NCBI GenBank assembly: GCA_949738935.1
Contig: CATJCJ010000341.1
Coordinates: 16,445-80,444, forward strand
From: an uncultured Eubacteriales bacterium
GTDB lineage: Bacteria; Bacillota; Clostridia; Lachnospirales; CAG-274
Direction of reading: 5' to 3'
Length of the DNA: 64,000 nucleotides
Part shown: piece after piece, positions 1-64,000 of the stretch
Layout: each line of letters begins with the position of its first letter
How positions within the stretch are numbered: the first letter of the stretch is position 1
Position numbers and translations under genes: made by a program
The notes under the pieces: model-generated
What the model was told of the DNA's origin: nothing
Seen by the model: only the letters and a program-made list of their open reading frames with translations
The model's database searches: none

Positions 1-55
1 CAAACGGACTAAATTTTTCATTCTCAAACTTTTCAGTATTCTCACGTATATTCAT
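1..55 (-). CDS. N-terminal fragment of a CDS running off the left edge; possibly a dGTPase-like HD protein
   Basis: Minus strand AGGAGGGG RBS then ATG at 55 giving MNIRENTEKFENEKFSPF...; this start resembles dGTP triphosphohydrolase-like proteins (MxIRExxExxExxxLSPYA). Confidence 0.4.
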   Translation of the reverse strand, partial: MNIRENTEKFENEKFSPF

Positions 56-97
56 TCAGTAAAATCCCCTCCTAAAAACACATCACAATTTCTCAAA

Positions 98-715
98 TCA
101 TTTTCCAAAAACCTTTTTCGCGGTTGGGATAATCAACGCGCCAACAGAATTACCCAAAGTCATAATAATTATATAAAAAAAACTCTTAACACTCCATGCG
201 TCGGCAAGACTGAAAAAAAACATATTAGCGACACAATGCTCAAACCCGCATAAAATAAACACAGTAATCGGAAAAATAACACCGACAATTTTAACCGTAC
301 CTTCTTTAGCATTTTTAAATATGTCAACAGCGACAAACATAAGGATACCACAAAATAAAGCCAATAAAAAAGAGCTTAAAGGAGAATCTCCAAGTTTCAC
401 ATCAGCAATTTCATAAACAGCATCAAATTTCTGAAAGATACGAGTATTTTTCACAGCGAAAGCGGAAAAATACGCTCCGGCAAAATTTCCAAGCCATGTA
501 ATAATAAGCTCAATAACGTAATCAGGTTTATTAAAAACAAGATATCCAATTTTTCCGGTAAAAAGCTGCAGCTCAAAAAATAAAACCGTCAACAGTCCAA
601 CTCCAAATAAAAAAGCTCCAACAACAGAATTATCAACAGAAAGAAAAATAATTCCTCCAATGCCAATAGCGATTCCGGCAATAATTCCATAAATAAATTG
701 TCTCAATCTTTCCAC
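98..715 (-). CDS. Formate/nitrite transporter (FNT) family membrane protein
   Basis: 205 aa multi-TM protein with FNT-like GFEHCVANMFFF motif and IIxxLGNxVGAL motif. Confidence 0.85.
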   Translation of the reverse strand: MERLRQFIYGIIAGIAIGIGGIIFLSVDNSVVGAFLFGVGLLTVLFFELQLFTGKIGYLVFNKPDYVIELIITWLGNFAGAYFSAFAVKNTRIFQKFDAVYEIADVKLGDSPLSSFLLALFCGILMFVAVDIFKNAKEGTVKIVGVIFPITVFILCGFEHCVANMFFFSLADAWSVKSFFYIIIMTLGNSVGALIIPTAKKVFGK

Positions 716-722
716 TTTAAAA

Positions 723-1013
723 TTATACCTCCATACTGTTTTTTAATATAAGCGCTATTTTAATACACTCAATCACAACAATCATAGTATATTCTTCTTT
801 TTTAATAATGATAGGAGCGTTATTTTTTTTTACAATAATACACTCATTAAGTTTTCCGCCCTGTTTCCAGTATGTGAGAAAAAACATACCATCAACATCT
901 TTAACTCTCCAATTATATGTTTCTATATTTTTAATAAAATATTCTTTTTCACATCCAAAAGCGTCTAAAATTTCATTTCTGCTATCTGTATATTTTTCCA
1001 AAACTTTTTCCAT
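723..1013 (-). CDS. Hypothetical small protein downstream of uvrA
   Basis: ORF continues from 1121, but the internal start MEKVLEKYTDSR at 1013 avoids overlap with uvrA; ~96 aa. Confidence 0.55.
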   Translation of the reverse strand: MEKVLEKYTDSRNEILDAFGCEKEYFIKNIETYNWRVKDVDGMFFLTYWKQGGKLNECIIVKKNNAPIIIKKEEYTMIVVIECIKIALILKNSMEV

Positions 1014-1017
1014 AAAA

Positions 1018-3849
1018 TCAAACCTCCAAAATTTTTTTAAGATATTTTCCAGTATACGAATTCTCACATAAAGAAACTTCCTCAGGAGTACCCTCTGCAA
1101 CAATTTGACCTCCGCCGTCACCGCCTTCCGGACCTAAATCAATGATATAGTCGGCTGTTTTAATAACCTCAAGATTATGCTCAATAACAACAACTGTATT
1201 CCCCATATCCGTAAGTCTTTGTAAAATTCCAATAAGTTTATGAACATCAAAGGTATGCAATCCCGTTGTTGGCTCATCAAGAACATAAATAGTCTTTCCC
1301 GTACTCTTTTTGCTAAGTTCCGTAGCGAGTTTAACTCTCTGAGCTTCTCCTCCCGACAGAGTTGTTGAGGACTGCCCCAACTTTATATAAGACAAACCAA
1401 CATCATATAGAGTTTGAATTTTAGACTTTATTCTGGGAATATTCTCAAAAAACACAAGAGCTTCCTCAATAGTCATATCCAAAACATCTGAAATAGTTTT
1501 CCCCTTATATTTAACCTCAAGGGTTTCCCTGTTATATCTTTTTCCTCTGCAGACTTCACAGGGAACATAAATATCGGGCAAAAAATGCATTTCAATTTTT
1601 ATAATACCATCACCCGAACAAGCCTCGCACCTTCCGCCCTTAACATTAAAGCTAAATCTGCCCTTTTTAAAACCTCTGACTTTCGCTTCAGGAGTTTGAC
1701 TAAAAACATCTCTAATCATATCAAACAATCCTGTATACGTAGCGGGATTTGAACGAGGCGTTCTTCCTATAGGAGATTGGTCAATATTTATAATTTTATC
1801 AAAATACTCAATTCCTTTTATAGATTTAAATTTTCCATGTTTAATTCTGGCTCTATTGAGTTCTCTAGCAAGAGTTTTATATAAAACCTCATTGATAAGA
1901 GAGCTTTTTCCAGAGCCCGAAACTCCCGTAACACAAATGAACAAACCCACAGGAATCTCAACAGTAACATTTTTAAGATTATTTTCGCAAGCGCCTTTAA
2001 TAATCAATTTTTCCTTAGATTGTTTTCTTCTTTCTTTGGGAATCTCAACTTTTTTTCTTCCACTCAAATAATCTCCTGTCAAAGAATTCTCACACTTTAA
2101 AAGTTCCTGAGGTGTACCGGAAAAAACAACCTCTCCGCCGTTCACCCCGGCATAAGGTCCAATATCCACAATATAATCAGCCTCCATCATAGTATCAGAA
2201 TCGTGCTCAACAACAATAAGTGTATTTCCAATATCCCTCAAATGTTTTAATGTTCCAAGAAGCTTATCGTTATCCCTCTGATGAAGTCCAATACTTGGTT
2301 CATCAAGAATATACAAAACTCCGACAAGCCCCGAACCAACTTGTGTAGCCAGCCTTATCCTTTGAGACTCTCCTCCCGACAAAGTACCGGCCATTCTTGA
2401 CAATGTCAAATAATCAAGTCCAACATCAATCAAAAAACCAAGTCTCGCGTCAATCTCTTTTAAAATTTGGTCAGCGATAAGCGCTTTATTTTCTGACAGC
2501 TGAAGATTATCAAAAAAAACTTTAAGGTCTTTAATAGAATATTCTGTTATTTCAGAAATATTTTTATCACCGACAGTAACGGCAAGAATCTCATCCTTAA
2601 GCCGTCTGCCCTTACAAGTCGGACATTTAACGTTTGTCATATATTTCTCATATTCTTGCTTAGCCGCTTCCGAATAAGTTTCTCTGTATCTCCTTTCAAG
2701 ATTACCCACAATACCGTCAAAAGTATATGAGTAAAATTTTTCTTGTCCTCCGCTGACATATTTAATATCCATTCTTTCCCCGCCATTGCCATACATAATA
2801 ATATTTTTTATTTTATCAGGCAAATCCTTATAAGGGGTATTCAAGTCAAAACTATACCTCTCAGCGAGAGTGGTAAAAATACTATTTCCCATAGTTGTCT
2901 CAACAGAAATAGAATTCCAGCCAGAAACAGCGATAGCGCCCTCAAAAATAGAAAGTTCACTATTAGGAACAAGTATCTCCGGGTCAAATACCATTTTAGC
3001 TCCAAGTCCCATACATTCAGGACAAGCACCCGAAGGATTATTAAAAGAAAATCTTCTTGGCTCAATTTCCTCAATGCTAATGCCGCAGTCCGGACAAGCG
3101 AAATTTTGACTGAAAGTAAGTTCTTCCTCACCGTTAACATCAATAACGACAAGACCTCCTGTAAGAGAAAAAACCGTTTCCAAAGACTCAGAAAGTCTTT
3201 TTTGAACTCCCTCTTTAACAACAAGTCTGTCAATAACAATCTCAATATTATGCTTTTTATTTTTCTCAAGTTTAATTTCATCAGAAAGCTCATACATAAT
3301 ACCATCAATTCTAACGCGAACATATCCGCTTTTATTAGCGTCTTCCAAGAGCTTAACGTGCTCACCTTTTCTGTTTCTAACAACAGGCGCAAAAAGCTGA
3401 ATTTTACTTCTTTCAGGCAATTTCAAAATCTGGTCAACAATCTGGTCAATAGTCTGCTTTTTAATTTCCTTACCACATTTAGGACAATGAGGAACACCAA
3501 CTCTGGCGTACAAAAGTCTCAAATAATCATAAATTTCTGTAACAGTCCCAACAGTAGACCGTGGATTATTATTTGTCGTTTTTTGGTCAATAGAAATCGC
3601 CGGCGAAAGACCCTCAATATAATCCACATCAGGTTTTTCCATTTGTCCCAAAAATTGCCTAGCATAAGAAGACAAAGACTCAACATACCTTCTTTGTCCC
3701 TCAGCATAAATAGTATCAAAAGCCAAACTAGACTTTCCCGAACCGCTAAGACCAGTAAAAACAACAAGTTTATTTCTTGGTATTTCAACATCAATATTTT
3801 TAAGATTATTTTCCTTAGCGCCTTTAACAAAAATTTTATCCTTTTGCAT
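1018..3849 (-). CDS. uvrA: Excinuclease ABC subunit A
   Basis: Two ABC ATPase domains ([53 protein letters not shown]), zinc-finger CxxC motifs; likely start [19 protein letters not shown]. Confidence 0.97.
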
Positions 3850-3959
3850 TTCAATCCTCTTCCACAAAAAAAATTTTTTTGCGCTGCTTTTTTAAAAAAA
3901 GCAACTAGTTTTTTTGGCAATGCCCCAATATTTTAAATCAAAAGTTTTTGCGTTGCTTT

Positions 3960-5942
3960 TTATGTCTCCAAAATTTTTTTAAGTTCAATAATTTCATCTC
4001 TTAGCTGAGCTGCCCTTTCAAATTGTAAATCAGCGGCTGACTGACGCATTTCTTTTTGCATTTTAGAGATAACCTTTTCAAGCTCACTTTTGCTCATAGA
4101 CTCAGGGTCTTTATCAAGTCCCATACCTTTCTTTTCCTCAACAGAAACAGTAGCCTTTATAATATCGTGAACCTTTTTAACAATAGTTTTAGGAATAATT
4201 CCGTGTTCCCTATTGTAATCTTCTTGAATATTTCTTCTCCTGTTTGTCTCAGAAATTGCCCTGCGCATAGAATCTGTTATAGAATCCGCATACATAATAA
4301 CTCTGCCCTCAGAATTTCTTGCCGCCCGTCCAATAATCTGAATAAGCGATGTTTCTGAACGTAAAAACCCCTCTTTGTCGGCATCAAGGATAGCAATAAG
4401 TGAAACCTCAGGAATATCCAATCCCTCTCTCAAAAGATTTATACCCACAAGAACATCAAAAACATTCATACGCAAATCTCTAATAATTTCCAGCCTTTCA
4501 AGGGTATCAATATCAGAGTGAAGATATTTAACTCTAATTCCATTTTCACGTAAATAATCTGTCAAATCCTCAGCCATTTTTTTTGTAAGCGTAGTAATAA
4601 GTACCTTTTGACTTTTCTCAATTACAGAGTTTATCTCACCAATCAGATTATCTATCTGACCATTAACAGGTCTTATATCAATTTCAGGGTCAAGAAGACC
4701 TGTGGGCCGAATAATCTGTTCTGCTGTATTTTCGGAATGAGCGTTTTCATATTTAGAGGGGGTCGCCGAAACAAAAAGTATCTGATTAATTTTTTCCTCA
4801 AACTCAGTAAATTTAAGGGGTCTGTTGTCAAGAGCCGACGGCAGCCTAAAACCAAAATCAACAAGACTTGTTTTTCTAGACCTATCCCCCTCATACATTC
4901 CTCCGATTTGAGGAATAGTAACATGAGACTCATCAACAATAATAAGAAAATCATCAGGAAAATAATCAATAAGAGTATGAGGCGTACTTCCGGCGGCTCT
5001 TCCTGAGAGATGCCTTGAATAATTCTCAATACCAGAGCAAAAACCCATTTCCGTCATCATTTCAATATCATAATTTGTTCTTTGAGAAAGTCTTTGAGCC
5101 TCAAGAAGTTTATCCTCACGTTTAAGTTCATCAACTCTTTCGTCAAGCTCTTGCTCAATTCTTCTAATAGCAGCGGTCATTTTTTCCTTTCCGATAACAT
5201 AGTGAGAAGCTGGATAAATACATATATGTTCTCTAAGACCTTTAACTTTGCCTGTTAAAACATCAATTTCCGTTATTCTGTCAACCTCATCACCAAAAAA
5301 CTCAATTCTATAAGCATACTCAGATGAATCCGCTGGAAATACCTCAACAACATCACCGCGAACCCTAAAAGTCCCTCGAACAAAATTCATATCATTTCTA
5401 TTATATTGTATATCGACAAGTTTTCTAAGAATATCATCCCTATCTTTAACCATACCGGGACGAAGCGAAATAACCATCTCATTATAATCAATAGGGTCAC
5501 CCAAACCATATATACAAGAGACACTGGCCACAATAATAACATCTTTTCTCTCAAATAAAGCCGCTGTCGCGGAATGTCGTAATTTATCAATCTCATCATT
5601 AACAGAAGAATCTTTTTCAATATAAGTATCAGTTTGCGGAACATAAGCCTCTGGCTGATAATAGTCATAATATGATACGAAATACTCAACAGCGTTTTCA
5701 GGAAAAAATTCTTTAAACTCATTATAAAGCTGAGCGGCAAGAGTTTTATTATGAGCGATAATCAAAGTAGGCTTATTCAATTTCTGAATAATATTTGCCA
5801 TAGTAAAAGTTTTTCCAGAACCTGTGACGCCAAGAAGCGTCTGAAATTTTTTTCCGTCAATAAATCCTTGAGAAAGAGTTTCAATAGCCCGCGGCTGGTC
5901 ACCGGTAGGTTTAAATTTAGAAACAACCTTAAATTGGTCCAT
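3960..5942 (-). CDS. uvrB: Excinuclease ABC subunit B
   Basis: [37 protein letters not shown]-terminal UVR domain. Confidence 0.98.
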
Positions 5943-6248
5943 AAATTCACCTCATAAAATAATAATCAATTAAAGTGTATCTAAAAACTCATTCCAACTG
6001 TTAAAAATATATTAAACCTTATTTTTCAAAGATTATTTTTATTCTATCAAAAACGAAATATCCAAAACTTAATTTTTAAATACACTCTTATTTTAAAACT
6101 GTGAGCACCGCTCACACCAATATACACCTTATCATATTTTACCATATTTATAGATTTTATACAATCACACCAATCAAAAATTTACAAAAATAATCACAAG
6201 AATATAATTTTTTTAAAAGGCTATATTACGAGCAATTCCAAAACAAAA

Positions 6249-6285
6249 CTCCCTTAACATAGAAAAATCTATATTAAGGGAGTAA
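6249..6285 (-). terminator. Probable terminator at the 3' end of the flagellar operon
   Basis: ACTCCCTTAACATAG-aaaaat-CTATATTAAGGGAGT hairpin followed on the minus strand by TTTTGTTTT, just downstream of the CDS ending at 6334. Confidence 0.7.
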
Positions 6286-6333
6286 AAATACAAAAATAAA
6301 ATCATAAGATATTACCAAAATAATTAATATAAA

Positions 6334-6957
6334 CTAATTTCTTGGAACCTTTGTCAAAATATCTGTCAAAGTGTCAAAATCAATACCTTTAGGAATTTTA
6401 TAATTTCCGGTTCTTATATTCTTTGTTTTTTTATTATTAATCAAATACTTCTCATACTCTTCAGGATTATCAATAAGACCTTTGTCAGCCAAAATACGGC
6501 TCACTTTTTTAGCGTTACTTCCGGAATTTATTTTAACATCAATAAAATTATTTTGTATCTCACTTGTGTTCTCACTTACACTTTCACTCATACCCTCACT
6601 TGCTTTTTCGGTAGAATTCAAAGTAAGGTCAGCTGATTCCGGCTCATTATTCAAAACTTCAGTCATACTTTCATGAGACATAGAAAAATCCTCAAAATTA
6701 TCATAAGTAACAATCAAAGATGTTTCAGATTCATATTTATCAAGAGAAGAAGATTCTGTTTCACTTGAACTCTCTGTCATTTCCAAAAAAAACTCATCAG
6801 AAACATATTCCATACCAAGTTCTTTTGCCTTTTGTTCAATCTCCTCTTTTGTTAATTCCGAAGAACCAATGTCCGAAACACCATAAACAATCCAAATAAC
6901 AATTACAGAAAAAATAATACCTATTCCCAGCCCCAAAACAAAATCCCTTTTATCCAT
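6334..6957 (-). CDS. Membrane-anchored hypothetical protein with C-terminal region resembling the N-terminal part of MltG/YceG
   Basis: N-terminal TM, Ser/Glu-rich linker, then IxSGSNAKKVSRILADKGLIDNPEEYEKYLINNKKTKNIRTGNYKIPKGIDFDTLTDIL. Confidence 0.55.
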   Translation of the reverse strand: MDKRDFVLGLGIGIIFSVIVIWIVYGVSDIGSSELTKEEIEQKAKELGMEYVSDEFFLEMTESSSETESSSLDKYESETSLIVTYDNFEDFSMSHESMTEVLNNEPESADLTLNSTEKASEGMSESVSENTSEIQNNFIDVKINSGSNAKKVSRILADKGLIDNPEEYEKYLINNKKTKNIRTGNYKIPKGIDFDTLTDILTKVPRN

Positions 6958-6966
6958 ACAACAACA

Positions 6967-7440
6967 TCACCTTGCCTTTCCAAGTTCCAAAATAAGTTTA
7001 ACTTCCCCCTGACCCATATCAAGAGCCTTAGATATTTCAGAAACCGAAAGACCTTGTGACCGCATATTTTTAATTTTCTCAAAATTAGGATTTTTAAAAA
7101 CATTCCTCACAGGTAAGTCCTCAGACTCAAAATGACTATTAGAATCAGCTCTAAAATCAACTTTTTCTCTTTTTTCTTTCATATCGTCAATCATTTGATA
7201 TAAAAACAAAAGTTCTTGATATTTCTCCTCAAATTCCTGAAATACATTTGAGGACATTTTACTAAGTTGTTCAATAGCGTTATCAGCGTCATCAATAGCT
7301 TGTTTAATAAGCTGTACTGAAGCGTTAACCTCAAAATAATCATCGGTTTTATTTTCAGTTTTTTTACGGCTAAAACAAGCGAAAACAACCAATCCAATTC
7401 CAATAAGTATTAATAATGTCAATATAATATAAAATAACAT
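6967..7440 (-). CDS. DUF6115-like membrane protein of the flagellar gene cluster
   Basis: N-terminal TM, coiled coil, C-terminal helix-turn-helix-like MRSQGLSVSEISKALDMGQGEVKLILEL. Confidence 0.55.
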   Translation of the reverse strand: MLFYIILTLLILIGIGLVVFACFSRKKTENKTDDYFEVNASVQLIKQAIDDADNAIEQLSKMSSNVFQEFEEKYQELLFLYQMIDDMKEKREKVDFRADSNSHFESEDLPVRNVFKNPNFEKIKNMRSQGLSVSEISKALDMGQGEVKLILELGKAR

Positions 7441-7483
7441 TTTTATCTCCTTAAAACTAATAGAACACTACAAAAATAAATCC

Positions 7484-7786
7484 TTATATACTCACATCAA
7501 AAAGACTGGTACTTTTATTTTTTTTAGCTTTTGTTTCCTCATTTTTTTTCTGACTCTTTTTTTTGCCTTTATATTGACCTTTATTTCCGCCCTGACCATC
7601 TTTAATATCATTTTCCTCAGACTTATTAGTTTGGTTTATCTGGCTTGCGCTTTGTTGAACCTGTTGCTGAAACTCAGAATTAAAAGCCTGTTGCTGCGCG
7701 TCGTATCTTTGATTTTGATTATTATAATTATTAACTTCTGTTGTTCTGTTCATCATAAGCTGCAAATCAATAGGTTGAATAGCCAT
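7484..7786 (-). CDS. Gln/Lys-rich hypothetical protein of the flagellar cluster
   Basis: Start MAIQPIDLQLMMNRTTEV at 7786 preceded by GAAGAAGGTG RBS; low-complexity C-terminus. Confidence 0.6.
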   Translation of the reverse strand: MAIQPIDLQLMMNRTTEVNNYNNQNQRYDAQQQAFNSEFQQQVQQSASQINQTNKSEENDIKDGQGGNKGQYKGKKKSQKKNEETKAKKNKSTSLFDVSI

Positions 7787-7852
7787 AAAATCACCTTCTT
7801 CAAATAATATAAGAGCCAAAAACTTCTTTACATTCGCCAAACAATTAACCGA

Positions 7853-9247
7853 CTAAACTAAAGCTCCGATAGAAACCTTACCCTTGTTATTAATCAAGGA
7901 ACAATGTTGAATATCATCTCTGACATACATAACAGCATCATTAATAGTAACCTTAACCCCTGAATAAATAATATTACTTGCGGAAACCCTGCCATTTTTC
8001 TGTTTAAGCCTTGGAAAAATAGTTTCAACTTTTTTCTGGCTTTCATTAATTTTAGATTTAAGAATAATTTTAGACCTTATAGCGTCCATAAGCATTTTCT
8101 TCTTATCATTTGTAAGTTTTGAAACATCAGTTTTCTGAAGAACATTTATAACTTTCTCATTAGATTTAAACTGTTCATTAAATTTCTCAATATCAGCTAC
8201 AGCCTGTTTATATTCCTCAAGCTGAACAGGGTCAACACCAACCTCAAGCTCAGTAACCGTTGCCATATTAGAGCCAATAACTTTAGCGTCTATTTTATTC
8301 CCAACAATAGCTTTTCCTCCAACAAAAAGACCTCTTTTTCCAACAAGCTTTAAAATACCGCCGCAGCGCACATTACTGTGCATAATAGAATTAGCGGTTA
8401 TATTTCCTCCCGCGGAAATTGTACTGCTTTCAATAAAATTAGCGTTGATATCACCCGCAGCCTCAATAACAGCCTTGCCTCCGCCTTGAACACCCTTCAT
8501 AAGCAGTATATTCCCCTTCGCTTTAATTGTGGCGCCCTCAACAGAGCCCTCAATCTCAACATCAGCGCCGGCATTTATAGTAAATCCCGATAAAACCGAG
8601 CCCTTAACAACAATAGTTCCCAAGAATTCAACATTTCCCGTAGAGTTATCGACATCTCCCGTAATCTCAAGAATAGGAAATACACTAACCCTTCCATCCA
8701 TATAAAAAATTCTTCCGCTTATTTCAGAAATAAGCGTAACACCATCCTCAAGAACTTTAGTATTTTTTCCTTTTGGAAGAGCGGGCGCCTTTTTGGCTTT
8801 TTCAGCCGGAATACTTTTTCCAAGAACATTCATGCCATCATTTCCGGGAACAGCCGGATGAGCGATAGCGAGGGTTTGTTTCTCAACAGCGGTTTCAAAA
8901 AGATTCAAATTTCTGTAATCAACCGAACCGTCAGCAAGTTCTTTTGGCTGAAGACTCTTTTTATCCGTTGTAAAAAAATAATCAATATATCCGTCAACAC
9001 CTTTTGTCGGTTCATCACCTTTGGCAACATCATACCATACGCCATATTGTTTATCATTAATAAGTTTTTCAATATAATCGTCATCTATACCATATCTTAT
9101 GCCATAACCATTCAAAGTTCTTATAACATCAGCTTTTGAAAGAAACTTACCTTCATTAACGGGCTCATTGAAAATTATAGATACTTTCATTTTATTATCG
9201 GCAATGTCCAAATCAATACTTTCATTTTTTGATATATTCTCATCCAT
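7853..9247 (-). CDS. FapA family protein (DUF342)
   Basis: 464 aa with repetitive beta-solenoid signature (GNVEFLGTIVVKGSVLSGFTINAGADVEIEGSVEGATIKAKGNI). Confidence 0.88.
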   Translation of the reverse strand: MDENISKNESIDLDIADNKMKVSIIFNEPVNEGKFLSKADVIRTLNGYGIRYGIDDDYIEKLINDKQYGVWYDVAKGDEPTKGVDGYIDYFFTTDKKSLQPKELADGSVDYRNLNLFETAVEKQTLAIAHPAVPGNDGMNVLGKSIPAEKAKKAPALPKGKNTKVLEDGVTLISEISGRIFYMDGRVSVFPILEITGDVDNSTGNVEFLGTIVVKGSVLSGFTINAGADVEIEGSVEGATIKAKGNILLMKGVQGGGKAVIEAAGDINANFIESSTISAGGNITANSIMHSNVRCGGILKLVGKRGLFVGGKAIVGNKIDAKVIGSNMATVTELEVGVDPVQLEEYKQAVADIEKFNEQFKSNEKVINVLQKTDVSKLTNDKKKMLMDAIRSKIILKSKINESQKKVETIFPRLKQKNGRVSASNIIYSGVKVTINDAVMYVRDDIQHCSLINNKGKVSIGALV

Positions 9248-9264
9248 AAGAAATCCCTCCCAAT

Positions 9265-10029
9265 TTAATTCAAAAACAAAATAGATTTATATTTTCCAAG
9301 TTTATTTTGAAGTTTAACAACAGCCTTTGAATGTATCTGAGAAATTCTAGATTCCGATACACTCATTATTTTACTTATCTCCTTAAGAGTAAGTTCCTCA
9401 AAATAATACAATGTAACAACTTTTTTTTCTTTTTCAGTAAGCTGGTTAATAGCGTCAATAAGAATAGCCTTAACTTCTTTTTTCTCATATGTTAAATCGG
9501 GAGAATCCGCTTTCGCCTCAACAACATCAGAAACAATAACATCTTTATTTGAATCAACATAATCATCAAGAGAAATCAAAGACGATGCAACCGATTTTTG
9601 CATAACATCTTTAACATCATCAACAGAAATATTCATTTTCTCCGCGATTTCCTCATAAGAGGGAGTTCTGCCAAGCTCAGCCTCAAGAGAAGAATAAATT
9701 TTATCAAGCTGTTTACTTTTCTGCCGTAAAGTTCTCGGAACCCAGTCAAGCCTCCTAATATTATCAATAATTTCTCCTCTTATCCTCAAAGAAGCGTATG
9801 TTTCAAATTTAACACCTTTATCGGGATTAAATTTGTCAATAGCGTCTATAAGCCCAAATATACCATAACTTATAAGGTCCTCATAATCAACATATTGACC
9901 GATATGAATACTTATTCTTCCGGCGACAAGTTTAACAAGAGAAGCGTACTCAAGTATAAGCTTTTCTTTAATTAAAGGCTCTTTTGAAATTCTGTAAGAT
10001 TGCCATAAAGTTTCTTTGTTTTCAGCCAT
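9265..10029 (-). CDS. fliA: Flagellar sigma factor FliA/WhiG family (SigD)
   Basis: Sigma70-type regions (YEDLISYGIFGLIDAIDKFNPDKGVKFETYASLRIRGEIID; LTLKEISKIMSVSESRISQIHSKAV); start at 10029 fits GGGAGAGGTG RBS. Confidence 0.95.
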   Translation of the reverse strand: MAENKETLWQSYRISKEPLIKEKLILEYASLVKLVAGRISIHIGQYVDYEDLISYGIFGLIDAIDKFNPDKGVKFETYASLRIRGEIIDNIRRLDWVPRTLRQKSKQLDKIYSSLEAELGRTPSYEEIAEKMNISVDDVKDVMQKSVASSLISLDDYVDSNKDVIVSDVVEAKADSPDLTYEKKEVKAILIDAINQLTEKEKKVVTLYYFEELTLKEISKIMSVSESRISQIHSKAVVKLQNKLGKYKSILFLN

Positions 10030-10054
10030 TAACACCTCTCCCATTCAAAGTATT

Positions 10055-10333
10055 TTAAATCATTTGTTCTTCTTCATTTTCAGCGGAAACCTCAACGCCT
10101 TCCGCCTCTTCAATCTCATCAGCGTTTTCAGTATCAGAAACCGCCTTCTCCGGTTCGGGATAAAAATTTCTTACAATAAAATTTCTTACAAAAATCCCTA
10201 TAATATAAAACACAACAATAGCGGTAATAATATATAAAACAGACGTATATAAAGAATTAGACGTTATAATGCAAGAAACATTAACAGCCAAAGCCGCTAT
10301 AATAGTAATATAAATATGTAACTTCTCAATCAT
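10055..10333 (-). CDS. Small membrane protein between cheD and fliA
   Basis: MIEKLHIYITIIAALAVN...; one or two TM segments and an acidic tail; start trimmed from 10465 to avoid cheD overlap. Confidence 0.55.
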   Translation of the reverse strand: MIEKLHIYITIIAALAVNVSCIITSNSLYTSVLYIITAIVVFYIIGIFVRNFIVRNFYPEPEKAVSDTENADEIEEAEGVEVSAENEEEQMI

Positions 10334-10346
10334 AAGTTCCACCGCC

Positions 10347-10841
10347 TTATATAACATAAGTTCCGTGTCCAATAGTTTTAACGACAAGCCTGCCGTCATC
10401 CGAATAAAGTTCAATAGTCCTTCCGTAATTTGAGCCTGTATGAGTCGCGGTAATGGGAATACCATAAGCTCTCAAAATTCTGGTTGCCGCCTCAACATTT
10501 CTATCTCCGATTCTCATATTCTCATTAGTGGAATCAAAAGCGAACATTTGAGCGCCGCCCGCGATTTTCGCCTTAAGAAACTCTTTTTTAGCTCCAATAA
10601 GGCACATATCAACAATAAGTTTTCTGGTTGCCGAATCAGCGAATTTAGCAACGTTAGAATTATTTTTAATCTGTGTACTGTCAGGAAGCATAATATGAGC
10701 GAGTCCCGCTATTTTATTAATATGATCATATACCGCAATTCCGACACATGACCCAAGTCCAAGTGTTGTCAAGACGCCGGGACATCGTGTTACATTCATA
10801 TCCGCCATACCCACAATAATCATTTTATCAATCGAACCCAT
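10347..10841 (-). CDS. cheD: Chemoreceptor glutamine deamidase CheD
   Basis: TLGLGSCVGIAVYD, GLAHIMLPDS, KIAGGAQMF, GSNYGRTIELYSDDGRLVVK. Confidence 0.93.
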   Translation of the reverse strand: MGSIDKMIIVGMADMNVTRCPGVLTTLGLGSCVGIAVYDHINKIAGLAHIMLPDSTQIKNNSNVAKFADSATRKLIVDMCLIGAKKEFLKAKIAGGAQMFAFDSTNENMRIGDRNVEAATRILRAYGIPITATHTGSNYGRTIELYSDDGRLVVKTIGHGTYVI

Positions 10842-10941
10842 TATAAATATCACTACTCCCATTATAACAATCCGTAAAACTAACTTTCGCTACGGTTTAA
10901 GAAATGTTTAAAGAATCATCAATTAATAATAAAAATTTTTT

Positions 10942-11640
10942 CTAATCAATATTGACTTGATAATCCATATCAAGAAATTCTCTGTCTTTTCGGGCTTTAA
11001 ATCTTTGCTCAAAAAATATATATTTAAGAATTTTATCTTTTTCATCTTTGTCTAAGTCAAAAAAACGTGTTCTATATTGGTATTTAAAATTAGACTTTGG
11101 ATATTCCTGTTTATGTAAAATACTGCCTTTAACAATCGCGCACTCATAATTTAAAGTTATAAAAAATTTAATATTCTCTCCCAAGTCAACATCCGCGTTC
11201 GAGAGAAAACGTATACCACCCTCTCCAAGGTCTTTAACCAACCCCTCAAAAAAACAATTTTCCTCAGCATCAGAATTTTCTTCCGAAAATATCAAAAACC
11301 TAAGGGGCAAAACACAATCAAATCTAAAAAATTCTCGTCTTTGAATTTTTTCAATTTCAGAAATTGTTTGAACAATCATAAAATTAAAATCATTCATATA
11401 GACATATTCTTTTATAACGACACTATATTTAATAATGCCCATTTCCGTAATAAATGTAAAAGTATACTCCTCATCAACAGGAAGTTTAATAATTTTTCCA
11501 TACATCATTGGTATATAAAGAAGCAGCTTTCCATCTCCATAATTTTCCTCAACCAAACTTGTGTATTTAGCATTTTTGTCATTTTCAAGATTAAGAGAAA
11601 TCTCAACTCTATTTCCTGTTTTAATAGTATATAAAGACAC
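10942..11640 (-). CDS. YcgR-type flagellar brake protein with PilZ domain
   Basis: YcgR_N-like N-terminus, QRREFFRFDC motif and KDLGEGGIRF. Confidence 0.85.
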   Translation of the reverse strand: MSLYTIKTGNRVEISLNLENDKNAKYTSLVEENYGDGKLLLYIPMMYGKIIKLPVDEEYTFTFITEMGIIKYSVVIKEYVYMNDFNFMIVQTISEIEKIQRREFFRFDCVLPLRFLIFSEENSDAEENCFFEGLVKDLGEGGIRFLSNADVDLGENIKFFITLNYECAIVKGSILHKQEYPKSNFKYQYRTRFFDLDKDEKDKILKYIFFEQRFKARKDREFLDMDYQVNID

Positions 11641-11652
11641 AATACCCGCCTC

Positions 11653-12540
11653 CTAATTACCAAAAATATTAACCAGCCTTTTCATAAAACCTCGTATACC
11701 AGAAGTATCTGTTTCTTTTCCAACAGGAATATCCATAAGCCTGTTGCCTATCTTTTCAATAGCCTTTGTAAACTCACAATTAGGAAAGCATATTGTCGCC
11801 GGCTGCTGATGTTTAACGGCTTTAACCAAAAATCTATCATAGGGAATATATCCAAGATTTTCTAAAGGAACTCCGAGAAACTTAGAAGATGCTCTTGATA
11901 TTTTATTATATATCTCAATTCCCTCCTCATTATCGTCAACTCTGTTAACAACAATTTTAAAATCAGGAATATTTCCTCTGCTTTCCTCCTTAATTGTTTT
12001 TATAAGAGCGTAAGCGTCTGTCACTGATGTCGGCTCAGGAGTCGTAACAATAATAGTCTCATCAGACGCCTTAATAAAATTAACAACAGACTTTGAAATT
12101 CCAGCGCCTGTATCCACAATAATTATATCAGAAATAGCGTCAAGATAGGAAAAATTATTAATAAAATAATTAAGTTGTTTTTCTGTAATATTCGAAAGCT
12201 CTTTAAGTCCCGAGCCCCCTGAAATAAATTTAATTCCCATGGGGCCATCTGTCAAAACTTCCTCAACATCCTTTTCACCTCTAAGAACATCGGCAAGATT
12301 ATATTTTGGCAAAATACCAAAAAGAACCTCAATATTTGCCAAGCCGAAATCAGCGTCAATAATAACAACTTTCTTATTAAATCTGCTAAACTGAATAGCA
12401 AGGTTTAAAGAAAAATTTGTTTTTCCAACACCGCCTTTACCGCTTGTAACAGTAATAACTCTTGAAGAAAGCTCCGCTTTTTTATGTTCATAATTATTTT
12501 TATTAACTAAATTCCTCAAATTGTTAGCTTGGTCCATCAT
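11653..12540 (-). CDS. flhG: FlhG/YlxH MinD-like ATPase
   Basis: TSGKGGVGKTNFSLNLAIQ deviant Walker A, downstream of flhF. Confidence 0.93.
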   Translation of the reverse strand: MMDQANNLRNLVNKNNYEHKKAELSSRVITVTSGKGGVGKTNFSLNLAIQFSRFNKKVVIIDADFGLANIEVLFGILPKYNLADVLRGEKDVEEVLTDGPMGIKFISGGSGLKELSNITEKQLNYFINNFSYLDAISDIIIVDTGAGISKSVVNFIKASDETIIVTTPEPTSVTDAYALIKTIKEESRGNIPDFKIVVNRVDDNEEGIEIYNKISRASSKFLGVPLENLGYIPYDRFLVKAVKHQQPATICFPNCEFTKAIEKIGNRLMDIPVGKETDTSGIRGFMKRLVNIFGN

Positions 12541-12545
12541 AGCGT

Positions 12546-13742
12546 TTACCTACTCCCTAATAAATCTTTGGCAATTTCCTCAGGTTTAATAACATCTATA
12601 TCATCCGGAACATTTTGTCCGTTCGTAGCATAAGAAATTTCTTTTCCGGTTTCGTAACAAATATTCAAAACCGAGCCAAGACATGATGTTTCATCAAGCT
12701 TAGTAAATATAATTCTAAAGTCAGCGATTTTCGAATAAGCGTCAATAATATTCAGCAAATCCTCATATTTTGTCGTAACACTCAAAACGAGATATATAAT
12801 AGGGTCGGGTATAACATCCAAAAAAGATTTAAGCTCATTTAAATTCTCAGAATTCTTATGAGACCTCCCAGCCGTATCAATAAAAATAACATCATTAACA
12901 ACTTTAAACTCATTTATTTTCTCAACAACATCCTCACTGTTATAAACAACCCCAACTTCCGAATCAAGAATATCAGCGTAAGTCTTTAATTGCTCAACAG
13001 CCGCAATTCTATACGTGTCAGCCGTAATAAAGCCAACGTTCAAATGGTCTTTAAAAATAAACTGAGAAGAAATCTTAGCGATAGTTGTTGTTTTTCCAAC
13101 ACCAGTAGGACCAATAAAGACAACATTTTTAGCGTAAGATTTACCTCTTTTCTCAACTCTCAAAATTTTTGGCTCACCAAGTATGTTTATTATTCTATTA
13201 TACACCACTTTTACAATTAAGTTAATATCCAAATTATCCAAATCTTCAATATTTTCAATATCTTCAAGTAAAACTTCCGAAATTTTTGGAGAAACCCCCT
13301 GCAAAGTCAGCTTTTCATAAAAAAATTGAAGCATAGCGTTATCATATTTACGAGAGCTATTAACATGATGGGATGAAACCGATAACTTAAGCATAACCTG
13401 TTCCAAAAGAACCTCTGTATCACTAAGCTTTTTTTCAAGTTCATTTATAGTCTGTCGCTGCTTTTCAATCTTCTTAGTATCTTGATTAGATTTCTCAAGA
13501 ATTTTTTTATTAAAATCAGCGCCCTCATTTTTTGTTTTTTCCTCTTGAATATTATCTTTATTAGCAATGGGCTTATCCTCATAAGCGGCGGTAACCTCAA
13601 CTCGAGGTTTTCTGAAAAAAGAAAATAACCCTCTTGGCTGAATTTTTTTTATATTCAAAATTACAGCGTCCATACCAAGCTCATTTTTAACCATTTCAAT
13701 AGCCTGCTGTTCGGTAACAGCCTCAAATTTTTTCATTTTCAT
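12546..13742 (-). CDS. flhF: Flagellar biosynthesis GTPase FlhF
   Basis: SRP-GTPase motifs GPTGVGKTTTIAKI, DTAGRSHKN, TKLDET. Confidence 0.95.
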   Translation of the reverse strand: MKMKKFEAVTEQQAIEMVKNELGMDAVILNIKKIQPRGLFSFFRKPRVEVTAAYEDKPIANKDNIQEEKTKNEGADFNKKILEKSNQDTKKIEKQRQTINELEKKLSDTEVLLEQVMLKLSVSSHHVNSSRKYDNAMLQFFYEKLTLQGVSPKISEVLLEDIENIEDLDNLDINLIVKVVYNRIINILGEPKILRVEKRGKSYAKNVVFIGPTGVGKTTTIAKISSQFIFKDHLNVGFITADTYRIAAVEQLKTYADILDSEVGVVYNSEDVVEKINEFKVVNDVIFIDTAGRSHKNSENLNELKSFLDVIPDPIIYLVLSVTTKYEDLLNIIDAYSKIADFRIIFTKLDETSCLGSVLNICYETGKEISYATNGQNVPDDIDVIKPEEIAKDLLGSR

Positions 13743-15775
13743 GCTATACCCACCATTCCAATAGACTGAATTTCAGCGTTAGGTTCAATTTCATTAAAAG
13801 ATAAAACAACCAAATCAGGAGCCACCTGTTCAACAAGTCTTTTAAAATAAATTCTCACAATAGGTGAAGTAAGAATAATCGGCTGAAGTCCAAGCGAAGT
13901 AAGCTTAGCAATTTCCCTGTTAAGACTTGCGAAAATCATTTGAGTTCTATCCGGGTCCATAGAAATATAAGAACCATGCTCTGTCTGCTGAACTCCATCT
14001 CTTATTTCCTGCTCAATCTGAGGGTCAAGAGTAATAACCTTATTATTAGTTTCCTCACCAAAATACTTTTGAGAAATAGACCTTCTCAAAGATTGTCTGA
14101 CATATTCCGTAAGCATATCGGTATCTCTGGTAAGCTGAGAATAATCAGCCAAAGTTTCAAGTATAGTAACCAAATCCCTTATAGAAACACCCTCATTTAA
14201 AAGATTAGCGAGAACCTTTTGAACATCACCAATAGACATTTGTTTTGGAATAAGCTCATCAATAAGAACGGGATGATTTTCTTTTATATTTTCCACAAGA
14301 TTTTGAACATCTTGTCTGCTTAAAAGTTCATGAAGATTATTTCTTATAACCTCAGTCAAGTGAGTAGCGATAATAGCCGGTGGGTCAACAACGGTATACC
14401 CAAAAGCCTCCGCCCTTTCTCTTTGCGACTCAGAAATCCACAGAGCAGGAAGACCAAGATAAGGCTCAACAGTTTCAATACCATCAATTTCCTCCTCAAC
14501 ATAACCGGGGTTCATAGCCATATAATGGTCAAACATAATCTCACCGCCGGCCACATCAACACCTTTTATCAATATCCTATATTGATTTGGGCTAAGTTTT
14601 ATGTCATCTCTAAGACGAATAACAGGAACAACAGCGCCAAGTTCAAGAGCGATTTGCCGTCTAATCATAACAACTCGGTCAAGAAGGTCTCCGCCCTGAT
14701 TATTATCAACAAGAGGAATAAGTCCATACCCAAATATAAGCAAAATAGGGTCGACATTTAAAAGAGTAATAACATTTTCAGGTTTTCTGATTTCCTCAAC
14801 CTCCGAATCATCAGTAGTAATTTCAGTTTCAATAGCGGCAACTTTTTGAGCTCTGTCCAAAGCATATCCACAGTATAAAAGCAAAATTCCAAAAGGAACA
14901 AAAAAATACATAGGAAGCGGAGTAAAAATACCTAAGAATATCATAACGGCACCGGCAATATACAAAGTAATCGGCTTAGCGAAAAGCTGACCAGCGATTT
15001 GACCGCTTATATTAGTATCATCAGTGGCTTTTGTAACAAGAACACCAGTAGCCGTCGAAATCATAAGCGCCGGAATTTGACCAACCAAGCCGTCTCCAAT
15101 AGTCATAAGAGTAAACTGTGAGGCAGCCTCACTAAAAGTTTTACCCATACTAAGCATACCAATAGATATACCGCCAATTAAATTTATAAATGTAATAAGA
15201 ATACCGGCTATAGCGTCTCCCTTAACAAATTTCGTGGCACCATCCATAGAACCAAAAAAGCTAGCCTCATCCTGAATTTCCTTACGTCTTGCCTTAGCCT
15301 CATCCTCAGTAATAAGACCCGTATTAAGGTCAGCGTCAATAGCCATTTGTTTACCAGGCATAGCGTCAAGGGTAAAACGCGCCGTTACTTCAGCAACCCT
15401 GTCAGAACCTTTGGTAATAACCATAAAATTTACAATAACAATAATAGCGAATATAATAATGCCAACCGTCATGTCACCGCCTGCGACAAACCCGCCAAAA
15501 GTATTAACGACCTCACCAGCATATCCTTGTCCAAGAATAAGACGAGTCGAGCAAATATTAAGAGCGATTCTAAACAAAGTCGTAATCAAAAGCAATGTAG
15601 GAAACATAGACATCTCAAGAGACTTTTTTGAGTAAATCGAGTTCATCAAAATCAATAATGACAAAAAAATGTTTATCATAAACAAAAAGTCCAAAAGTCC
15701 TGCCGGAGGTGGAACCAATATAATAAGAATAATTGCAACAATAAACACTCCAAGAAGCATTTCGCGAATTTTCAT
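13739..15775 (-). CDS. flhA: Flagellar export protein FlhA
   Basis: 678 aa, FHIPEP-family features (RVAEVTARFTLDAMPGKQMAIDADLNTGLI). Confidence 0.97.
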   Translation of the reverse strand: MKIREMLLGVFIVAIILIILVPPPAGLLDFLFMINIFLSLLILMNSIYSKKSLEMSMFPTLLLITTLFRIALNICSTRLILGQGYAGEVVNTFGGFVAGGDMTVGIIIFAIIVIVNFMVITKGSDRVAEVTARFTLDAMPGKQMAIDADLNTGLITEDEAKARRKEIQDEASFFGSMDGATKFVKGDAIAGILITFINLIGGISIGMLSMGKTFSEAASQFTLMTIGDGLVGQIPALMISTATGVLVTKATDDTNISGQIAGQLFAKPITLYIAGAVMIFLGIFTPLPMYFFVPFGILLLYCGYALDRAQKVAAIETEITTDDSEVEEIRKPENVITLLNVDPILLIFGYGLIPLVDNNQGGDLLDRVVMIRRQIALELGAVVPVIRLRDDIKLSPNQYRILIKGVDVAGGEIMFDHYMAMNPGYVEEEIDGIETVEPYLGLPALWISESQRERAEAFGYTVVDPPAIIATHLTEVIRNNLHELLSRQDVQNLVENIKENHPVLIDELIPKQMSIGDVQKVLANLLNEGVSIRDLVTILETLADYSQLTRDTDMLTEYVRQSLRRSISQKYFGEETNNKVITLDPQIEQEIRDGVQQTEHGSYISMDPDRTQMIFASLNREIAKLTSLGLQPIILTSPIVRIYFKRLVEQVAPDLVVLSFNEIEPNAEIQSIGMVGIA

Positions 15776-15871
15776 ATTAAAACTCCTTTTCTTTATTAAT
15801 AAAAACTCAATACAGGCTTTTAAACCTCAACAAACAAATAAAAACCAAAATAATTTAAAAATATCAACAAT

Positions 15872-16990
15872 TTAATTTAACTTCTTATTTTTAAGATTAT
15901 AAACAAAAGCCAAAACATCCGCAACAGCTTGATATAACTCCGGCGGAATTTGCCTCCCAACATCAACAGTGTTATACAAAGCTCTTGCCAAAGGTCTGTT
16001 CTCAACAATTTCAACATCGTTATCCTTTGCAATTTCCTTAATACGTCTTGCCAAATGGTCAACACCTTTCGCCAAAACAATAGGAGCGTCGGCTTTTTCT
16101 TTATCATATTTAAGAGCGACGGCATAATGAGTGGGATTAGTAATAATAACATCGGCGTCAGGAACCTGCTGCATCATACGACGCATAGAAGCCTGCCTCA
16201 TTTTTTGTTTAATCTGCCCCTTAACTTGAGGGTCTCCCTCAACGTTCTTATACTCATCTTTAACCTCTTGTTTACTCATCTTAAGTTTTTTAATATGAGA
16301 CCTTTTTTGATAAATGAAGTCAGCGGCAGCGATAATAACAAAATAACAGCCAATTTTTATTCCCAAATCAACGCATAAATCACCAACATATATAAATCCT
16401 TTTGAGACGTTCATAAACATTAAAGTTTTTATAATAGGAAGCTCATCAACAACCCCAACATAAACCACATAAATCACAAAAAACAATTTTATAAGCGATT
16501 TAATAAACTCAACCAAAGTTCTAACTGAAAACATTCTTTTAATACCATTTAATGGGCTTAAATTGCTCAATTTGGGTTTTAATGGTTCCGCCGTTGGATG
16601 CCATCCAACCTGCATAACGTTTGTAGCGACACCCAAAATAATTATAACAATGAATATAGGCAAGCAAATAAAAAAAATCTTACCAAGCAAAAACAATATA
16701 AATTGAATCATATACTGTTTTTCAAAAATAACATCAATATCCTCAATGAGAGAAAAATTGTACATAATAATCTCAGCCGAACCGTCATACATATATCCGG
16801 CAAAAATTTTAATAGAAAGAAAACCGAATATGAGCAAAATAGCCGTGGCGATTTCCTTACTCATAGCAACCTGACCCTGCTCTCTAGCCTTTTCAAGCTT
16901 TTTAGGAGTAGGCTGCTCAGTTTTCTCACCATCATCAAAAAAATGAAGATTTATGTCAATATATAATTTTTTTCCTTTTTCAAACTTCAT
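15872..16990 (-). CDS. flhB: Flagellar export protein FlhB
   Basis: EQPTPKKLEKAREQGQVAMSKE and autocleavage motif NPTHYAVALKYD. Confidence 0.97.
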   Translation of the reverse strand: MKFEKGKKLYIDINLHFFDDGEKTEQPTPKKLEKAREQGQVAMSKEIATAILLIFGFLSIKIFAGYMYDGSAEIIMYNFSLIEDIDVIFEKQYMIQFILFLLGKIFFICLPIFIVIIILGVATNVMQVGWHPTAEPLKPKLSNLSPLNGIKRMFSVRTLVEFIKSLIKLFFVIYVVYVGVVDELPIIKTLMFMNVSKGFIYVGDLCVDLGIKIGCYFVIIAAADFIYQKRSHIKKLKMSKQEVKDEYKNVEGDPQVKGQIKQKMRQASMRRMMQQVPDADVIITNPTHYAVALKYDKEKADAPIVLAKGVDHLARRIKEIAKDNDVEIVENRPLARALYNTVDVGRQIPPELYQAVADVLAFVYNLKNKKLN

Positions 16991-17790
16991 GGCATCATAA
17001 CCTTTATAACATTAAGTACAGCATCGGAAATTTCCTTATAAAAAACATTAGAAACTCCTCTAAGCATAGGAGAAACAATCATAATAACTATCAACCCGAT
17101 AAAGACTTTGGCAGGCATACCTACAACAAAAACATTTATTTGAGGAACAGTTTTTGTAAGCACACCCAAGACTAAATCAGAAATCAAAATGACAGCTATA
17201 ACAGGTAAAGCGACAGAAAATCCAATAGCGAAAAAATCAACCGCCAATCCCATAAGAACAGAAACCAACTCACCATTTTGAAATATTTTTCCCGCTCCCA
17301 AAGGAATAGCCTTATAACTGTAAAATAAAGATTTAATAATCAAATGATGCCCATTTGTGACTATCATCAAAACGCATAACGCAAAATAATATAAATTACC
17401 TGTAATAGGAACTTGTTCCTGCGTAATAGGATCAAAAACACTAACCATAGAAAATCCAATCTGCTGATCTGTAAAATGACCGGCAAGATACGAAATATTA
17501 AGAACAAGATAAACAACATATCCAATAGTTAAACCAATAATAAATTCTTTAAAAATTAAAGCTCCATATCCCAAAACACTGTCAACGTATTCAACCTCTG
17601 TTATATTTCCCGAATAAAGAACAATACCGGTCAAAGCCAACGCGAATCCTATTTTCGCCATAGACGGAATCTGTCTTCCGCCAATAATCGGCGTAATAAC
17701 AATGGTTCCGAAAATTCTAACAAAAACAAGAATAAACATATCCGCGTTTGAGAAAATCTCAACCAAAGCAGCAGCATTTGAAGATTCCAT
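16987..17790 (-). CDS. fliR: Flagellar export protein FliR
   Basis: Position and family sequence (FVRIFGTIVITPIIGGRQIPSMAKIGFAL). Confidence 0.95.
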   Translation of the reverse strand: MESSNAAALVEIFSNADMFILVFVRIFGTIVITPIIGGRQIPSMAKIGFALALTGIVLYSGNITEVEYVDSVLGYGALIFKEFIIGLTIGYVVYLVLNISYLAGHFTDQQIGFSMVSVFDPITQEQVPITGNLYYFALCVLMIVTNGHHLIIKSLFYSYKAIPLGAGKIFQNGELVSVLMGLAVDFFAIGFSVALPVIAVILISDLVLGVLTKTVPQINVFVVGMPAKVFIGLIVIMIVSPMLRGVSNVFYKEISDAVLNVIKVMMP

Positions 17791-17805
17791 AAAACGCCTC
17801 TTTTC

Positions 17806-18075
17806 TTACTGTATAAATTTTGAAAAATCCGAGTACAGATTTAAAAATAAATCCTGAAGAGTAGTAAGCATAAAAGCGCCAAAAATAACCAGTGAAATAA
17901 AAATAGCCAAAATCTTCGCTATAAAAGCGAGCGTTTGTTCATTAATAGACGTAATGGTTTGGAATATACTAACAATAAGACCAATAACAAGTCCCATAAG
18001 TAAAGGAGGCGCCGATGCGAAAATAATGGCCTTTAATGTTTCTTGTACAACAGTAATAACTGTATCCTGTGACAC
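17806..18075 (-). CDS. fliQ: Flagellar export protein FliQ
   Basis: 89 aa, GLVIGLIVSIFQTITSINEQTLAFIAKI. Confidence 0.95.
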   Translation of the reverse strand: MSQDTVITVVQETLKAIIFASAPPLLMGLVIGLIVSIFQTITSINEQTLAFIAKILAIFISLVIFGAFMLTTLQDLFLNLYSDFSKFIQ

Positions 18076-18087
18076 TTACATTCCCCC

Positions 18088-18867
18088 TCACCTAAATGTT
18101 TTCATAAGATTGCCCACAACAAGATTCCATCCATCAACCAAAATAAACAACAATAGCTTAAACGGAGCTGAAATCAAAGCGGGAGGAAGCATCATCATAC
18201 CCATAGCCATCAAAGTCGAAGCGACAACCATATCAATAGCGATAAAAGGTATATATAGCACAAAACCAATTTTAAAACCTTTTGTTATTTCCCCAAGAAT
18301 AAAAGCCGGGATAAGGACAGAATTAGGAATCTCATCCCTATTTTCATAAGTCTCATCCCCTGAGATATCGGCAAAAAGTTTAAGGTCTTTGTTTTCAACC
18401 TGTTTAAACATAAATTCCCTAATAGGCTCCATAGACCTATCAACAAATTCCTCTTGACTAATCTGTCCCTCAGAATAAGGAGTAAAAGCTTCCTCACTTA
18501 TCTTAGCAATAGTAGGGCTCATAACAAAAAATGTTAAAAACAACGCCAATCCAATCAAAATTTGATTTGGAGGCATTTGTTGAGTACCAAGAGCGGCTCG
18601 CAAAAAATGAAGAGTAATAATAATTCTAGTAAAAGAAGTAAGCAAAATAATAAGAGACGGAGCTAATGTTAAAACAGCAATCAATAAAAGAACCTGCAGT
18701 GTAGAAGCGGTAGCCTCAGTACCACTCTCACCGTTAACGTTTATATCAATATTAGGCAAAGTCCCCAATATTTCATTGTCCGCAAAAACAAATGAATCAA
18801 GGGCAAACAGTGTTCCAAGAACAATAATACCACAAATAATAAACTTAAATAAATTTTTCTTGCACAT
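18088..18867 (-). CDS. fliP: Flagellar export protein FliP
   Basis: LLTSFTRIIITLHFLRAALGTQQMPPNQILIGLALFLTFFVM. Confidence 0.97.
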   Translation of the reverse strand: MCKKNLFKFIICGIIVLGTLFALDSFVFADNEILGTLPNIDINVNGESGTEATASTLQVLLLIAVLTLAPSLIILLTSFTRIIITLHFLRAALGTQQMPPNQILIGLALFLTFFVMSPTIAKISEEAFTPYSEGQISQEEFVDRSMEPIREFMFKQVENKDLKLFADISGDETYENRDEIPNSVLIPAFILGEITKGFKIGFVLYIPFIAIDMVVASTLMAMGMMMLPPALISAPFKLLLFILVDGWNLVVGNLMKTFR

Positions 18868-18884
18868 AAAATTTTCGCTCCAAT

Positions 18885-19304
18885 TTATTTTTCATCTTTC
18901 TTATCATTATCTTTATTTTTGTTAAAATACTCTTGAAAATACTTTTCAAAAGGAAACTTAACCTGTTCAGACTCATACTTCGGAACATCATTTTCATCAA
19001 TTTCGGTAATATAAGTAATTTTCTCTTTAGAAACACCAATCAAAAAATATCTCTCACCGGCTTTTATAAGCTGAACAGAATTACTTCCGCCAACAGGCAA
19101 AGTAGAAACAATGCTTATAAAATTATTCTTTCTCAAGCCCATTTTGGCGGAAGCAATCCATTTAGTCGAAAAATAAGCAAGAAACAATATACCAACAAAA
19201 ACAACAATCAAGAGAAAAAACTGGCCTATCAGCCCAAATGTTGAAGACCAGTCGCTCTCACTATCTATTTGAGACTGTAAACAAATTATGTATTCAAAAA
19301 ACAT
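18885..19304 (-). CDS. fliO: Flagellar biosynthesis protein FliO/FliZ
   Basis: Position upstream of fliP; N-terminal TM and ISTLPVGGSNSVQLIKAGERYFLIGVS. Confidence 0.8.
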   Translation of the reverse strand: MFFEYIICLQSQIDSESDWSSTFGLIGQFFLLIVVFVGILFLAYFSTKWIASAKMGLRKNNFISIVSTLPVGGSNSVQLIKAGERYFLIGVSKEKITYITEIDENDVPKYESEQVKFPFEKYFQEYFNKNKDNDKKDEK

Positions 19305-19312
19305 AACAAAAA

Positions 19313-19678
19313 CTAACCTATAACCTTTTTAACAGCTTCCAAAACTCTGTCCGGCTGGAATGGTTTAACAATAAAGTCTCTCGCCCCGGCTTGAATTGAC
19401 TCAATAACCATAGCTTGTTGTCCCATAGCTGAACACATAATAATAAGCGCGCTGCCATCTTCAGCCTTAATAGCCTTAGCCGCCTGAATACCATCCATTT
19501 CCGGCATGGTTATATCCATAATAACCAAAGTCGGCTTAAGCTCTTTATATTTTTCCAAAGCTTTAGCCCCATTTTCAGCCTCACCAATAACATTATAACC
19601 ATTTTTAACCAAAATGTCTTTAAGCATCATTCTCATAAACGCAGCGTCATCTACCAATAAAATATTTTTATCTGCCAT
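19313..19678 (-). CDS. cheY: Chemotaxis response regulator CheY
   Basis: Receiver domain: LLVDDAAFMRMMLKDIL, VIMDITMPEMDG, VKPFQPDRV. Confidence 0.95.
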   Translation of the reverse strand: MADKNILLVDDAAFMRMMLKDILVKNGYNVIGEAENGAKALEKYKELKPTLVIMDITMPEMDGIQAAKAIKAEDGSALIIMCSAMGQQAMVIESIQAGARDFIVKPFQPDRVLEAVKKVIG

Positions 19679-19708
19679 CTTTTATTCACTCCTTGTTTTT
19701 ATATAAAA

Positions 19709-20893
19709 TTAAATTCTTTCTTCAACACTTACAATGTCTGTCAATCTAATACCAAAATTCTCATCAATAACAACAACCTCGCCTTTAGCGATATGTTTGC
19801 CATTAACCAATATATCAATAGGTTCTCCCGCAAGCTTATCAAGCTCAACAACAGTTCCTGGAGAAAACTCAAGAATCTCTTTAATAAGCTTATGAGTTCT
19901 TCCAAGTTCAACTGTAATTTCAAGGGGAACATCCATAATTATGCCAATATTTTCTTTTTGCTGCATAACAGCCGATACATCAAAATTTTGGAATTGAGCC
20001 GGCTGAACATTAACATTAGGCATAGGCTGCTGATACATCTGCTGTGGCATAGGCTGCTGATACATTTGCTGTGGCATAGGCTGCTGATACATCTGCTGTG
20101 GCATAGGCTGCTGAACCGGTTGCTGTGGCATAGGCGGCGGAGCCTGTTGCATAGGCGGTTCTGGCGGCGCTGGCGCTGGTTCTGGCTCTGGTGCTGCTGG
20201 TTCTGTGTTCATTCCGTTTTTCAGAGAATTTACCATATCCAAAGCAAAATTAACAGGAAGTATTTGCATAATCTCACTATCAATTAATGTTCCTACTTCC
20301 ATTCTGAAACAAGTAGCAACAATAGGGTCTTCCTCAAAACCCAATTGCTCAAAAAAGCTATCGTCATTAAAATCAAGAACAAAAGCGTTCGGAGTATCTA
20401 TATCAATTTTCATATTAAGCATAGATGAAAGCGAAGTCGCGGAAGAACCAACCATTTGATTCATAGCCTCAGCGATAGCGCTCAAATCAAGCTCTGAAAG
20501 CTCCTTATCCGGGTCAATTTCTCCTGTCCCGCCCATCATAAGGTCGGCTATTATCATAACATCAAGTTGCTTAAGAACAAGAACATTCGCTCCGACAAGC
20601 CCCTCCTTATAACCAACTTTAATTCCAACACAAGGCCTGTCATATCTGTCCGCAAGTTCTTTCCAACTAAACACGGAAACTTTTGGAGTTGTTATATTAA
20701 CCTTTTGGTTGAGCAAAGCGAACAAAGTTGTTGCCGCTGTACCCATACTAATATTACCAATCTCCCCCAAAATATCTTTATCTTCATTTGAAACATTATC
20801 CAATGAAGCAGCTGAGGAATCTTCCCCTTCGAGATTGTTCTGAGCGTCACCTAAAAGAGCGTTTATCTCATCTTGAGAAAGCATATCTCCCAT
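19709..20893 (-). CDS. fliY: Flagellar motor switch phosphatase FliY
   Basis: N-terminal LSQDEINALL peptide, CheC-like EIGNISMGTAATTLFALLNQKV, C-terminal FliN domain. Confidence 0.93.
   Translation of the reverse strand: MGDMLSQDEINALLGDAQNNLEGEDSSAASLDNVSNEDKDILGEIGNISMGTAATTLFALLNQKVNITTPKVSVFSWKELADRYDRPCVGIKVGYKEGLVGANVLVLKQLDVMIIADLMMGGTGEIDPDKELSELDLSAIAEAMNQMVGSSATSLSSMLNMKIDIDTPNAFVLDFNDDSFFEQLGFEEDPIVATCFRMEVGTLIDSEIMQILPVNFALDMVNSLKNGMNTEPAAPEPEPAPAPPEPPMQQAPPPMPQQPVQQPMPQQMYQQPMPQQMYQQPMPQQMYQQPMPNVNVQPAQFQNFDVSAVMQQKENIGIIMDVPLEITVELGRTHKLIKEILEFSPGTVVELDKLAGEPIDILVNGKHIAKGEVVVIDENFGIRLTDIVSVEERI
20020..20127. repeat. Four tandem 27-bp repeats inside fliY (MYQQPMPQQ-type)
   Basis: gcataggctgctgatacatctgctgtg read at 20020, 20047, 20074 and a diverged copy at 20101. 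Confidence 0.9.
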
Positions 20894-20897
20894 AAAG

Positions 20898-21884
20898 CTA
20901 CTCCTCCTTTCCTACTAAAGATGTAATCTGTATAGCGTTTTTACCCCTGCTAATACCGGGTTTTGCGTAAAATTTCAATAAATTGCCTATCATAACGTGA
21001 AAATCCGAGTTAACAAACGAATCAAGAGTAATCACATCGCCGACTTGTAAATCGATGAACTCATCAACTGTAATATTAGTTCTTCCGACAACAACAGAAA
21101 CAGGTATTTTAGCCTCCTCAAGACCATACTCAACCTTATTTCTATAAACACTCAAATCTTCTTCTTCCTGACTTGAGAACCAATACTTAGTATTCAGCTT
21201 ATCCATAATAGGCTCGATAGTCAAATGAGGGATACAAAAGTTAAAGAAGCCCTCAACTCCCCCAAGATTAACGCTCAAAGTAACCAAAGCAATCATTTCA
21301 TTAGGCGACATAATTTGCGCAAATTGCGAATTGGTTTCAAGTTTTTCAAGAGTAGGAGAAACATGGCACACATTCTCCCAAGGTTCAACCAAATATGAAA
21401 TAATCTGAGAAACAACTCTGCTTAAGAGTATTTTTTCTATTTCAGTAAACTCTCTTGTTTTTTTAAGAACATCACCGGCGCCCCCCAAAATCCTATCAAT
21501 AATAGAATATCCTATATTAGCTGATACGTCAAGAATAACAGAGCCTTTTAAAGAAGAATTCCCAAGGTCTATTATACCAAGAACAACTGGATTAAGCAAA
21601 GAGTTGCTAAACTCATTATAAGTGAGCTGTTCGGCGTTTGCCACCTCAATCTGGGTAGCGGTTCTCAAATATCCGGTTAAAAATGATGATACCAGTCTTG
21701 CAAAATTCTCAAAAATTACCTCAAGTGTACGAAGTTGTTCTTTACCAAATTTAGAGGGTCTCGCGAAATTATAAGCGGTAACCTTTTTCTCCTCAACATT
21801 ATTATTAAGAACAACATTATCATCTCCACTTGACAATGCGCTTAAAAGGGCGTCAATTTCGCTCTGAGATAAAATATCACTCAT
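20898..21884 (-). CDS. fliM: Flagellar motor switch protein FliM
   Basis: ILSQSEIDALLSAL and KLEVIFENFARLVSSFLTGYLRT-type sequence. Confidence 0.95.
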   Translation of the reverse strand: MSDILSQSEIDALLSALSSGDDNVVLNNNVEEKKVTAYNFARPSKFGKEQLRTLEVIFENFARLVSSFLTGYLRTATQIEVANAEQLTYNEFSNSLLNPVVLGIIDLGNSSLKGSVILDVSANIGYSIIDRILGGAGDVLKKTREFTEIEKILLSRVVSQIISYLVEPWENVCHVSPTLEKLETNSQFAQIMSPNEMIALVTLSVNLGGVEGFFNFCIPHLTIEPIMDKLNTKYWFSSQEEEDLSVYRNKVEYGLEEAKIPVSVVVGRTNITVDEFIDLQVGDVITLDSFVNSDFHVMIGNLLKFYAKPGISRGKNAIQITSLVGKEE

Positions 21885-21920
21885 TTTATTTTACCACCTG
21901 CCTTATACACTTTCAAAAAA

Positions 21921-22412
21921 TTATTGTAAAGCGATTTCTTTTATATAAATATTTGTAATTAAATTTGTGTTAAATTCTTTTCTTACCTTATCCAAAACCT
22001 CGTCTTTAAAATTCTCAAGACCATCTTCTTTTTTAAGGTCCTCAATAGTTCTTTTTCTTAATACATTGTTTATTATATCCCTGACAACAACAATTCTGCT
22101 GTTTACGGTAGCGACAGTAGCCTCGCTTTCATCTTCCCCGCCTTTAATATCAAGGTTAAGATTAATTTTAGCTATATGTTCTTTTTTATCCTCACCAACC
22201 AAAAGATTCGTATAAATAGAATCTCCGATTTCAATAAGAGTATTCACACTCTTATCTTCAGGCTCAGCGTCCTCATCTTCAGCCTCTTGAGCCTGTTCTT
22301 CCCCGGCAGCGCTAAATGAGGTAACAACATAATAAGCCCCAAACGCCATAGTTCCAAGCAATATGAAAAGTAAAACAATAATAATAATAAGCATCATTTT
22401 ATTTTTTTCCAA
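21921..22412 (-). CDS. fliL: Flagellar basal body-associated protein FliL
   Basis: Single TM, FliL-like domain, position between motB and fliM. Confidence 0.85.
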   Translation of the reverse strand: MEKNKMMLIIIIVLLFILLGTMAFGAYYVVTSFSAAGEEQAQEAEDEDAEPEDKSVNTLIEIGDSIYTNLLVGEDKKEHIAKINLNLDIKGGEDESEATVATVNSRIVVVRDIINNVLRKRTIEDLKKEDGLENFKDEVLDKVRKEFNTNLITNIYIKEIALQ

Positions 22413-22432
22413 GTATATCCCTCCTACTCTAA

Positions 22433-23209
22433 TTAAGAATTCATCTGATTATTCTCACCTGAAAAATATTTACTTAATATTTTTATTTCAACTCTTCGGT
22501 TAATCGACCTGTTTTCAGGAGTATCATTAGGAACTTTGGGTCTAAACTCACCAAAGCCTTCCGCGGATATTCTTTCAGGTGAAAATCCTTTTGTGTTGGT
22601 AAAATACATAGCGACAGAAATAGCTCTTGCCGCTGACAAATACCAGTTATTAGGAAACCTCGGAGTATTAATAGGTCTGTTATCGGCGTGACCCTCAATT
22701 TTAACATCATTTTCAGGATACTTTGCGAGCTCATTAGCAACAATATTCAAAGCTCCCAAAGCTTCCTGTTTAAGGTCCGCCTTTCCGCTGTCAAATAAAA
22801 TACCATCTTTAAAACTCAAAGTAATACTCTGTTCATTTTGTTCAACCTCAACTTTATCTTGCAAATTATTCTCGGCAAAATAAGTTTTAAAATCAGAAGA
22901 CATTTTTACAAGTTCCTCAGTAGCCTCCTCAAGCTCCTCATTTTCTTCCTGAGCGTCACCTTGAACCATAGGCATAGAAACAATACCGTTTCCAAGGGCG
23001 TCAAGAATTGAGGTGCTCGCCGATTCCGTAATAGTTATTCTATTCGCCGAAGAGAACGAAGCCGCGATTTGCTCAAATTTAGCGGCGTCAATACTTGACA
23101 TAGCGAACAGAAGCACAAAGAAACAAAGGAGCAATGTAACCATATCACCATATGTTCCCATCCATTCGTCAAGACCCTTTTTAACTTCCTCTTCTTTTCT
23201 TTTAGCCAT
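22433..23209 (-). CDS. motB: Flagellar motor protein MotB
   Basis: Plug/TM region WMGTYGDMVTLLLCFFVLLFAMS and OmpA-like peptidoglycan-binding domain. Confidence 0.95.
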   Translation of the reverse strand: MAKRKEEEVKKGLDEWMGTYGDMVTLLLCFFVLLFAMSSIDAAKFEQIAASFSSANRITITESASTSILDALGNGIVSMPMVQGDAQEENEELEEATEELVKMSSDFKTYFAENNLQDKVEVEQNEQSITLSFKDGILFDSGKADLKQEALGALNIVANELAKYPENDVKIEGHADNRPINTPRFPNNWYLSAARAISVAMYFTNTKGFSPERISAEGFGEFRPKVPNDTPENRSINRRVEIKILSKYFSGENNQMNS

Positions 23210-24021
23210 TATTCATCACCAGCCTGAGCGTCTTTATTAGCGTCCTCACCAACATTTCTTCTCAAAGTAGGCGACAAGAACGCTTTAAGTTTTTCCTCAA
23301 TAATACGAGGGTTTTCACCTGCTTGAATAGATAAAATACCTTCAATCAAAACTTCTTTCATAAGTATCTCATCATTACTGTATGATTTCATTTTATTAGC
23401 GATAGGAGTAGAAATAAAGTTAGCCACAAGAGAGCCATAAAATGTAGTGATAATAGCAACCGCCATACTGCCACCAATAGTAGATGGGTCACTCATAGTC
23501 TGAAGCATCATAACCAAACCGATAAGAGTACCAATCATACCCCAAGCCGGGCCCATCGACGCTATAAACTCCCAAACTCCCTGAACATCTTTATGTCGGC
23601 CATCTATGTACGCGAGCTCTGTTTCAAGAATACTTCTAACCAATTCCGGGTCAGTTCCGTCAACAACAAGCATAACGCCTTTTTGCAGGAACTCATCTTC
23701 CATAGCGCTGGAAGCGTCCTCAAGAGCGAGAATACCCTCTTTTCTGGCAAGACCTGCAAGCTCAACAATTTTAGCGATAGCCTCAACCGGGTCAAGTTTT
23801 TTTGGTTTAAGAATGTTTTTAACAGCCTTAAAAGCGGTAATAACCTTTGGAAGAGGCTGAGCAATCAATGTTGCCGCGATAGTACCTCCCAAAGTAATCA
23901 TAACCGACGGCGGGTCGACAAAGTTAGCAACCGCGGCAAAATCCATATCCGCATTCAAAAGTATGGAGAGTACAATAAATACCCAACCTGAACAAAATCC
24001 AATAATAACGCCTAATTCCAT
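23209..24021 (-). CDS. motA: Flagellar motor protein MotA
   Basis: FVDPPSVMITLGGTIAATL, GPAWGMIGTLIGLVMML. Confidence 0.95.
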   Translation of the reverse strand: MELGVIIGFCSGWVFIVLSILLNADMDFAAVANFVDPPSVMITLGGTIAATLIAQPLPKVITAFKAVKNILKPKKLDPVEAIAKIVELAGLARKEGILALEDASSAMEDEFLQKGVMLVVDGTDPELVRSILETELAYIDGRHKDVQGVWEFIASMGPAWGMIGTLIGLVMMLQTMSDPSTIGGSMAVAIITTFYGSLVANFISTPIANKMKSYSNDEILMKEVLIEGILSIQAGENPRIIEEKLKAFLSPTLRRNVGEDANKDAQAGDE

Positions 24022-24046
24022 ATCCGCTTACCCCTTTCCTTAAAGA

Positions 24047-24229
24047 TTAGCGATATATTTTTCTTTTATAATCTATAATGTTATCTATAATATCATCAAT
24101 AGACTCCTTAACAATAATCTTGCGTCCGGTAGTCATTGTTATTGTCGTATCCGGTGTCGATTCAATACACTCAATGTAGTCACAATTAATATAAAAAGCT
24201 TTATCGTTTATTTTCGTAACAACTATCAT
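24047..24229 (-). CDS. flbD: FlbD/SwrD family flagellar protein
   Basis: 60 aa, INCDYIECIESTPDTTITMTTGRKIIVKES; between flgE and motA. Confidence 0.85.
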   Translation of the reverse strand: MIVVTKINDKAFYINCDYIECIESTPDTTITMTTGRKIIVKESIDDIIDNIIDYKRKIYR

Positions 24230-24266
24230 AAAAATACTTCCTCCAAAATTTTAAATACTTTATTCT

Positions 24267-24296
24267 ATTATAACTATATTTATCTGCCTTTGTCAA
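24267..24296 (-). promoter_or_regulatory. Near-consensus sigmaA-type internal promoter upstream of flbD
   Basis: Minus strand TTGACA (24291-24296) - 18 nt - TATAAT (24267-24272). Confidence 0.6.
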
Positions 24297-24319
24297 AAAA
24301 AATTTTTAACAAAGGCAGA
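24283..24319 (-). terminator. Hairpin downstream of flgE (attenuator/terminator-like)
   Basis: Perfect 11-bp stem TCTGCCTTTGT/ACAAAGGCAGA with 15-nt loop, 10 nt after the flgE stop. Confidence 0.5.
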
Positions 24320-24329
24320 AATTATTTAA

Positions 24330-25622
24330 TTAACGTTTAAGATTTACCAATTCCTGAAGCATCTCATCAGAAGTTGTAATAATTCTGGAATTAGCCTGAA
24401 AACCCCTTTGAGTTGTAATCATCTGAGTAAACTCATAAGAAATATCAACATTTGACATTTCAAGATTACCGCCCATAAGCTTTCCGCCGCTAGCTCCAAT
24501 TTCCTGACCTATACCATCAAAATCACCCGAGTTTGTAGTAGCTGCGTATAAGTTATTTCCAACTTTCTCAAGACCGGCTGGATTAGGAAAATCAGCGATA
24601 GCGATTTGCCCAAGGGTTTTCGTAAGACCGTTAGTGTAGCTTCCTGTGATAATACCATCGCCCCCAATAGAATATCCCTTAAGGGCTCCCGCTTTATACC
24701 CATTATCAGTGGTGGCGTCAGCGTCAGGGTTTGACGCGAACTGAGTAAGATTGTGAAAATCAACTTTAAGCTCAGGAGCGAATTCCGAATTATAAGGAGC
24801 GTTCGCCTGGTCAGCGAAATCAACAGTGGTAGTAAGCACAAGCGTATCAGCGTCCTGACCAAGAAGTGTACCGTCAGTATCAAATGCAAGCGAAAAAGTA
24901 GAGGTTCCAAAAGTCAAATCAACCATATTTTTAGGGTCACCATTCACGGTTGCTCTTGTTCCAAGCTCAATATCCCATCTCTTACTTCCTGAGTCATAAT
25001 TAAGAGTTACCTCAACTCTATACTCATTTCCAAGGCTGTCAAAGAAAGACATAGTGTTAAGTTGCTTAGGGTTAGTAGCGGGGTTAAGATTTCCGCTGAA
25101 AGTAATGGAATCCGTCACTGTAGGTTTAAGGTAAGACTTTGTTCCCTCATAGAGATTAAGTCCCTGAACTCTTTGTTTAACAATCTCATCATTTTCATTT
25201 GTACTCCAGCCATTAACCATCATACCGTTAGAATCAGTAAGATTACCAAAATCATCAACCTGAAAAGCCCCCGCTCTTGTAAAGTAAGTACCTGTAACGT
25301 CACTGACAATAAAGAAACCGTCACCGGAAATCATTACATCATTAGGGTTATCTGTTCTCTCTGTGGAACCTGTTGTCATAACGGTTGAAATAGCCGACAC
25401 ATTAGAACCAAGACCGATTTGCATAGCGTTTGTACCGCCCTTACCGGTAGCCTCGCTCGCGCCTGTGGCACCGCTTAGCGTTTGATTTATAACATCATTA
25501 AAAACTGTAGTTGACCTTTTAAAACCAACTGTATTAACATTAGAAATATTATTACCGATAACATCCATTTTTGACTGATGAACTCTCAAGCCGGAAACGC
25601 CTGAGAACAAAGATCTCATCAT
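24330..25622 (-). CDS. flgE: Flagellar hook protein FlgE
   Basis: MRSLFSGVSGLRVHQSKMDVIGNNISNVNTVGFK and C-terminal LEMSNVDISYEFTQMITTQRGFQANSRIITTSDEMLQELVNL. Confidence 0.95.
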   Translation of the reverse strand: MMRSLFSGVSGLRVHQSKMDVIGNNISNVNTVGFKRSTTVFNDVINQTLSGATGASEATGKGGTNAMQIGLGSNVSAISTVMTTGSTERTDNPNDVMISGDGFFIVSDVTGTYFTRAGAFQVDDFGNLTDSNGMMVNGWSTNENDEIVKQRVQGLNLYEGTKSYLKPTVTDSITFSGNLNPATNPKQLNTMSFFDSLGNEYRVEVTLNYDSGSKRWDIELGTRATVNGDPKNMVDLTFGTSTFSLAFDTDGTLLGQDADTLVLTTTVDFADQANAPYNSEFAPELKVDFHNLTQFASNPDADATTDNGYKAGALKGYSIGGDGIITGSYTNGLTKTLGQIAIADFPNPAGLEKVGNNLYAATTNSGDFDGIGQEIGASGGKLMGGNLEMSNVDISYEFTQMITTQRGFQANSRIITTSDEMLQELVNLKR

Positions 25623-25652
25623 AATAAATTACCTCCTTAAAATATAGCGCCG

Positions 25653-25708
25653 TAAGCCGTTTTGTCTGTCATTCAAAAACGGCTTAGCCTCCAAAAAGGT
25701 CCGGCTAA
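25653..25708 (-). promoter_or_regulatory. Two overlapping hairpins in the flgE leader
   Basis: mRNA sense: TTAGCC...GGCTAA (25703-25708/25684-25689) followed by TAAGCCGTTTT...AAAACGGCTTA (25653-25663/25676-25686), overlapping by TAA. Confidence 0.45.
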
Positions 25709-26079
25709 ACAATAACGGCGCCGTCAATATTAGTAAAGATATTTTCATTTTCATTATTCATAGCGGTAATGACTACCTTATTTTTAACATTAACAACAAG
25801 AGCGATGTCGTCCACCAAAACAAGAGAATCATTAATACCCTTTTGAGAGGCCTTATGAATTCCATTTTCAACTCTTTTAATTTGTTCTGAGGATAGAGAA
25901 ACATTTCTGTCATTAAGCCTCATTGAAGCGTGTTTTGAAAAATGAATTGGTGAATTGTCTTCAAATTTGCTGTTAAAAATATTTTGAAATGAGTTTGCCC
26001 CGTTTAAGCCCTCAGAACTCTTATGAGTCTTTGTTTTGACATTTTCAGGCAATATAATATTGTTATTATATATACGCAT
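25705..26079 (-). CDS. TIGR02530-type flagellar operon protein
   Basis: FSKHASMRLNDRNVSLSSEQIKRVENGIHKASQKGINDSLVLVDDIALVVNVKNKVVITAM; between flgD and flgE. Confidence 0.85.
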   Translation of the reverse strand: MRIYNNNIILPENVKTKTHKSSEGLNGANSFQNIFNSKFEDNSPIHFSKHASMRLNDRNVSLSSEQIKRVENGIHKASQKGINDSLVLVDDIALVVNVKNKVVITAMNNENENIFTNIDGAVIV

Positions 26080-26119
26080 TAAAAATCACCACTCTCACTC
26101 TGATTGTTTTTATTTTATC

Positions 26120-27139
26120 TTATTTTTCAGAATCCCCTTTAGAACTCTCTTTAGCGTTAACCTTAGAAAACGGAACCTGTTTATCTCCGACATTGAGATA
26201 ACATTCCTTATCTTTAACAACGACAGAATCAACCTTTCCCGAAACAGTGACAATCTCAGTATCAGTATCTTTAATTTTATAACTAACATTAATATCCTGT
26301 CCCACATAAGCTAATGAGTTCAATACTGAAGCGACATCTTTAACCTCAACATACTTTCCGCCAACAGTCAGGAAAACAGACTTACTGCCAATAGAAATAT
26401 CTGTAATAGGACCTGTTATAACATTCAAACTTCCATCCTCATTGTACGTTTCGGCTGAAATATTCTGACCCTTCAAAAGCATATTATCAGAAACAGAAAT
26501 AACCTCATGAGTATAAACATCTTTTCCGCCAATACTCAAAACAGGTGTATCATTAATAAATTTGATATAATCAACTTTTCCCTCAACAAACTCCTTAGGA
26601 TTAAGTTTTTCGTCAAAAGTAATAGCCTGAACAGTTTTCCCCACAAGAGAAAGAGCCTGAGAGACAACAAGATTTCTGTCAATACTTGTGTTAACATCTG
26701 TAGAATAAACTTGCTGAACATCAGAGTAAGGAACTTCCTTATCACCAATATTCAAATAAGCTCCTGTCTTTTTAACGGTAATAGAATCAACTATTCCAAC
26801 AACTTCTTCATAGACATTTTTGCTCTCATTATAAACTTTAGCGGAAATAGTTCTTCCAATCATACCATAAGCCTGACTATTAGTCATAGTATTATTAAGG
26901 TTGTTCATCTGTTCAAGAGCGGTAAACTGAGCCATCTGAGACACAAACTCCGTATTATCCATAGGGTCAAGCGGGTCTTGATACTGAAGTTGAGTAACAA
27001 GAAGTCTCAAAAAAGCGTCTTTATCCAAATCAGAGTTTTTCTTTGTACTGCTTGCGGCAGCGTTATCACCCTTAGCCTTATTCGCCTCAATGTCATAAAA
27101 AAGCGGTGATGACGATGCTGATGATGTATCAATTGCCAT
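26120..27139 (-). CDS. flgD: Flagellar hook capping protein FlgD with extended repeated C-terminus
   Basis: KDAFLRLLVTQLQYQDPLDPMDNTEFVSQMAQFTALEQMNNLN, then four ~54-aa repeats. Confidence 0.92.
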   Translation of the reverse strand: MAIDTSSASSSPLFYDIEANKAKGDNAAASSTKKNSDLDKDAFLRLLVTQLQYQDPLDPMDNTEFVSQMAQFTALEQMNNLNNTMTNSQAYGMIGRTISAKVYNESKNVYEEVVGIVDSITVKKTGAYLNIGDKEVPYSDVQQVYSTDVNTSIDRNLVVSQALSLVGKTVQAITFDEKLNPKEFVEGKVDYIKFINDTPVLSIGGKDVYTHEVISVSDNMLLKGQNISAETYNEDGSLNVITGPITDISIGSKSVFLTVGGKYVEVKDVASVLNSLAYVGQDINVSYKIKDTDTEIVTVSGKVDSVVVKDKECYLNVGDKQVPFSKVNAKESSKGDSEK

Positions 27140-27151
27140 ATTTATTCCTCC

Positions 27152-28708
27152 TTACGCTGTATAGTTTACGTTTGTCTGAAGAATATCTCCCTCATCAACG
27201 TACTCCATTTCCTCATTTTCTTCCTCAGCGGAATCACCGATAATATCATTAATTCTTTTAGAGGATTTATTTTGCTCAAACTCAAACTTTTGTCTCTCTC
27301 TTTCAGAATTCTCACTTCCAACAGACACCGACAAAGCGGAAACTTGAACTCCCTGTTCATCAAGCATATTTTTAAGATTGTTAAAATTAGACTCAATAAT
27401 TTCTTTAACCCTTTGATTTTCTGCTGTAAATTGAGCTGAGACAATGCCGTTCTCACTAACAATTTTAAGAGAAACATCTCCAAGATAATCAGGTTTCAGA
27501 GTAACTCTTATCTCACTGATACTTTCACTGACAATACTAGTTTTAAACTTATCAATAATTTGATTAATAACATCAGCGGTATTAACGTTTCTCATAGACT
27601 GAGTTTTTACAGCGACTTGGCTCAATGCTTTATTAATATTCTCAAAAGCCACGGTACTGATTCCTGTCTCGTTATTAAAATTAGAGTTATTAGCGAAATT
27701 CATATGATTATTTTGAAAACCGCCCTGCCCTGTAAAATCATTTTTCATATCCGTATTTTCAGCGGACTCAACAGGAACAAACGCAATCTCAGCGTTTTCC
27801 TCATCAACAGGAATATAACTATCACCGCTTTCCTTAATTAACCGAGAAGAAGTATTCTCATTTCTAACCATTCCCTCTTTAACAGAATTCTGTTCCATAT
27901 TTGAGGCTTTCTCATCATTAACGGAAACATTTTCTTTATTTTCAGGAACAATTATTTTCTGGTCAGAATTAACCTCCATCTCAAAATTATCATCAAAATC
28001 AGCGTCAACAGTATTATTATCTGGTTTACTCATTGACTCAAAATCAAAGTCTAAATTCAAATCTTTAATAATACTCTCGAAATCAGCAACTTTCTCATCA
28101 ACAAGCTGTCTAACCTCAACAATAATATCCTTTATACCCTCAATAGCTAAAAGGTCAGATGGGTCACCGGCTTGAAATACCTCCTGTAAAAACCCAAGAA
28201 GATTTTCAGGATTTTTAAGCTGAAAAACATTAATACCCAGCTGTTCAAGAATATTTTTAACCTCATCAACCTCAATACCTAAGACATCAGCAATTTCCTT
28301 TTGAAGCTCTTCTTCTTTTTCAGAAACAATAGTTTCCGCCTTATTATCAGAAGTCTCAACTTTTTTATCAGAATCAGTTTTACTTTCACCGCCATTAACA
28401 GCGTTTAATTCTGAGTCTTCTTGATTATCTTTTACGTCTTTGTTTTCCACATTTGTCCCATTATTTTCTTTAACAGTTTTTTTGTCGAAAGAACAGCTTT
28501 TATCAGCTTTAGAACCGTTTTGATTCACCTCATTTTTGCCCTTGGAAGAAGTCTTAATTGTTTCCTTAGGTGTTGAGGCGTTAACTTTTGACGAACCACT
28601 CAAATAATTCTCAAAATTACTTCTTGTTTTTTTAAAAGAATCTGAGTTTGCCCTCAAATTGTTTCCCGACATTGCCAAATTGTTAAAAAGCAATTTTGTC
28701 AATTCCAT
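27152..28708 (-). CDS. fliK: Flagellar hook-length control protein FliK
   Basis: Low-complexity N-terminus and Flg_hook C-terminal domain (ISEIRVTLKPDYLGDVSLKIVSENGIVSAQFTAENQRVKEIIESNFNNLKNMLDEQGVQV); start MELTKLLFNN at 28708. Confidence 0.85.
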   Translation of the reverse strand: MELTKLLFNNLAMSGNNLRANSDSFKKTRSNFENYLSGSSKVNASTPKETIKTSSKGKNEVNQNGSKADKSCSFDKKTVKENNGTNVENKDVKDNQEDSELNAVNGGESKTDSDKKVETSDNKAETIVSEKEEELQKEIADVLGIEVDEVKNILEQLGINVFQLKNPENLLGFLQEVFQAGDPSDLLAIEGIKDIIVEVRQLVDEKVADFESIIKDLNLDFDFESMSKPDNNTVDADFDDNFEMEVNSDQKIIVPENKENVSVNDEKASNMEQNSVKEGMVRNENTSSRLIKESGDSYIPVDEENAEIAFVPVESAENTDMKNDFTGQGGFQNNHMNFANNSNFNNETGISTVAFENINKALSQVAVKTQSMRNVNTADVINQIIDKFKTSIVSESISEIRVTLKPDYLGDVSLKIVSENGIVSAQFTAENQRVKEIIESNFNNLKNMLDEQGVQVSALSVSVGSENSERERQKFEFEQNKSSKRINDIIGDSAEEENEEMEYVDEGDILQTNVNYTA

Positions 28709-28739
28709 TTTTCTATCACCTCCCAAATAAAATAAATAA

Positions 28740-29549
28740 TTATTGTTGTTCAGGCGCCATTTGTTTAGCCGCGGCGGCGGCATTTGTAGAATCCATAGCA
28801 CCAAGTATAGCGCCTCTTTGTTCAGCGCTTATATTATTAAGTATACGAACAACCAAATTCATGTCGGTTCCAATCATTTCTTCAAGAACCTTAGCGGCAG
28901 CATCTTTTTTCATACTCTCAAAAGTCTGTACATATTGTTTCAATTCTTTATCAACTGCCTCCTGAGTAACAACCTCTTTATAAATCTTATCAGCGTTTTC
29001 AGGATAAACGCTCTCATAATAAGTTTTATAAGCGTTAGGGTCATTTTCAGCAATCATTCTATCAAAAGCTTCTTTATCACTTTTAAACTTAACCTGCTCC
29101 GCCTCTATCTCTTTAAGTCTTTTCATTTCAGCGTCATTATCCGAAATTCTTTTTGTCAAATTATCTTTATCTTCCTCAAGAGCTTTCTTTTCAGATTCCA
29201 ATTTCTTATTTTGAACAATAAGCTGTTCTTTTGTCAATCCACTGTACTCATCTTCCTCTCCGCCCTCTTCAGCGGCCGGAATCCACTCTCCAACAACAGG
29301 AACATCTCTCAAAAAAGGATAAACATAATCATCTCTCCAATTAAAAGGATTTAATAAAAACAACACAAGTCCCAGTATTATAATAAGCCCAAAAAAGCCA
29401 AGAATAATTTTACCTTTTCCCTTGCCCTTTTTCTTTTTTTCTTTTTTCTTTTTTTCTTTTTTTTCCGCCTTTTTATCTATATTAACATTTTCGTCCCCAA
29501 TCTCAGGAGCGGAAACGCTATTTTCATTAGCCTTAGTTTTAGCTGCCAT
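28740..29549 (-). CDS. MotE/MgtE_N-like membrane protein of the flagellar operon
   Basis: Lys-rich N-terminus, TM, coiled coil, C-terminal MIGTDMNLVVRILNNISAEQRGAILGAMDSTNAAAAAKQM. Confidence 0.7.
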   Translation of the reverse strand: MAAKTKANENSVSAPEIGDENVNIDKKAEKKEKKKKEKKKKGKGKGKIILGFFGLIIILGLVLFLLNPFNWRDDYVYPFLRDVPVVGEWIPAAEEGGEEDEYSGLTKEQLIVQNKKLESEKKALEEDKDNLTKRISDNDAEMKRLKEIEAEQVKFKSDKEAFDRMIAENDPNAYKTYYESVYPENADKIYKEVVTQEAVDKELKQYVQTFESMKKDAAAKVLEEMIGTDMNLVVRILNNISAEQRGAILGAMDSTNAAAAAKQMAPEQQ

Positions 29550-29584
29550 TTTTGCAACCTCCCATATACAACTTTCAGAATAAA

Positions 29585-30025
29585 TCAAGAGTTATTATAT
29601 TGATAACTCACAATTTCATCAACAATCTTTTGTTCTTTCAAAAGCTGTTCTTTATTATATTCAATTTTATCGTTTTCTTTAATAACATCAAGCATTTTTC
29701 TTTCTTTCATAGCCTCAACAAGTTCAACACGTTTGTTCTCAGCAAAATTTTCCGCCTTTCTCACGGCATTTTCCTGCTCCTCAATTTTGCGTTTTATGCA
29801 GTCTAAAAATGTATTATATCTTCTAAGCTCATCAGACCTTATGCCTGAATTAATGCTATTTCTGATAGAATAAATCAAATTTTTCTTTTTCTCATTAAGC
29901 CTTCGCAGAAAATCTCTTTCCTCATCAAGTTTTTTCAAAGCCTTACCATACTCAAGCTTCTTTTGTTCCTCAATTTTTTCTTTAATTCCCAAAAAGCTTT
30001 CCATTCTAAACTTAAAACCGGCCAC
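29585..30025 (-). CDS. fliJ: Flagellar export protein FliJ
   Basis: Coiled coil (v)AGFKFRMESFLGIKEKIEEQKKLEYGKAL; GTG start at 30025 after GGAGGTTGATTTTT. Confidence 0.85.
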   Translation of the reverse strand: MAGFKFRMESFLGIKEKIEEQKKLEYGKALKKLDEERDFLRRLNEKKKNLIYSIRNSINSGIRSDELRRYNTFLDCIKRKIEEQENAVRKAENFAENKRVELVEAMKERKMLDVIKENDKIEYNKEQLLKEQKIVDEIVSYQYNNS

Positions 30026-30030
30026 AAAAA

Positions 30031-31353
30031 TCAACCTCCGATAATTCCAAACATTTGACTTATAATATCGTCAAATTCAAATCTGGAATCCGTACTTTGT
30101 GTCAAAAAATCTATTACAGCGGGATGTTTCTCAATAGCGTAATCAATATCCGGATTACTCCCCTTAACATAAGCCCCAATATTTATAAGGTCTTCCGCAT
30201 CCGAATAAACAGCCATAGTTTTTTTCACTTCAAAGGCGTTTTTCTTATGCTCTGGAGTAACAATATCACTCATAACACGAGACACACTCGCCAAAACATC
30301 AATAGCGGGATAATGATTTTTATTAGCCAAAGCTCTTGAGAGAACAATGTGACCGTCAAGAATACCTCTGGCAGTATCCGTAACCGGCTCAGTCAAATCA
30401 TCACCATCAACCAAAACCGTATAAAGTCCTGTTATGGAGCCTTTGTCAGAAGTTCCCGCTCTTTCAAGAAGTTTAGGCATAACAGAAAACACAGAAGGAG
30501 TATAACCTCTGGAAACAGGAGGTTCGCCGGTAGCGAGTCCAACCTCTCTCTGTGCCATAGCGTATCTTGTAAGAGAATCCATAAGCAATAAAACATCGTT
30601 CCCCTCTTCTCTAAAATACTCAGCAATAGAAGTAGCGACCTGAGCGGCTTTTAATCTTACAAGAGCGGGCTGGTCAGATGTCGCGATAACAAGAACAGAC
30701 CTTTTAAGTCCCTCCTCGCCCAAATCTTTCTCAATAAACTCTCTAACCTCTCTGCCTCGCTCCCCGATAAGAGCTATAATATTAATGTCAGCCTTTGTGT
30801 TTCTGGCAATCATACCCATAAGCGTACTTTTTCCAACTCCGCTTCCGGCGAAAATACCAATACGCTGACCCTTGCCAACCGTCAAAAGACCATCAATCGG
30901 TTTTACGCCAAGAGGGAGAACCTCCCTAATTCTGCGTCTCTTCAAAGGGTCAGGCGGAGTGTTGTTTGTTGGATACTCATAAGAACAATTCAAGGGGCCT
31001 TTATTATCCATAGGATTCCCTAAACCATCAAGAACCCTCCCCAAAAGATTATAGCCAACCTTAACCGAAAGAGGTTTTTCTGATGCCTCGACAATACTTC
31101 CGGGACCAATCCCTTCCATACCGCCAAGAGGCATCAGCAGTATTTTATTTTCTTTAAAACCAACAACCTCAGCCAACACAGGGTCACTATATTTTGAGGC
31201 TCTTATATAACAACTTGAGCCAACACTAACAACAGGACCTATAGATTCAATTGTAAGCCCAACAACCTGAGAAACTCTGCCAAGCTTCTTAATATAGGTT
31301 TTTTCCAAAGCGGAATTATATTTTGATATGTCAATAACTTTCAACCAAATCAC
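30031..31353 (-). CDS. fliI: Flagellum-specific ATPase FliI
   Basis: GIFAGSGVGKSTLMGMIARN, LLLMDSLTRYAMAQREVGLATGEPP. Confidence 0.97.
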   Translation of the reverse strand: MIWLKVIDISKYNSALEKTYIKKLGRVSQVVGLTIESIGPVVSVGSSCYIRASKYSDPVLAEVVGFKENKILLMPLGGMEGIGPGSIVEASEKPLSVKVGYNLLGRVLDGLGNPMDNKGPLNCSYEYPTNNTPPDPLKRRRIREVLPLGVKPIDGLLTVGKGQRIGIFAGSGVGKSTLMGMIARNTKADINIIALIGERGREVREFIEKDLGEEGLKRSVLVIATSDQPALVRLKAAQVATSIAEYFREEGNDVLLLMDSLTRYAMAQREVGLATGEPPVSRGYTPSVFSVMPKLLERAGTSDKGSITGLYTVLVDGDDLTEPVTDTARGILDGHIVLSRALANKNHYPAIDVLASVSRVMSDIVTPEHKKNAFEVKKTMAVYSDAEDLINIGAYVKGSNPDIDYAIEKHPAVIDFLTQSTDSRFEFDDIISQMFGIIGG

Positions 31354-32153
31354 CTGTTTTCCAAAATATAGTATAAATTTTTTTTCAAGCCATCAAATTG
31401 CTGGCTTAAACTACAATCAATATTTCCAAAAGGCGTCTCAATAACACAATCACCTTTGTCAAAGGAAAAATCCTTAACAATCTCAATATTTGTATTACTG
31501 TCAACAAGATTAAGAAAATCCTCTTTATTTTGGGTTACAATATCATAATCAGACTCAGCGACTCTGATAAACACATCTCCCGAAATAGTTGTTTGAGATA
31601 ATCCCTGCCTCACAATATTTAAAATAACACTTTTATCCAAATCCAAAGTTTTTGAGATTAACTTACTCACAGTATTTATAACAACCTCAACAACTTCTTC
31701 CTCAATACTTTCAAGCATTTCTTGTTTTTCTCTCAAAGCGTCCTCAAGAACCTGATTAGCCTGAACTTTCAAGTCCTCGGCAGAGCGAACACCCTCGTCA
31801 TATCCCTCAGCACGGGCATTTTCAAAAATCTCGTTTTTTTGAAATTCCGCCTCGCTCAAGGCGTCATTAATAATATTTTCAGCTTCAGTTTTAGCGTTAT
31901 CTATAATTTCATCAGCTTTAATATTAGCGTTTTCAATAGTTTCCTCATAAGTAAGAGAAGAATCTTTTTTAAAATCATTATTTAAATCATCAGTCAATGA
32001 AATCTCATCAAAATTCTCAAAAGAAATCTCATGATTAACCGTGTGAATATTTTCAGCTTCATTATTGTTTTTAGCCTTAAAAGCAGGAACCTCAATATTA
32101 ATTTTATTATCGCTGTCAACCTGTATAAAACTAGCTTTTAAAATCTTAGACAA
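31350..32153 (-). CDS. fliH: Flagellar assembly protein FliH
   Basis: Long Glu/Ala coiled coil and C-terminal FliH/HrpE-type domain; between fliG and fliI. Confidence 0.85.
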   Translation of the reverse strand: MSKILKASFIQVDSDNKINIEVPAFKAKNNNEAENIHTVNHEISFENFDEISLTDDLNNDFKKDSSLTYEETIENANIKADEIIDNAKTEAENIINDALSEAEFQKNEIFENARAEGYDEGVRSAEDLKVQANQVLEDALREKQEMLESIEEEVVEVVINTVSKLISKTLDLDKSVILNIVRQGLSQTTISGDVFIRVAESDYDIVTQNKEDFLNLVDSNTNIEIVKDFSFDKGDCVIETPFGNIDCSLSQQFDGLKKNLYYILENR

Positions 32154-33168
32154 TTATCTCATCGCCTCCGCCTCTAGCAATAATAATCTCACCAGTTTCC
32201 TGAAGTCTTCTGATTATATTAACAATTTTCTGCTGAGCCTCCTCAACATCAGATTTACGAACAGGCCCCATAATCTCCATATCCTCTTTAATCATAGCCG
32301 CGAGACGTTTTGAAAGGTTCTGGAATATAATCTCCTGAACTTCCTCACTTGAACCCTTAAGAGCGATAGCAAGTTCTTTCTGGTCAATATCCTGTCGGAG
32401 AACAGTTTGAATAGAACGATTATCCATAGTAAGGATATCCTCAAATACAAACATTTTCTTCTTGATTTCCTCAGAAAGCTCAAGATAATCCGTTTCAAGA
32501 TTTTCCATAATATTTTTCTCAGTAGCTCTGTCAACAGAGTTAAGAATCTCAACGATAGCGTCAACACCGCCAACATCGGCATAATCTGTAGTCATAAGTG
32601 ATGAGAGTTTCTTTTCCAAAGCAGACTCAACCTCTTTAATAACATCCGGGCTTGTTCTGTCCATCATAGCGATTCTTCTGGCAACGTCAGCTTGTTTATC
32701 AGCGTTAAGAGAAGAAATTATCTGAGCCGCCTGAGCCGGTTTCAAATATGATAAAACAAGAGCGATAGTCTGCGGATGCTCGTTTTGAATAAAGTTAATG
32801 ACCTGACTGACATCATCCTTACGAATAAAGTCAAAAGGACGAACCTGCAAAGAAACGGTCAATTTATTAATAATCTCAAAAGCCTTGTCTTCCCCAAGAG
32901 CTTTTTCAAGAATTTGTTTAGCGTAAGAAATACCGCCTTCCGTAATATATTGCTGAGCTATACATATTTGATAAAACTCCTCAAGAACTTTTTCCTTAAT
33001 ATCAGGGAGAACCGTAGCGACATTCGCGATTTCCAAAGTAAGGGTCTCAATTTCTTCATCTTTTAGATACTTAAAAATATCAGAAGCTTTTTCAGGTCCC
33101 AACGTAATCAAAAGCATAGCGGCCTTTTCTTTTCCCGTATATTCCTCATAAGGTATAGTAGCGGCCAT
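32146..33168 (-). CDS. fliG: Flagellar motor switch protein FliG
   Basis: GKEKAAMLLITLGPEKASDIFKYLKDEEIE; EHPQTIALVLSYLKPAQAAQIISSL. Confidence 0.97.
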   Translation of the reverse strand: MAATIPYEEYTGKEKAAMLLITLGPEKASDIFKYLKDEEIETLTLEIANVATVLPDIKEKVLEEFYQICIAQQYITEGGISYAKQILEKALGEDKAFEIINKLTVSLQVRPFDFIRKDDVSQVINFIQNEHPQTIALVLSYLKPAQAAQIISSLNADKQADVARRIAMMDRTSPDVIKEVESALEKKLSSLMTTDYADVGGVDAIVEILNSVDRATEKNIMENLETDYLELSEEIKKKMFVFEDILTMDNRSIQTVLRQDIDQKELAIALKGSSEEVQEIIFQNLSKRLAAMIKEDMEIMGPVRKSDVEEAQQKIVNIIRRLQETGEIIIARGGGDEIIV

Positions 33169-33173
33169 TCACA

Positions 33174-34784
33174 TCACTCCCATTCATCACTAAGCCAGTT
33201 TCTAAGAAGCTGAGCGACAGCTTCCGGTTTTTCACCGACAAATTTCTCAATTTGTTTTTTATACTCAGACTCAACGCTTGTGTCAATTTCAGCGAGCATA
33301 TCCTCTTTTTCATCCTCAAGTTGAGTACTTACAAGCAAATCCTCAACAGAGAGCTCAGGCTCAACTTCCTCAACCTCATCGGGACGGGTTTTCTTAATAA
33401 GTCCAAACGCGAGAAGAATAAGCAAAATAGCCAATATAACAAGCATAACAATCTGTTCAACAGCGATAGATTCCTCAACCATATCGACAAAAACAGGTTT
33501 TTCATAGCCAATAACAGTCAAATTCTCAATACCTGTACCAACCCTAAGAGAATTAACCACATCTTGGTCAATATCCATTTTAACCTCAGCGGAATTTTGT
33601 TCTTTAAAATCTTCCCATGTATTGTTCTCATCAATTTGACCTGTTCTTATAAGGTCAGCCTCATTATATTCCCTGTTTTTATAAACATAAACAGCGATAG
33701 AAGACTCATCAGGAACAACCTCGCCGCCGTCAATGTCAACAACAAGCTCATCTTTATTATATAAATAATCGTTTGTTCTTTTAGATGCCGAATAGGTAGA
33801 GTTTCCATCTTCCCCCATAGCGTAATTGGGAGGATTCTCATCATTAGTATCAGTACCCGGAGCGTCAGCCGGCGTACCGTTTACAACGTCTTCCTCTTCC
33901 TCGGTAGTCCTGTTCGGAACTCCAATTGTAGCGTCGTTAATCGGAGGAGTATAAGTTGTTGTTTTTTGTTGTTTTTTATCCCAATCCATTTTAAGATTTG
34001 AGATTATATTAACCTCATTGTATAATTGGGATAAAGCGCTTCTTATCTTAAGTTCAATTTCTTTTTTCTTCTGTTGTTCAATTTCTTCTTTAGAGGAATA
34101 GCCTCCCGCGTTTGTAACAGCGCCAGAGTAAAGACTATTGGCGTTTTGGTCAACAATCTCAATATTCTCCATTTTAAGTCCGTCAACACTCATAGCGACA
34201 AGTCTGGCGATAGAGACAGCCTGTTCTTTAGACAATTCCTTGCTTGTATAAAGAGTAATTCCCGCGCTTGCCTCTTTTTTATCGCTTTCAAAAAAGACGT
34301 CATCATTCGGGAGAACAAGTTTAACTTTTGCGGATTCAACACCATCAACAGTTTTAATTTGATTTTCAATATCATTCTCATAAGCTCTTAAATATATCTC
34401 ATTTTTATCTGATTCCGATAATCCCATATTATTAGCGTTAAGAGCGTCGTCAAATGTAAAACCAGTATCGGTAATATTTTGTTCAGCGATATGTACCTTA
34501 GCTCTGTTGACATCTTCTTGTTTAACCTCAATAGCGGTGCCATTTTTCGTTATTTGATTATCAATTCCCGCCTCATCAAAAGCGTTTTGAATTTTACCAA
34601 TAGTTTGAATATCAGTATTAGACTCAAAAACAACCCAGTTTGGTCTTGTTGTAAAATATATGGTTAATCCAAGAGCGACAAGAAGACAAACCATAACGGC
34701 GATAAATTTAACTTTTGTACTTGTCTCAGCGTCATTCCACTTTTCTGTCAGTTGGGTCTTATATTTCTGAATTTTCTCTTGCAA
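33174..34784 (-). CDS. fliF: Flagellar MS-ring protein FliF
   Basis: 536 aa, N- and C-terminal TMs, YscJ/FliF domain (VDGVESAKVKLVLPNDDVFF). Confidence 0.96.
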   Translation of the reverse strand: MQEKIQKYKTQLTEKWNDAETSTKVKFIAVMVCLLVALGLTIYFTTRPNWVVFESNTDIQTIGKIQNAFDEAGIDNQITKNGTAIEVKQEDVNRAKVHIAEQNITDTGFTFDDALNANNMGLSESDKNEIYLRAYENDIENQIKTVDGVESAKVKLVLPNDDVFFESDKKEASAGITLYTSKELSKEQAVSIARLVAMSVDGLKMENIEIVDQNANSLYSGAVTNAGGYSSKEEIEQQKKKEIELKIRSALSQLYNEVNIISNLKMDWDKKQQKTTTYTPPINDATIGVPNRTTEEEEDVVNGTPADAPGTDTNDENPPNYAMGEDGNSTYSASKRTNDYLYNKDELVVDIDGGEVVPDESSIAVYVYKNREYNEADLIRTGQIDENNTWEDFKEQNSAEVKMDIDQDVVNSLRVGTGIENLTVIGYEKPVFVDMVEESIAVEQIVMLVILAILLILLAFGLIKKTRPDEVEEVEPELSVEDLLVSTQLEDEKEDMLAEIDTSVESEYKKQIEKFVGEKPEAVAQLLRNWLSDEWE

Positions 34785-34827
34785 TTATTTCACCTCTTTT
34801 ATGCGTATACTAAAACAAAAAATATCG

Positions 34828-35142
34828 TTAAATTTGCATACGCATAATTTCTTGATACGCATTTAAAACCTTATTGGTAACCTGTGTAGTAAACTGAAGT
34901 GACGAGGTAGCTCTGCTCTGCGCCATATTAAGAGCGATTATATCATCTGTCTTTCCCGTAACATAATCTATCTGTGCCTGTTCAGCGTCAAGCTGATAAA
35001 TATTTGTCTCGTTATATAAACCCATAGCTGCGTCAAAAAAAGTCTCAAAGCCATAATCCCCGCTTTTTTGTATAGGGCTGCCGCCGTTAAAATTATCAAG
35101 CGTAAGCTTTTGAACCTGAAATAAATCTGTATCTGTTCTCAT
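34828..35142 (-). CDS. fliE: Flagellar hook-basal body protein FliE
   Basis: IALNMAQSRATSSLQFTTQVTNKVLNAYQEIMRMQI C-terminus. Confidence 0.93.
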   Translation of the reverse strand: MRTDTDLFQVQKLTLDNFNGGSPIQKSGDYGFETFFDAAMGLYNETNIYQLDAEQAQIDYVTGKTDDIIALNMAQSRATSSLQFTTQVTNKVLNAYQEIMRMQI

Positions 35143-35170
35143 ATTTTCACTCCTCCGTTTTTAACAATTT

Positions 35171-35611
35171 TTACTTACCAATTTCAAGTGTTTTTGCAAT
35201 CATGGATTTTGTTGTATTAATAGCGGTAATATTAGCCTCATAAGAACGACTCGCGGAAATCATATTAACCATTTCCTCAACAATATTTACATTAGAATTT
35301 GTAACATAACCGTCTTCATCAGCGTCAGGATGGGTCGGGTCATAAAACCGACTTCCGGGGGTCTCATCATCAACAATATTAGTAACGCGAACTCCCTGTC
35401 CAACGTCAGAATCCATAGCTTTGCCCAAATAGCGAGCAAAAGAAGACTTAGAGCCTATTTCCTGAAATAAAACAATTTTTCTTTTATAAGGCTCGCCATC
35501 TTCCGTCCTCGTTGTATCAACATTGGCCATATTCTGACTGATAACATCCATTCTGAGTCTTTGAGCGGTAAGTGCGGAAGCGCTTGTATCCAAAGAACCA
35601 AAAAACGACAT
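35171..35611 (-). CDS. flgC: Flagellar rod protein FlgC
   Basis: SASALTAQRLRMDVISQNMANVDTTRTEDGEPYKRK; SRSYEANITAINTTKSM. Confidence 0.96.
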   Translation of the reverse strand: MSFFGSLDTSASALTAQRLRMDVISQNMANVDTTRTEDGEPYKRKIVLFQEIGSKSSFARYLGKAMDSDVGQGVRVTNIVDDETPGSRFYDPTHPDADEDGYVTNSNVNIVEEMVNMISASRSYEANITAINTTKSMIAKTLEIGK

Positions 35612-35632
35612 AAAAATTCCTTCTCTCTAAAA

Positions 35633-36013
35633 TTATTTAAGATTGTTTAAAACCGAGTTAAGTCTTTCATTATTGTTAATAGCGGAATTCGCGATAACGT
35701 CATACATCGCGGAATTTTTATAAAACTTAACCATTTCAGACTCAATATCAACATTATTTTGATCAATTCTCACATTATAGCCATAATGCTGACTCTTAAC
35801 CGCCGGCAAAACAGAACTCATATCAAGTTTTCCCTCAATTTTTGAAGATTCAATAGCGTTATCAAGAATACTTTGAAACTCAACCTCGCTGCTTTTAAAA
35901 TTAGGTGTGTCAGCATTAGCCATATTATTGAGAATAACTTGATTTTTAAACTCTGAAGCCTGCAAAGCGGACTCTAAAACAGTGTTTTGAGTAAACATTT
36001 TATCAAAAATCAT
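35633..36013 (-). CDS. flgB: Flagellar rod protein FlgB
   Basis: KNQVILNNMANADTPNFKSSEVEFQ. Confidence 0.95.
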   Translation of the reverse strand: MIFDKMFTQNTVLESALQASEFKNQVILNNMANADTPNFKSSEVEFQSILDNAIESSKIEGKLDMSSVLPAVKSQHYGYNVRIDQNNVDIESEMVKFYKNSAMYDVIANSAINNNERLNSVLNNLK

Positions 36014-36033
36014 AAAAACACTCCTTTAATACG

Positions 36034-36062
36034 ATTATACCAAAATAAAAATGTAAAGTAAA
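36034..36062 (-). promoter_or_regulatory. Candidate sigmaA-type promoter of the flagellar operon
   Basis: Minus strand TTTACT (36057-36062) - 17 nt - TATAAT (36034-36039) just upstream of flgB. Confidence 0.55.
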
Positions 36063-36160
36063 TAGATTTTTGCAAATAACATCTTTTTTTTACTTCCTGT
36101 TTGTTCCACGCCAATAAAGCTTTATAAAAAACTCAGACTAAATCCATATTCACACATATT

Positions 36161-37441
36161 TTAAGAATTAATATTCTCTCGCTTAACTCCTATATCTCGT
36201 CTAAAGTGCATTTTCTCAAACTCAACCATACCAACACCCTCATAAGCGATTTTAATAGCCTCATCAAGATTTTCGCCAATACCCGTAACGCCTATAACGC
36301 GACCGCCGTTTGTAATAAACTTACCGTCTTTAAGCGCCGTACCGGCGTGATACACATAAATATCATCTCTTTGAGCACACTTTTCAAGCCCGTCAATAAC
36401 AAATCCCTTTTGATAACTTTCGGGATATCCGCCTGACGCTAAAATAACGCAAGCGGCGGCGTTATCTTTCCACTTAATATCAATTTTATCCAAAGTACCG
36501 TCAACACAGGCCTCAAAAATCTCAAACAAATCACTCTCAAGCCTTGGCAGAACAACCTGGGTCTCAGGGTCGCCAAATCTGGCGTTATACTCAATAACTT
36601 TAGGTCCGTCTTTTGTAATCATAAGACCAAAATAAATAATTCCCTTAAATTCCCTGCCCTCTTTTTTCAGTGCACGGGCGGTAGGTTTAAATATTTTTTC
36701 CATACACGCATCAGCGATTTCAGGAGTATATATTCTGCTTGGGGAAAAAGTTCCCATACCTCCGGTATTAAGACCTTTATCATTATCAAAAGCTCTTTTG
36801 TGGTCTTGAGCCGAAACCATTGGAACAACGGTATTACCGTCGCAAAATGACAAGACAGAAACCTCGGGACCCGTCAAAAACTCCTCAATAACGACTTTAC
36901 TACCTGACTTTCCAAATTTTTTATCAATCATAAGCTGTTTAAGAGCGGCTTCAGCCTCCTCAATACTTTCACAAATAAGCACACCTTTTCCGAGAGCGAG
37001 ACCGTCCGCCTTTACAACTATGGGCAAGGCACTCTTTTTTATGTAAGAACAGGCATCATTAAAATCATCAAAGGTCTCATACTTTGCCGTCGGAATATCA
37101 TATTTTTTCATAAGTTCCTTAGAAAAAGCCTTGCTTCCCTCAATAATAGCCGCATTTTTTCTTGGTCCGAAAATTCTAAGCCCTCGCTTTTCAAACTCAT
37201 CAACAATACCCATAACAAGAGGGTCGTCCATACCAACAACAGTAAAATCAATTTTCCGACTCTCAGCGAAATCCGCCAAAGCCAAAATATCAGTGGCTTT
37301 AATATCAACACATTCAGCGTCACAAGAAATACCGGCGTTTCCGGGAGCGCAGTAAATCTCATCAACTTTTTCTGACTCTTTAAGTTTAATAATAATAGCG
37401 TGTTCTCTTCCTCCGCCTCCAACAACCAAAACCCTCATCAT
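36161..37441 (-). CDS. purD: Phosphoribosylamine-glycine ligase
   Basis: RVLVVGGGGREHAII; GLALGKGVLI; NARFGDPETQVVLPRL. Confidence 0.97.
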   Translation of the reverse strand: MMRVLVVGGGGREHAIIIKLKESEKVDEIYCAPGNAGISCDAECVDIKATDILALADFAESRKIDFTVVGMDDPLVMGIVDEFEKRGLRIFGPRKNAAIIEGSKAFSKELMKKYDIPTAKYETFDDFNDACSYIKKSALPIVVKADGLALGKGVLICESIEEAEAALKQLMIDKKFGKSGSKVVIEEFLTGPEVSVLSFCDGNTVVPMVSAQDHKRAFDNDKGLNTGGMGTFSPSRIYTPEIADACMEKIFKPTARALKKEGREFKGIIYFGLMITKDGPKVIEYNARFGDPETQVVLPRLESDLFEIFEACVDGTLDKIDIKWKDNAAACVILASGGYPESYQKGFVIDGLEKCAQRDDIYVYHAGTALKDGKFITNGGRVIGVTGIGENLDEAIKIAYEGVGMVEFEKMHFRRDIGVKRENINS

Positions 37442-38061
37442 TCAACTCTCCTAACAATATTATTCTCAACAATAAGTTTTCCCTCAGCGAACAGTCTGAC
37501 CGCTTCAGGAAAGATAACCCATTCGGCTTGCTCCATAACTCTTTTTTGAAGAATTTCCGGAGTATCCCCCTCTTCAACCTCAACAGCCTTTTGAGCAATA
37601 ATAGGCCCCGTGTCAGCGCCGGAATCAACAAAATGAACTGTAGCTCCGGTAACCTTAACGCCTTTTTCCAAAGCCGCCTCATGAACTTTCAAACCATAAA
37701 ACCCTTGTCCGCAAAATGATGGTATAAGCGAGGGATGTATATTAATAATTTTATTTTTAAATGCATCCGTAAATTTTGATGTCAAAATAACCATAAACCC
37801 GGCGAAAACAATAAGACCAACGTCTCTTGACTTAAAATGCTCAATCAAAGCGTCCTCATACTCATCAACAGATGAAAACTGTTTTTTAGAAATCCAAGCT
37901 GTCTCAATATTATTCTTTTTAGCCCGCTCAAGAGCGTAAGCGTCTTTTCTGTTACTTACGACAGTAACAATCTTTCCGTCAATATCGCCGGAATCAACAG
38001 CGTCCATAATAGCCTGCAAATTAGTTCCCCCGCCGGAAACAAGAGCTCCTATCTTAAGCAT
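37438..38061 (-). CDS. purN: Phosphoribosylglycinamide formyltransferase
   Basis: [55 protein letters not shown]. Confidence 0.97.
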
Positions 38062-39074
38062 ATGTCAATTCCATCTCCTTTAACGGTTTTGCCGATTACG
38101 TAAGCTTTCTCACCTTGTTTTTCAAGAATATCAATAGTTTTTTCCGCGTCTTCCCTGCTAACAGCCAAAACCATTCCAATCCCCATATTAAAGGTATTAT
38201 ACATAGAAATCCTCTCAATATCACCTTTCTCCCCCAAAAGCTCAAAAACAGGCAAGACAGGCCAAGACCCCTCCTCAATAACCGCTTTTATCCCATCAGG
38301 AAGCATTCTTGGGATATTCTCAATAAATCCTCCCCCTGTAATATGGCTTATACCTTTAACTTTAACATTTTTAACAAGTTCCAAAACAGCCTTAACATAA
38401 ATTTTTGTTGGAATAAGCAAAGTCTCTCCCAAAGTAGAGCCAAGCTCATCAAAATATTGTTTTAGATTTTCCTCTGAAATGTCAAAAACCTTTCTCACAA
38501 GAGAATAACCGTTTGAATGAATACCACTTGAGGCTATTCCTATAAGTACATCATCCTCATTGATATCGTTTCCATCAATAATATTAGCCTTATCAAGAAG
38601 ACCAACAGTAAACCCCGCCAAATCATACTCGTCAACAGGATAAAACCCCGGCATCTCAGCGGTTTCCCCGCCAATAAGAGAAGCCCCGGCCTGTTTACAT
38701 CCCTCAGAGACGCCTTTAACAATAAGGGCTATTTTTTCAGGAAAGTTTTTACCGCAAGCGATATAATCCAAAAAAAACAAAGGTTCGGCACCGCTGCAAA
38801 TAATATCGTTCACACACATAGCGACAACATCAATACCAACCGTATCGTGTTTATCCATCATAAAAGCAAGTTTAAGTTTTGTCCCAACACCATCTGTTCC
38901 CGAAACCAAAACCGGCTCTTTCATATCTTTAGCCTTAGCGATAGAAAAAAGCCCGCCAAAACCTCCCAAGTCCGTCAAAACCTCATTTCTAAAAGTACTT
39001 TTAACATAATTTTTCATAAGCTCAACAGACTTGTACCCGGCCTCAACATCAACGCCCGCCGATTTATAATCCAT
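38049..39074 (-). CDS. purM: Phosphoribosylformylglycinamidine cyclo-ligase
   Basis: [47 protein letters not shown]. Confidence 0.97.
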
Positions 39075-39308
39075 TTAAAAAACCTCCCTAATCAGAATTT
39101 AATCACAAAACAATATACAAAAATTTAATTCACCAAAGAATATTTATTTCACCAATTCAATAACAAACACATATATATTTTTAACACAATCAACAAAAAA
39201 AGTCAATACTATTATAGTATATTCACAAAAAATTATATAGAAATTTTTAAAAAACACAAAAAAACAAATAAAACTTGTTAAAGTCACACAATTTTTCACA
39301 AAACAACG

Positions 39309-39339
39309 TTAGACAGGCTTTTTTTAGATTTTAGACAGA
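39309..39339. repeat. Short repeat (K), inverted copy at 45462-45492
   Basis: ttagacaggctttttttagattttagacaga; reverse complement differs from the 45462 copy mainly by one base in the A/T run. Confidence 0.6.
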
Positions 39340-39350
39340 TTCTTACATAA

Positions 39351-39405
39351 TTTAAGGCGATGTCGACAAACCAATAAAACTCAAATTTGTCGATATCGCC
39401 TTAAA
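39351..39405 (-). terminator. Strong hairpin after ahcY
   Basis: 20-nt arms TTTAAGGCGATGTCGACAAA / TTTGTCGATATCGCCTTAAA, 19/20 paired, 5 nt after the CDS end at 39411. Confidence 0.55.
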
Positions 39406-39410
39406 CAATC

Positions 39411-40658
39411 CTATACTTCCCAACTATTCAAATAATTTTCCTGAGCGTCTGTCAGCTCATCAATCTGAAGATTCCAGAATTTAAGTTTTCTTTTTGAAAC
39501 CTCTTTATCGACCTCTTCCGGAACATAAATAATATTCTCATCAAAAGAGCCCTTATTTTTAACAAGATATAAAGCGCTGAGAGCTTGGATAGCGAAACTC
39601 ATATCCATAATCTCAGCAGGGTGCCCGTCTCCGGCGGCAAGATTAACTAATCTGCCCTCACCTATAACATAAAGCCAGTTACCGTTTGAGAGCTTGTATC
39701 CCATAATATTATTTCTGGCGAGTTTTTCCTCAACAGCCATTTCTTTAAGTCCCTTAACATCAACTTCCACATCAAAATGACCGGCATTGCACAAAACAGC
39801 CCCATCTTTCATAACTTTAAAAGAATTCTCAGTAATAACGTCTCGGCAGCCCGTAACAGTAACAAAAAAATCACCAATCTTAGCGGCCTCTTCCATTCTC
39901 ATAACTTTAAACCCGTCCATAACAGCTTCCATAGCCTTAATCGGGTCAATCTCAGTAATAATAACAGAAGCTCCGAGACCTTTAGCTCTCATAGCGACGC
40001 CCTTTCCGCACCAGCCATATCCCGCCACAACAACATTTTTTCCGGCGACAATCAAATTTGTCGTCCTGTTAATTCCGTCCCAAACAGACTGACCTGTTCC
40101 ATATCTGTTGTCAAACAAATATTTGCATTTAGCGTTATTAACCAAAACCATAGGAAATTTAAGCTTCTTTTCTCTGTTCATCGCGATAAGACGAATAATA
40201 CCTGTTGTAGTCTCTTCACAACCGCCAATCACATCGGCGATTTTTTCAGGATATTTATTGTGAATTAAATTAACCAAATCCCCGCCGTCATCAATAATAA
40301 TATTAGGACCCGCCTCAATAACTTTGGAGGTATGTCTCTCATATTCCTCTTTTGTAGCCCCATGCCAAGCGAAAACATTAAGACCGTCATGAACCAGAGC
40401 GGCGGCCACGTCATCCTGTGTTGACAAAGGATTACTTCCTGTTATATACATTTCAGCCCCTCCGGCGGCCAAAACTTTACACAGATAAGCGGTTTTAGCC
40501 TCAAGATGAATGGAAAGAGCGATTTTAAGCCCCTTAAAAGGCTTATCGGCCTCAAACTCTTTCTCAATACTTCTAAGTAAATCCATATTTTGTTTTACCC
40601 AATCAATTTTTCTTTTACCGCTCTCCCAAAGACTCAAATCACAAATCTCACTTTTCAA
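39411..40658 (-). CDS. ahcY: Adenosylhomocysteinase
   Basis: KIALSIHLEAKTAYLCKVLAAGGAEMYITGSNPLSTQDDVAAAL; GYGWCGKGVAMRAKGLGA. Confidence 0.95.
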   Translation of the reverse strand: MKSEICDLSLWESGKRKIDWVKQNMDLLRSIEKEFEADKPFKGLKIALSIHLEAKTAYLCKVLAAGGAEMYITGSNPLSTQDDVAAALVHDGLNVFAWHGATKEEYERHTSKVIEAGPNIIIDDGGDLVNLIHNKYPEKIADVIGGCEETTTGIIRLIAMNREKKLKFPMVLVNNAKCKYLFDNRYGTGQSVWDGINRTTNLIVAGKNVVVAGYGWCGKGVAMRAKGLGASVIITEIDPIKAMEAVMDGFKVMRMEEAAKIGDFFVTVTGCRDVITENSFKVMKDGAVLCNAGHFDVEVDVKGLKEMAVEEKLARNNIMGYKLSNGNWLYVIGEGRLVNLAAGDGHPAEIMDMSFAIQALSALYLVKNKGSFDENIIYVPEEVDKEVSKRKLKFWNLQIDELTDAQENYLNSWEV

Positions 40659-40677
40659 TGTTAAATCCCTCCAAAAA

Positions 40678-41958
40678 TCATTTTATCTTTTCAGCGATTT
40701 TCTCAACTTTGTCATAAACCTCTTTTTCATCAATATAAGATAATTTTCTGTTTTCCATAACAATATCACCGCCAATAATAACAGTGTCAACCTCTGAACC
40801 GTTAGCCGAATAAGATAAAGCCGCCATAATATTGTTTTTCGGACGCATTTGAGGGCAATTCAAGTCAAGAATAGCAATATCAGCCGCCTTACCGACTTTA
40901 ATCTGTCCGGAATTTATTTTAAGAGCTTTTGCCCCATTAATTGTAGCGGCTTTAAAAACCTCAAAAGCGTTAACAGCCTGAGCGTTTTCATTTAAACCCT
41001 TGTGGATAAGGGCGGTATGGTTCATATCCGAAAAAAGATTTAAACTATTGTTACTGGCGGCGCTGTCTGTCCCCATACAAATATTAATCCCCTTATCAAT
41101 CATTTTGCAAACAGGAGCGAAACCGTTTCCAAGCTTCATATTACTTATAGGGTTTAAAGCGACACTTACATTTTTTTCTTTAAGAATATCAAAATCAATA
41201 TCCTCAAGATGAACACAATGAGCGGCAACGGTACCAGTCTCAAAAAAACCCAAACTGTCAAGATATTGTACAGGAGTCATATTATAATTTTTTTTAGCCT
41301 CAGAAACCTCATACCTTGTCTCAGACAAATGAGTATGAAGAGGAAGATTATATTCTTTGGCTTTATCTATAATAAACTCAATATAATCTGTTCCACAAGT
41401 ATAAATAGCGTGAGGAGCCAGCATAAAAGAAAGCTTCTCTTTATCTTTCCATTCATCAAACTCCTCCAGAGCCTCGTTAATTCTTCTGACAGAACCCTCA
41501 TCATTTCTGTTCTCACCTGAAAGACCCCTTGAGATAACAGCTCTCATACCTGAATCAACGGCCGCTCTGGCGGTCTGATTTTTAAACATATGCATATCAA
41601 GAAAACAAGTTGTGCCTGTTTTAATCATTTCGACACAAGCAAGCAAAGCTCCCCAATAAGCGTCCTCATTTGAAAGCTTATCTTCTCTCGGCATAATATT
41701 TTTAAAAAGCCAATCATCAAAAGACAAATCATCGGCGATATTCCTAAATACCGACATATAAGTATGTGTATGACAATTAATCAACCCTGGAACAGCGAGT
41801 TTATCTTTACCGTCAACAATTTTATCCGCCTTAAACTCACCGTCAAATTTACCAATTCCCTGAATAATACCATCTTTTATAAATATATCTGTTTCTTCTA
41901 TCTCATATTCTCTCTCATCACTGATAACAGCGAGAATATTTTCCAGTTTTATATTCAA
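40678..41958 (-). CDS. mtaD: 5-methylthioadenosine/S-adenosylhomocysteine deaminase-like amidohydrolase
   Basis: PGLINCHTHTYMSVFRNIADDL; HLSETRYEV; MGTDSAASNNSLNLF; TTG start at 41958 has GGGGGG RBS (alternative ATG 41976). Confidence 0.85.
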   Translation of the reverse strand: MNIKLENILAVISDEREYEIEETDIFIKDGIIQGIGKFDGEFKADKIVDGKDKLAVPGLINCHTHTYMSVFRNIADDLSFDDWLFKNIMPREDKLSNEDAYWGALLACVEMIKTGTTCFLDMHMFKNQTARAAVDSGMRAVISRGLSGENRNDEGSVRRINEALEEFDEWKDKEKLSFMLAPHAIYTCGTDYIEFIIDKAKEYNLPLHTHLSETRYEVSEAKKNYNMTPVQYLDSLGFFETGTVAAHCVHLEDIDFDILKEKNVSVALNPISNMKLGNGFAPVCKMIDKGINICMGTDSAASNNSLNLFSDMNHTALIHKGLNENAQAVNAFEVFKAATINGAKALKINSGQIKVGKAADIAILDLNCPQMRPKNNIMAALSYSANGSEVDTVIIGGDIVMENRKLSYIDEKEVYDKVEKIAEKIK

Positions 41959-41992
41959 CCAAAACCCCCCATTCAAAAAATAAATATCTTAA

Positions 41993-42160
41993 ATAGACCC
42001 TGTTTAGTAACCTAAATGACAACGATTGACAAAAGATTTTTTGTCAGTCGAAGCCTGATTTTTGCGGGAATACTCGTAGCGGTATTTCAAAAAATCAGGC
42101 AAAGACAGGCGGAAAAAGATTTGTCAAGCTTTATTATGGAGGTTACTAAACAGGTCTAAT
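41993..42160. repeat. Palindromic intergenic element A
   Basis: Terminal inverted repeats atagaccctgtttagtaacct / aggttactaaacaggtctaat; core hairpin gcctgattttt...aaaaaatcaggc. Confidence 0.8.
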
Positions 42161-42178
42161 ATTAATCATTGTCCTCAA

Positions 42179-42412
42179 TCAAGAAATTATTTTCACAAAT
42201 TTTCCGCCGTTATTTACATAATCGCTGTTCTCACCAATAATTGAGTCCGCGTATCCTGTGGCAAAAATCATAATTTGATTTACCATTTTCTTTTTATAAT
42301 AATCAGGAGGAACTATCTGTATATCTGTCCCCGGAACATATTTCCACCCGTAATTTTCATCTACATCACACAAAATACTGATAATGTATTTTACGCAAGT
42401 TCTATTTTCCAA
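42179..42412 (-). CDS. Hypothetical small ORF between two repeat copies (possible remnant)
   Basis: 77 aa; start appears to be TTG without a clear RBS. Confidence 0.25.
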   Translation of the reverse strand: MENRTCVKYIISILCDVDENYGWKYVPGTDIQIVPPDYYKKKMVNQIMIFATGYADSIIGENSDYVNNGGKFVKIIS

Positions 42413-42531
42413 AATAATTTTAAATTGATACGCTTAACACCTGCATAGCGTCACCTTAAATATTTTACCATAATTTTTTATATTCCGCAATAAGTAGTTA
42501 AAAAAAAGTATAAAAATTGATTTATAAAAAA

Positions 42532-42701
42532 ATAGACCTGTTCGATAACCTAAGCTGTGACGATTGGCAAGAGATTTTTCCGCCATACGAAGCCTGATTT
42601 TTGCAGGAATACTCGCAGCGGTATTTCAAAAAGATCAGGCAAAGTATGGCGGAAAAAGGTCTGTCAAGCGGCATTGCGGAAGTTATTGAACAGGTTCTAA
42701 T
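42532..42701. repeat. Palindromic intergenic element B (homologous to A)
   Basis: atagacctgttcgataacc...gttattgaacaggttctaat; shares gaagcctgatttttgc.ggaatactcg.agcggtatttcaaaaa with A. Confidence 0.8.
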
Positions 42702-42784
42702 AAAGGAAATATCATAAAATTTTAAATCTCGTGATATTCCTTTATTTTCTACATGTCTGCCTTTATTCTTTATTTTTATTTTAC

Positions 42785-44668
42785 TCATACATTATCATCA
42801 TACCTCAAAGCCCTTGTGGCGTTCAAAACAGCTATAACCATAACACCCACATCCGCGAAAATAGCAAGCCACATATTAACAAAACCAAGAGCGCCAAAAG
42901 CGAGGCAAAGAAACTTAACAGTCAAAGAAAACACAATATTTTGGCGAACTATTCCAAGGGTTTTAGCCGAAATTTTCATAGCCATAGCTATTTTCATAGG
43001 GTCATCGTCCATAAGTACAATATCGGCAGCCTCAATAGCGGCGTCCGAGCCCAGAGCCCCCATAGCGATACCAAGGTCAGCTCTTGAAAGAACAGGAGCG
43101 TCATTAATTCCGTCACCCACAAAAGCCAGCTTCTCCTTATCCGTCTTTTTATTAAGAAGTTTTTCCACCTCAATAACCTTATCCTCTGGAAGAAGCTCAC
43201 TTTTAACAACATCAACGCCAATCTCCTCAGCGATAAACTCCGCCGACTTTTTATTATCTCCTGTAAGCATAACAACTTCTTTAATTCCAAGTTGTTTTAA
43301 ACTACCAACAGCTTTTTTCGAGTTATCTTTTATAACATCAGAAATCAGAATAAATCCGGCGTATTTATCATTTATAGCCACATGTATTTCAGTTCCGGGA
43401 TTTGATATGTCAAAAGCAAAATTCTCATAAGGCACTCCGACTTTTTTCATAAGCTTTATACTTCCAACGGCAATTTTTTTACCATTAACAACCGCTTTCA
43501 CCCCATACCCGCTTATTTCTTCCGTATCAGTCACACAAGAAGAATCTATCTCCTTTCCGTACGCTCTTCTCAAACTTTTACTTATAGGGTGATTAGAATA
43601 ATTTTCAGCGTAAGCGGCGGCCTCAAGCACTTCCTCCTCCGAAAAATCATTTACCGGGTTAATCTGAGTAACATCAAACACACCTTTCGTCAAAGTACCT
43701 GTCTTATCACATACAATATACTTTGTATTCGCCAGCGCCTCAAGATAATTTGAGCCTTTCACAAGAATTCCTTTAGACGATGCCCCTCCTATACCGCCAA
43801 AAAAACTAAGAGGAATTGATATAACCAAAGCGCATGGACAGCTTATTACCAAAAATATAAGAGCCCTGATTATCCATTGAGACCAAAGAGGCTCATTACC
43901 CATAAACACACTGATAACAGGCGGCAGCACAGCAAGAGCCAAAGCCGCTCCGCAAACAACAGGAGTATAATATTTTGAGAATTTTGTAATAAAATTTTCA
44001 GATTTAGATTTTTTCATACTTGAATTCTCAACAAGGTCAAGTATTTTAGAAACTGTAGAATCCCCAAATTCTTTTGATGTTTTCACATAAAGCAAACCCG
44101 ATAGATTTATACATCCGCTTATAACCTCATCACCCTCTTTAACCTCTCTCGGAAGACTTTCTCCGGTCAAAGCACTCGTATTTAAAGCCGAACATCCTTT
44201 TTGTATAACGCCGTCAATAGGAATTTTCTCACCCGGCTGAACAACAATAACAGTTCCCTCCTCAACCTCCTCAGGGTCAACCGAAACTATTTTTCCGTCT
44301 TTTTCAATATTAGCGTAATCTGGTCTTATATCCATAAGAGCGGCTATATTTTTTCGGCTTTTCCCGACAGCGTAACTCTGAAAAAGCTCGCCGATTTGAT
44401 AAAAAAGCATAACCGCTGTACCTTCAGTATACTCTCCCAAAAATATAGCCCCTATTGTGGCAACCGCCATAAGAAAATTTTCATCAAATATTTCCCCATG
44501 AAAAATTCCAAATATAGCTTTTTTTAAAATATCAAATCCCACAATAAAATAAGGAATTAACAAAAGTACCAGTCCGATATATCCACTCAAATTAATAATA
44601 TTAAATATTATCATCAAAATCAAAGACAATATTATTCGTATAAGAGTCCTTTTTTGCTTTTTATTCAT
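42785..44668 (-). CDS. P1B-type heavy-metal translocating ATPase (Zn/Cd/Pb-type)
   Basis: SCPCALVIS, CDKTGTLTKG, VGDGINDAPVLSRADLGIAMG; no N-terminal HMA domain. Confidence 0.93.
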   Translation of the reverse strand: MNKKQKRTLIRIILSLILMIIFNIINLSGYIGLVLLLIPYFIVGFDILKKAIFGIFHGEIFDENFLMAVATIGAIFLGEYTEGTAVMLFYQIGELFQSYAVGKSRKNIAALMDIRPDYANIEKDGKIVSVDPEEVEEGTVIVVQPGEKIPIDGVIQKGCSALNTSALTGESLPREVKEGDEVISGCINLSGLLYVKTSKEFGDSTVSKILDLVENSSMKKSKSENFITKFSKYYTPVVCGAALALAVLPPVISVFMGNEPLWSQWIIRALIFLVISCPCALVISIPLSFFGGIGGASSKGILVKGSNYLEALANTKYIVCDKTGTLTKGVFDVTQINPVNDFSEEEVLEAAAYAENYSNHPISKSLRRAYGKEIDSSCVTDTEEISGYGVKAVVNGKKIAVGSIKLMKKVGVPYENFAFDISNPGTEIHVAINDKYAGFILISDVIKDNSKKAVGSLKQLGIKEVVMLTGDNKKSAEFIAEEIGVDVVKSELLPEDKVIEVEKLLNKKTDKEKLAFVGDGINDAPVLSRADLGIAMGALGSDAAIEAADIVLMDDDPMKIAMAMKISAKTLGIVRQNIVFSLTVKFLCLAFGALGFVNMWLAIFADVGVMVIAVLNATRALRYDDNV

Positions 44669-44693
44669 ACAGTCAAACCCCCTTAAATATTAC

Positions 44694-44912
44694 TCAAATA
44701 AATATCTCAAAATCAGACTCAATTCTTTTACTTTTTTTAACAACCTCTTTCATAATCGAATCAACATCAGCGTTATCCTCAAACTCTATTTTCATCTTCT
44801 GAGTAACGAAAGCGACAGCGGCATTTGACACACCCTCTATTTTTTTAACAGCCTCCTCAATTTTCAAAGCGCAAGCGGCGCAATCCACCTCAATACCATA
44901 TATCTTTTTCAT
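44694..44912 (-). CDS. Stand-alone HMA (heavy-metal-associated) domain protein
   Basis: 72 aa, YGIEVDCAACALKIEEAVKKIEGVSNAAVAFVTQKMKIEF. Confidence 0.85.
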   Translation of the reverse strand: MKKIYGIEVDCAACALKIEEAVKKIEGVSNAAVAFVTQKMKIEFEDNADVDSIMKEVVKKSKRIESDFEIFI

Positions 44913-44944
44913 AAAGACAGTCCTCCTTCTAGTTATTTTTATAT

Positions 44945-45130
44945 ATTAGACTTCCCTTGATACTACAAAATTAAATCAATCCAATAAGAAGTATTTTATT
45001 CAATATTTTAGCGAAAGGCGTTTTACTTTTTAAACGCCGAAAACGTTAAAAAGTATTAAATGAAATATTTTGTTTTTAGACAAGTTCTAACAATACCAAT
45101 ACAGGTATACAGTTTCGAAAGAAGTCTATT
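44945..45130. repeat. Degenerate/nested palindromic element N
   Basis: Ends TATTAGACTTCCCTTGATAC / GTTTCGAAAGAAGTCTATTA; contains tgtttttagacaagttctaa at 45070-45090 (element F-type right end) and hairpin ggcgttt...aaacgcc. Confidence 0.5.
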
Positions 45131-45270
45131 ATAGTAATTACACTTAAATTATAACAAAAAAATATTTTACGAGTGCGTAAGAACTGCTGGGTGATAAGCG
45201 AATTGCGAAGCAATTTGCAGCCCATGCAAGTAAAATGCTTTTTTTGTAACCTTTAAAGTGTAATTACTAT
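45129..45270. repeat. 142-bp palindromic element J
   Basis: TIRs TATAGTAATTACACTTAAA / TTTAAAGTGTAATTACTATA; internal hairpin GCGAATTGCgaaGCAATTTGC. Confidence 0.75.
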
Positions 45271-45361
45271 ATTTCTCTTTAAATATATTGTATATGAACA
45301 TATGCTCATTTGTCAAGTATAATTTTACGTAAAAATCAAATTTTAAGGGACTTTTAATCGA

Positions 45362-45379
45362 CGAACTTGTTTATTTTTA
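45362..45379. repeat. 18-bp repeat cgaacttgtttattttta, second copy 63979-63996
   Basis: Exact direct match between the two positions. Confidence 0.5.
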
Positions 45380-45461
45380 AATTACTTGACTATAAACCAA
45401 AAATAATATAATATCTTAATAAAACCGGATAAATTTGCAAATATGCCATAAAAACCTAGGA

Positions 45462-45492
45462 ACCTGTCTAAAATCTAAAAAAGCCTGTCTAA
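45462..45492. repeat. Short repeat L (inverted copy of K)
   Basis: acctgtctaaaatctaaaaaagcctgtctaa immediately upstream of the GNAT gene. Confidence 0.6.
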
Positions 45493-45504
45493 GGAGATAC
45501 AACT

Positions 45505-45966
45505 ATGAAAATAAACGAAATAAAAACAAACAAAAAAAGATACATCTCTTTGCTTTTACTTGCTGACGAACAAGAAAGTATGATTGACCGATATTTAGAT
45601 AAAGGAACAATGTATATTTTAGATGACGGCGGAATAAAAGGCGTCTGTGTTGTCACAGATGAGGGAAATAATATTTTAGAAATAAAAAATATAGCGATAG
45701 AGCCAAAATATCAACGCAAAGGATATGGAAAAAAATTTATTGACTTTATCTCAGAAAAATACAAAAGCAGATATACATCATTACAAGTAGGAACCGGAGA
45801 CAGTCCGTTAACAATACCATTTTACGAAAAATGCGGTTTCAAAAAATCCCATACCATAAAAAATTTCTTTATCAATAACTATGACCATCCTATATTTGAA
45901 GCCGAAATTCAATTAATTGATATGATATATTTAAAAAAATCTATCTCCGACTGTCGAAAAAGTTAA
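45505..45966 (+). CDS. GNAT family N-acetyltransferase
   Basis: IAIEPKYQRKGYGKKFIDFISEKY and FYEKCGFKKSHTIKNFF; AAGGAG RBS. Confidence 0.85.
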   Translation: MKINEIKTNKKRYISLLLLADEQESMIDRYLDKGTMYILDDGGIKGVCVVTDEGNNILEIKNIAIEPKYQRKGYGKKFIDFISEKYKSRYTSLQVGTGDSPLTIPFYEKCGFKKSHTIKNFFINNYDHPIFEAEIQLIDMIYLKKSISDCRKS

Positions 45967-46000
45967 ATTTTCTGAAAATTTTTCAATTTTCAAAAGCGCC

Positions 46001-46020
46001 GTTTTTAGACAGGTTTTAAG
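46001..46020. repeat. Repeat end fragment M
   Basis: gtttttagacaggttttaag matches the right end of element F (gtttttagacaggttctaag) at 19/20. Confidence 0.6.
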
Positions 46021-46121
46021 AGCTTTTCAAAGTTTTGCCCGAAAAAACGTCGCTTTATTCTTCTGTTTAAATTCATCGAAAACCTTTTCCAACGACAGCG
46101 CGCCAATTTTGCTGACACGCT

Positions 46122-46160
46122 AAAGGGGTTGTGAAAAATTCCCACAACCCCTTTCTTTTT
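46122..46160 (+). terminator. Intrinsic terminator
   Basis: AAAGGGGTTGTG-aaaaatt-CCCACAACCCCTTT hairpin followed by ctttttttg. Confidence 0.8.
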
Positions 46161-46222
46161 TTGCTGTATAACCAATTTTATATATAAGAAATGCTTTGCA
46201 TTAGATTATAAACTCAATAAGA

Positions 46223-46423
46223 TTATAAGCGAGATACATTCGCAGCCTGAGGACCTTTCGCGCCTTGAACCACTTCAAATTCAACTTGCTGACCTTCTTC
46301 AAGAGTTTTGTATCCTTCAGAGTTAATAGCTGAGAAATGTACAAAAACATCATCCTCACCCTCAACAGAGATAAAACCAAAACCTTTTTCTGCGTTAAAC
46401 CACTTTACTGTACCTTTTTTCAT
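46223..46423 (-). CDS. cspA: Cold shock protein
   Basis: [31 protein letters not shown]. Confidence 0.97.
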
Positions 46424-46468
46424 GAAAAAATCCTCCTAAAAAATAAAAAAGATAAATGTTACCCTTTT

Positions 46469-46497
46469 AAACTAACATAAAAATCAGCATATGTCAA
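46469..46497 (-). promoter_or_regulatory. Candidate promoter of the cold shock gene
   Basis: Minus strand TTGACA (46492-46497) - 17 nt - TAGTTT (46469-46474). Confidence 0.5.
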
Positions 46498-46560
46498 TGA
46501 AAATTATAAGATTTTTCCAAAAAGATTTTCTCCAAATTATGACAAACAGCAAAAAATCCT

Positions 46561-46953
46561 TTAAAAATCAGCATTTCCAAGTCTGCCATGTTTCTCATAT
46601 CTGCTTATTTCCGAAATTTTGTTACTCTCATCAGCAAAAACAACATAAGGTTTATGATTTTTAGCTTCTTCCGCAGACATCTGGGCATAACTCATAATAA
46701 TAATAAGGTCATTTTTCTGAACACACCTCGCGGCTGCCCCATTAAGACAAACAATGCCCGAGCCTCTCTCTCCCTTAATTGTATAAGTCTCAAATCTTTG
46801 CCCATTATTAATATCAACAATCTGAACTTTTTCATATTCAAGAATTCCGGCGGCGTCAAGCAAATCCTCATCAACAGTAATACTTCCCACATAATCGAGC
46901 TCAGCCTGAGTAACCCTAACCCTATGAATTTTTCCTTTAAGCATATTAAGCAT
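46561..46953 (-). CDS. panD: Aspartate 1-decarboxylase
   Basis: [34 protein letters not shown] with Gly-Ser processing site; start at 46953 fits GGAGGTGG RBS. Confidence 0.97.
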
Positions 46954-47010
46954 CACAAACAACCACCTCCAATATCGCCATAGCCTTAAACAAAAAAACG
47001 CAGTCTCAGC

Positions 47011-47850
47011 TTATATAATAAAATTATCAATAAGCCTTGTACCCCCAATATACACAGCAACAGCGGTCAAAACAGAGCCGTTGATTTCTTTAACCGGCCT
47101 AAGCATATCCATATCAACTATTTCAACATAATCAATTTTCGCGAGCTTTTCCTTTAATATCTCCTCTTTTATAGCGTGGATAACCTTTTCAGCGTCTTTC
47201 TCACCATTTTCAATAATTTCCCGTCCAATACTCAAAGAACGAGACAAAACAACAGCCGCTTTTCTTTCCTCCTCGTCAAGATAAGTATTCCTTGAGCTTT
47301 TAGCCAGTCCATCCTCCTCACGAATAATTGGGCAACCAATAATCTCAATATTAAAATTCAAATCAGACACCATTCTTTTTATAATAGCGAGCTGCTGAGC
47401 GTCTTTTTGACCAAAATACGCTCTATCAGGGCAAACAATGTTAAAAAGTTTAGAAACAACAGTACAAACCCCTTTAAAATGGACAGGACGACTTTTTCCA
47501 CAAAGTCCCTCGGGAAGAGTAGTCATATTAACAAAAGAGGAAAAATACTCTCCATACATTTCAGAAATCTCAGGATTAAAAATAACATCTCCCCCCGACT
47601 TCTGACAAACAGCTGAATCTCTCTCAATATCCCGAGGATAACTGTCGAAATCCTCATTTTCCCCAAACTGCATAGGATTAACAAAGACACTTACAATAAC
47701 TTTGTCATTCTGAGCGTCAGCCTTTTCTATAAGGCTCTGATGTCCCTCATGAAGATATCCCATAGTTGGAACAAGCCCAACAGATAATCCGCTTTTTCTC
47801 CACGTTCCAACAATATCCCTAATCTCAGCGATAGTTTTAACAATTCTCAT
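47011..47850 (-). CDS. panC: Pantothenate synthetase
   Basis: GLVPTMGYLHEGHQSLI; FGQKDAQQLAIIKRMV; SSRNTYL. Confidence 0.97.
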   Translation of the reverse strand: MRIVKTIAEIRDIVGTWRKSGLSVGLVPTMGYLHEGHQSLIEKADAQNDKVIVSVFVNPMQFGENEDFDSYPRDIERDSAVCQKSGGDVIFNPEISEMYGEYFSSFVNMTTLPEGLCGKSRPVHFKGVCTVVSKLFNIVCPDRAYFGQKDAQQLAIIKRMVSDLNFNIEIIGCPIIREEDGLAKSSRNTYLDEEERKAAVVLSRSLSIGREIIENGEKDAEKVIHAIKEEILKEKLAKIDYVEIVDMDMLRPVKEINGSVLTAVAVYIGGTRLIDNFII

Positions 47851-47924
47851 AAAAGTCCCTCCTTACCGGACTTATAACAACTCTAACAAATACAATTCTG
47901 TTTTCCCAATCTTTCAACATTGCT

Positions 47925-48045
47925 TTAGAGACTGTCTAAAAACTATTAAAATATCCAAAAATCGATGAAAATAATATCATTACGATTCAAGATGATATTA
48001 TTTTCATTGATTTTTTGTGGATATTTTGTTTTTAAACATATCTAA
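47925..48045. repeat. ~121-bp palindromic element G between panC and panB
   Basis: ttagagactgtctaaaaactattaaaatatcc...ggatattttgtttttaaacatatctaa; homologous to element F. Confidence 0.8.
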
Positions 48046-48053
48046 TATCATAA

Positions 48054-48881
48054 TCAGTACAATTTCTCAATAACATCATCATCAATGGAAAACCCATTTT
48101 CTTTTGCCGGAAATACTCCTTTAGAAACCTCATCTTTATAGTTTTTAAAAGCCTCTTTCATAATTTCACCAACGTTAGCGTATTTTTTAACAAACTTTGG
48201 TGTAAAACCCGAATACATAGCAACCATATCCTGATAAACAAGAACTTGTCCGTCACAGCCCGCGCCGGCACCAATTCCAATAGTAGGAATAGAGAGTTTA
48301 TTTGTAATAACCTCAGCGAGTTTTGCCGGAACACATTCCATAACAACGGCAAAAGCCCCCGCCTCCTGCAAAGACACAGCATCATCAATAAGCTTTTGAG
48401 CGACTTCCAAAGATTTTCCCTGAACTTTAAATCCCCCAAAAGCGTTAATTGACTGAGGAGTAAGTCCAATATGACCCATAACAGGTATGGAAGCCTCGAC
48501 AATAGCTTTTATATGAGGAGCGAAATCCTTTCCGCCCTCAATTTTAACGGCGTGAGCATGTCCTTCTTTAATAAGTCTGCCGGCATTTACAACAGCGTCA
48601 TAAACTGATGTTTGATAAGACATAAAAGGCATATCCCCGACAATCAAAGCGTTCTCACAGCCTCTTGACACAGCGGCGGTATGATGAATCATATCCTCCA
48701 TTGTGACAGAAAGAGTATTTTCATATCCAAGACAAACCATGCCAAGAGAATCTCCAACCAAAATAGCGTTAATGCCCGCCTCGTCAATAAGTTTAGCCGT
48801 AGAATAGTCATAAGCTGTAAGCATAGATAATTTCTCATTTTTTTCTTTCGCCTGAGCAAAAGTAACAACCGTATTTTTCAT
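48054..48881 (-). CDS. panB: 3-methyl-2-oxobutanoate hydroxymethyltransferase
   Basis: [45 protein letters not shown]; start MKNTVVTF at 48881. Confidence 0.97.
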
Positions 48882-48926
48882 AATAAACCTCCGCGAAATT
48901 TCCAAAAAATATAAGTTATAAGTCAA

Positions 48927-48955
48927 AACCCCTACACCAAAAGGCACAGGGGCTA
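48927..48955 (-). terminator. Probable terminator downstream of rpmE
   Basis: Minus strand AGCCCCTGTGCC-tttt-GGTGTAGGGGTTTT hairpin. Confidence 0.55.
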
Positions 48956-48988
48956 ATTGAATAACATAGTCAATAATATCTGTTATAT

Positions 48989-49192
48989 TTATTTTCTGCC
49001 ATATTTTTTATTGAATTTGTCAACACGTCCGCCCGCGTCAAGCAAAAGTTTCTGACTTCCCGTATAAAAAGGATGACACTTAGAGCAAACCTCAACACGT
49101 ATTTCCTCTTTAGTCGAACCCATAACAAACTCATTTCCGCAGTTACATCTAACCTTAGCTTGAAAATACTCTGGATGAATACCTTCTTTCAT
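48989..49192 (-). CDS. rpmE: 50S ribosomal protein L31 (Cys-containing type)
   Basis: [48 protein letters not shown]. Confidence 0.95.
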
Positions 49193-49367
49193 CAATTACA
49201 CCTCTTTCTTTAATATGAGATACATTTTGGCATCTCTTCGTTCAAATAACATAACAAATGATATTTTAACACACCGATAAATAAAAATCAATATCAAAAA
49301 TCAAATAACAAAATATTTGTAAAAAATAAACAAAACAAAGCAATTTATAAACAATGACATATCCTAT

Positions 49368-50030
49368 TTACATATATGAGGCAAACGATTTAATAACATC
49401 ACTCTTAACAATAACCTCTCCATGTTCAAGCAAAAAATACTTGGAAATAGAATTAGAAATATGTTTTGTTCCATATTCAGAAAAGAGCATCTCAATAGTA
49501 TCCGTCTCAATCTCATCTCTGGGATTATCATTTTGAACAACAAGAAAATACTTATCATTATATCTATACAACATATTTGTTCCGGAATAAAATTTATCAG
49601 CCTTATGAGCCAAAGCGGATATAGCGTCAAGATTTTCAAAAGAATAAATCATAATATTTTCATCAGTAACATTTTTATCAAAGAATGACTCTCCAAAAAA
49701 GTCCTCTATAATATCTTTTCTTTTAAATTTTCTTTCTTCCTTACTGGGAGGCATAAGAGAAAATTTATTATCAACACGGTTATCCTCAGAAACTTTAGAA
49801 ACAATAATCATTATACTTTCGGAAGAAATTGGAACAGCCTCAATCATAAGCGGACAATCCTCAACCTCAAAGCCACAGGTTTCAACGGCCTCTTCCATCA
49901 TCTCGCGAAAAAGAGCCTGCGTTTTCTCAGAGCCATACGCCAATTCCGTAAGCTTAATATTTCTTTCTTTCAAATCAGACTGATTTAAAAAAACTTTAAT
50001 CTGACTCTCATTTATTTTCTCTATTTTCAT
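49368..50030 (-). CDS. mecA: MecA-like adaptor protein
   Basis: MKIEKINESQIKVFLNQSDLKERNIKLTELAYGSEKTQALFREMMEEA; C-terminal Ser/Glu-rich MecA-like domain. Confidence 0.8.
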   Translation of the reverse strand: MKIEKINESQIKVFLNQSDLKERNIKLTELAYGSEKTQALFREMMEEAVETCGFEVEDCPLMIEAVPISSESIMIIVSKVSEDNRVDNKFSLMPPSKEERKFKRKDIIEDFFGESFFDKNVTDENIMIYSFENLDAISALAHKADKFYSGTNMLYRYNDKYFLVVQNDNPRDEIETDTIEMLFSEYGTKHISNSISKYFLLEHGEVIVKSDVIKSFASYM

Positions 50031-50299
50031 ATAATCACAACCTCCATATAAACGCCTTTATAAACGAACAAACTAAAGCAATCAAGAAGCCTCCAAAAAA
50101 ACATCAATAAATTATTTTTGTTGTTTCTCATACAATGTTTTATTAAAAAGAGTTCTCGGCATATACAATAAGAACAAATCATCAAAACACCAAAAAGCAT
50201 TGTCCCGCAATGACATTTCCTTTATATTCTTAGTATAATTAATATATTTAAAAATGTAAAGAGGATATTACTGTATTATCAATAAAAAATTTATAATCG

Positions 50300-50328
50300 T
50301 TGACTTTTTTACATTTAGATTATAGAAT
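50300..50328 (+). promoter_or_regulatory. Candidate promoter upstream of the 50401 CDS
   Basis: TTGACT (50300) - 17 nt - TAGAAT (50323). Confidence 0.4.
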
Positions 50329-50400
50329 TATATATAAGGAAACACCCCATTGATATTTCCTCGAAAAAACATTTTTGAATTCAAGCTGGAGGTAACAATT

Positions 50401-51531
50401 TTGAGAGAATCGGATAAAATAAAAGAAAAAACCGCCGGAAAACAAGATTTAGAAAACACATTAAGCTTTTATAACGACGCCATGACAAAAAAAGTTGTCG
50501 GCCAGCTTTTTGACGAATATGTAAAAGAAGACGAAGACTTATACTTCACAAGAAACATAGAAAAAAACAGCCATAGTTTCAACGGTAATAATAATGATTA
50601 TAATGACATCGAAGACTATGACAATTCCGAGTACGGCGATTATGATATTAACAACTCAAATAGTTTTGAGAATGGCGGTTATTATTTCGGAGACACTTTT
50701 AATAGTTTTTCCAAAGAAGACTTACTGCCGGATTACAATAACATCCAACTTGACACTGAATCCAACGATAATAACAATTATAATCAAAGTATTGAAAAAT
50801 TTCCTCCTGAGGATGATTTAAATAAAAATATTGATTATGAAAACACAAAAACTCAAAAAATAAAAAAAGAATATTATGAGTATGATGATTTTGACGATGA
50901 TTTTGACCAATACGACTATGAGCCAAAAAAAAAGGCTAAAAAAATAAAACCTAAAAAAGAAAAAAAATATAACGATGATTATGAGGAATATGACGATGTT
51001 TTAGACAAGTACAGCCATAAAAATAAAAAAACAAAAAATGACAGTCATAAGAACACGCAAAACTACAATATAATAATAAAAGATTTGTCTTTACCAAAAG
51101 AAAAAAAGAGTAAAATATCTTACAATGAAAATCTCCCTCCCCTCAAAAATCAGCATGTTACTCAAAAAGAATTAAATTATGAAGATGTAATGCGATACAG
51201 TCCGAGAAGACGAGGAGGAAGAAATCAAACAACAAAAAAGAAAAAAAGAATTCCTTTAAGTAAAAACAAAAGTCTTTATACAAATAATTATTTCGAGCAT
51301 ACGTCAAAAAGAAAAAATCAAGCTCAAAAATCAAGAATTATAATTCATAGTTCAAATGTAAAAAAAAGAAAAGTCAAAATAAATAAATTCTTTCTGTTTT
51401 TGGTATTTATATTAACTATAGCGTTAATATTTTGTGTAATAAGAATTAATAATTTAAAAACCGAGATAAACAGCTTAAAAAGCGCGAAAGCAAACTATCA
51501 ATCAGAAATAATCTTGCCAAAAAGACTTTAA
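50401..51531 (+). CDS. Disordered, charge-patterned single-pass membrane protein with C-terminal TM and short coiled coil
   Basis: TTG start at 50401 after GGAGG; Asp/Asn/Tyr-rich then Lys-rich segments, TM FFLFLVFILTIALIFCVI near the C-terminus. Confidence 0.7.
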   Translation: MRESDKIKEKTAGKQDLENTLSFYNDAMTKKVVGQLFDEYVKEDEDLYFTRNIEKNSHSFNGNNNDYNDIEDYDNSEYGDYDINNSNSFENGGYYFGDTFNSFSKEDLLPDYNNIQLDTESNDNNNYNQSIEKFPPEDDLNKNIDYENTKTQKIKKEYYEYDDFDDDFDQYDYEPKKKAKKIKPKKEKKYNDDYEEYDDVLDKYSHKNKKTKNDSHKNTQNYNIIIKDLSLPKEKKSKISYNENLPPLKNQHVTQKELNYEDVMRYSPRRRGGRNQTTKKKKRIPLSKNKSLYTNNYFEHTSKRKNQAQKSRIIIHSSNVKKRKVKINKFFLFLVFILTIALIFCVIRINNLKTEINSLKSAKANYQSEIILPKRL

Positions 51532-51619
51532 CGCTTAACAACTTTTTAAAAAATTATTGACACCTATCATATTTATGTATATTATATAATTAAGAATTAT
51601 TGAGAAAACATTAATCTAA

Positions 51620-51729
51620 TCAAGGAAAACAGCAATTAATCAATTATTGTTTTCCTTGAATCTATTCTTAAAGAACAAAGAAACATTAGCATTCTTATTG
51701 ACTTTTTACATTGTGTTCCCTCAACACAA
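51620..51729 (+). promoter_or_regulatory. Two hairpins in the rho leader
   Basis: CAAGGAAAACA...TGTTTTCCTTG (51620-51658) and TTGTGTT-ccctc-AACACAA (51711-51729) followed by AATTTTTC. Confidence 0.4.
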
Positions 51730-51819
51730 AATTTTTCTGTTTCATCTTCATAAACAGTATTCTCAAAAAATTTCCAAAATAAAAACATATCATATAATTT
51801 TAAGGAGGATTTCATTTTA

Positions 51820-53208
51820 ATGAATTACAATGACCAAACTCTTGCCGAAATAAGAGTAATAGCGAAAGAAAAAGGTATAAAAAGCGTCACAAAATATAAA
51901 AAAAACGAGCTTATAGATGAAATTTTAAAAACAGAAAAATCAAATAAACTTGAAAACATTGAGAACATATCCGTTTCAAAAGAAACAGACACCGCACAAG
52001 AATACACCGCTCAAAAATATACCGAATCAACATCATCCTCTGATTCCGACACAGTCACATTAAATAAAAGTTATCTTGAGGAACTTGACAGCGGAATAAT
52101 AACCGAAGGTATATTAGAGGTTCTTCCCGACGGATACGGTTTTTTAAGAAGGCAAAATTATCTGCCCGGTTCTGACGATATATATATTTCTCCCTCACAA
52201 ATAAAACGTTTTTATCTAAAAACCGGAGACTGTGTAAAAGGCAACATTAGAATCCCAAAAGACAATGAAAAATTCCGCGCTCTATTATATGTTCAAACCG
52301 TAAACGGTGACAGACCGTTTAATCTCTCAAAAAGACCAAACTTTGAGGATTTAACCCCAATCTATCCCGAGAAAAAAATACATCTTGAAACTCACAAAAG
52401 AAATATATCCACAAGAATAATAGATATAATCGCTCCAATAGGAAAAGGACAAAGAGGAATGATAGTCGCTCCGCCAAAAACCGGAAAAACAGTCCTATTA
52501 AAAAATATAGCGAACGCTGTAACAAAAAATCATCCCGATATGCATCTGATAGTCCTTTTAATAGACGAACGTCCCGAAGAGGTAACAGATATGCAAAGGT
52601 CAATCGATGGAAAAAATGTAGATGTTGTCTACTCAACATTCGATGAGGAACCCGAACATCACAAAAGAGTAGCGGAAATGGTACTTGAACGGGCAAAAAG
52701 ACTTGTTGAGCAAGGCAAAGACCTTATAATACTTCTTGACAGTATAACAAGATTAGCGAGAGCCTATAATCTAATAATTCCCCCAAGCGGAAGAACATTA
52801 TCCGGCGGACTTGACCCGGCGTCTTTATATATGCCAAAGAAATTTTTTGGAGCCGCGAGAAATATAGAGGAAGGCGGCAGCCTTACAATCCTCGCCACAG
52901 CACTTATCGAAACCGGCAGCAAAATGGATGATGTGATATTCGAGGAGTTTAAGGGAACTGGAAATATGGAGCTTGTTCTTGACAGAAAACTCTCAGAAAA
53001 ACGTATCTTTCCAGCGATAGACATCTCAAAATCGGGAACAAGAAGAGAGGATATGCTTCTAACAGAAAAAGAGCTTGAAACCGTGTATTCTCTGAGAAAA
53101 AGTTTTGGAAACGCCTCTGTTCTCGAGGTCAATGAACAATTCGCTGAAATGCTGTCAAAAACAGAAACAAATCAAGATTTTATTAACAGCATAAAATTTA
53201 ACCACTAG
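51820..53208 (+). CDS. rho: Transcription termination factor Rho
   Basis: SAP-like N-terminus, [62 protein letters not shown]. Confidence 0.97.
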
Positions 53209-53340
53209 ACATATCCGAAAACTAAAATACGAGCAAAAAAATTATAAAAAAGAAATCAAAAAGAAAATATCAACAATTTTACAGAATTTTAGATTATTGA
53301 TACTTCTCTTTAACCGCTTTATTTTTAGATTGAATTACTA

Positions 53341-53394
53341 TAATAGACCTGTTTAATAATCCGCATTGCGGAGATTATTAAACAGGTCTATTAT
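53341..53394. repeat. Minimal palindromic element C
   Basis: taatagacctgtttaataatccgcattgcggagattattaaacaggtctattat; nearly perfect palindrome between convergent rho and GGDEF/EAL genes. Confidence 0.85.
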
Positions 53395-53401
53395 CTATAC
53401 A

Positions 53402-55996
53402 TCACTTTAAATCATACATAGTCTTCCCAAGAATCTCAAAAGCTTTTTCTTTTGGCATAGGCTTTCCCATATAAAATCCCTGACCAATATCACATCCTTT
53501 ATTATTAAGCCATTCAAGCTGTTCAATTTCCTCAATGCCTTCCGCGATAATATGAAGATTAATGCTCTGAGCTAAACTTATTATAAGAGAAAGAATATCT
53601 TCATTCGTATTTTTATCCAAAATACTGTCAGTAAAAGATTTGTCAATTTTCAAAACATCTAGCGGCATTTGTTTCAAATAGTATAAAGACGAATATCCCG
53701 TACCAAAATCATCAAGAGCGAATCGAATACCATACTGATTTAAAGCTTTAATTTTGTTTACAGTTTCATCAATCGACTTTATAAAAACCGACTCTGTTAT
53801 CTCAAGTTTTATATTTTTAGGATTAATTTGTTTTTCCTCAAGAGTTCCAATAATAAAATCGACAAAATCATCGCACATCATCTGAACAACAGAAACATTA
53901 ACCGATATACATAAATCATTATAGCCCTTTTCAATAAGCTCATTAATAAAGTCACAAGTTTTTTCAAAAGCAAATTTTCCTATAGGTATAATCATCTGAT
54001 TTTTTTCCGCTTGAGGGATAAACTTATCAGGTTGAACAAACCCCCTGCTTGGGCTTCGCCATCTTATAAGAGCCTCAAAACCATAAAGCTCACCGGAATT
54101 TATAACATATTGAGGCTGATAATAGAGAACAAACTCATTATTCTCAACAGCGCTTTTCAAATCGTTCTCAATATTTATGAGTTCATACAACTCATTTTTC
54201 ATTGAGTTGTTAAAATATTTAAATCTGTTTTTACCTTCCCCCTTAGCCGCCTGAAGAGCTATATCGGCACATTTGAAAAGTTCAGTATAAGTTACCCCGT
54301 CATCAGGATACATACTGATACCCATACTAATAGAAAGATTTAATTTAATATTATTTATCTGATACTCATTCTCAATAACATCAAAAATACGCCTGACATA
54401 AGTTTTGACTTCAGTCCCATTTTCAGGATTCTCATAAAATATAACAAACTCGTCGCCGCTTCTTTTGCATATCTTAGCTTTTTGACTACCCATACTTAAG
54501 AGTCTGTTACTCAAATCCACTATAAATTTGTCACCGACATTATGCCCAAACATATCATTTATATACTTAAAATTGTCAACATCAATATATATAAAAGCGC
54601 TTCCCGCGGAGAAATCATTTGTTACAGTAAAGTTATTAAAATATTCCTCAAGATAAACAAGATTATTAAGTCCCGTAAGCTGGTCAAAATAAGCGAGCTT
54701 TTGAATTTTTTTCTCATAATCTTTCAAATTCGATATATTTGTGCCAACAAACTCAATTTGATTAAGCTCATTATTTACATCAGAATTCCATAAAATATAA
54801 GTCTTGCCTCCCACACTGCTCACAAGAGGCATATCAAGCTGTTCTCCTAAAGAAACCGAATTAATGACACTTTCGAAATAAGCGTCAAACTTTGAATAAT
54901 ACTCGTCAGGAATAACGCTGTATATAGACATCTCTTTAATCTCATTTTCATTAAATCCAATAATTTTAACAAAATTTTCATTACAATCAATTATACCTCC
55001 GTTAAAATTCATTTTAAAAGTTATGATATTAGAACTGCTTATAACAAAATCTCTTTTTTTCTTCTCATTTTTAATATACAGATTAATTCTGGATGAGTAC
55101 GTCAAAAAAATTACGGCTGTCAAAACAGCGAATAACACAATTATTGTGGTAACAGCGTTAAAAAAATATATATCATCATAAAGGACATTCTCAGGAATGA
55201 CCGCTGTCAAAATCCAATCACTTTCCTCAAATGTTCTGAAAAAAGTTTTCATATCCCTGTCATTATACACAAATTTCTTTTCTCCCGATAAAATCTCAAA
55301 AGCGTGATTTTGTATCGCCTCAATTATGCCAAACTCCTCATCCGCTCTAGAAATTATCCCGTTTTTACCGATGCTTTTCGAGACATCGGAATTACCAGCA
55401 ATATTATTGACATCCGTTATAAAAACAGCGCTTCCCACGCCAAAATCAAGAGCTCCGATAAGTTCTTTAAGATACTCGGCGTCATAAAAAACAACAATAA
55501 TTTTCTCAATCCCACCTTTTTCATCTCTAACAGGAGAAGCGACAGCCGTAATCCATTTTTTACAGCTATCATCATATAAAAGTCCGCTGATTCCAATAGA
55601 ACCCTTACAAGCCTTTCTATAATAATCATATTCCCCCATATACAAAATATCACCATTATCAGAAACACACTTTCCATCGACATTTCCTATAAAAACAGTT
55701 TGGCAAACAAGATACTCTTTAATAACAGGTAAAATCTCATTATAATCAACACCAGAATTTTTATATTTAAAATTAATATCAGAAATTGTTTTTATCTCAT
55801 TTAATTTACTATTTATATTAACCTCAACAGTTTGAGCGGCAAATTCAAGTTTATCAGAAACATAATTATTTGTAAGTTCAATAAAATTAAGATAAATATA
55901 TCTATAATAGAGAAGATAAAAAATAACAATCAAAACTATACTTATAAAAAATTTAAAATACCTTTTACTTTTTACATTCAAACACTTCATCTCCAA
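53402..55996 (-). CDS. Membrane sensor GGDEF-EAL protein (c-di-GMP metabolism)
   Basis: N-terminal TM/extracytoplasmic sensor, PAS-like region, RSGDEF, YGFEALIRW, LDDFGTGYSSLYYLKQMPLDVLKIDKSF. Confidence 0.93.
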   Translation of the reverse strand: MEMKCLNVKSKRYFKFFISIVLIVIFYLLYYRYIYLNFIELTNNYVSDKLEFAAQTVEVNINSKLNEIKTISDINFKYKNSGVDYNEILPVIKEYLVCQTVFIGNVDGKCVSDNGDILYMGEYDYYRKACKGSIGISGLLYDDSCKKWITAVASPVRDEKGGIEKIIVVFYDAEYLKELIGALDFGVGSAVFITDVNNIAGNSDVSKSIGKNGIISRADEEFGIIEAIQNHAFEILSGEKKFVYNDRDMKTFFRTFEESDWILTAVIPENVLYDDIYFFNAVTTIIVLFAVLTAVIFLTYSSRINLYIKNEKKKRDFVISSSNIITFKMNFNGGIIDCNENFVKIIGFNENEIKEMSIYSVIPDEYYSKFDAYFESVINSVSLGEQLDMPLVSSVGGKTYILWNSDVNNELNQIEFVGTNISNLKDYEKKIQKLAYFDQLTGLNNLVYLEEYFNNFTVTNDFSAGSAFIYIDVDNFKYINDMFGHNVGDKFIVDLSNRLLSMGSQKAKICKRSGDEFVIFYENPENGTEVKTYVRRIFDVIENEYQINNIKLNLSISMGISMYPDDGVTYTELFKCADIALQAAKGEGKNRFKYFNNSMKNELYELINIENDLKSAVENNEFVLYYQPQYVINSGELYGFEALIRWRSPSRGFVQPDKFIPQAEKNQMIIPIGKFAFEKTCDFINELIEKGYNDLCISVNVSVVQMMCDDFVDFIIGTLEEKQINPKNIKLEITESVFIKSIDETVNKIKALNQYGIRFALDDFGTGYSSLYYLKQMPLDVLKIDKSFTDSILDKNTNEDILSLIISLAQSINLHIIAEGIEEIEQLEWLNNKGCDIGQGFYMGKPMPKEKAFEILGKTMYDLK

Positions 55997-56233
55997 ATAA
56001 AAATATGTATATAAAATATACTTTTTAACAAAAACAAAAATTGAAATAAAACATCAACAAATTATTTTTCATTGCTTATACCTAAAGATTATAATTTTCC
56101 CGCGTAAGCGTAAAATATTAATTATACAATAATTTTAGCAAAAAACAACAAATTTTACAAGTAATTTATCAAAAAAGTTTAAAAACAACAAATTATACCA
56201 GAAATTCCGCGAATATTTTATATTGTAATTTAT

Positions 56234-56331
56234 AATAGACCTCCTTGGAAAATGGAAAATTGACAGATGAGAGCATATCAGAAAAATATTCTCTCATCTG
56301 TCAATTTTCCATTTTCCGAGAAAGTCTATTA
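56234..56331. repeat. Long-hairpin element D
   Basis: Perfect 27-bp arms GGAAAATGGAAAATTGACAGATGAGAG (56247-56273 / 56291-56317) flanked by aatagac...gtctatt. Confidence 0.85.
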
Positions 56332-56414
56332 GTCAAATAATTCAAATTCCCTTGACTTTTAAATATGCGGTATGATAATATTATGAGAAAGTTAATTTAT
56401 TTTAAAAGTAATGC

Positions 56415-56498
56415 CAATAAACCTGTTTGGTAACCCAAGCAATAACAAGAAAATGTCTGTAAAACGGCGCTGAGAATGTTATCGAACAGGTCTATTAT
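56415..56498. repeat. Palindromic element E upstream of trpB-like gene
   Basis: caataaacctgtttggtaacc...gttatcgaacaggtctattat. Confidence 0.75.
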
Positions 56499-56524
56499 AT
56501 AAAAATATAGAAAAGGTGAGGAAA

Positions 56525-57907
56525 ATGCGTAACGAAATACCATACAAAATATATCTTGATGAAAATGAAATGCCCAAAAAATGGTACAACATTCGAGCCG
56601 ATATGAAAAACAAACCAGCTCCATTGTTAAATCCCGAAACCCTAAAACCAATGACCGCCAAGGAATTGGAAGCTGTCTTCTGCGAAGAGCTTGTACAGCA
56701 AGAATTAAACGATAAAGACCCTTATATAGACATTCCAGATGAAATACAAAAATTTTATAAAATGTATCGTCCGTCGCCATTAGTCCGAGCATACTGTCTT
56801 GAGGAAAAATTACAAACTCCAGCGAAAATTTATTATAAATTTGAGGGCAACAACACAAGCGGAAGTCATAAACTAAATTCCGCCATAGCTCAAGCCTATT
56901 ACGCAAAAAAACAGGGGTTAAAAGGCGTCACAACCGAAACGGGAGCTGGACAATGGGGAACAGCCCTATCAATGGCTTGTTCATATTTTGACCTTGATTG
57001 TAAAGTATATATGGTAAAAGTGTCTTATGAGCAAAAACCGTTCAGACGAGAAGTTATGCGTACTTACGGGGCAAGTGTAACGCCATCTCCCTCAAACAGC
57101 ACACAAGTCGGGCGTAAAATCTTAAAACAACATCCAAACACAAGCGGCAGTTTAGGCTGTGCCATTTCAGAAGCGGTAGAAGTCGCGACTACAAACGAGG
57201 GATACCGATATGTACTTGGAAGTGTGTTAAATCAAGTTCTTCTGCATCAATCAATAATAGGTCTTGAGACAAAAACAGCTATGGATAAATTTGCGATAAA
57301 ACCAGATGTAATAATTGGCTGTGCCGGGGGCGGCTCAAACCTTGGCGGTTTAATCGCCCCATTTATGGGAGAAAAAATAAAAGGAAACGCTGACTATGAG
57401 TTCATCGCTGTAGAACCGGCTTCCTGTCCAAGTTTTACAAGGGGCAAATTCGCGTACGATTTCTGTGACACGGGTATGGTATGTCCTCTCGCGAAAATGT
57501 ATACTCTTGGAAGCGGTTTTATTCCCTCATCAAATCATGCCGGCGGACTTCGCTACCATGGTATGAGCTCAACACTCTCCCAGCTCTACAACGACGGACT
57601 TATGAAAGCTGTTGCTGTAGAACAAACATCCGTATTTGAGGCGGCACAAAAATTCGCCAGAATTGAGGGAATACTTCCCGCTCCCGAGAGCAGCCACGCT
57701 ATAAAGGCAGCTATAGACGAAGCGTTAAAGTGCAAAGAAACAGGGGAAGAAAAAACAATTCTTTTCGGCTTAACAGGAACAGGTTATTTTGACATGGTAG
57801 CGTATCAAAAATTTAACGACAATGAAATGTCTGATTACATTCCAACAGACGATGACCTCAAAAATGGTTTTGATAATATTCCAAAATTTCCGGGAAATGA
57901 GTTTTAA
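56525..57907 (+). CDS. trpB: TrpB2-like tryptophan synthase beta chain (PLP enzyme)
   Basis: RPSPLVRAYCLEEKLQTPAKIYYKFEGNNTSGSHKLNSAIAQAYYAKKQGLKGVTTETGAGQWGTALS; start at 56525 after GGTGAGG. Confidence 0.93.
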   Translation: MRNEIPYKIYLDENEMPKKWYNIRADMKNKPAPLLNPETLKPMTAKELEAVFCEELVQQELNDKDPYIDIPDEIQKFYKMYRPSPLVRAYCLEEKLQTPAKIYYKFEGNNTSGSHKLNSAIAQAYYAKKQGLKGVTTETGAGQWGTALSMACSYFDLDCKVYMVKVSYEQKPFRREVMRTYGASVTPSPSNSTQVGRKILKQHPNTSGSLGCAISEAVEVATTNEGYRYVLGSVLNQVLLHQSIIGLETKTAMDKFAIKPDVIIGCAGGGSNLGGLIAPFMGEKIKGNADYEFIAVEPASCPSFTRGKFAYDFCDTGMVCPLAKMYTLGSGFIPSSNHAGGLRYHGMSSTLSQLYNDGLMKAVAVEQTSVFEAAQKFARIEGILPAPESSHAIKAAIDEALKCKETGEEKTILFGLTGTGYFDMVAYQKFNDNEMSDYIPTDDDLKNGFDNIPKFPGNEF

Positions 57908-57918
57908 TAAAAAGTTAA

Positions 57919-57938
57919 GCAAAAACTATCGTTTTTGC
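57919..57938 (+). terminator. Hairpin after trpB-like gene
   Basis: GCAAAAACtatcGTTTTTGC, 12 nt after the CDS end; followed by a second hairpin GCGAAAcgcggTTTCGC at 57961-57977. Confidence 0.5.
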
Positions 57939-57978
57939 CTGAAAATCTATTATTCTTTCTGCGAAACGCGGTTTCGCT

Positions 57979-58100
57979 TAGAGCCTATCTAAAAACTATT
58001 AAAATATCCAAAAAATCAGTGAAAATAAAATCATTACGCTCCAAAATGATTTTATTTTCGCTGATTTTTTATGTATATTTTGTTTTTAGACAGGTTCTAA
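57979..58100. repeat. 122-bp palindromic element F
   Basis: ttagagcctatctaaaaactattaaaatatcc...atgtatattttgtttttagacaggttctaa; internal arms tgaaaataaaatcatt/aatgattttattttcg. Confidence 0.85.
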
Positions 58101-58183
58101 GTGATAACGCTTGTAAGTGATAACGCTTGACAAAAGATTTTTTTTCAAGCGTTATTGCGGAGACTATTAAACAAGTCTATTAA
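58101..58183. repeat. Partial palindromic element I abutting F
   Basis: taacgcttgacaaaagattttttttcaagcgtta core plus right end gcggagactattaaacaagtctatta. Confidence 0.6.
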
Positions 58184-58215
58184 TAAATCGGATTGCTATA
58201 ATTTTCAGATACACT

Positions 58216-58947
58216 CTAATAAACATTCTTTTCAAATATCTTTTCAAACTCTTCTTCAGAAAGTTCTCTTGTTTCCCCTTCAGCGATACTTTCATCAAGC
58301 GTAAGTCCGCCAAATCCAACTCTTTTTAAGTATAAAACTTTTTTCCCAACAGCGGCAAACATTTTTTTAATCTGATGAAATTTTCCCTCAGCAATATCAA
58401 CAAAAACATCTGTTTCGTTTTCCCTCACAGCAAATATATCAAGTTTAGCACTTTTGCAAACCTCATTATTTTCCAGCTCAACACCTTTTATAAAAATCTC
58501 AATATCTTTCTCAGAAACAATCCCTGACACAGTTGAAAAATATCTCTTCCAAATATGTTTTTTAGGTGAAAGTGTATTATGAGCGAATTCTCCGTCATTA
58601 GTTAAAATAAGAAGTCCGACAGTATTTTTATCAAGCCTTCCAACAGGAAAAACATGAAACTTTTTATATTTTTCAGGTAAAATATCAATTACTGTTTTTT
58701 CCGACTTATCCTCCGTAGCAGAAATAACTCCCGATGGTTTATTCATAACAAGATAAATATATTTTTTATAGATAATATTTTCCCCATCAACACAAATTAA
58801 ATTTTTATCTGTGTCAATTTTAACATCACTTTTTACAACAACTTTTCCATCAACTGTAACTTTACCAAATTTAACAAGTTTTTTTATATCTTTTCTACTT
58901 CCAACCCCGCAATTTGAAAGCATTTTGTCAACTCTTATAACAGCCAT
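58216..58947 (-). CDS. RsuA/RluB family pseudouridine synthase
   Basis: S4-like N-terminus MAVIRVDKMLSNCGVGSRKDIKKLVKFGKVTVDG; VGRLDKNTVGLLILTNDGEFAH. Confidence 0.93.
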   Translation of the reverse strand: MAVIRVDKMLSNCGVGSRKDIKKLVKFGKVTVDGKVVVKSDVKIDTDKNLICVDGENIIYKKYIYLVMNKPSGVISATEDKSEKTVIDILPEKYKKFHVFPVGRLDKNTVGLLILTNDGEFAHNTLSPKKHIWKRYFSTVSGIVSEKDIEIFIKGVELENNEVCKSAKLDIFAVRENETDVFVDIAEGKFHQIKKMFAAVGKKVLYLKRVGFGGLTLDESIAEGETRELSEEEFEKIFEKNVY

Positions 58948-59119
58948 AATCCACCTCCAAAAAAGTAAAACTTCATACATCTCTGAAATTCCTTTCCCTT
59001 ATATAGTACACTTAAATTCATTTACTTTCAAGTACAAAAACTTTTATAGAACCCACATTATTTATATATTTTCTCAAATTTTTAACTATAATAATCTTTC
59101 CATATCAGTATCTTTATGT

Positions 59120-59125
59120 TATAAT
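59120..59125 (+). promoter_or_regulatory. Candidate -10 element of the ktr leader
   Basis: TATAAT at 59120-59125 with a weak TTTCCA 17 nt upstream. Confidence 0.35.
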
Positions 59126-59185
59126 GTATATGATATTTACAAATTACAACAATTCCAGTTGAATTTCATAAAAATATATAAGCCT

Positions 59186-59252
59186 CCGTCGGATACGTAC
59201 CTGTGCGAATGGCATAAGATGATTACATCAGTTGCGCTCAGCGTAAAGACGG
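59186..59252 (+). ncRNA. Candidate structured leader RNA upstream of ktrB-like gene
   Basis: Nested pairing: CCGTC/GACGG (59186-59190/59248-59252), TACG/CGTA (59194-59197/59242-59245), GTGCGA/TTGCGC (59203-59208/59232-59237, two GU), GATG-atta-CATC (59218-59229). Confidence 0.45.
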
Positions 59253-59321
59253 TATTGATATCACTTATATAAAAATACTATACGATAACATTTTATAATT
59301 AACGTAAGGAGAAAATTTCCT

Positions 59322-60713
59322 ATGATAAGAAAAATTTTTATCAAATTAAAGCCTACACAAATTATTGTAATGGGTTTTTTAATCTTAAATCTAATCGGAG
59401 CGATTCTCTTGGTAATGCCATTTTCCTGCGCCGATGGAAAAGAAACAACTTTTACAGACGCTCTTTTCACCTCAACCTCAGCGTTATGTGTCACAGGATT
59501 ATCTGTTGTAAATACATTGGAGCATTGGACAGTCATAGGGAAATGTATCATATTATTTTTAATTCAAATCGGCGGAATAGGATTTATGACGATTGTAACA
59601 ACTATACTTGTTATACTTGGCAAAAAAATCACTCTCAAAGAACGAGTTGTTATGCAAGAATCTTTCAATCTTGATACCTTTCAAGGAATGGTTTCTTTCG
59701 CTAAAAAAATAATTTTAGGAACATTTATATTTGAGGGAATCGGAGCTATTTTACTCTCCATAAAATTTATACCAAAATATGGGTTTATATCAGGACTTTT
59801 TCGAGGAATTTTTCACTCTGTATCCGCTTTTTGTAACGCCGGTTTTGATATTTTAGGAAACAACAGTATTATATCATATTCCAATGACTGGTATATAAAC
59901 ATAATACTTTCATTACTTATAATAATTGGAGGACTTGGTTTCATAGTTTGGGTTGATATAGTGAAAGTAATAAAAAATTGTAAAGGTAAAAAACTTGCCT
60001 TAAGAAAAAAATTTGTTAATTTATCTCTTCACAGCAAATTAGTCCTGTCAATATCATTAACATTAATTTTATTCGGCTGGATATATATTTTTTTAAGCGA
60101 ATATGACAATCCCTTAACTTTAGGAAATATGAATTTCGGTGAAAAAATACTAGCCTCATTTTTTCAATCTGTAACACTGAGAACAGCCGGTTTTGCCGCG
60201 ATTGAGCAGGGAAATTTAACATACTCATCAAAACTTATAGGGATTATACTTATGATGATAGGAGGTTCCTCCGGAAGTACAGCTGGAGGAATGAAAACGG
60301 TAACAATAGGTGTAATAATAATAGCTATACTTTCCGTTATAAGAGGAAATGACTCTCTTTCAATCTTCAAAAAAAGTATATCGTTTAACACTCTTCAAAA
60401 AGCTCTTACGGTTGTTGTTATGATGATAGGCTTTTTACTTATACTAACCATAACCCTATCATTTACGGAAAAAAATATTAACTATAATTATGAGTTTATG
60501 GATTTATTTTATGAGTCAGCCTCAGCATTGGGAACAGTTGGGCTTTCACTCGGAATAACGCCATACCTTTCATTGTTTGGAAAAATAGCAATATGTATCG
60601 GAATGTTTATCGGAAGACTTGGCCCTGTAACAATCGCCGTAGCTCTCGCCTCAAAAAAGAAGTCAGGAAAAAATCTTTTACACTATCCGGAAGAGAGAAT
60701 ATTTGTTGGATAA
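59322..60713 (+). CDS. ktrB: KtrB/TrkH family potassium uptake protein
   Basis: TSTSALCVTGLSVVNT, FCNAGFDIL, TLRTAGFAAI, GGSSGSTAGGMKTVT. Confidence 0.93.
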   Translation: MIRKIFIKLKPTQIIVMGFLILNLIGAILLVMPFSCADGKETTFTDALFTSTSALCVTGLSVVNTLEHWTVIGKCIILFLIQIGGIGFMTIVTTILVILGKKITLKERVVMQESFNLDTFQGMVSFAKKIILGTFIFEGIGAILLSIKFIPKYGFISGLFRGIFHSVSAFCNAGFDILGNNSIISYSNDWYINIILSLLIIIGGLGFIVWVDIVKVIKNCKGKKLALRKKFVNLSLHSKLVLSISLTLILFGWIYIFLSEYDNPLTLGNMNFGEKILASFFQSVTLRTAGFAAIEQGNLTYSSKLIGIILMMIGGSSGSTAGGMKTVTIGVIIIAILSVIRGNDSLSIFKKSISFNTLQKALTVVVMMIGFLLILTITLSFTEKNINYNYEFMDLFYESASALGTVGLSLGITPYLSLFGKIAICIGMFIGRLGPVTIAVALASKKKSGKNLLHYPEERIFVG

Positions 60714-60758
60714 CAAATTTTATTATCAAAAAGTTTAATAATAAAACGGAGGAAAATT

Positions 60759-61409
60759 ATGTCTAAAAACGAACAATTTGCTGTATTAGGATTAGGAAGA
60801 TTTGGTCAAAGCATAGCGACAACTCTTGTTGATAACGGATGCGATGTTTTGTGTGTTGATAAAAGCATAGAAGCTGTAAACGAAATGAGCAAATACGCCA
60901 GCAATGTAACACGGGCTGATGTTTCAGATGTTCACGCAATGGCGGCACTTGGCTTAAACAATTTTGACGTTGTAATAATAGCAATAGGAGAAAATATGGA
61001 AGCGGCAATTATGGCAACGCTAATAGCAAAAGAAATGGGGGTAAAAACAGTAATAACAAAAGCTAAAAGTGACATTCAAAAATCTATACTTCAAAAAGTC
61101 GGAGCTGATAGAGTTGTTCTTCCTGAAAGAGATATGGGAATAAGAATCGCGACAAATTTAATAACTACAAATATAATCGATTTTATAAACCTTTCCGATA
61201 AATTTGCCATAGCGGAAATTGAACCCAGAAAGGAATGGGTAGGTGTTTCTTTAAGAAAATCCAATATCAGAGCGGATTACGGCTTAAACATAGTAGCGAT
61301 AAAAAGACATAATGATATACTAGTTTCCCCAAAAGCGGAGGAAATTATAGACGCTCACGATATTTTAGTAGTAATAGGCACAAGCGGAGATATTCAAAAT
61401 ATAAAATAA
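60759..61409 (+). CDS. ktrA: KtrA/TrkA family potassium channel regulator (RCK)
   Basis: FAVLGLGRFGQSIATTLVDNGCDVLCVDKS; RCK N and C domains. Confidence 0.95.
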   Translation: MSKNEQFAVLGLGRFGQSIATTLVDNGCDVLCVDKSIEAVNEMSKYASNVTRADVSDVHAMAALGLNNFDVVIIAIGENMEAAIMATLIAKEMGVKTVITKAKSDIQKSILQKVGADRVVLPERDMGIRIATNLITTNIIDFINLSDKFAIAEIEPRKEWVGVSLRKSNIRADYGLNIVAIKRHNDILVSPKAEEIIDAHDILVVIGTSGDIQNIK

Positions 61410-61419
61410 GGATAATAAA

Positions 61420-62232
61420 ATGATTGATATATCAAATATAACAAGCGCTCAAAATAAATATATAAAGCAAATAACAAGTTTAAAATCAAAAAAAGAACGT
61501 GATAAAACAAAACTATTTGTCGCTGAGGGAGAAAGACTTGTATATGAAATTCCAAAAGACTATAATATAAAATACTTTGTTTTGTCTAATAATTATTTAA
61601 ATTTAATGAATAAAGACAGATTTGAGAAAAATTTTCCTGATAAAAAAGTTTTTCTTATCTCAGAGGAACTTTTTTTCAAAATATCAGACACTGTCACGCC
61701 TCAAGGCATTTTAGCCGTATGTGAGCAAAAAGATTTCAATAAGAATGATATAATAAAAAAGAAAAATCCTTTTTTTATTTTATTGGAAAAAATCAATGAC
61801 CCGGGAAACCTCGGAACATTAATAAGAACAGCCGACGCCGCCGGCGTTGACGCTGTTTTTTTATCCAGTGGATGTGTGGATTTATACAATAATAAAGTTA
61901 TACGAGCGACAATGGGTTCAATTTTTCATCTGCCTATTATATCAAATATAGACTTTAATATTTTAATAGACAATTTAAAAAACAACAATATAGACATTTA
62001 TGGAGCTCACCTAAAAGGAACAAAATATCACTATGAAATAAAGCTCGAAAATGGATGCGGAATATTAATAGGAAACGAGGCTAACGGATTATCAAATGAA
62101 ATCTCAAAAAAAGCGACTACACTTATAAAAATTCCAATGCTGGGAAAAGCGGAATCCATAAACGCCTCAATAGCCGGAAGCATACTTATATATGAGGCCG
62201 TACGACAAAGAATACTGTCAAAACGCATATAA
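61420..62232 (+). CDS. SpoU/TrmH family RNA methyltransferase
   Basis: LLEKINDPGNLGTLIRTADAAGVDAVFLS; IGNEANGLSNEI; IPMLGKAESINASIAGSILIYE. Confidence 0.95.
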   Translation: MIDISNITSAQNKYIKQITSLKSKKERDKTKLFVAEGERLVYEIPKDYNIKYFVLSNNYLNLMNKDRFEKNFPDKKVFLISEELFFKISDTVTPQGILAVCEQKDFNKNDIIKKKNPFFILLEKINDPGNLGTLIRTADAAGVDAVFLSSGCVDLYNNKVIRATMGSIFHLPIISNIDFNILIDNLKNNNIDIYGAHLKGTKYHYEIKLENGCGILIGNEANGLSNEISKKATTLIKIPMLGKAESINASIAGSILIYEAVRQRILSKRI

Positions 62233-62273
62233 ATTAATTAATGTTTAATGTTTTTTATGAAAGGATGTTAAAA

Positions 62274-62732
62274 ATGGAAAGAATCAGTTGGGACGAATAT
62301 TTTATGTCAATGGCTGAACTTGCCGGAAAAAGGTCAACTTGTTTAAGAAGGCAAGTCGGCGCTGTAATAGTCAAAGACAATCAAATTTTGTCAACAGGCT
62401 ATAACGGCGCTCCAAAAGGTTTACCAAACTGTTGTGACTTAAACGAGTGTATCCGTCAAAAAATGAATATACCTAGCGGAGAACGGCATGAGCTTTGCAG
62501 AGCTGTTCACGCTGAAAACAACGCAATAACCCAATGCGCGGTAAACGGGGTCTCATGTAAAGGCGGTACAATATATATAACAGCAAGTCCTTGTATAATG
62601 TGTTTAAAACAAATTATAAACGCTGGTATAATAAAGATTATCGCTCTTGAGATGTATCCTGATAAAATGAGTGAGGAAATGCTCAAAACCTGCAACATTG
62701 ACTTTGTGAAATATTCAAAACCCTCACATTAA
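62274..62732 (+). CDS. dCMP/cytidine deaminase family protein (ComEB-like)
   Basis: HAENNAITQCA and SPCIMCLKQIINAGI zinc motifs; start at 62274 after AAAGGATG. Confidence 0.92.
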   Translation: MERISWDEYFMSMAELAGKRSTCLRRQVGAVIVKDNQILSTGYNGAPKGLPNCCDLNECIRQKMNIPSGERHELCRAVHAENNAITQCAVNGVSCKGGTIYITASPCIMCLKQIINAGIIKIIALEMYPDKMSEEMLKTCNIDFVKYSKPSH

Positions 62733-62836
62733 ATCCGAAAAATTAAAAATTTTTAATCTTTTTTTAATACATATTAAAATTTAATATTGTATATTAAAAA
62801 TATTCCAATCACATCAATTTATCGGGAGGTTTTAAT

Positions 62837-63922
62837 ATGCTGTTAAAAAAATTCTCAACAATAACTCTGTCAATATTTTTATGTTTTAACTCGTTTAGTA
62901 TTGTTTTTGGGGAAAACGAAGAAATATTAACAATCAATTCCGCTGTTGAAAAAGCGATAAAATACAGCGGCACACTTAAAAGCTACGAAGAGGATAATGA
63001 AATTACAGACCTTGATATAAAAAGTACAAATTTAACTTTCGTAAGTACAGGAGAAACTGAACAAATAGCTAATTTAGCTGTTCAACTTAAAGAATTACAC
63101 GCTAAAATTGAAAAAAATAAATTCTCAGCGGAAACCGAAAAAGAAAATATAAAATATTCTGTTTTAAGCTTTTTTATTGATATAACAAATGCTGAAAATA
63201 AGATAAAACTCTTTGAGGAAGAAACGAAATTAAAAGAAAAACAGCTTAAAGTGTCAGAAATAAAATTAAATTATGGCAGAATAAGTAAAAATGTCTACGC
63301 TAACGAACAACTTGAATATAAAAATCTATTAAAACAAAAAAATGAACTTCAAAATAATATTGACAACGCATATATATCACTAAACAAAATTCTTGGAACA
63401 GATTTAAACACAAAGTACACCCTTGATTTTGGTAATGAAATAATATATACAACAATAACCGACAATATTTCCGAAAAAATTAATCTGGAATCACAAATAG
63501 CAATGGCGATAGACAAAAATACCGAAATAAAATCTCAGAAAACAAATGTTGACATAGCAAAATATGCCCTAAAAGTTTACACTCCCGAAACAGGCAATGA
63601 TACTCGAACCGCGAAAATCGCCTCATATAATAAAGCCGTAAGAACTTTAGAAGATAACAAAACAGCCTTAAAAGAAAATATAACAAAAAATTACAATGAA
63701 ATAATAAAAATTGAAAATGAATACAAATCAAATATCACGGAATTTGAAAACATGAAAAAACAACTTAAAATTAAAGAATTAAATTTAAAATCAGGAAAAA
63801 TAACAGAACTTGAAATTGAGGAATATAAATACGAAATAAAAAAACTTGAAAATACAATACAAGAACAAATATACAACTATTGTCTGCTTATGAAAAAACT
63901 TGAAAACCCTGAACTTTTATAG
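62837..63922 (+). CDS. TolC-family-like secreted coiled-coil protein
   Basis: Signal peptide MLLKKFSTITLSIFLCFNSFSIVFGE; helical hairpins with LNYGRISKNVYANEQLEYKNLLKQKNELQNNIDNAYISLNKILG pattern. Confidence 0.65.
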   Translation: MLLKKFSTITLSIFLCFNSFSIVFGENEEILTINSAVEKAIKYSGTLKSYEEDNEITDLDIKSTNLTFVSTGETEQIANLAVQLKELHAKIEKNKFSAETEKENIKYSVLSFFIDITNAENKIKLFEEETKLKEKQLKVSEIKLNYGRISKNVYANEQLEYKNLLKQKNELQNNIDNAYISLNKILGTDLNTKYTLDFGNEIIYTTITDNISEKINLESQIAMAIDKNTEIKSQKTNVDIAKYALKVYTPETGNDTRTAKIASYNKAVRTLEDNKTALKENITKNYNEIIKIENEYKSNITEFENMKKQLKIKELNLKSGKITELEIEEYKYEIKKLENTIQEQIYNYCLLMKKLENPELL

Positions 63923-63978
63923 AACATTAAAGATTTCCGCCGACTGACAATAGCACGTTGAAAATAATTTTTAGCCAG

Positions 63979-63996
63979 CGAACTTGTTTATTTTTA
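63979..63996. repeat. 18-bp repeat cgaacttgtttattttta (copy of 45362-45379)
   Basis: Exact match; preceding bases also similar (ttttagccag vs ttttaatcga). Confidence 0.5.
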
Positions 63997-64000
63997 GGCT

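Follow-up and report, generated by a model that had tools for sequence, protein, structure and literature searches.

The GC-richer island in the ktrB leader, at approximately 59174-59271 of the analysed window (the whole 64,000-nucleotide stretch, taken from contig C341 of a 4.8-Mb draft genome, G000), is very probably a copy of an order-wide, MITE-like, non-autonomous mobile repeat family. Relatives of the island occur at dispersed loci, two helices of their common core covary, and the island is absent from the ktrB leaders of three congeners. The window copy appears to be partly eroded. The coordinates of the features are listed in Table 1.

Table 1. Features of the ktrBA locus and of the repeat copy in its leader (window coordinates).
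Feature	Position	Strand	Remarks
Predicted sigma-70-type ktrB promoter, TTTCCA-17-TATAAT	59097..59125	+	Top promoter-like site in scan, 10/12
Left copy of 9-bp direct repeat ATAAAAATA, candidate target-site duplication	59168..59176	+	Exact repeat at 59168 and 59269
Core of the putatively mobile structured repeat	59174..59252 (R1), 59174-59248 (R3)	+	R1 84.4 bits, R2 66.7 bits, R3 51.2 bits (each model includes this copy)
Linker, mini-hairpin TCC-GTC-GGA after invariant AAGCCTCC	59185..59193	+	UCC/GGA predicted in copies of other families
Helix P_c, TACGT/GCGTA	59194-59198 with 59241-59245	+	91% of cells paired in 71 distinct copies; 3/5 pairs changed on both sides
Helix P_a, GTGCGA/TTGCGC	59203-59208 with 59232-59237	+	82% of cells paired; 6/6 pairs changed on both sides
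Apical hairpin P_b, GATG-ATTA-CATC	59218-59221 with 59226-59229	+	Apical hairpin also in other copies
Remnant of 3' hairpin H3	59248..59268	+	GACGGT retained, partner ACCGTC gone
Right copy of 9-bp direct repeat ATAAAAATA	59269..59277	+	Exact repeat
ktrB, K+ uptake transporter subunit	59322..60713	+	463-aa ORF; leader contains the putative insertion
ktrA, regulatory subunit (presumed from sequence knowledge)	60759..61409	+	216-aa ORF, GLGRFG nucleotide-binding start; same operon, 3' of ktrB

The orthologues of ktrB in the three congeners (G001, G002, and G003) are 84, 75, and 75% identical to it. The TTTCCA-17-TATAAT site is likely the start of the leader transcript, as predicted from its sequence; in G002, the ktrB promoter has 25 of 37 bases identical to those in the window. 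No terminator was found in a scan of the ktrB leader. The divergent neighbour (58216-58980, minus strand) is RluB/RsuA-type pseudouridine synthase-like, and its start is probably an internal ATG at about 58947.

An earlier note on this DNA described the island as a coaxial series of four helices between a TATAAT and the ktrB start, forming a candidate structured RNA, possibly of a class that it did not recognise. All four helices, the TATAAT upstream, and the start codon downstream are present. Judged as one sequence, the fold is unremarkable against shuffles: the predicted energy of the 75-nt core is -21.0 kcal/mol (z = -1.28; 19/200 shuffles equally good), the 201-nt leader gives z = -0.81, and a fold as stable as that of the core or more so is reached by 13 of 282 GC-matched 75-nt windows from this DNA. 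These z-scores would suit a chance hairpin within a GC-richer patch. That reading has next to no probability, being refuted by the existence of homologous, covarying copies. The island stands above chance because of the comparison, namely its covariance-model relatives and their covarying inner helices.

A BLAST search of 48 genomes of the family with the whole leader as the query returned mostly AT-rich noise and led to two weak matches in G001, both of which are full relatives, with AATATATAAGCCTCC followed by the same helices in different letters. One lies beyond the 3' end of a gene for a dockerin-type surface protein, and the other before a surface-protein gene adjoining an ABC transporter; other relatives were found behind tuf and queH genes. 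Covariance models were built from three sequences (R1), 22 copies (R2), and 72 copies (R3). All of them included the window copy, which R3 recovers in the window with an E value of 3e-11; the best matches reached E values down to 1e-18. R1 detected 10 copies in G001, 2 in G003, and 30 in G004, the number in G001 varying from 9 to 13 with model and threshold. With R2, 51 of 392 genomes of the order were positive at E <= 0.05; tightening the threshold to E < 1e-3 leaves about 36. The matches extend to two other families of the order, often with many copies per genome. R3 revealed 59 copies in G004, which represents another genus of the same family, and 42 in G197, from another family of the order. 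In a phylum-wide sample, which doubles as a specificity control, only 2 of 399 genomes were R3-positive, both within the order, and none of the approximately 390 sampled genomes outside the order contained a copy. G000 itself contains, besides the window copy, another R3 match (contig C479) and a further BLAST relative (C375). A weak R3 match at 48878-48915 of the window (plus strand, E 0.99, 9.8 bits), containing AUAAUAAACCUCCGCG, is possibly a family remnant and probably due to chance. No matches were found in plasmids. In viral contigs, the core 16-mer GGATACGTACCTGTGC matched four times (L055-L058), and the three longer exact patterns did not match. Twelve matches to records named 'Bacteriophage sp.' were not counted as evidence of phage carriage, being unannotated fecal contigs; the five that were inspected are marked UNVERIFIED. 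Near a copy of the element in G018, an RT-5 RNA (Rfam RF03026) scored above the gathering score (L151 2874-2976, minus strand).

The full element measures approximately 100-150 bp, lacks an ORF, and consists of a 5' hairpin H1, a CUCCG linker, the core (P_c, P_a, and P_b), and a 3' hairpin H3. In 71 distinct copies, the covariation score of P_c and P_a was 0.320 versus 0.186 +/- 0.008 in shuffles, with 0 of 500 shuffles as high; the alignment leans toward the structure because it was fitted to that derived from three of the copies, and the margin is large. Standard pairs occupy 86.3% of the cells of these helices versus 78.8 +/- 0.5 in shuffles, and both sides have changed in 61 cells versus 18.6. 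When the partners were slid by 1-3 columns, the score was at most 0.155. The counterparts of P_b elsewhere have other sequences in a shifted register (GTCGC..GCGAC, GCCGC..GCGGC, GTTGC..GCAAC). Fifteen full-length copies from families f6 and f24 were realigned using MAFFT and folded using RNAalifold with no structure given. Three hairpins, H1, the core, and H3, were obtained, in which 13 pairs had changed on both sides, 12 of them in H1 and H3; the linker mini-hairpin UCC/GGA was also predicted and is hardly variable in these copies. A simple stem search gave H1 scores >= 10 in 34 of 41 copies (3/205 shuffles) and H3 scores >= 8 in 34 of 41 (14/205 shuffles). The conserved unpaired bases are CUCCG (80-96% per base), the A before P_c, the AC after P_c, and the UCG before the 3' strand of P_c. 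G-U and A-C cells occur in similar numbers (31 versus 25 in 20 distinct copies; 74 versus 90 in 71 copies), so these counts do not separate an RNA function from single-stranded DNA recognition in transposition or from palindrome arm correction. Solo palindromes of about 38 bp of the TTATAGTAAACGACAAATAAATTTGTCGTTTACTATAA type, with no core, were observed at L123, L124, L125, L127, and L129 (G000, G001, and G002) and are apparently lone terminal hairpins. The G339 copies L202, L213, and L216 carry tandem H3-like and H1-like hairpins, suggesting nested or tandem insertion.

The comparison with other copies also corrects the outer part of the fold. In the window copy, CCGTC (59186-59190) pairs with GACGG (59248-59252). 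In the two closest copies (G001), the 5' half is CCGGT or CCAGC, and GACGG pairs with a downstream ACCGTC. Judged from these sequences, the outermost helix of the earlier note is specific to the window copy and draws on the GACGG left over from H3. The inner helices P_c and P_a covary in the family, of which CCGTC/GACGG is not a part. The structure itself is real, conserved, covarying, and not in Rfam 15. It has no link to ktr genes or potassium.

No match was found in Rfam 15 at the gathering score over the whole window; on the relevant strand and stretch of the leader there was none even at E <= 10, and the element itself had no match in 20 further loci. The identity of the island with ydaO, Na+, M-box, or any other Rfam class was rejected on this basis, in line with the earlier note, which had not recognised the ydaO consensus. 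Whether known or new, a riboswitch or ion-sensing RNA dedicated to ktr genes would explain a stable fold in the leader of a K+ transporter gene, and the ydaO/c-di-AMP, Na+ (DUF1646), and M-box riboswitches are similarly structured leader RNAs ahead of ion transport genes. They differ in that their covariance models do not match the element, which is not linked to ktr in its relatives. The ktrB leaders of all three congeners lack the island, the outcome that the earlier note had named as a refutation and that here speaks, within the genus, against a ktr riboswitch. The relatives of the island occupy unrelated loci. A ktr-specific RNA of this kind is extremely improbable; the island is not a potassium-gene riboswitch because it is one copy of a dispersed structured repeat family.

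The window copy retains the linker and every one of the 11 P_c/P_a pairs, H1 is absent, and the second arm of H3 has been lost; the place of H3, occupied by GACGGT..ACCGTC-TATATAG in the G001 copies, reads GACGGTATTGATATCACTTAT in the window. The loss of H1 and of half of H3 weighs against the mobile-repeat interpretation. The inverted ends of the copy comprise only 8 bp (TATATAAG/CTTATATA). The distance from TATAAT to the ATG is 196 nt in the window versus 61 nt in G002. The G001 ktrB leader contains TTCATAAAAATACT, ending 42 nt before the ATG. Its window counterpart ATAAAAATACT likewise ends 42 nt from the ATG, and a second ATAAAAATA lies on the far side of the island. The shared 14-mer was absent from all 20,000 Markov shuffles made from the G001 leader. 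Removal of the island and one repeat yields the G001 sequence at that point, as insertion predicts, and the G001 ktrB leader looks like an empty site. This comparison is across species rather than with another strain, and the 9-bp repeat is AT-rich and could be due to chance, both of which count against the mobile-repeat interpretation.

The size of the element (approximately 100-150 bp), its lack of an ORF, and its copy numbers (59 in G004 and 42 in G197) are those of MITEs. The G004 copies have termini TTATAGTAAACGACA..TGTCGTTTACTATAA forming perfect or near-perfect inverted repeats, which are also clear in related copies. The listed G004 copies share 89-99% identity with the query copy; many G004 copies are situated at contig ends. 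Most of the copies in G004 have no target duplication beyond TA or TATA, which is a further point against the mobile-repeat interpretation. In one f6 genus, the queH-adjacent copy was present in 1 of 28 loci. A broken IS630-family transposase gene pair was found in G004 (contig C435; L290 1418-2455), starting 92 nt after the family's 14-nt end TATAGTAAACGACA; the right end is missing. The gene pair encodes HTH_32/HTH_33 and DDE_3 domains, and NF033545 matched both halves below the model's own cut-off. No close homologue was detected in the other 12 genomes tested, including G000 and other copy-rich genomes, or in phage records; plasmids contained only distant IS630 relatives (<60% identity). 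A complete autonomous partner with the same ends was not found. IS630-type mobilisation in the G004 lineage is thus suggested rather than demonstrated, because the evidence consists of one broken gene with a matching end and no close homologue was present elsewhere, which also counts against the mobile-repeat interpretation. No transposase was recognised by eye in the ORFs immediately preceding four copies (L192, L194, L199, and L218); of these ORFs, one encodes EF-Tu (tuf, L194) and one is sugar kinase-like, and copies L199 and L218 lack H1.

The position of the copies relative to genes bears on another explanation. According to a simple test, an intrinsic terminator lies just before the element in 27 of 41 order-wide copies (mostly f6). 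In 31 of 37 cases, the gene preceding the element is encoded on the same strand. No terminal inverted repeat was seen in the terminator-associated f6 copies. In f6 (L187-L226), H1 often begins inside the terminator T run, a pattern that would fit insertion directed to terminators. Bacterial class C group II introns insert just downstream of intrinsic terminators, in gene orientation. The f6 copies are similar in position and orientation, and this is an analogy of targeting only; unlike these introns, the element has no reverse transcriptase, has no Rfam group II match, and is far too small. The absence of terminal repeats behind terminators could also mean a host function, that is, a functional RNA or regulatory family (for example, terminator-associated 3' UTR structures, as in the use of REP/BIME) that spread long ago and was kept, the ktrB copy being one site. 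The core structure and the unpaired CUCCG, GGA, AC, and UCG are conserved in at least three families, which speaks for such a function. This explanation is nevertheless unlikely, given the high and variable copy number, the near-identical copies within single genomes, the lineage-specific presence, and the lack of any shared class of neighbour genes among those seen.

For a mobile, non-autonomous repeat, the following mechanism is proposed. A DDE transposase supplied in trans would act on the ends of the element and move it, possibly one of the IS630 type where the termini are TTATAGTAAACGAC. In this species, the ktrBA leader would have received a copy downstream of the conserved promoter and ahead of the ribosome binding site; because of this location, the copy would presumably be transcribed within the 5' UTR. 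Any effect on ktrBA would be an incidental by-product of a longer, structured leader rather than ligand sensing. Alternatively, the element may have been taken over in this species as a cis-regulator of ktrBA, its hairpin acting on translation or transcript stability. The location between the promoter and the Shine-Dalgarno sequence and the 11 intact core pairs agree with such a role; a recent insertion would be intact too, the leader has no terminator, and the copy has lost H1 and half of H3, which makes this takeover very unlikely.

No earlier description of the repeat family was found in the open-licence PMC literature. Among known repeats, RUP of S. pneumoniae is approximately 107 bp long and has been proposed to be mobilised in trans by IS630-Spn1 (PMC3049150). 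As far as the architecture can be compared by description, the two are alike in being small, ORF-less, intergenic, tightly structured, and numerous, with proposed IS630-type mobilisation (PMC3049150). RUP differs in its host group: it is described from S. pneumoniae, is less frequent in S. mitis, and is very rare in other streptococci (PMC3049150), whereas the core described here is common to at least three families of one order. The pneumococcal SPRITE repeats share the enrichment at 3' gene ends, a terminator-like hairpin with a T-rich tail, and AAAA/TTTT ends (PMC3049150); they consist of one 18-bp duplex and a U tract. In contrast, the present element combines a conserved linker and covarying core with a hairpin on either side. 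BOX (PMC3049150) and other bacterial MITEs (PMC10969869) are also modular, structured when transcribed, and located in AT-rich intergenic sites, sometimes in leaders, and structured MITE transcripts with occasional effects on neighbours have been reviewed (PMC10969869). The present family differs from them in having a conserved core common to lineages with different end sequences.

Judged by sequence, this covarying core, common to lineages with different ends, appears to be the unusual feature of the family. On a reading that is less likely than not, the core would be a functional module, consisting either of structured RNA or of folded single-stranded DNA bound by a mobility protein, riding on different ends (IS630-like versus terminator-targeting). 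If so, the family would represent a mobile cassette of structured RNA or DNA that is selected for a function of its own, not dead transposon filler. The retention of the core among copies with different ends raises the question of why the structure is kept and whether the RNA or the single-stranded DNA is active. A supposed riboswitch has provided evidence for an undescribed repeat family, present in up to dozens of copies per genome in one order of Clostridia. Riboswitches or sRNAs can be wrongly inferred from its copies, which also appear to break assemblies, as many are found at contig ends, and may reshape the 5' and 3' ends of transcripts.
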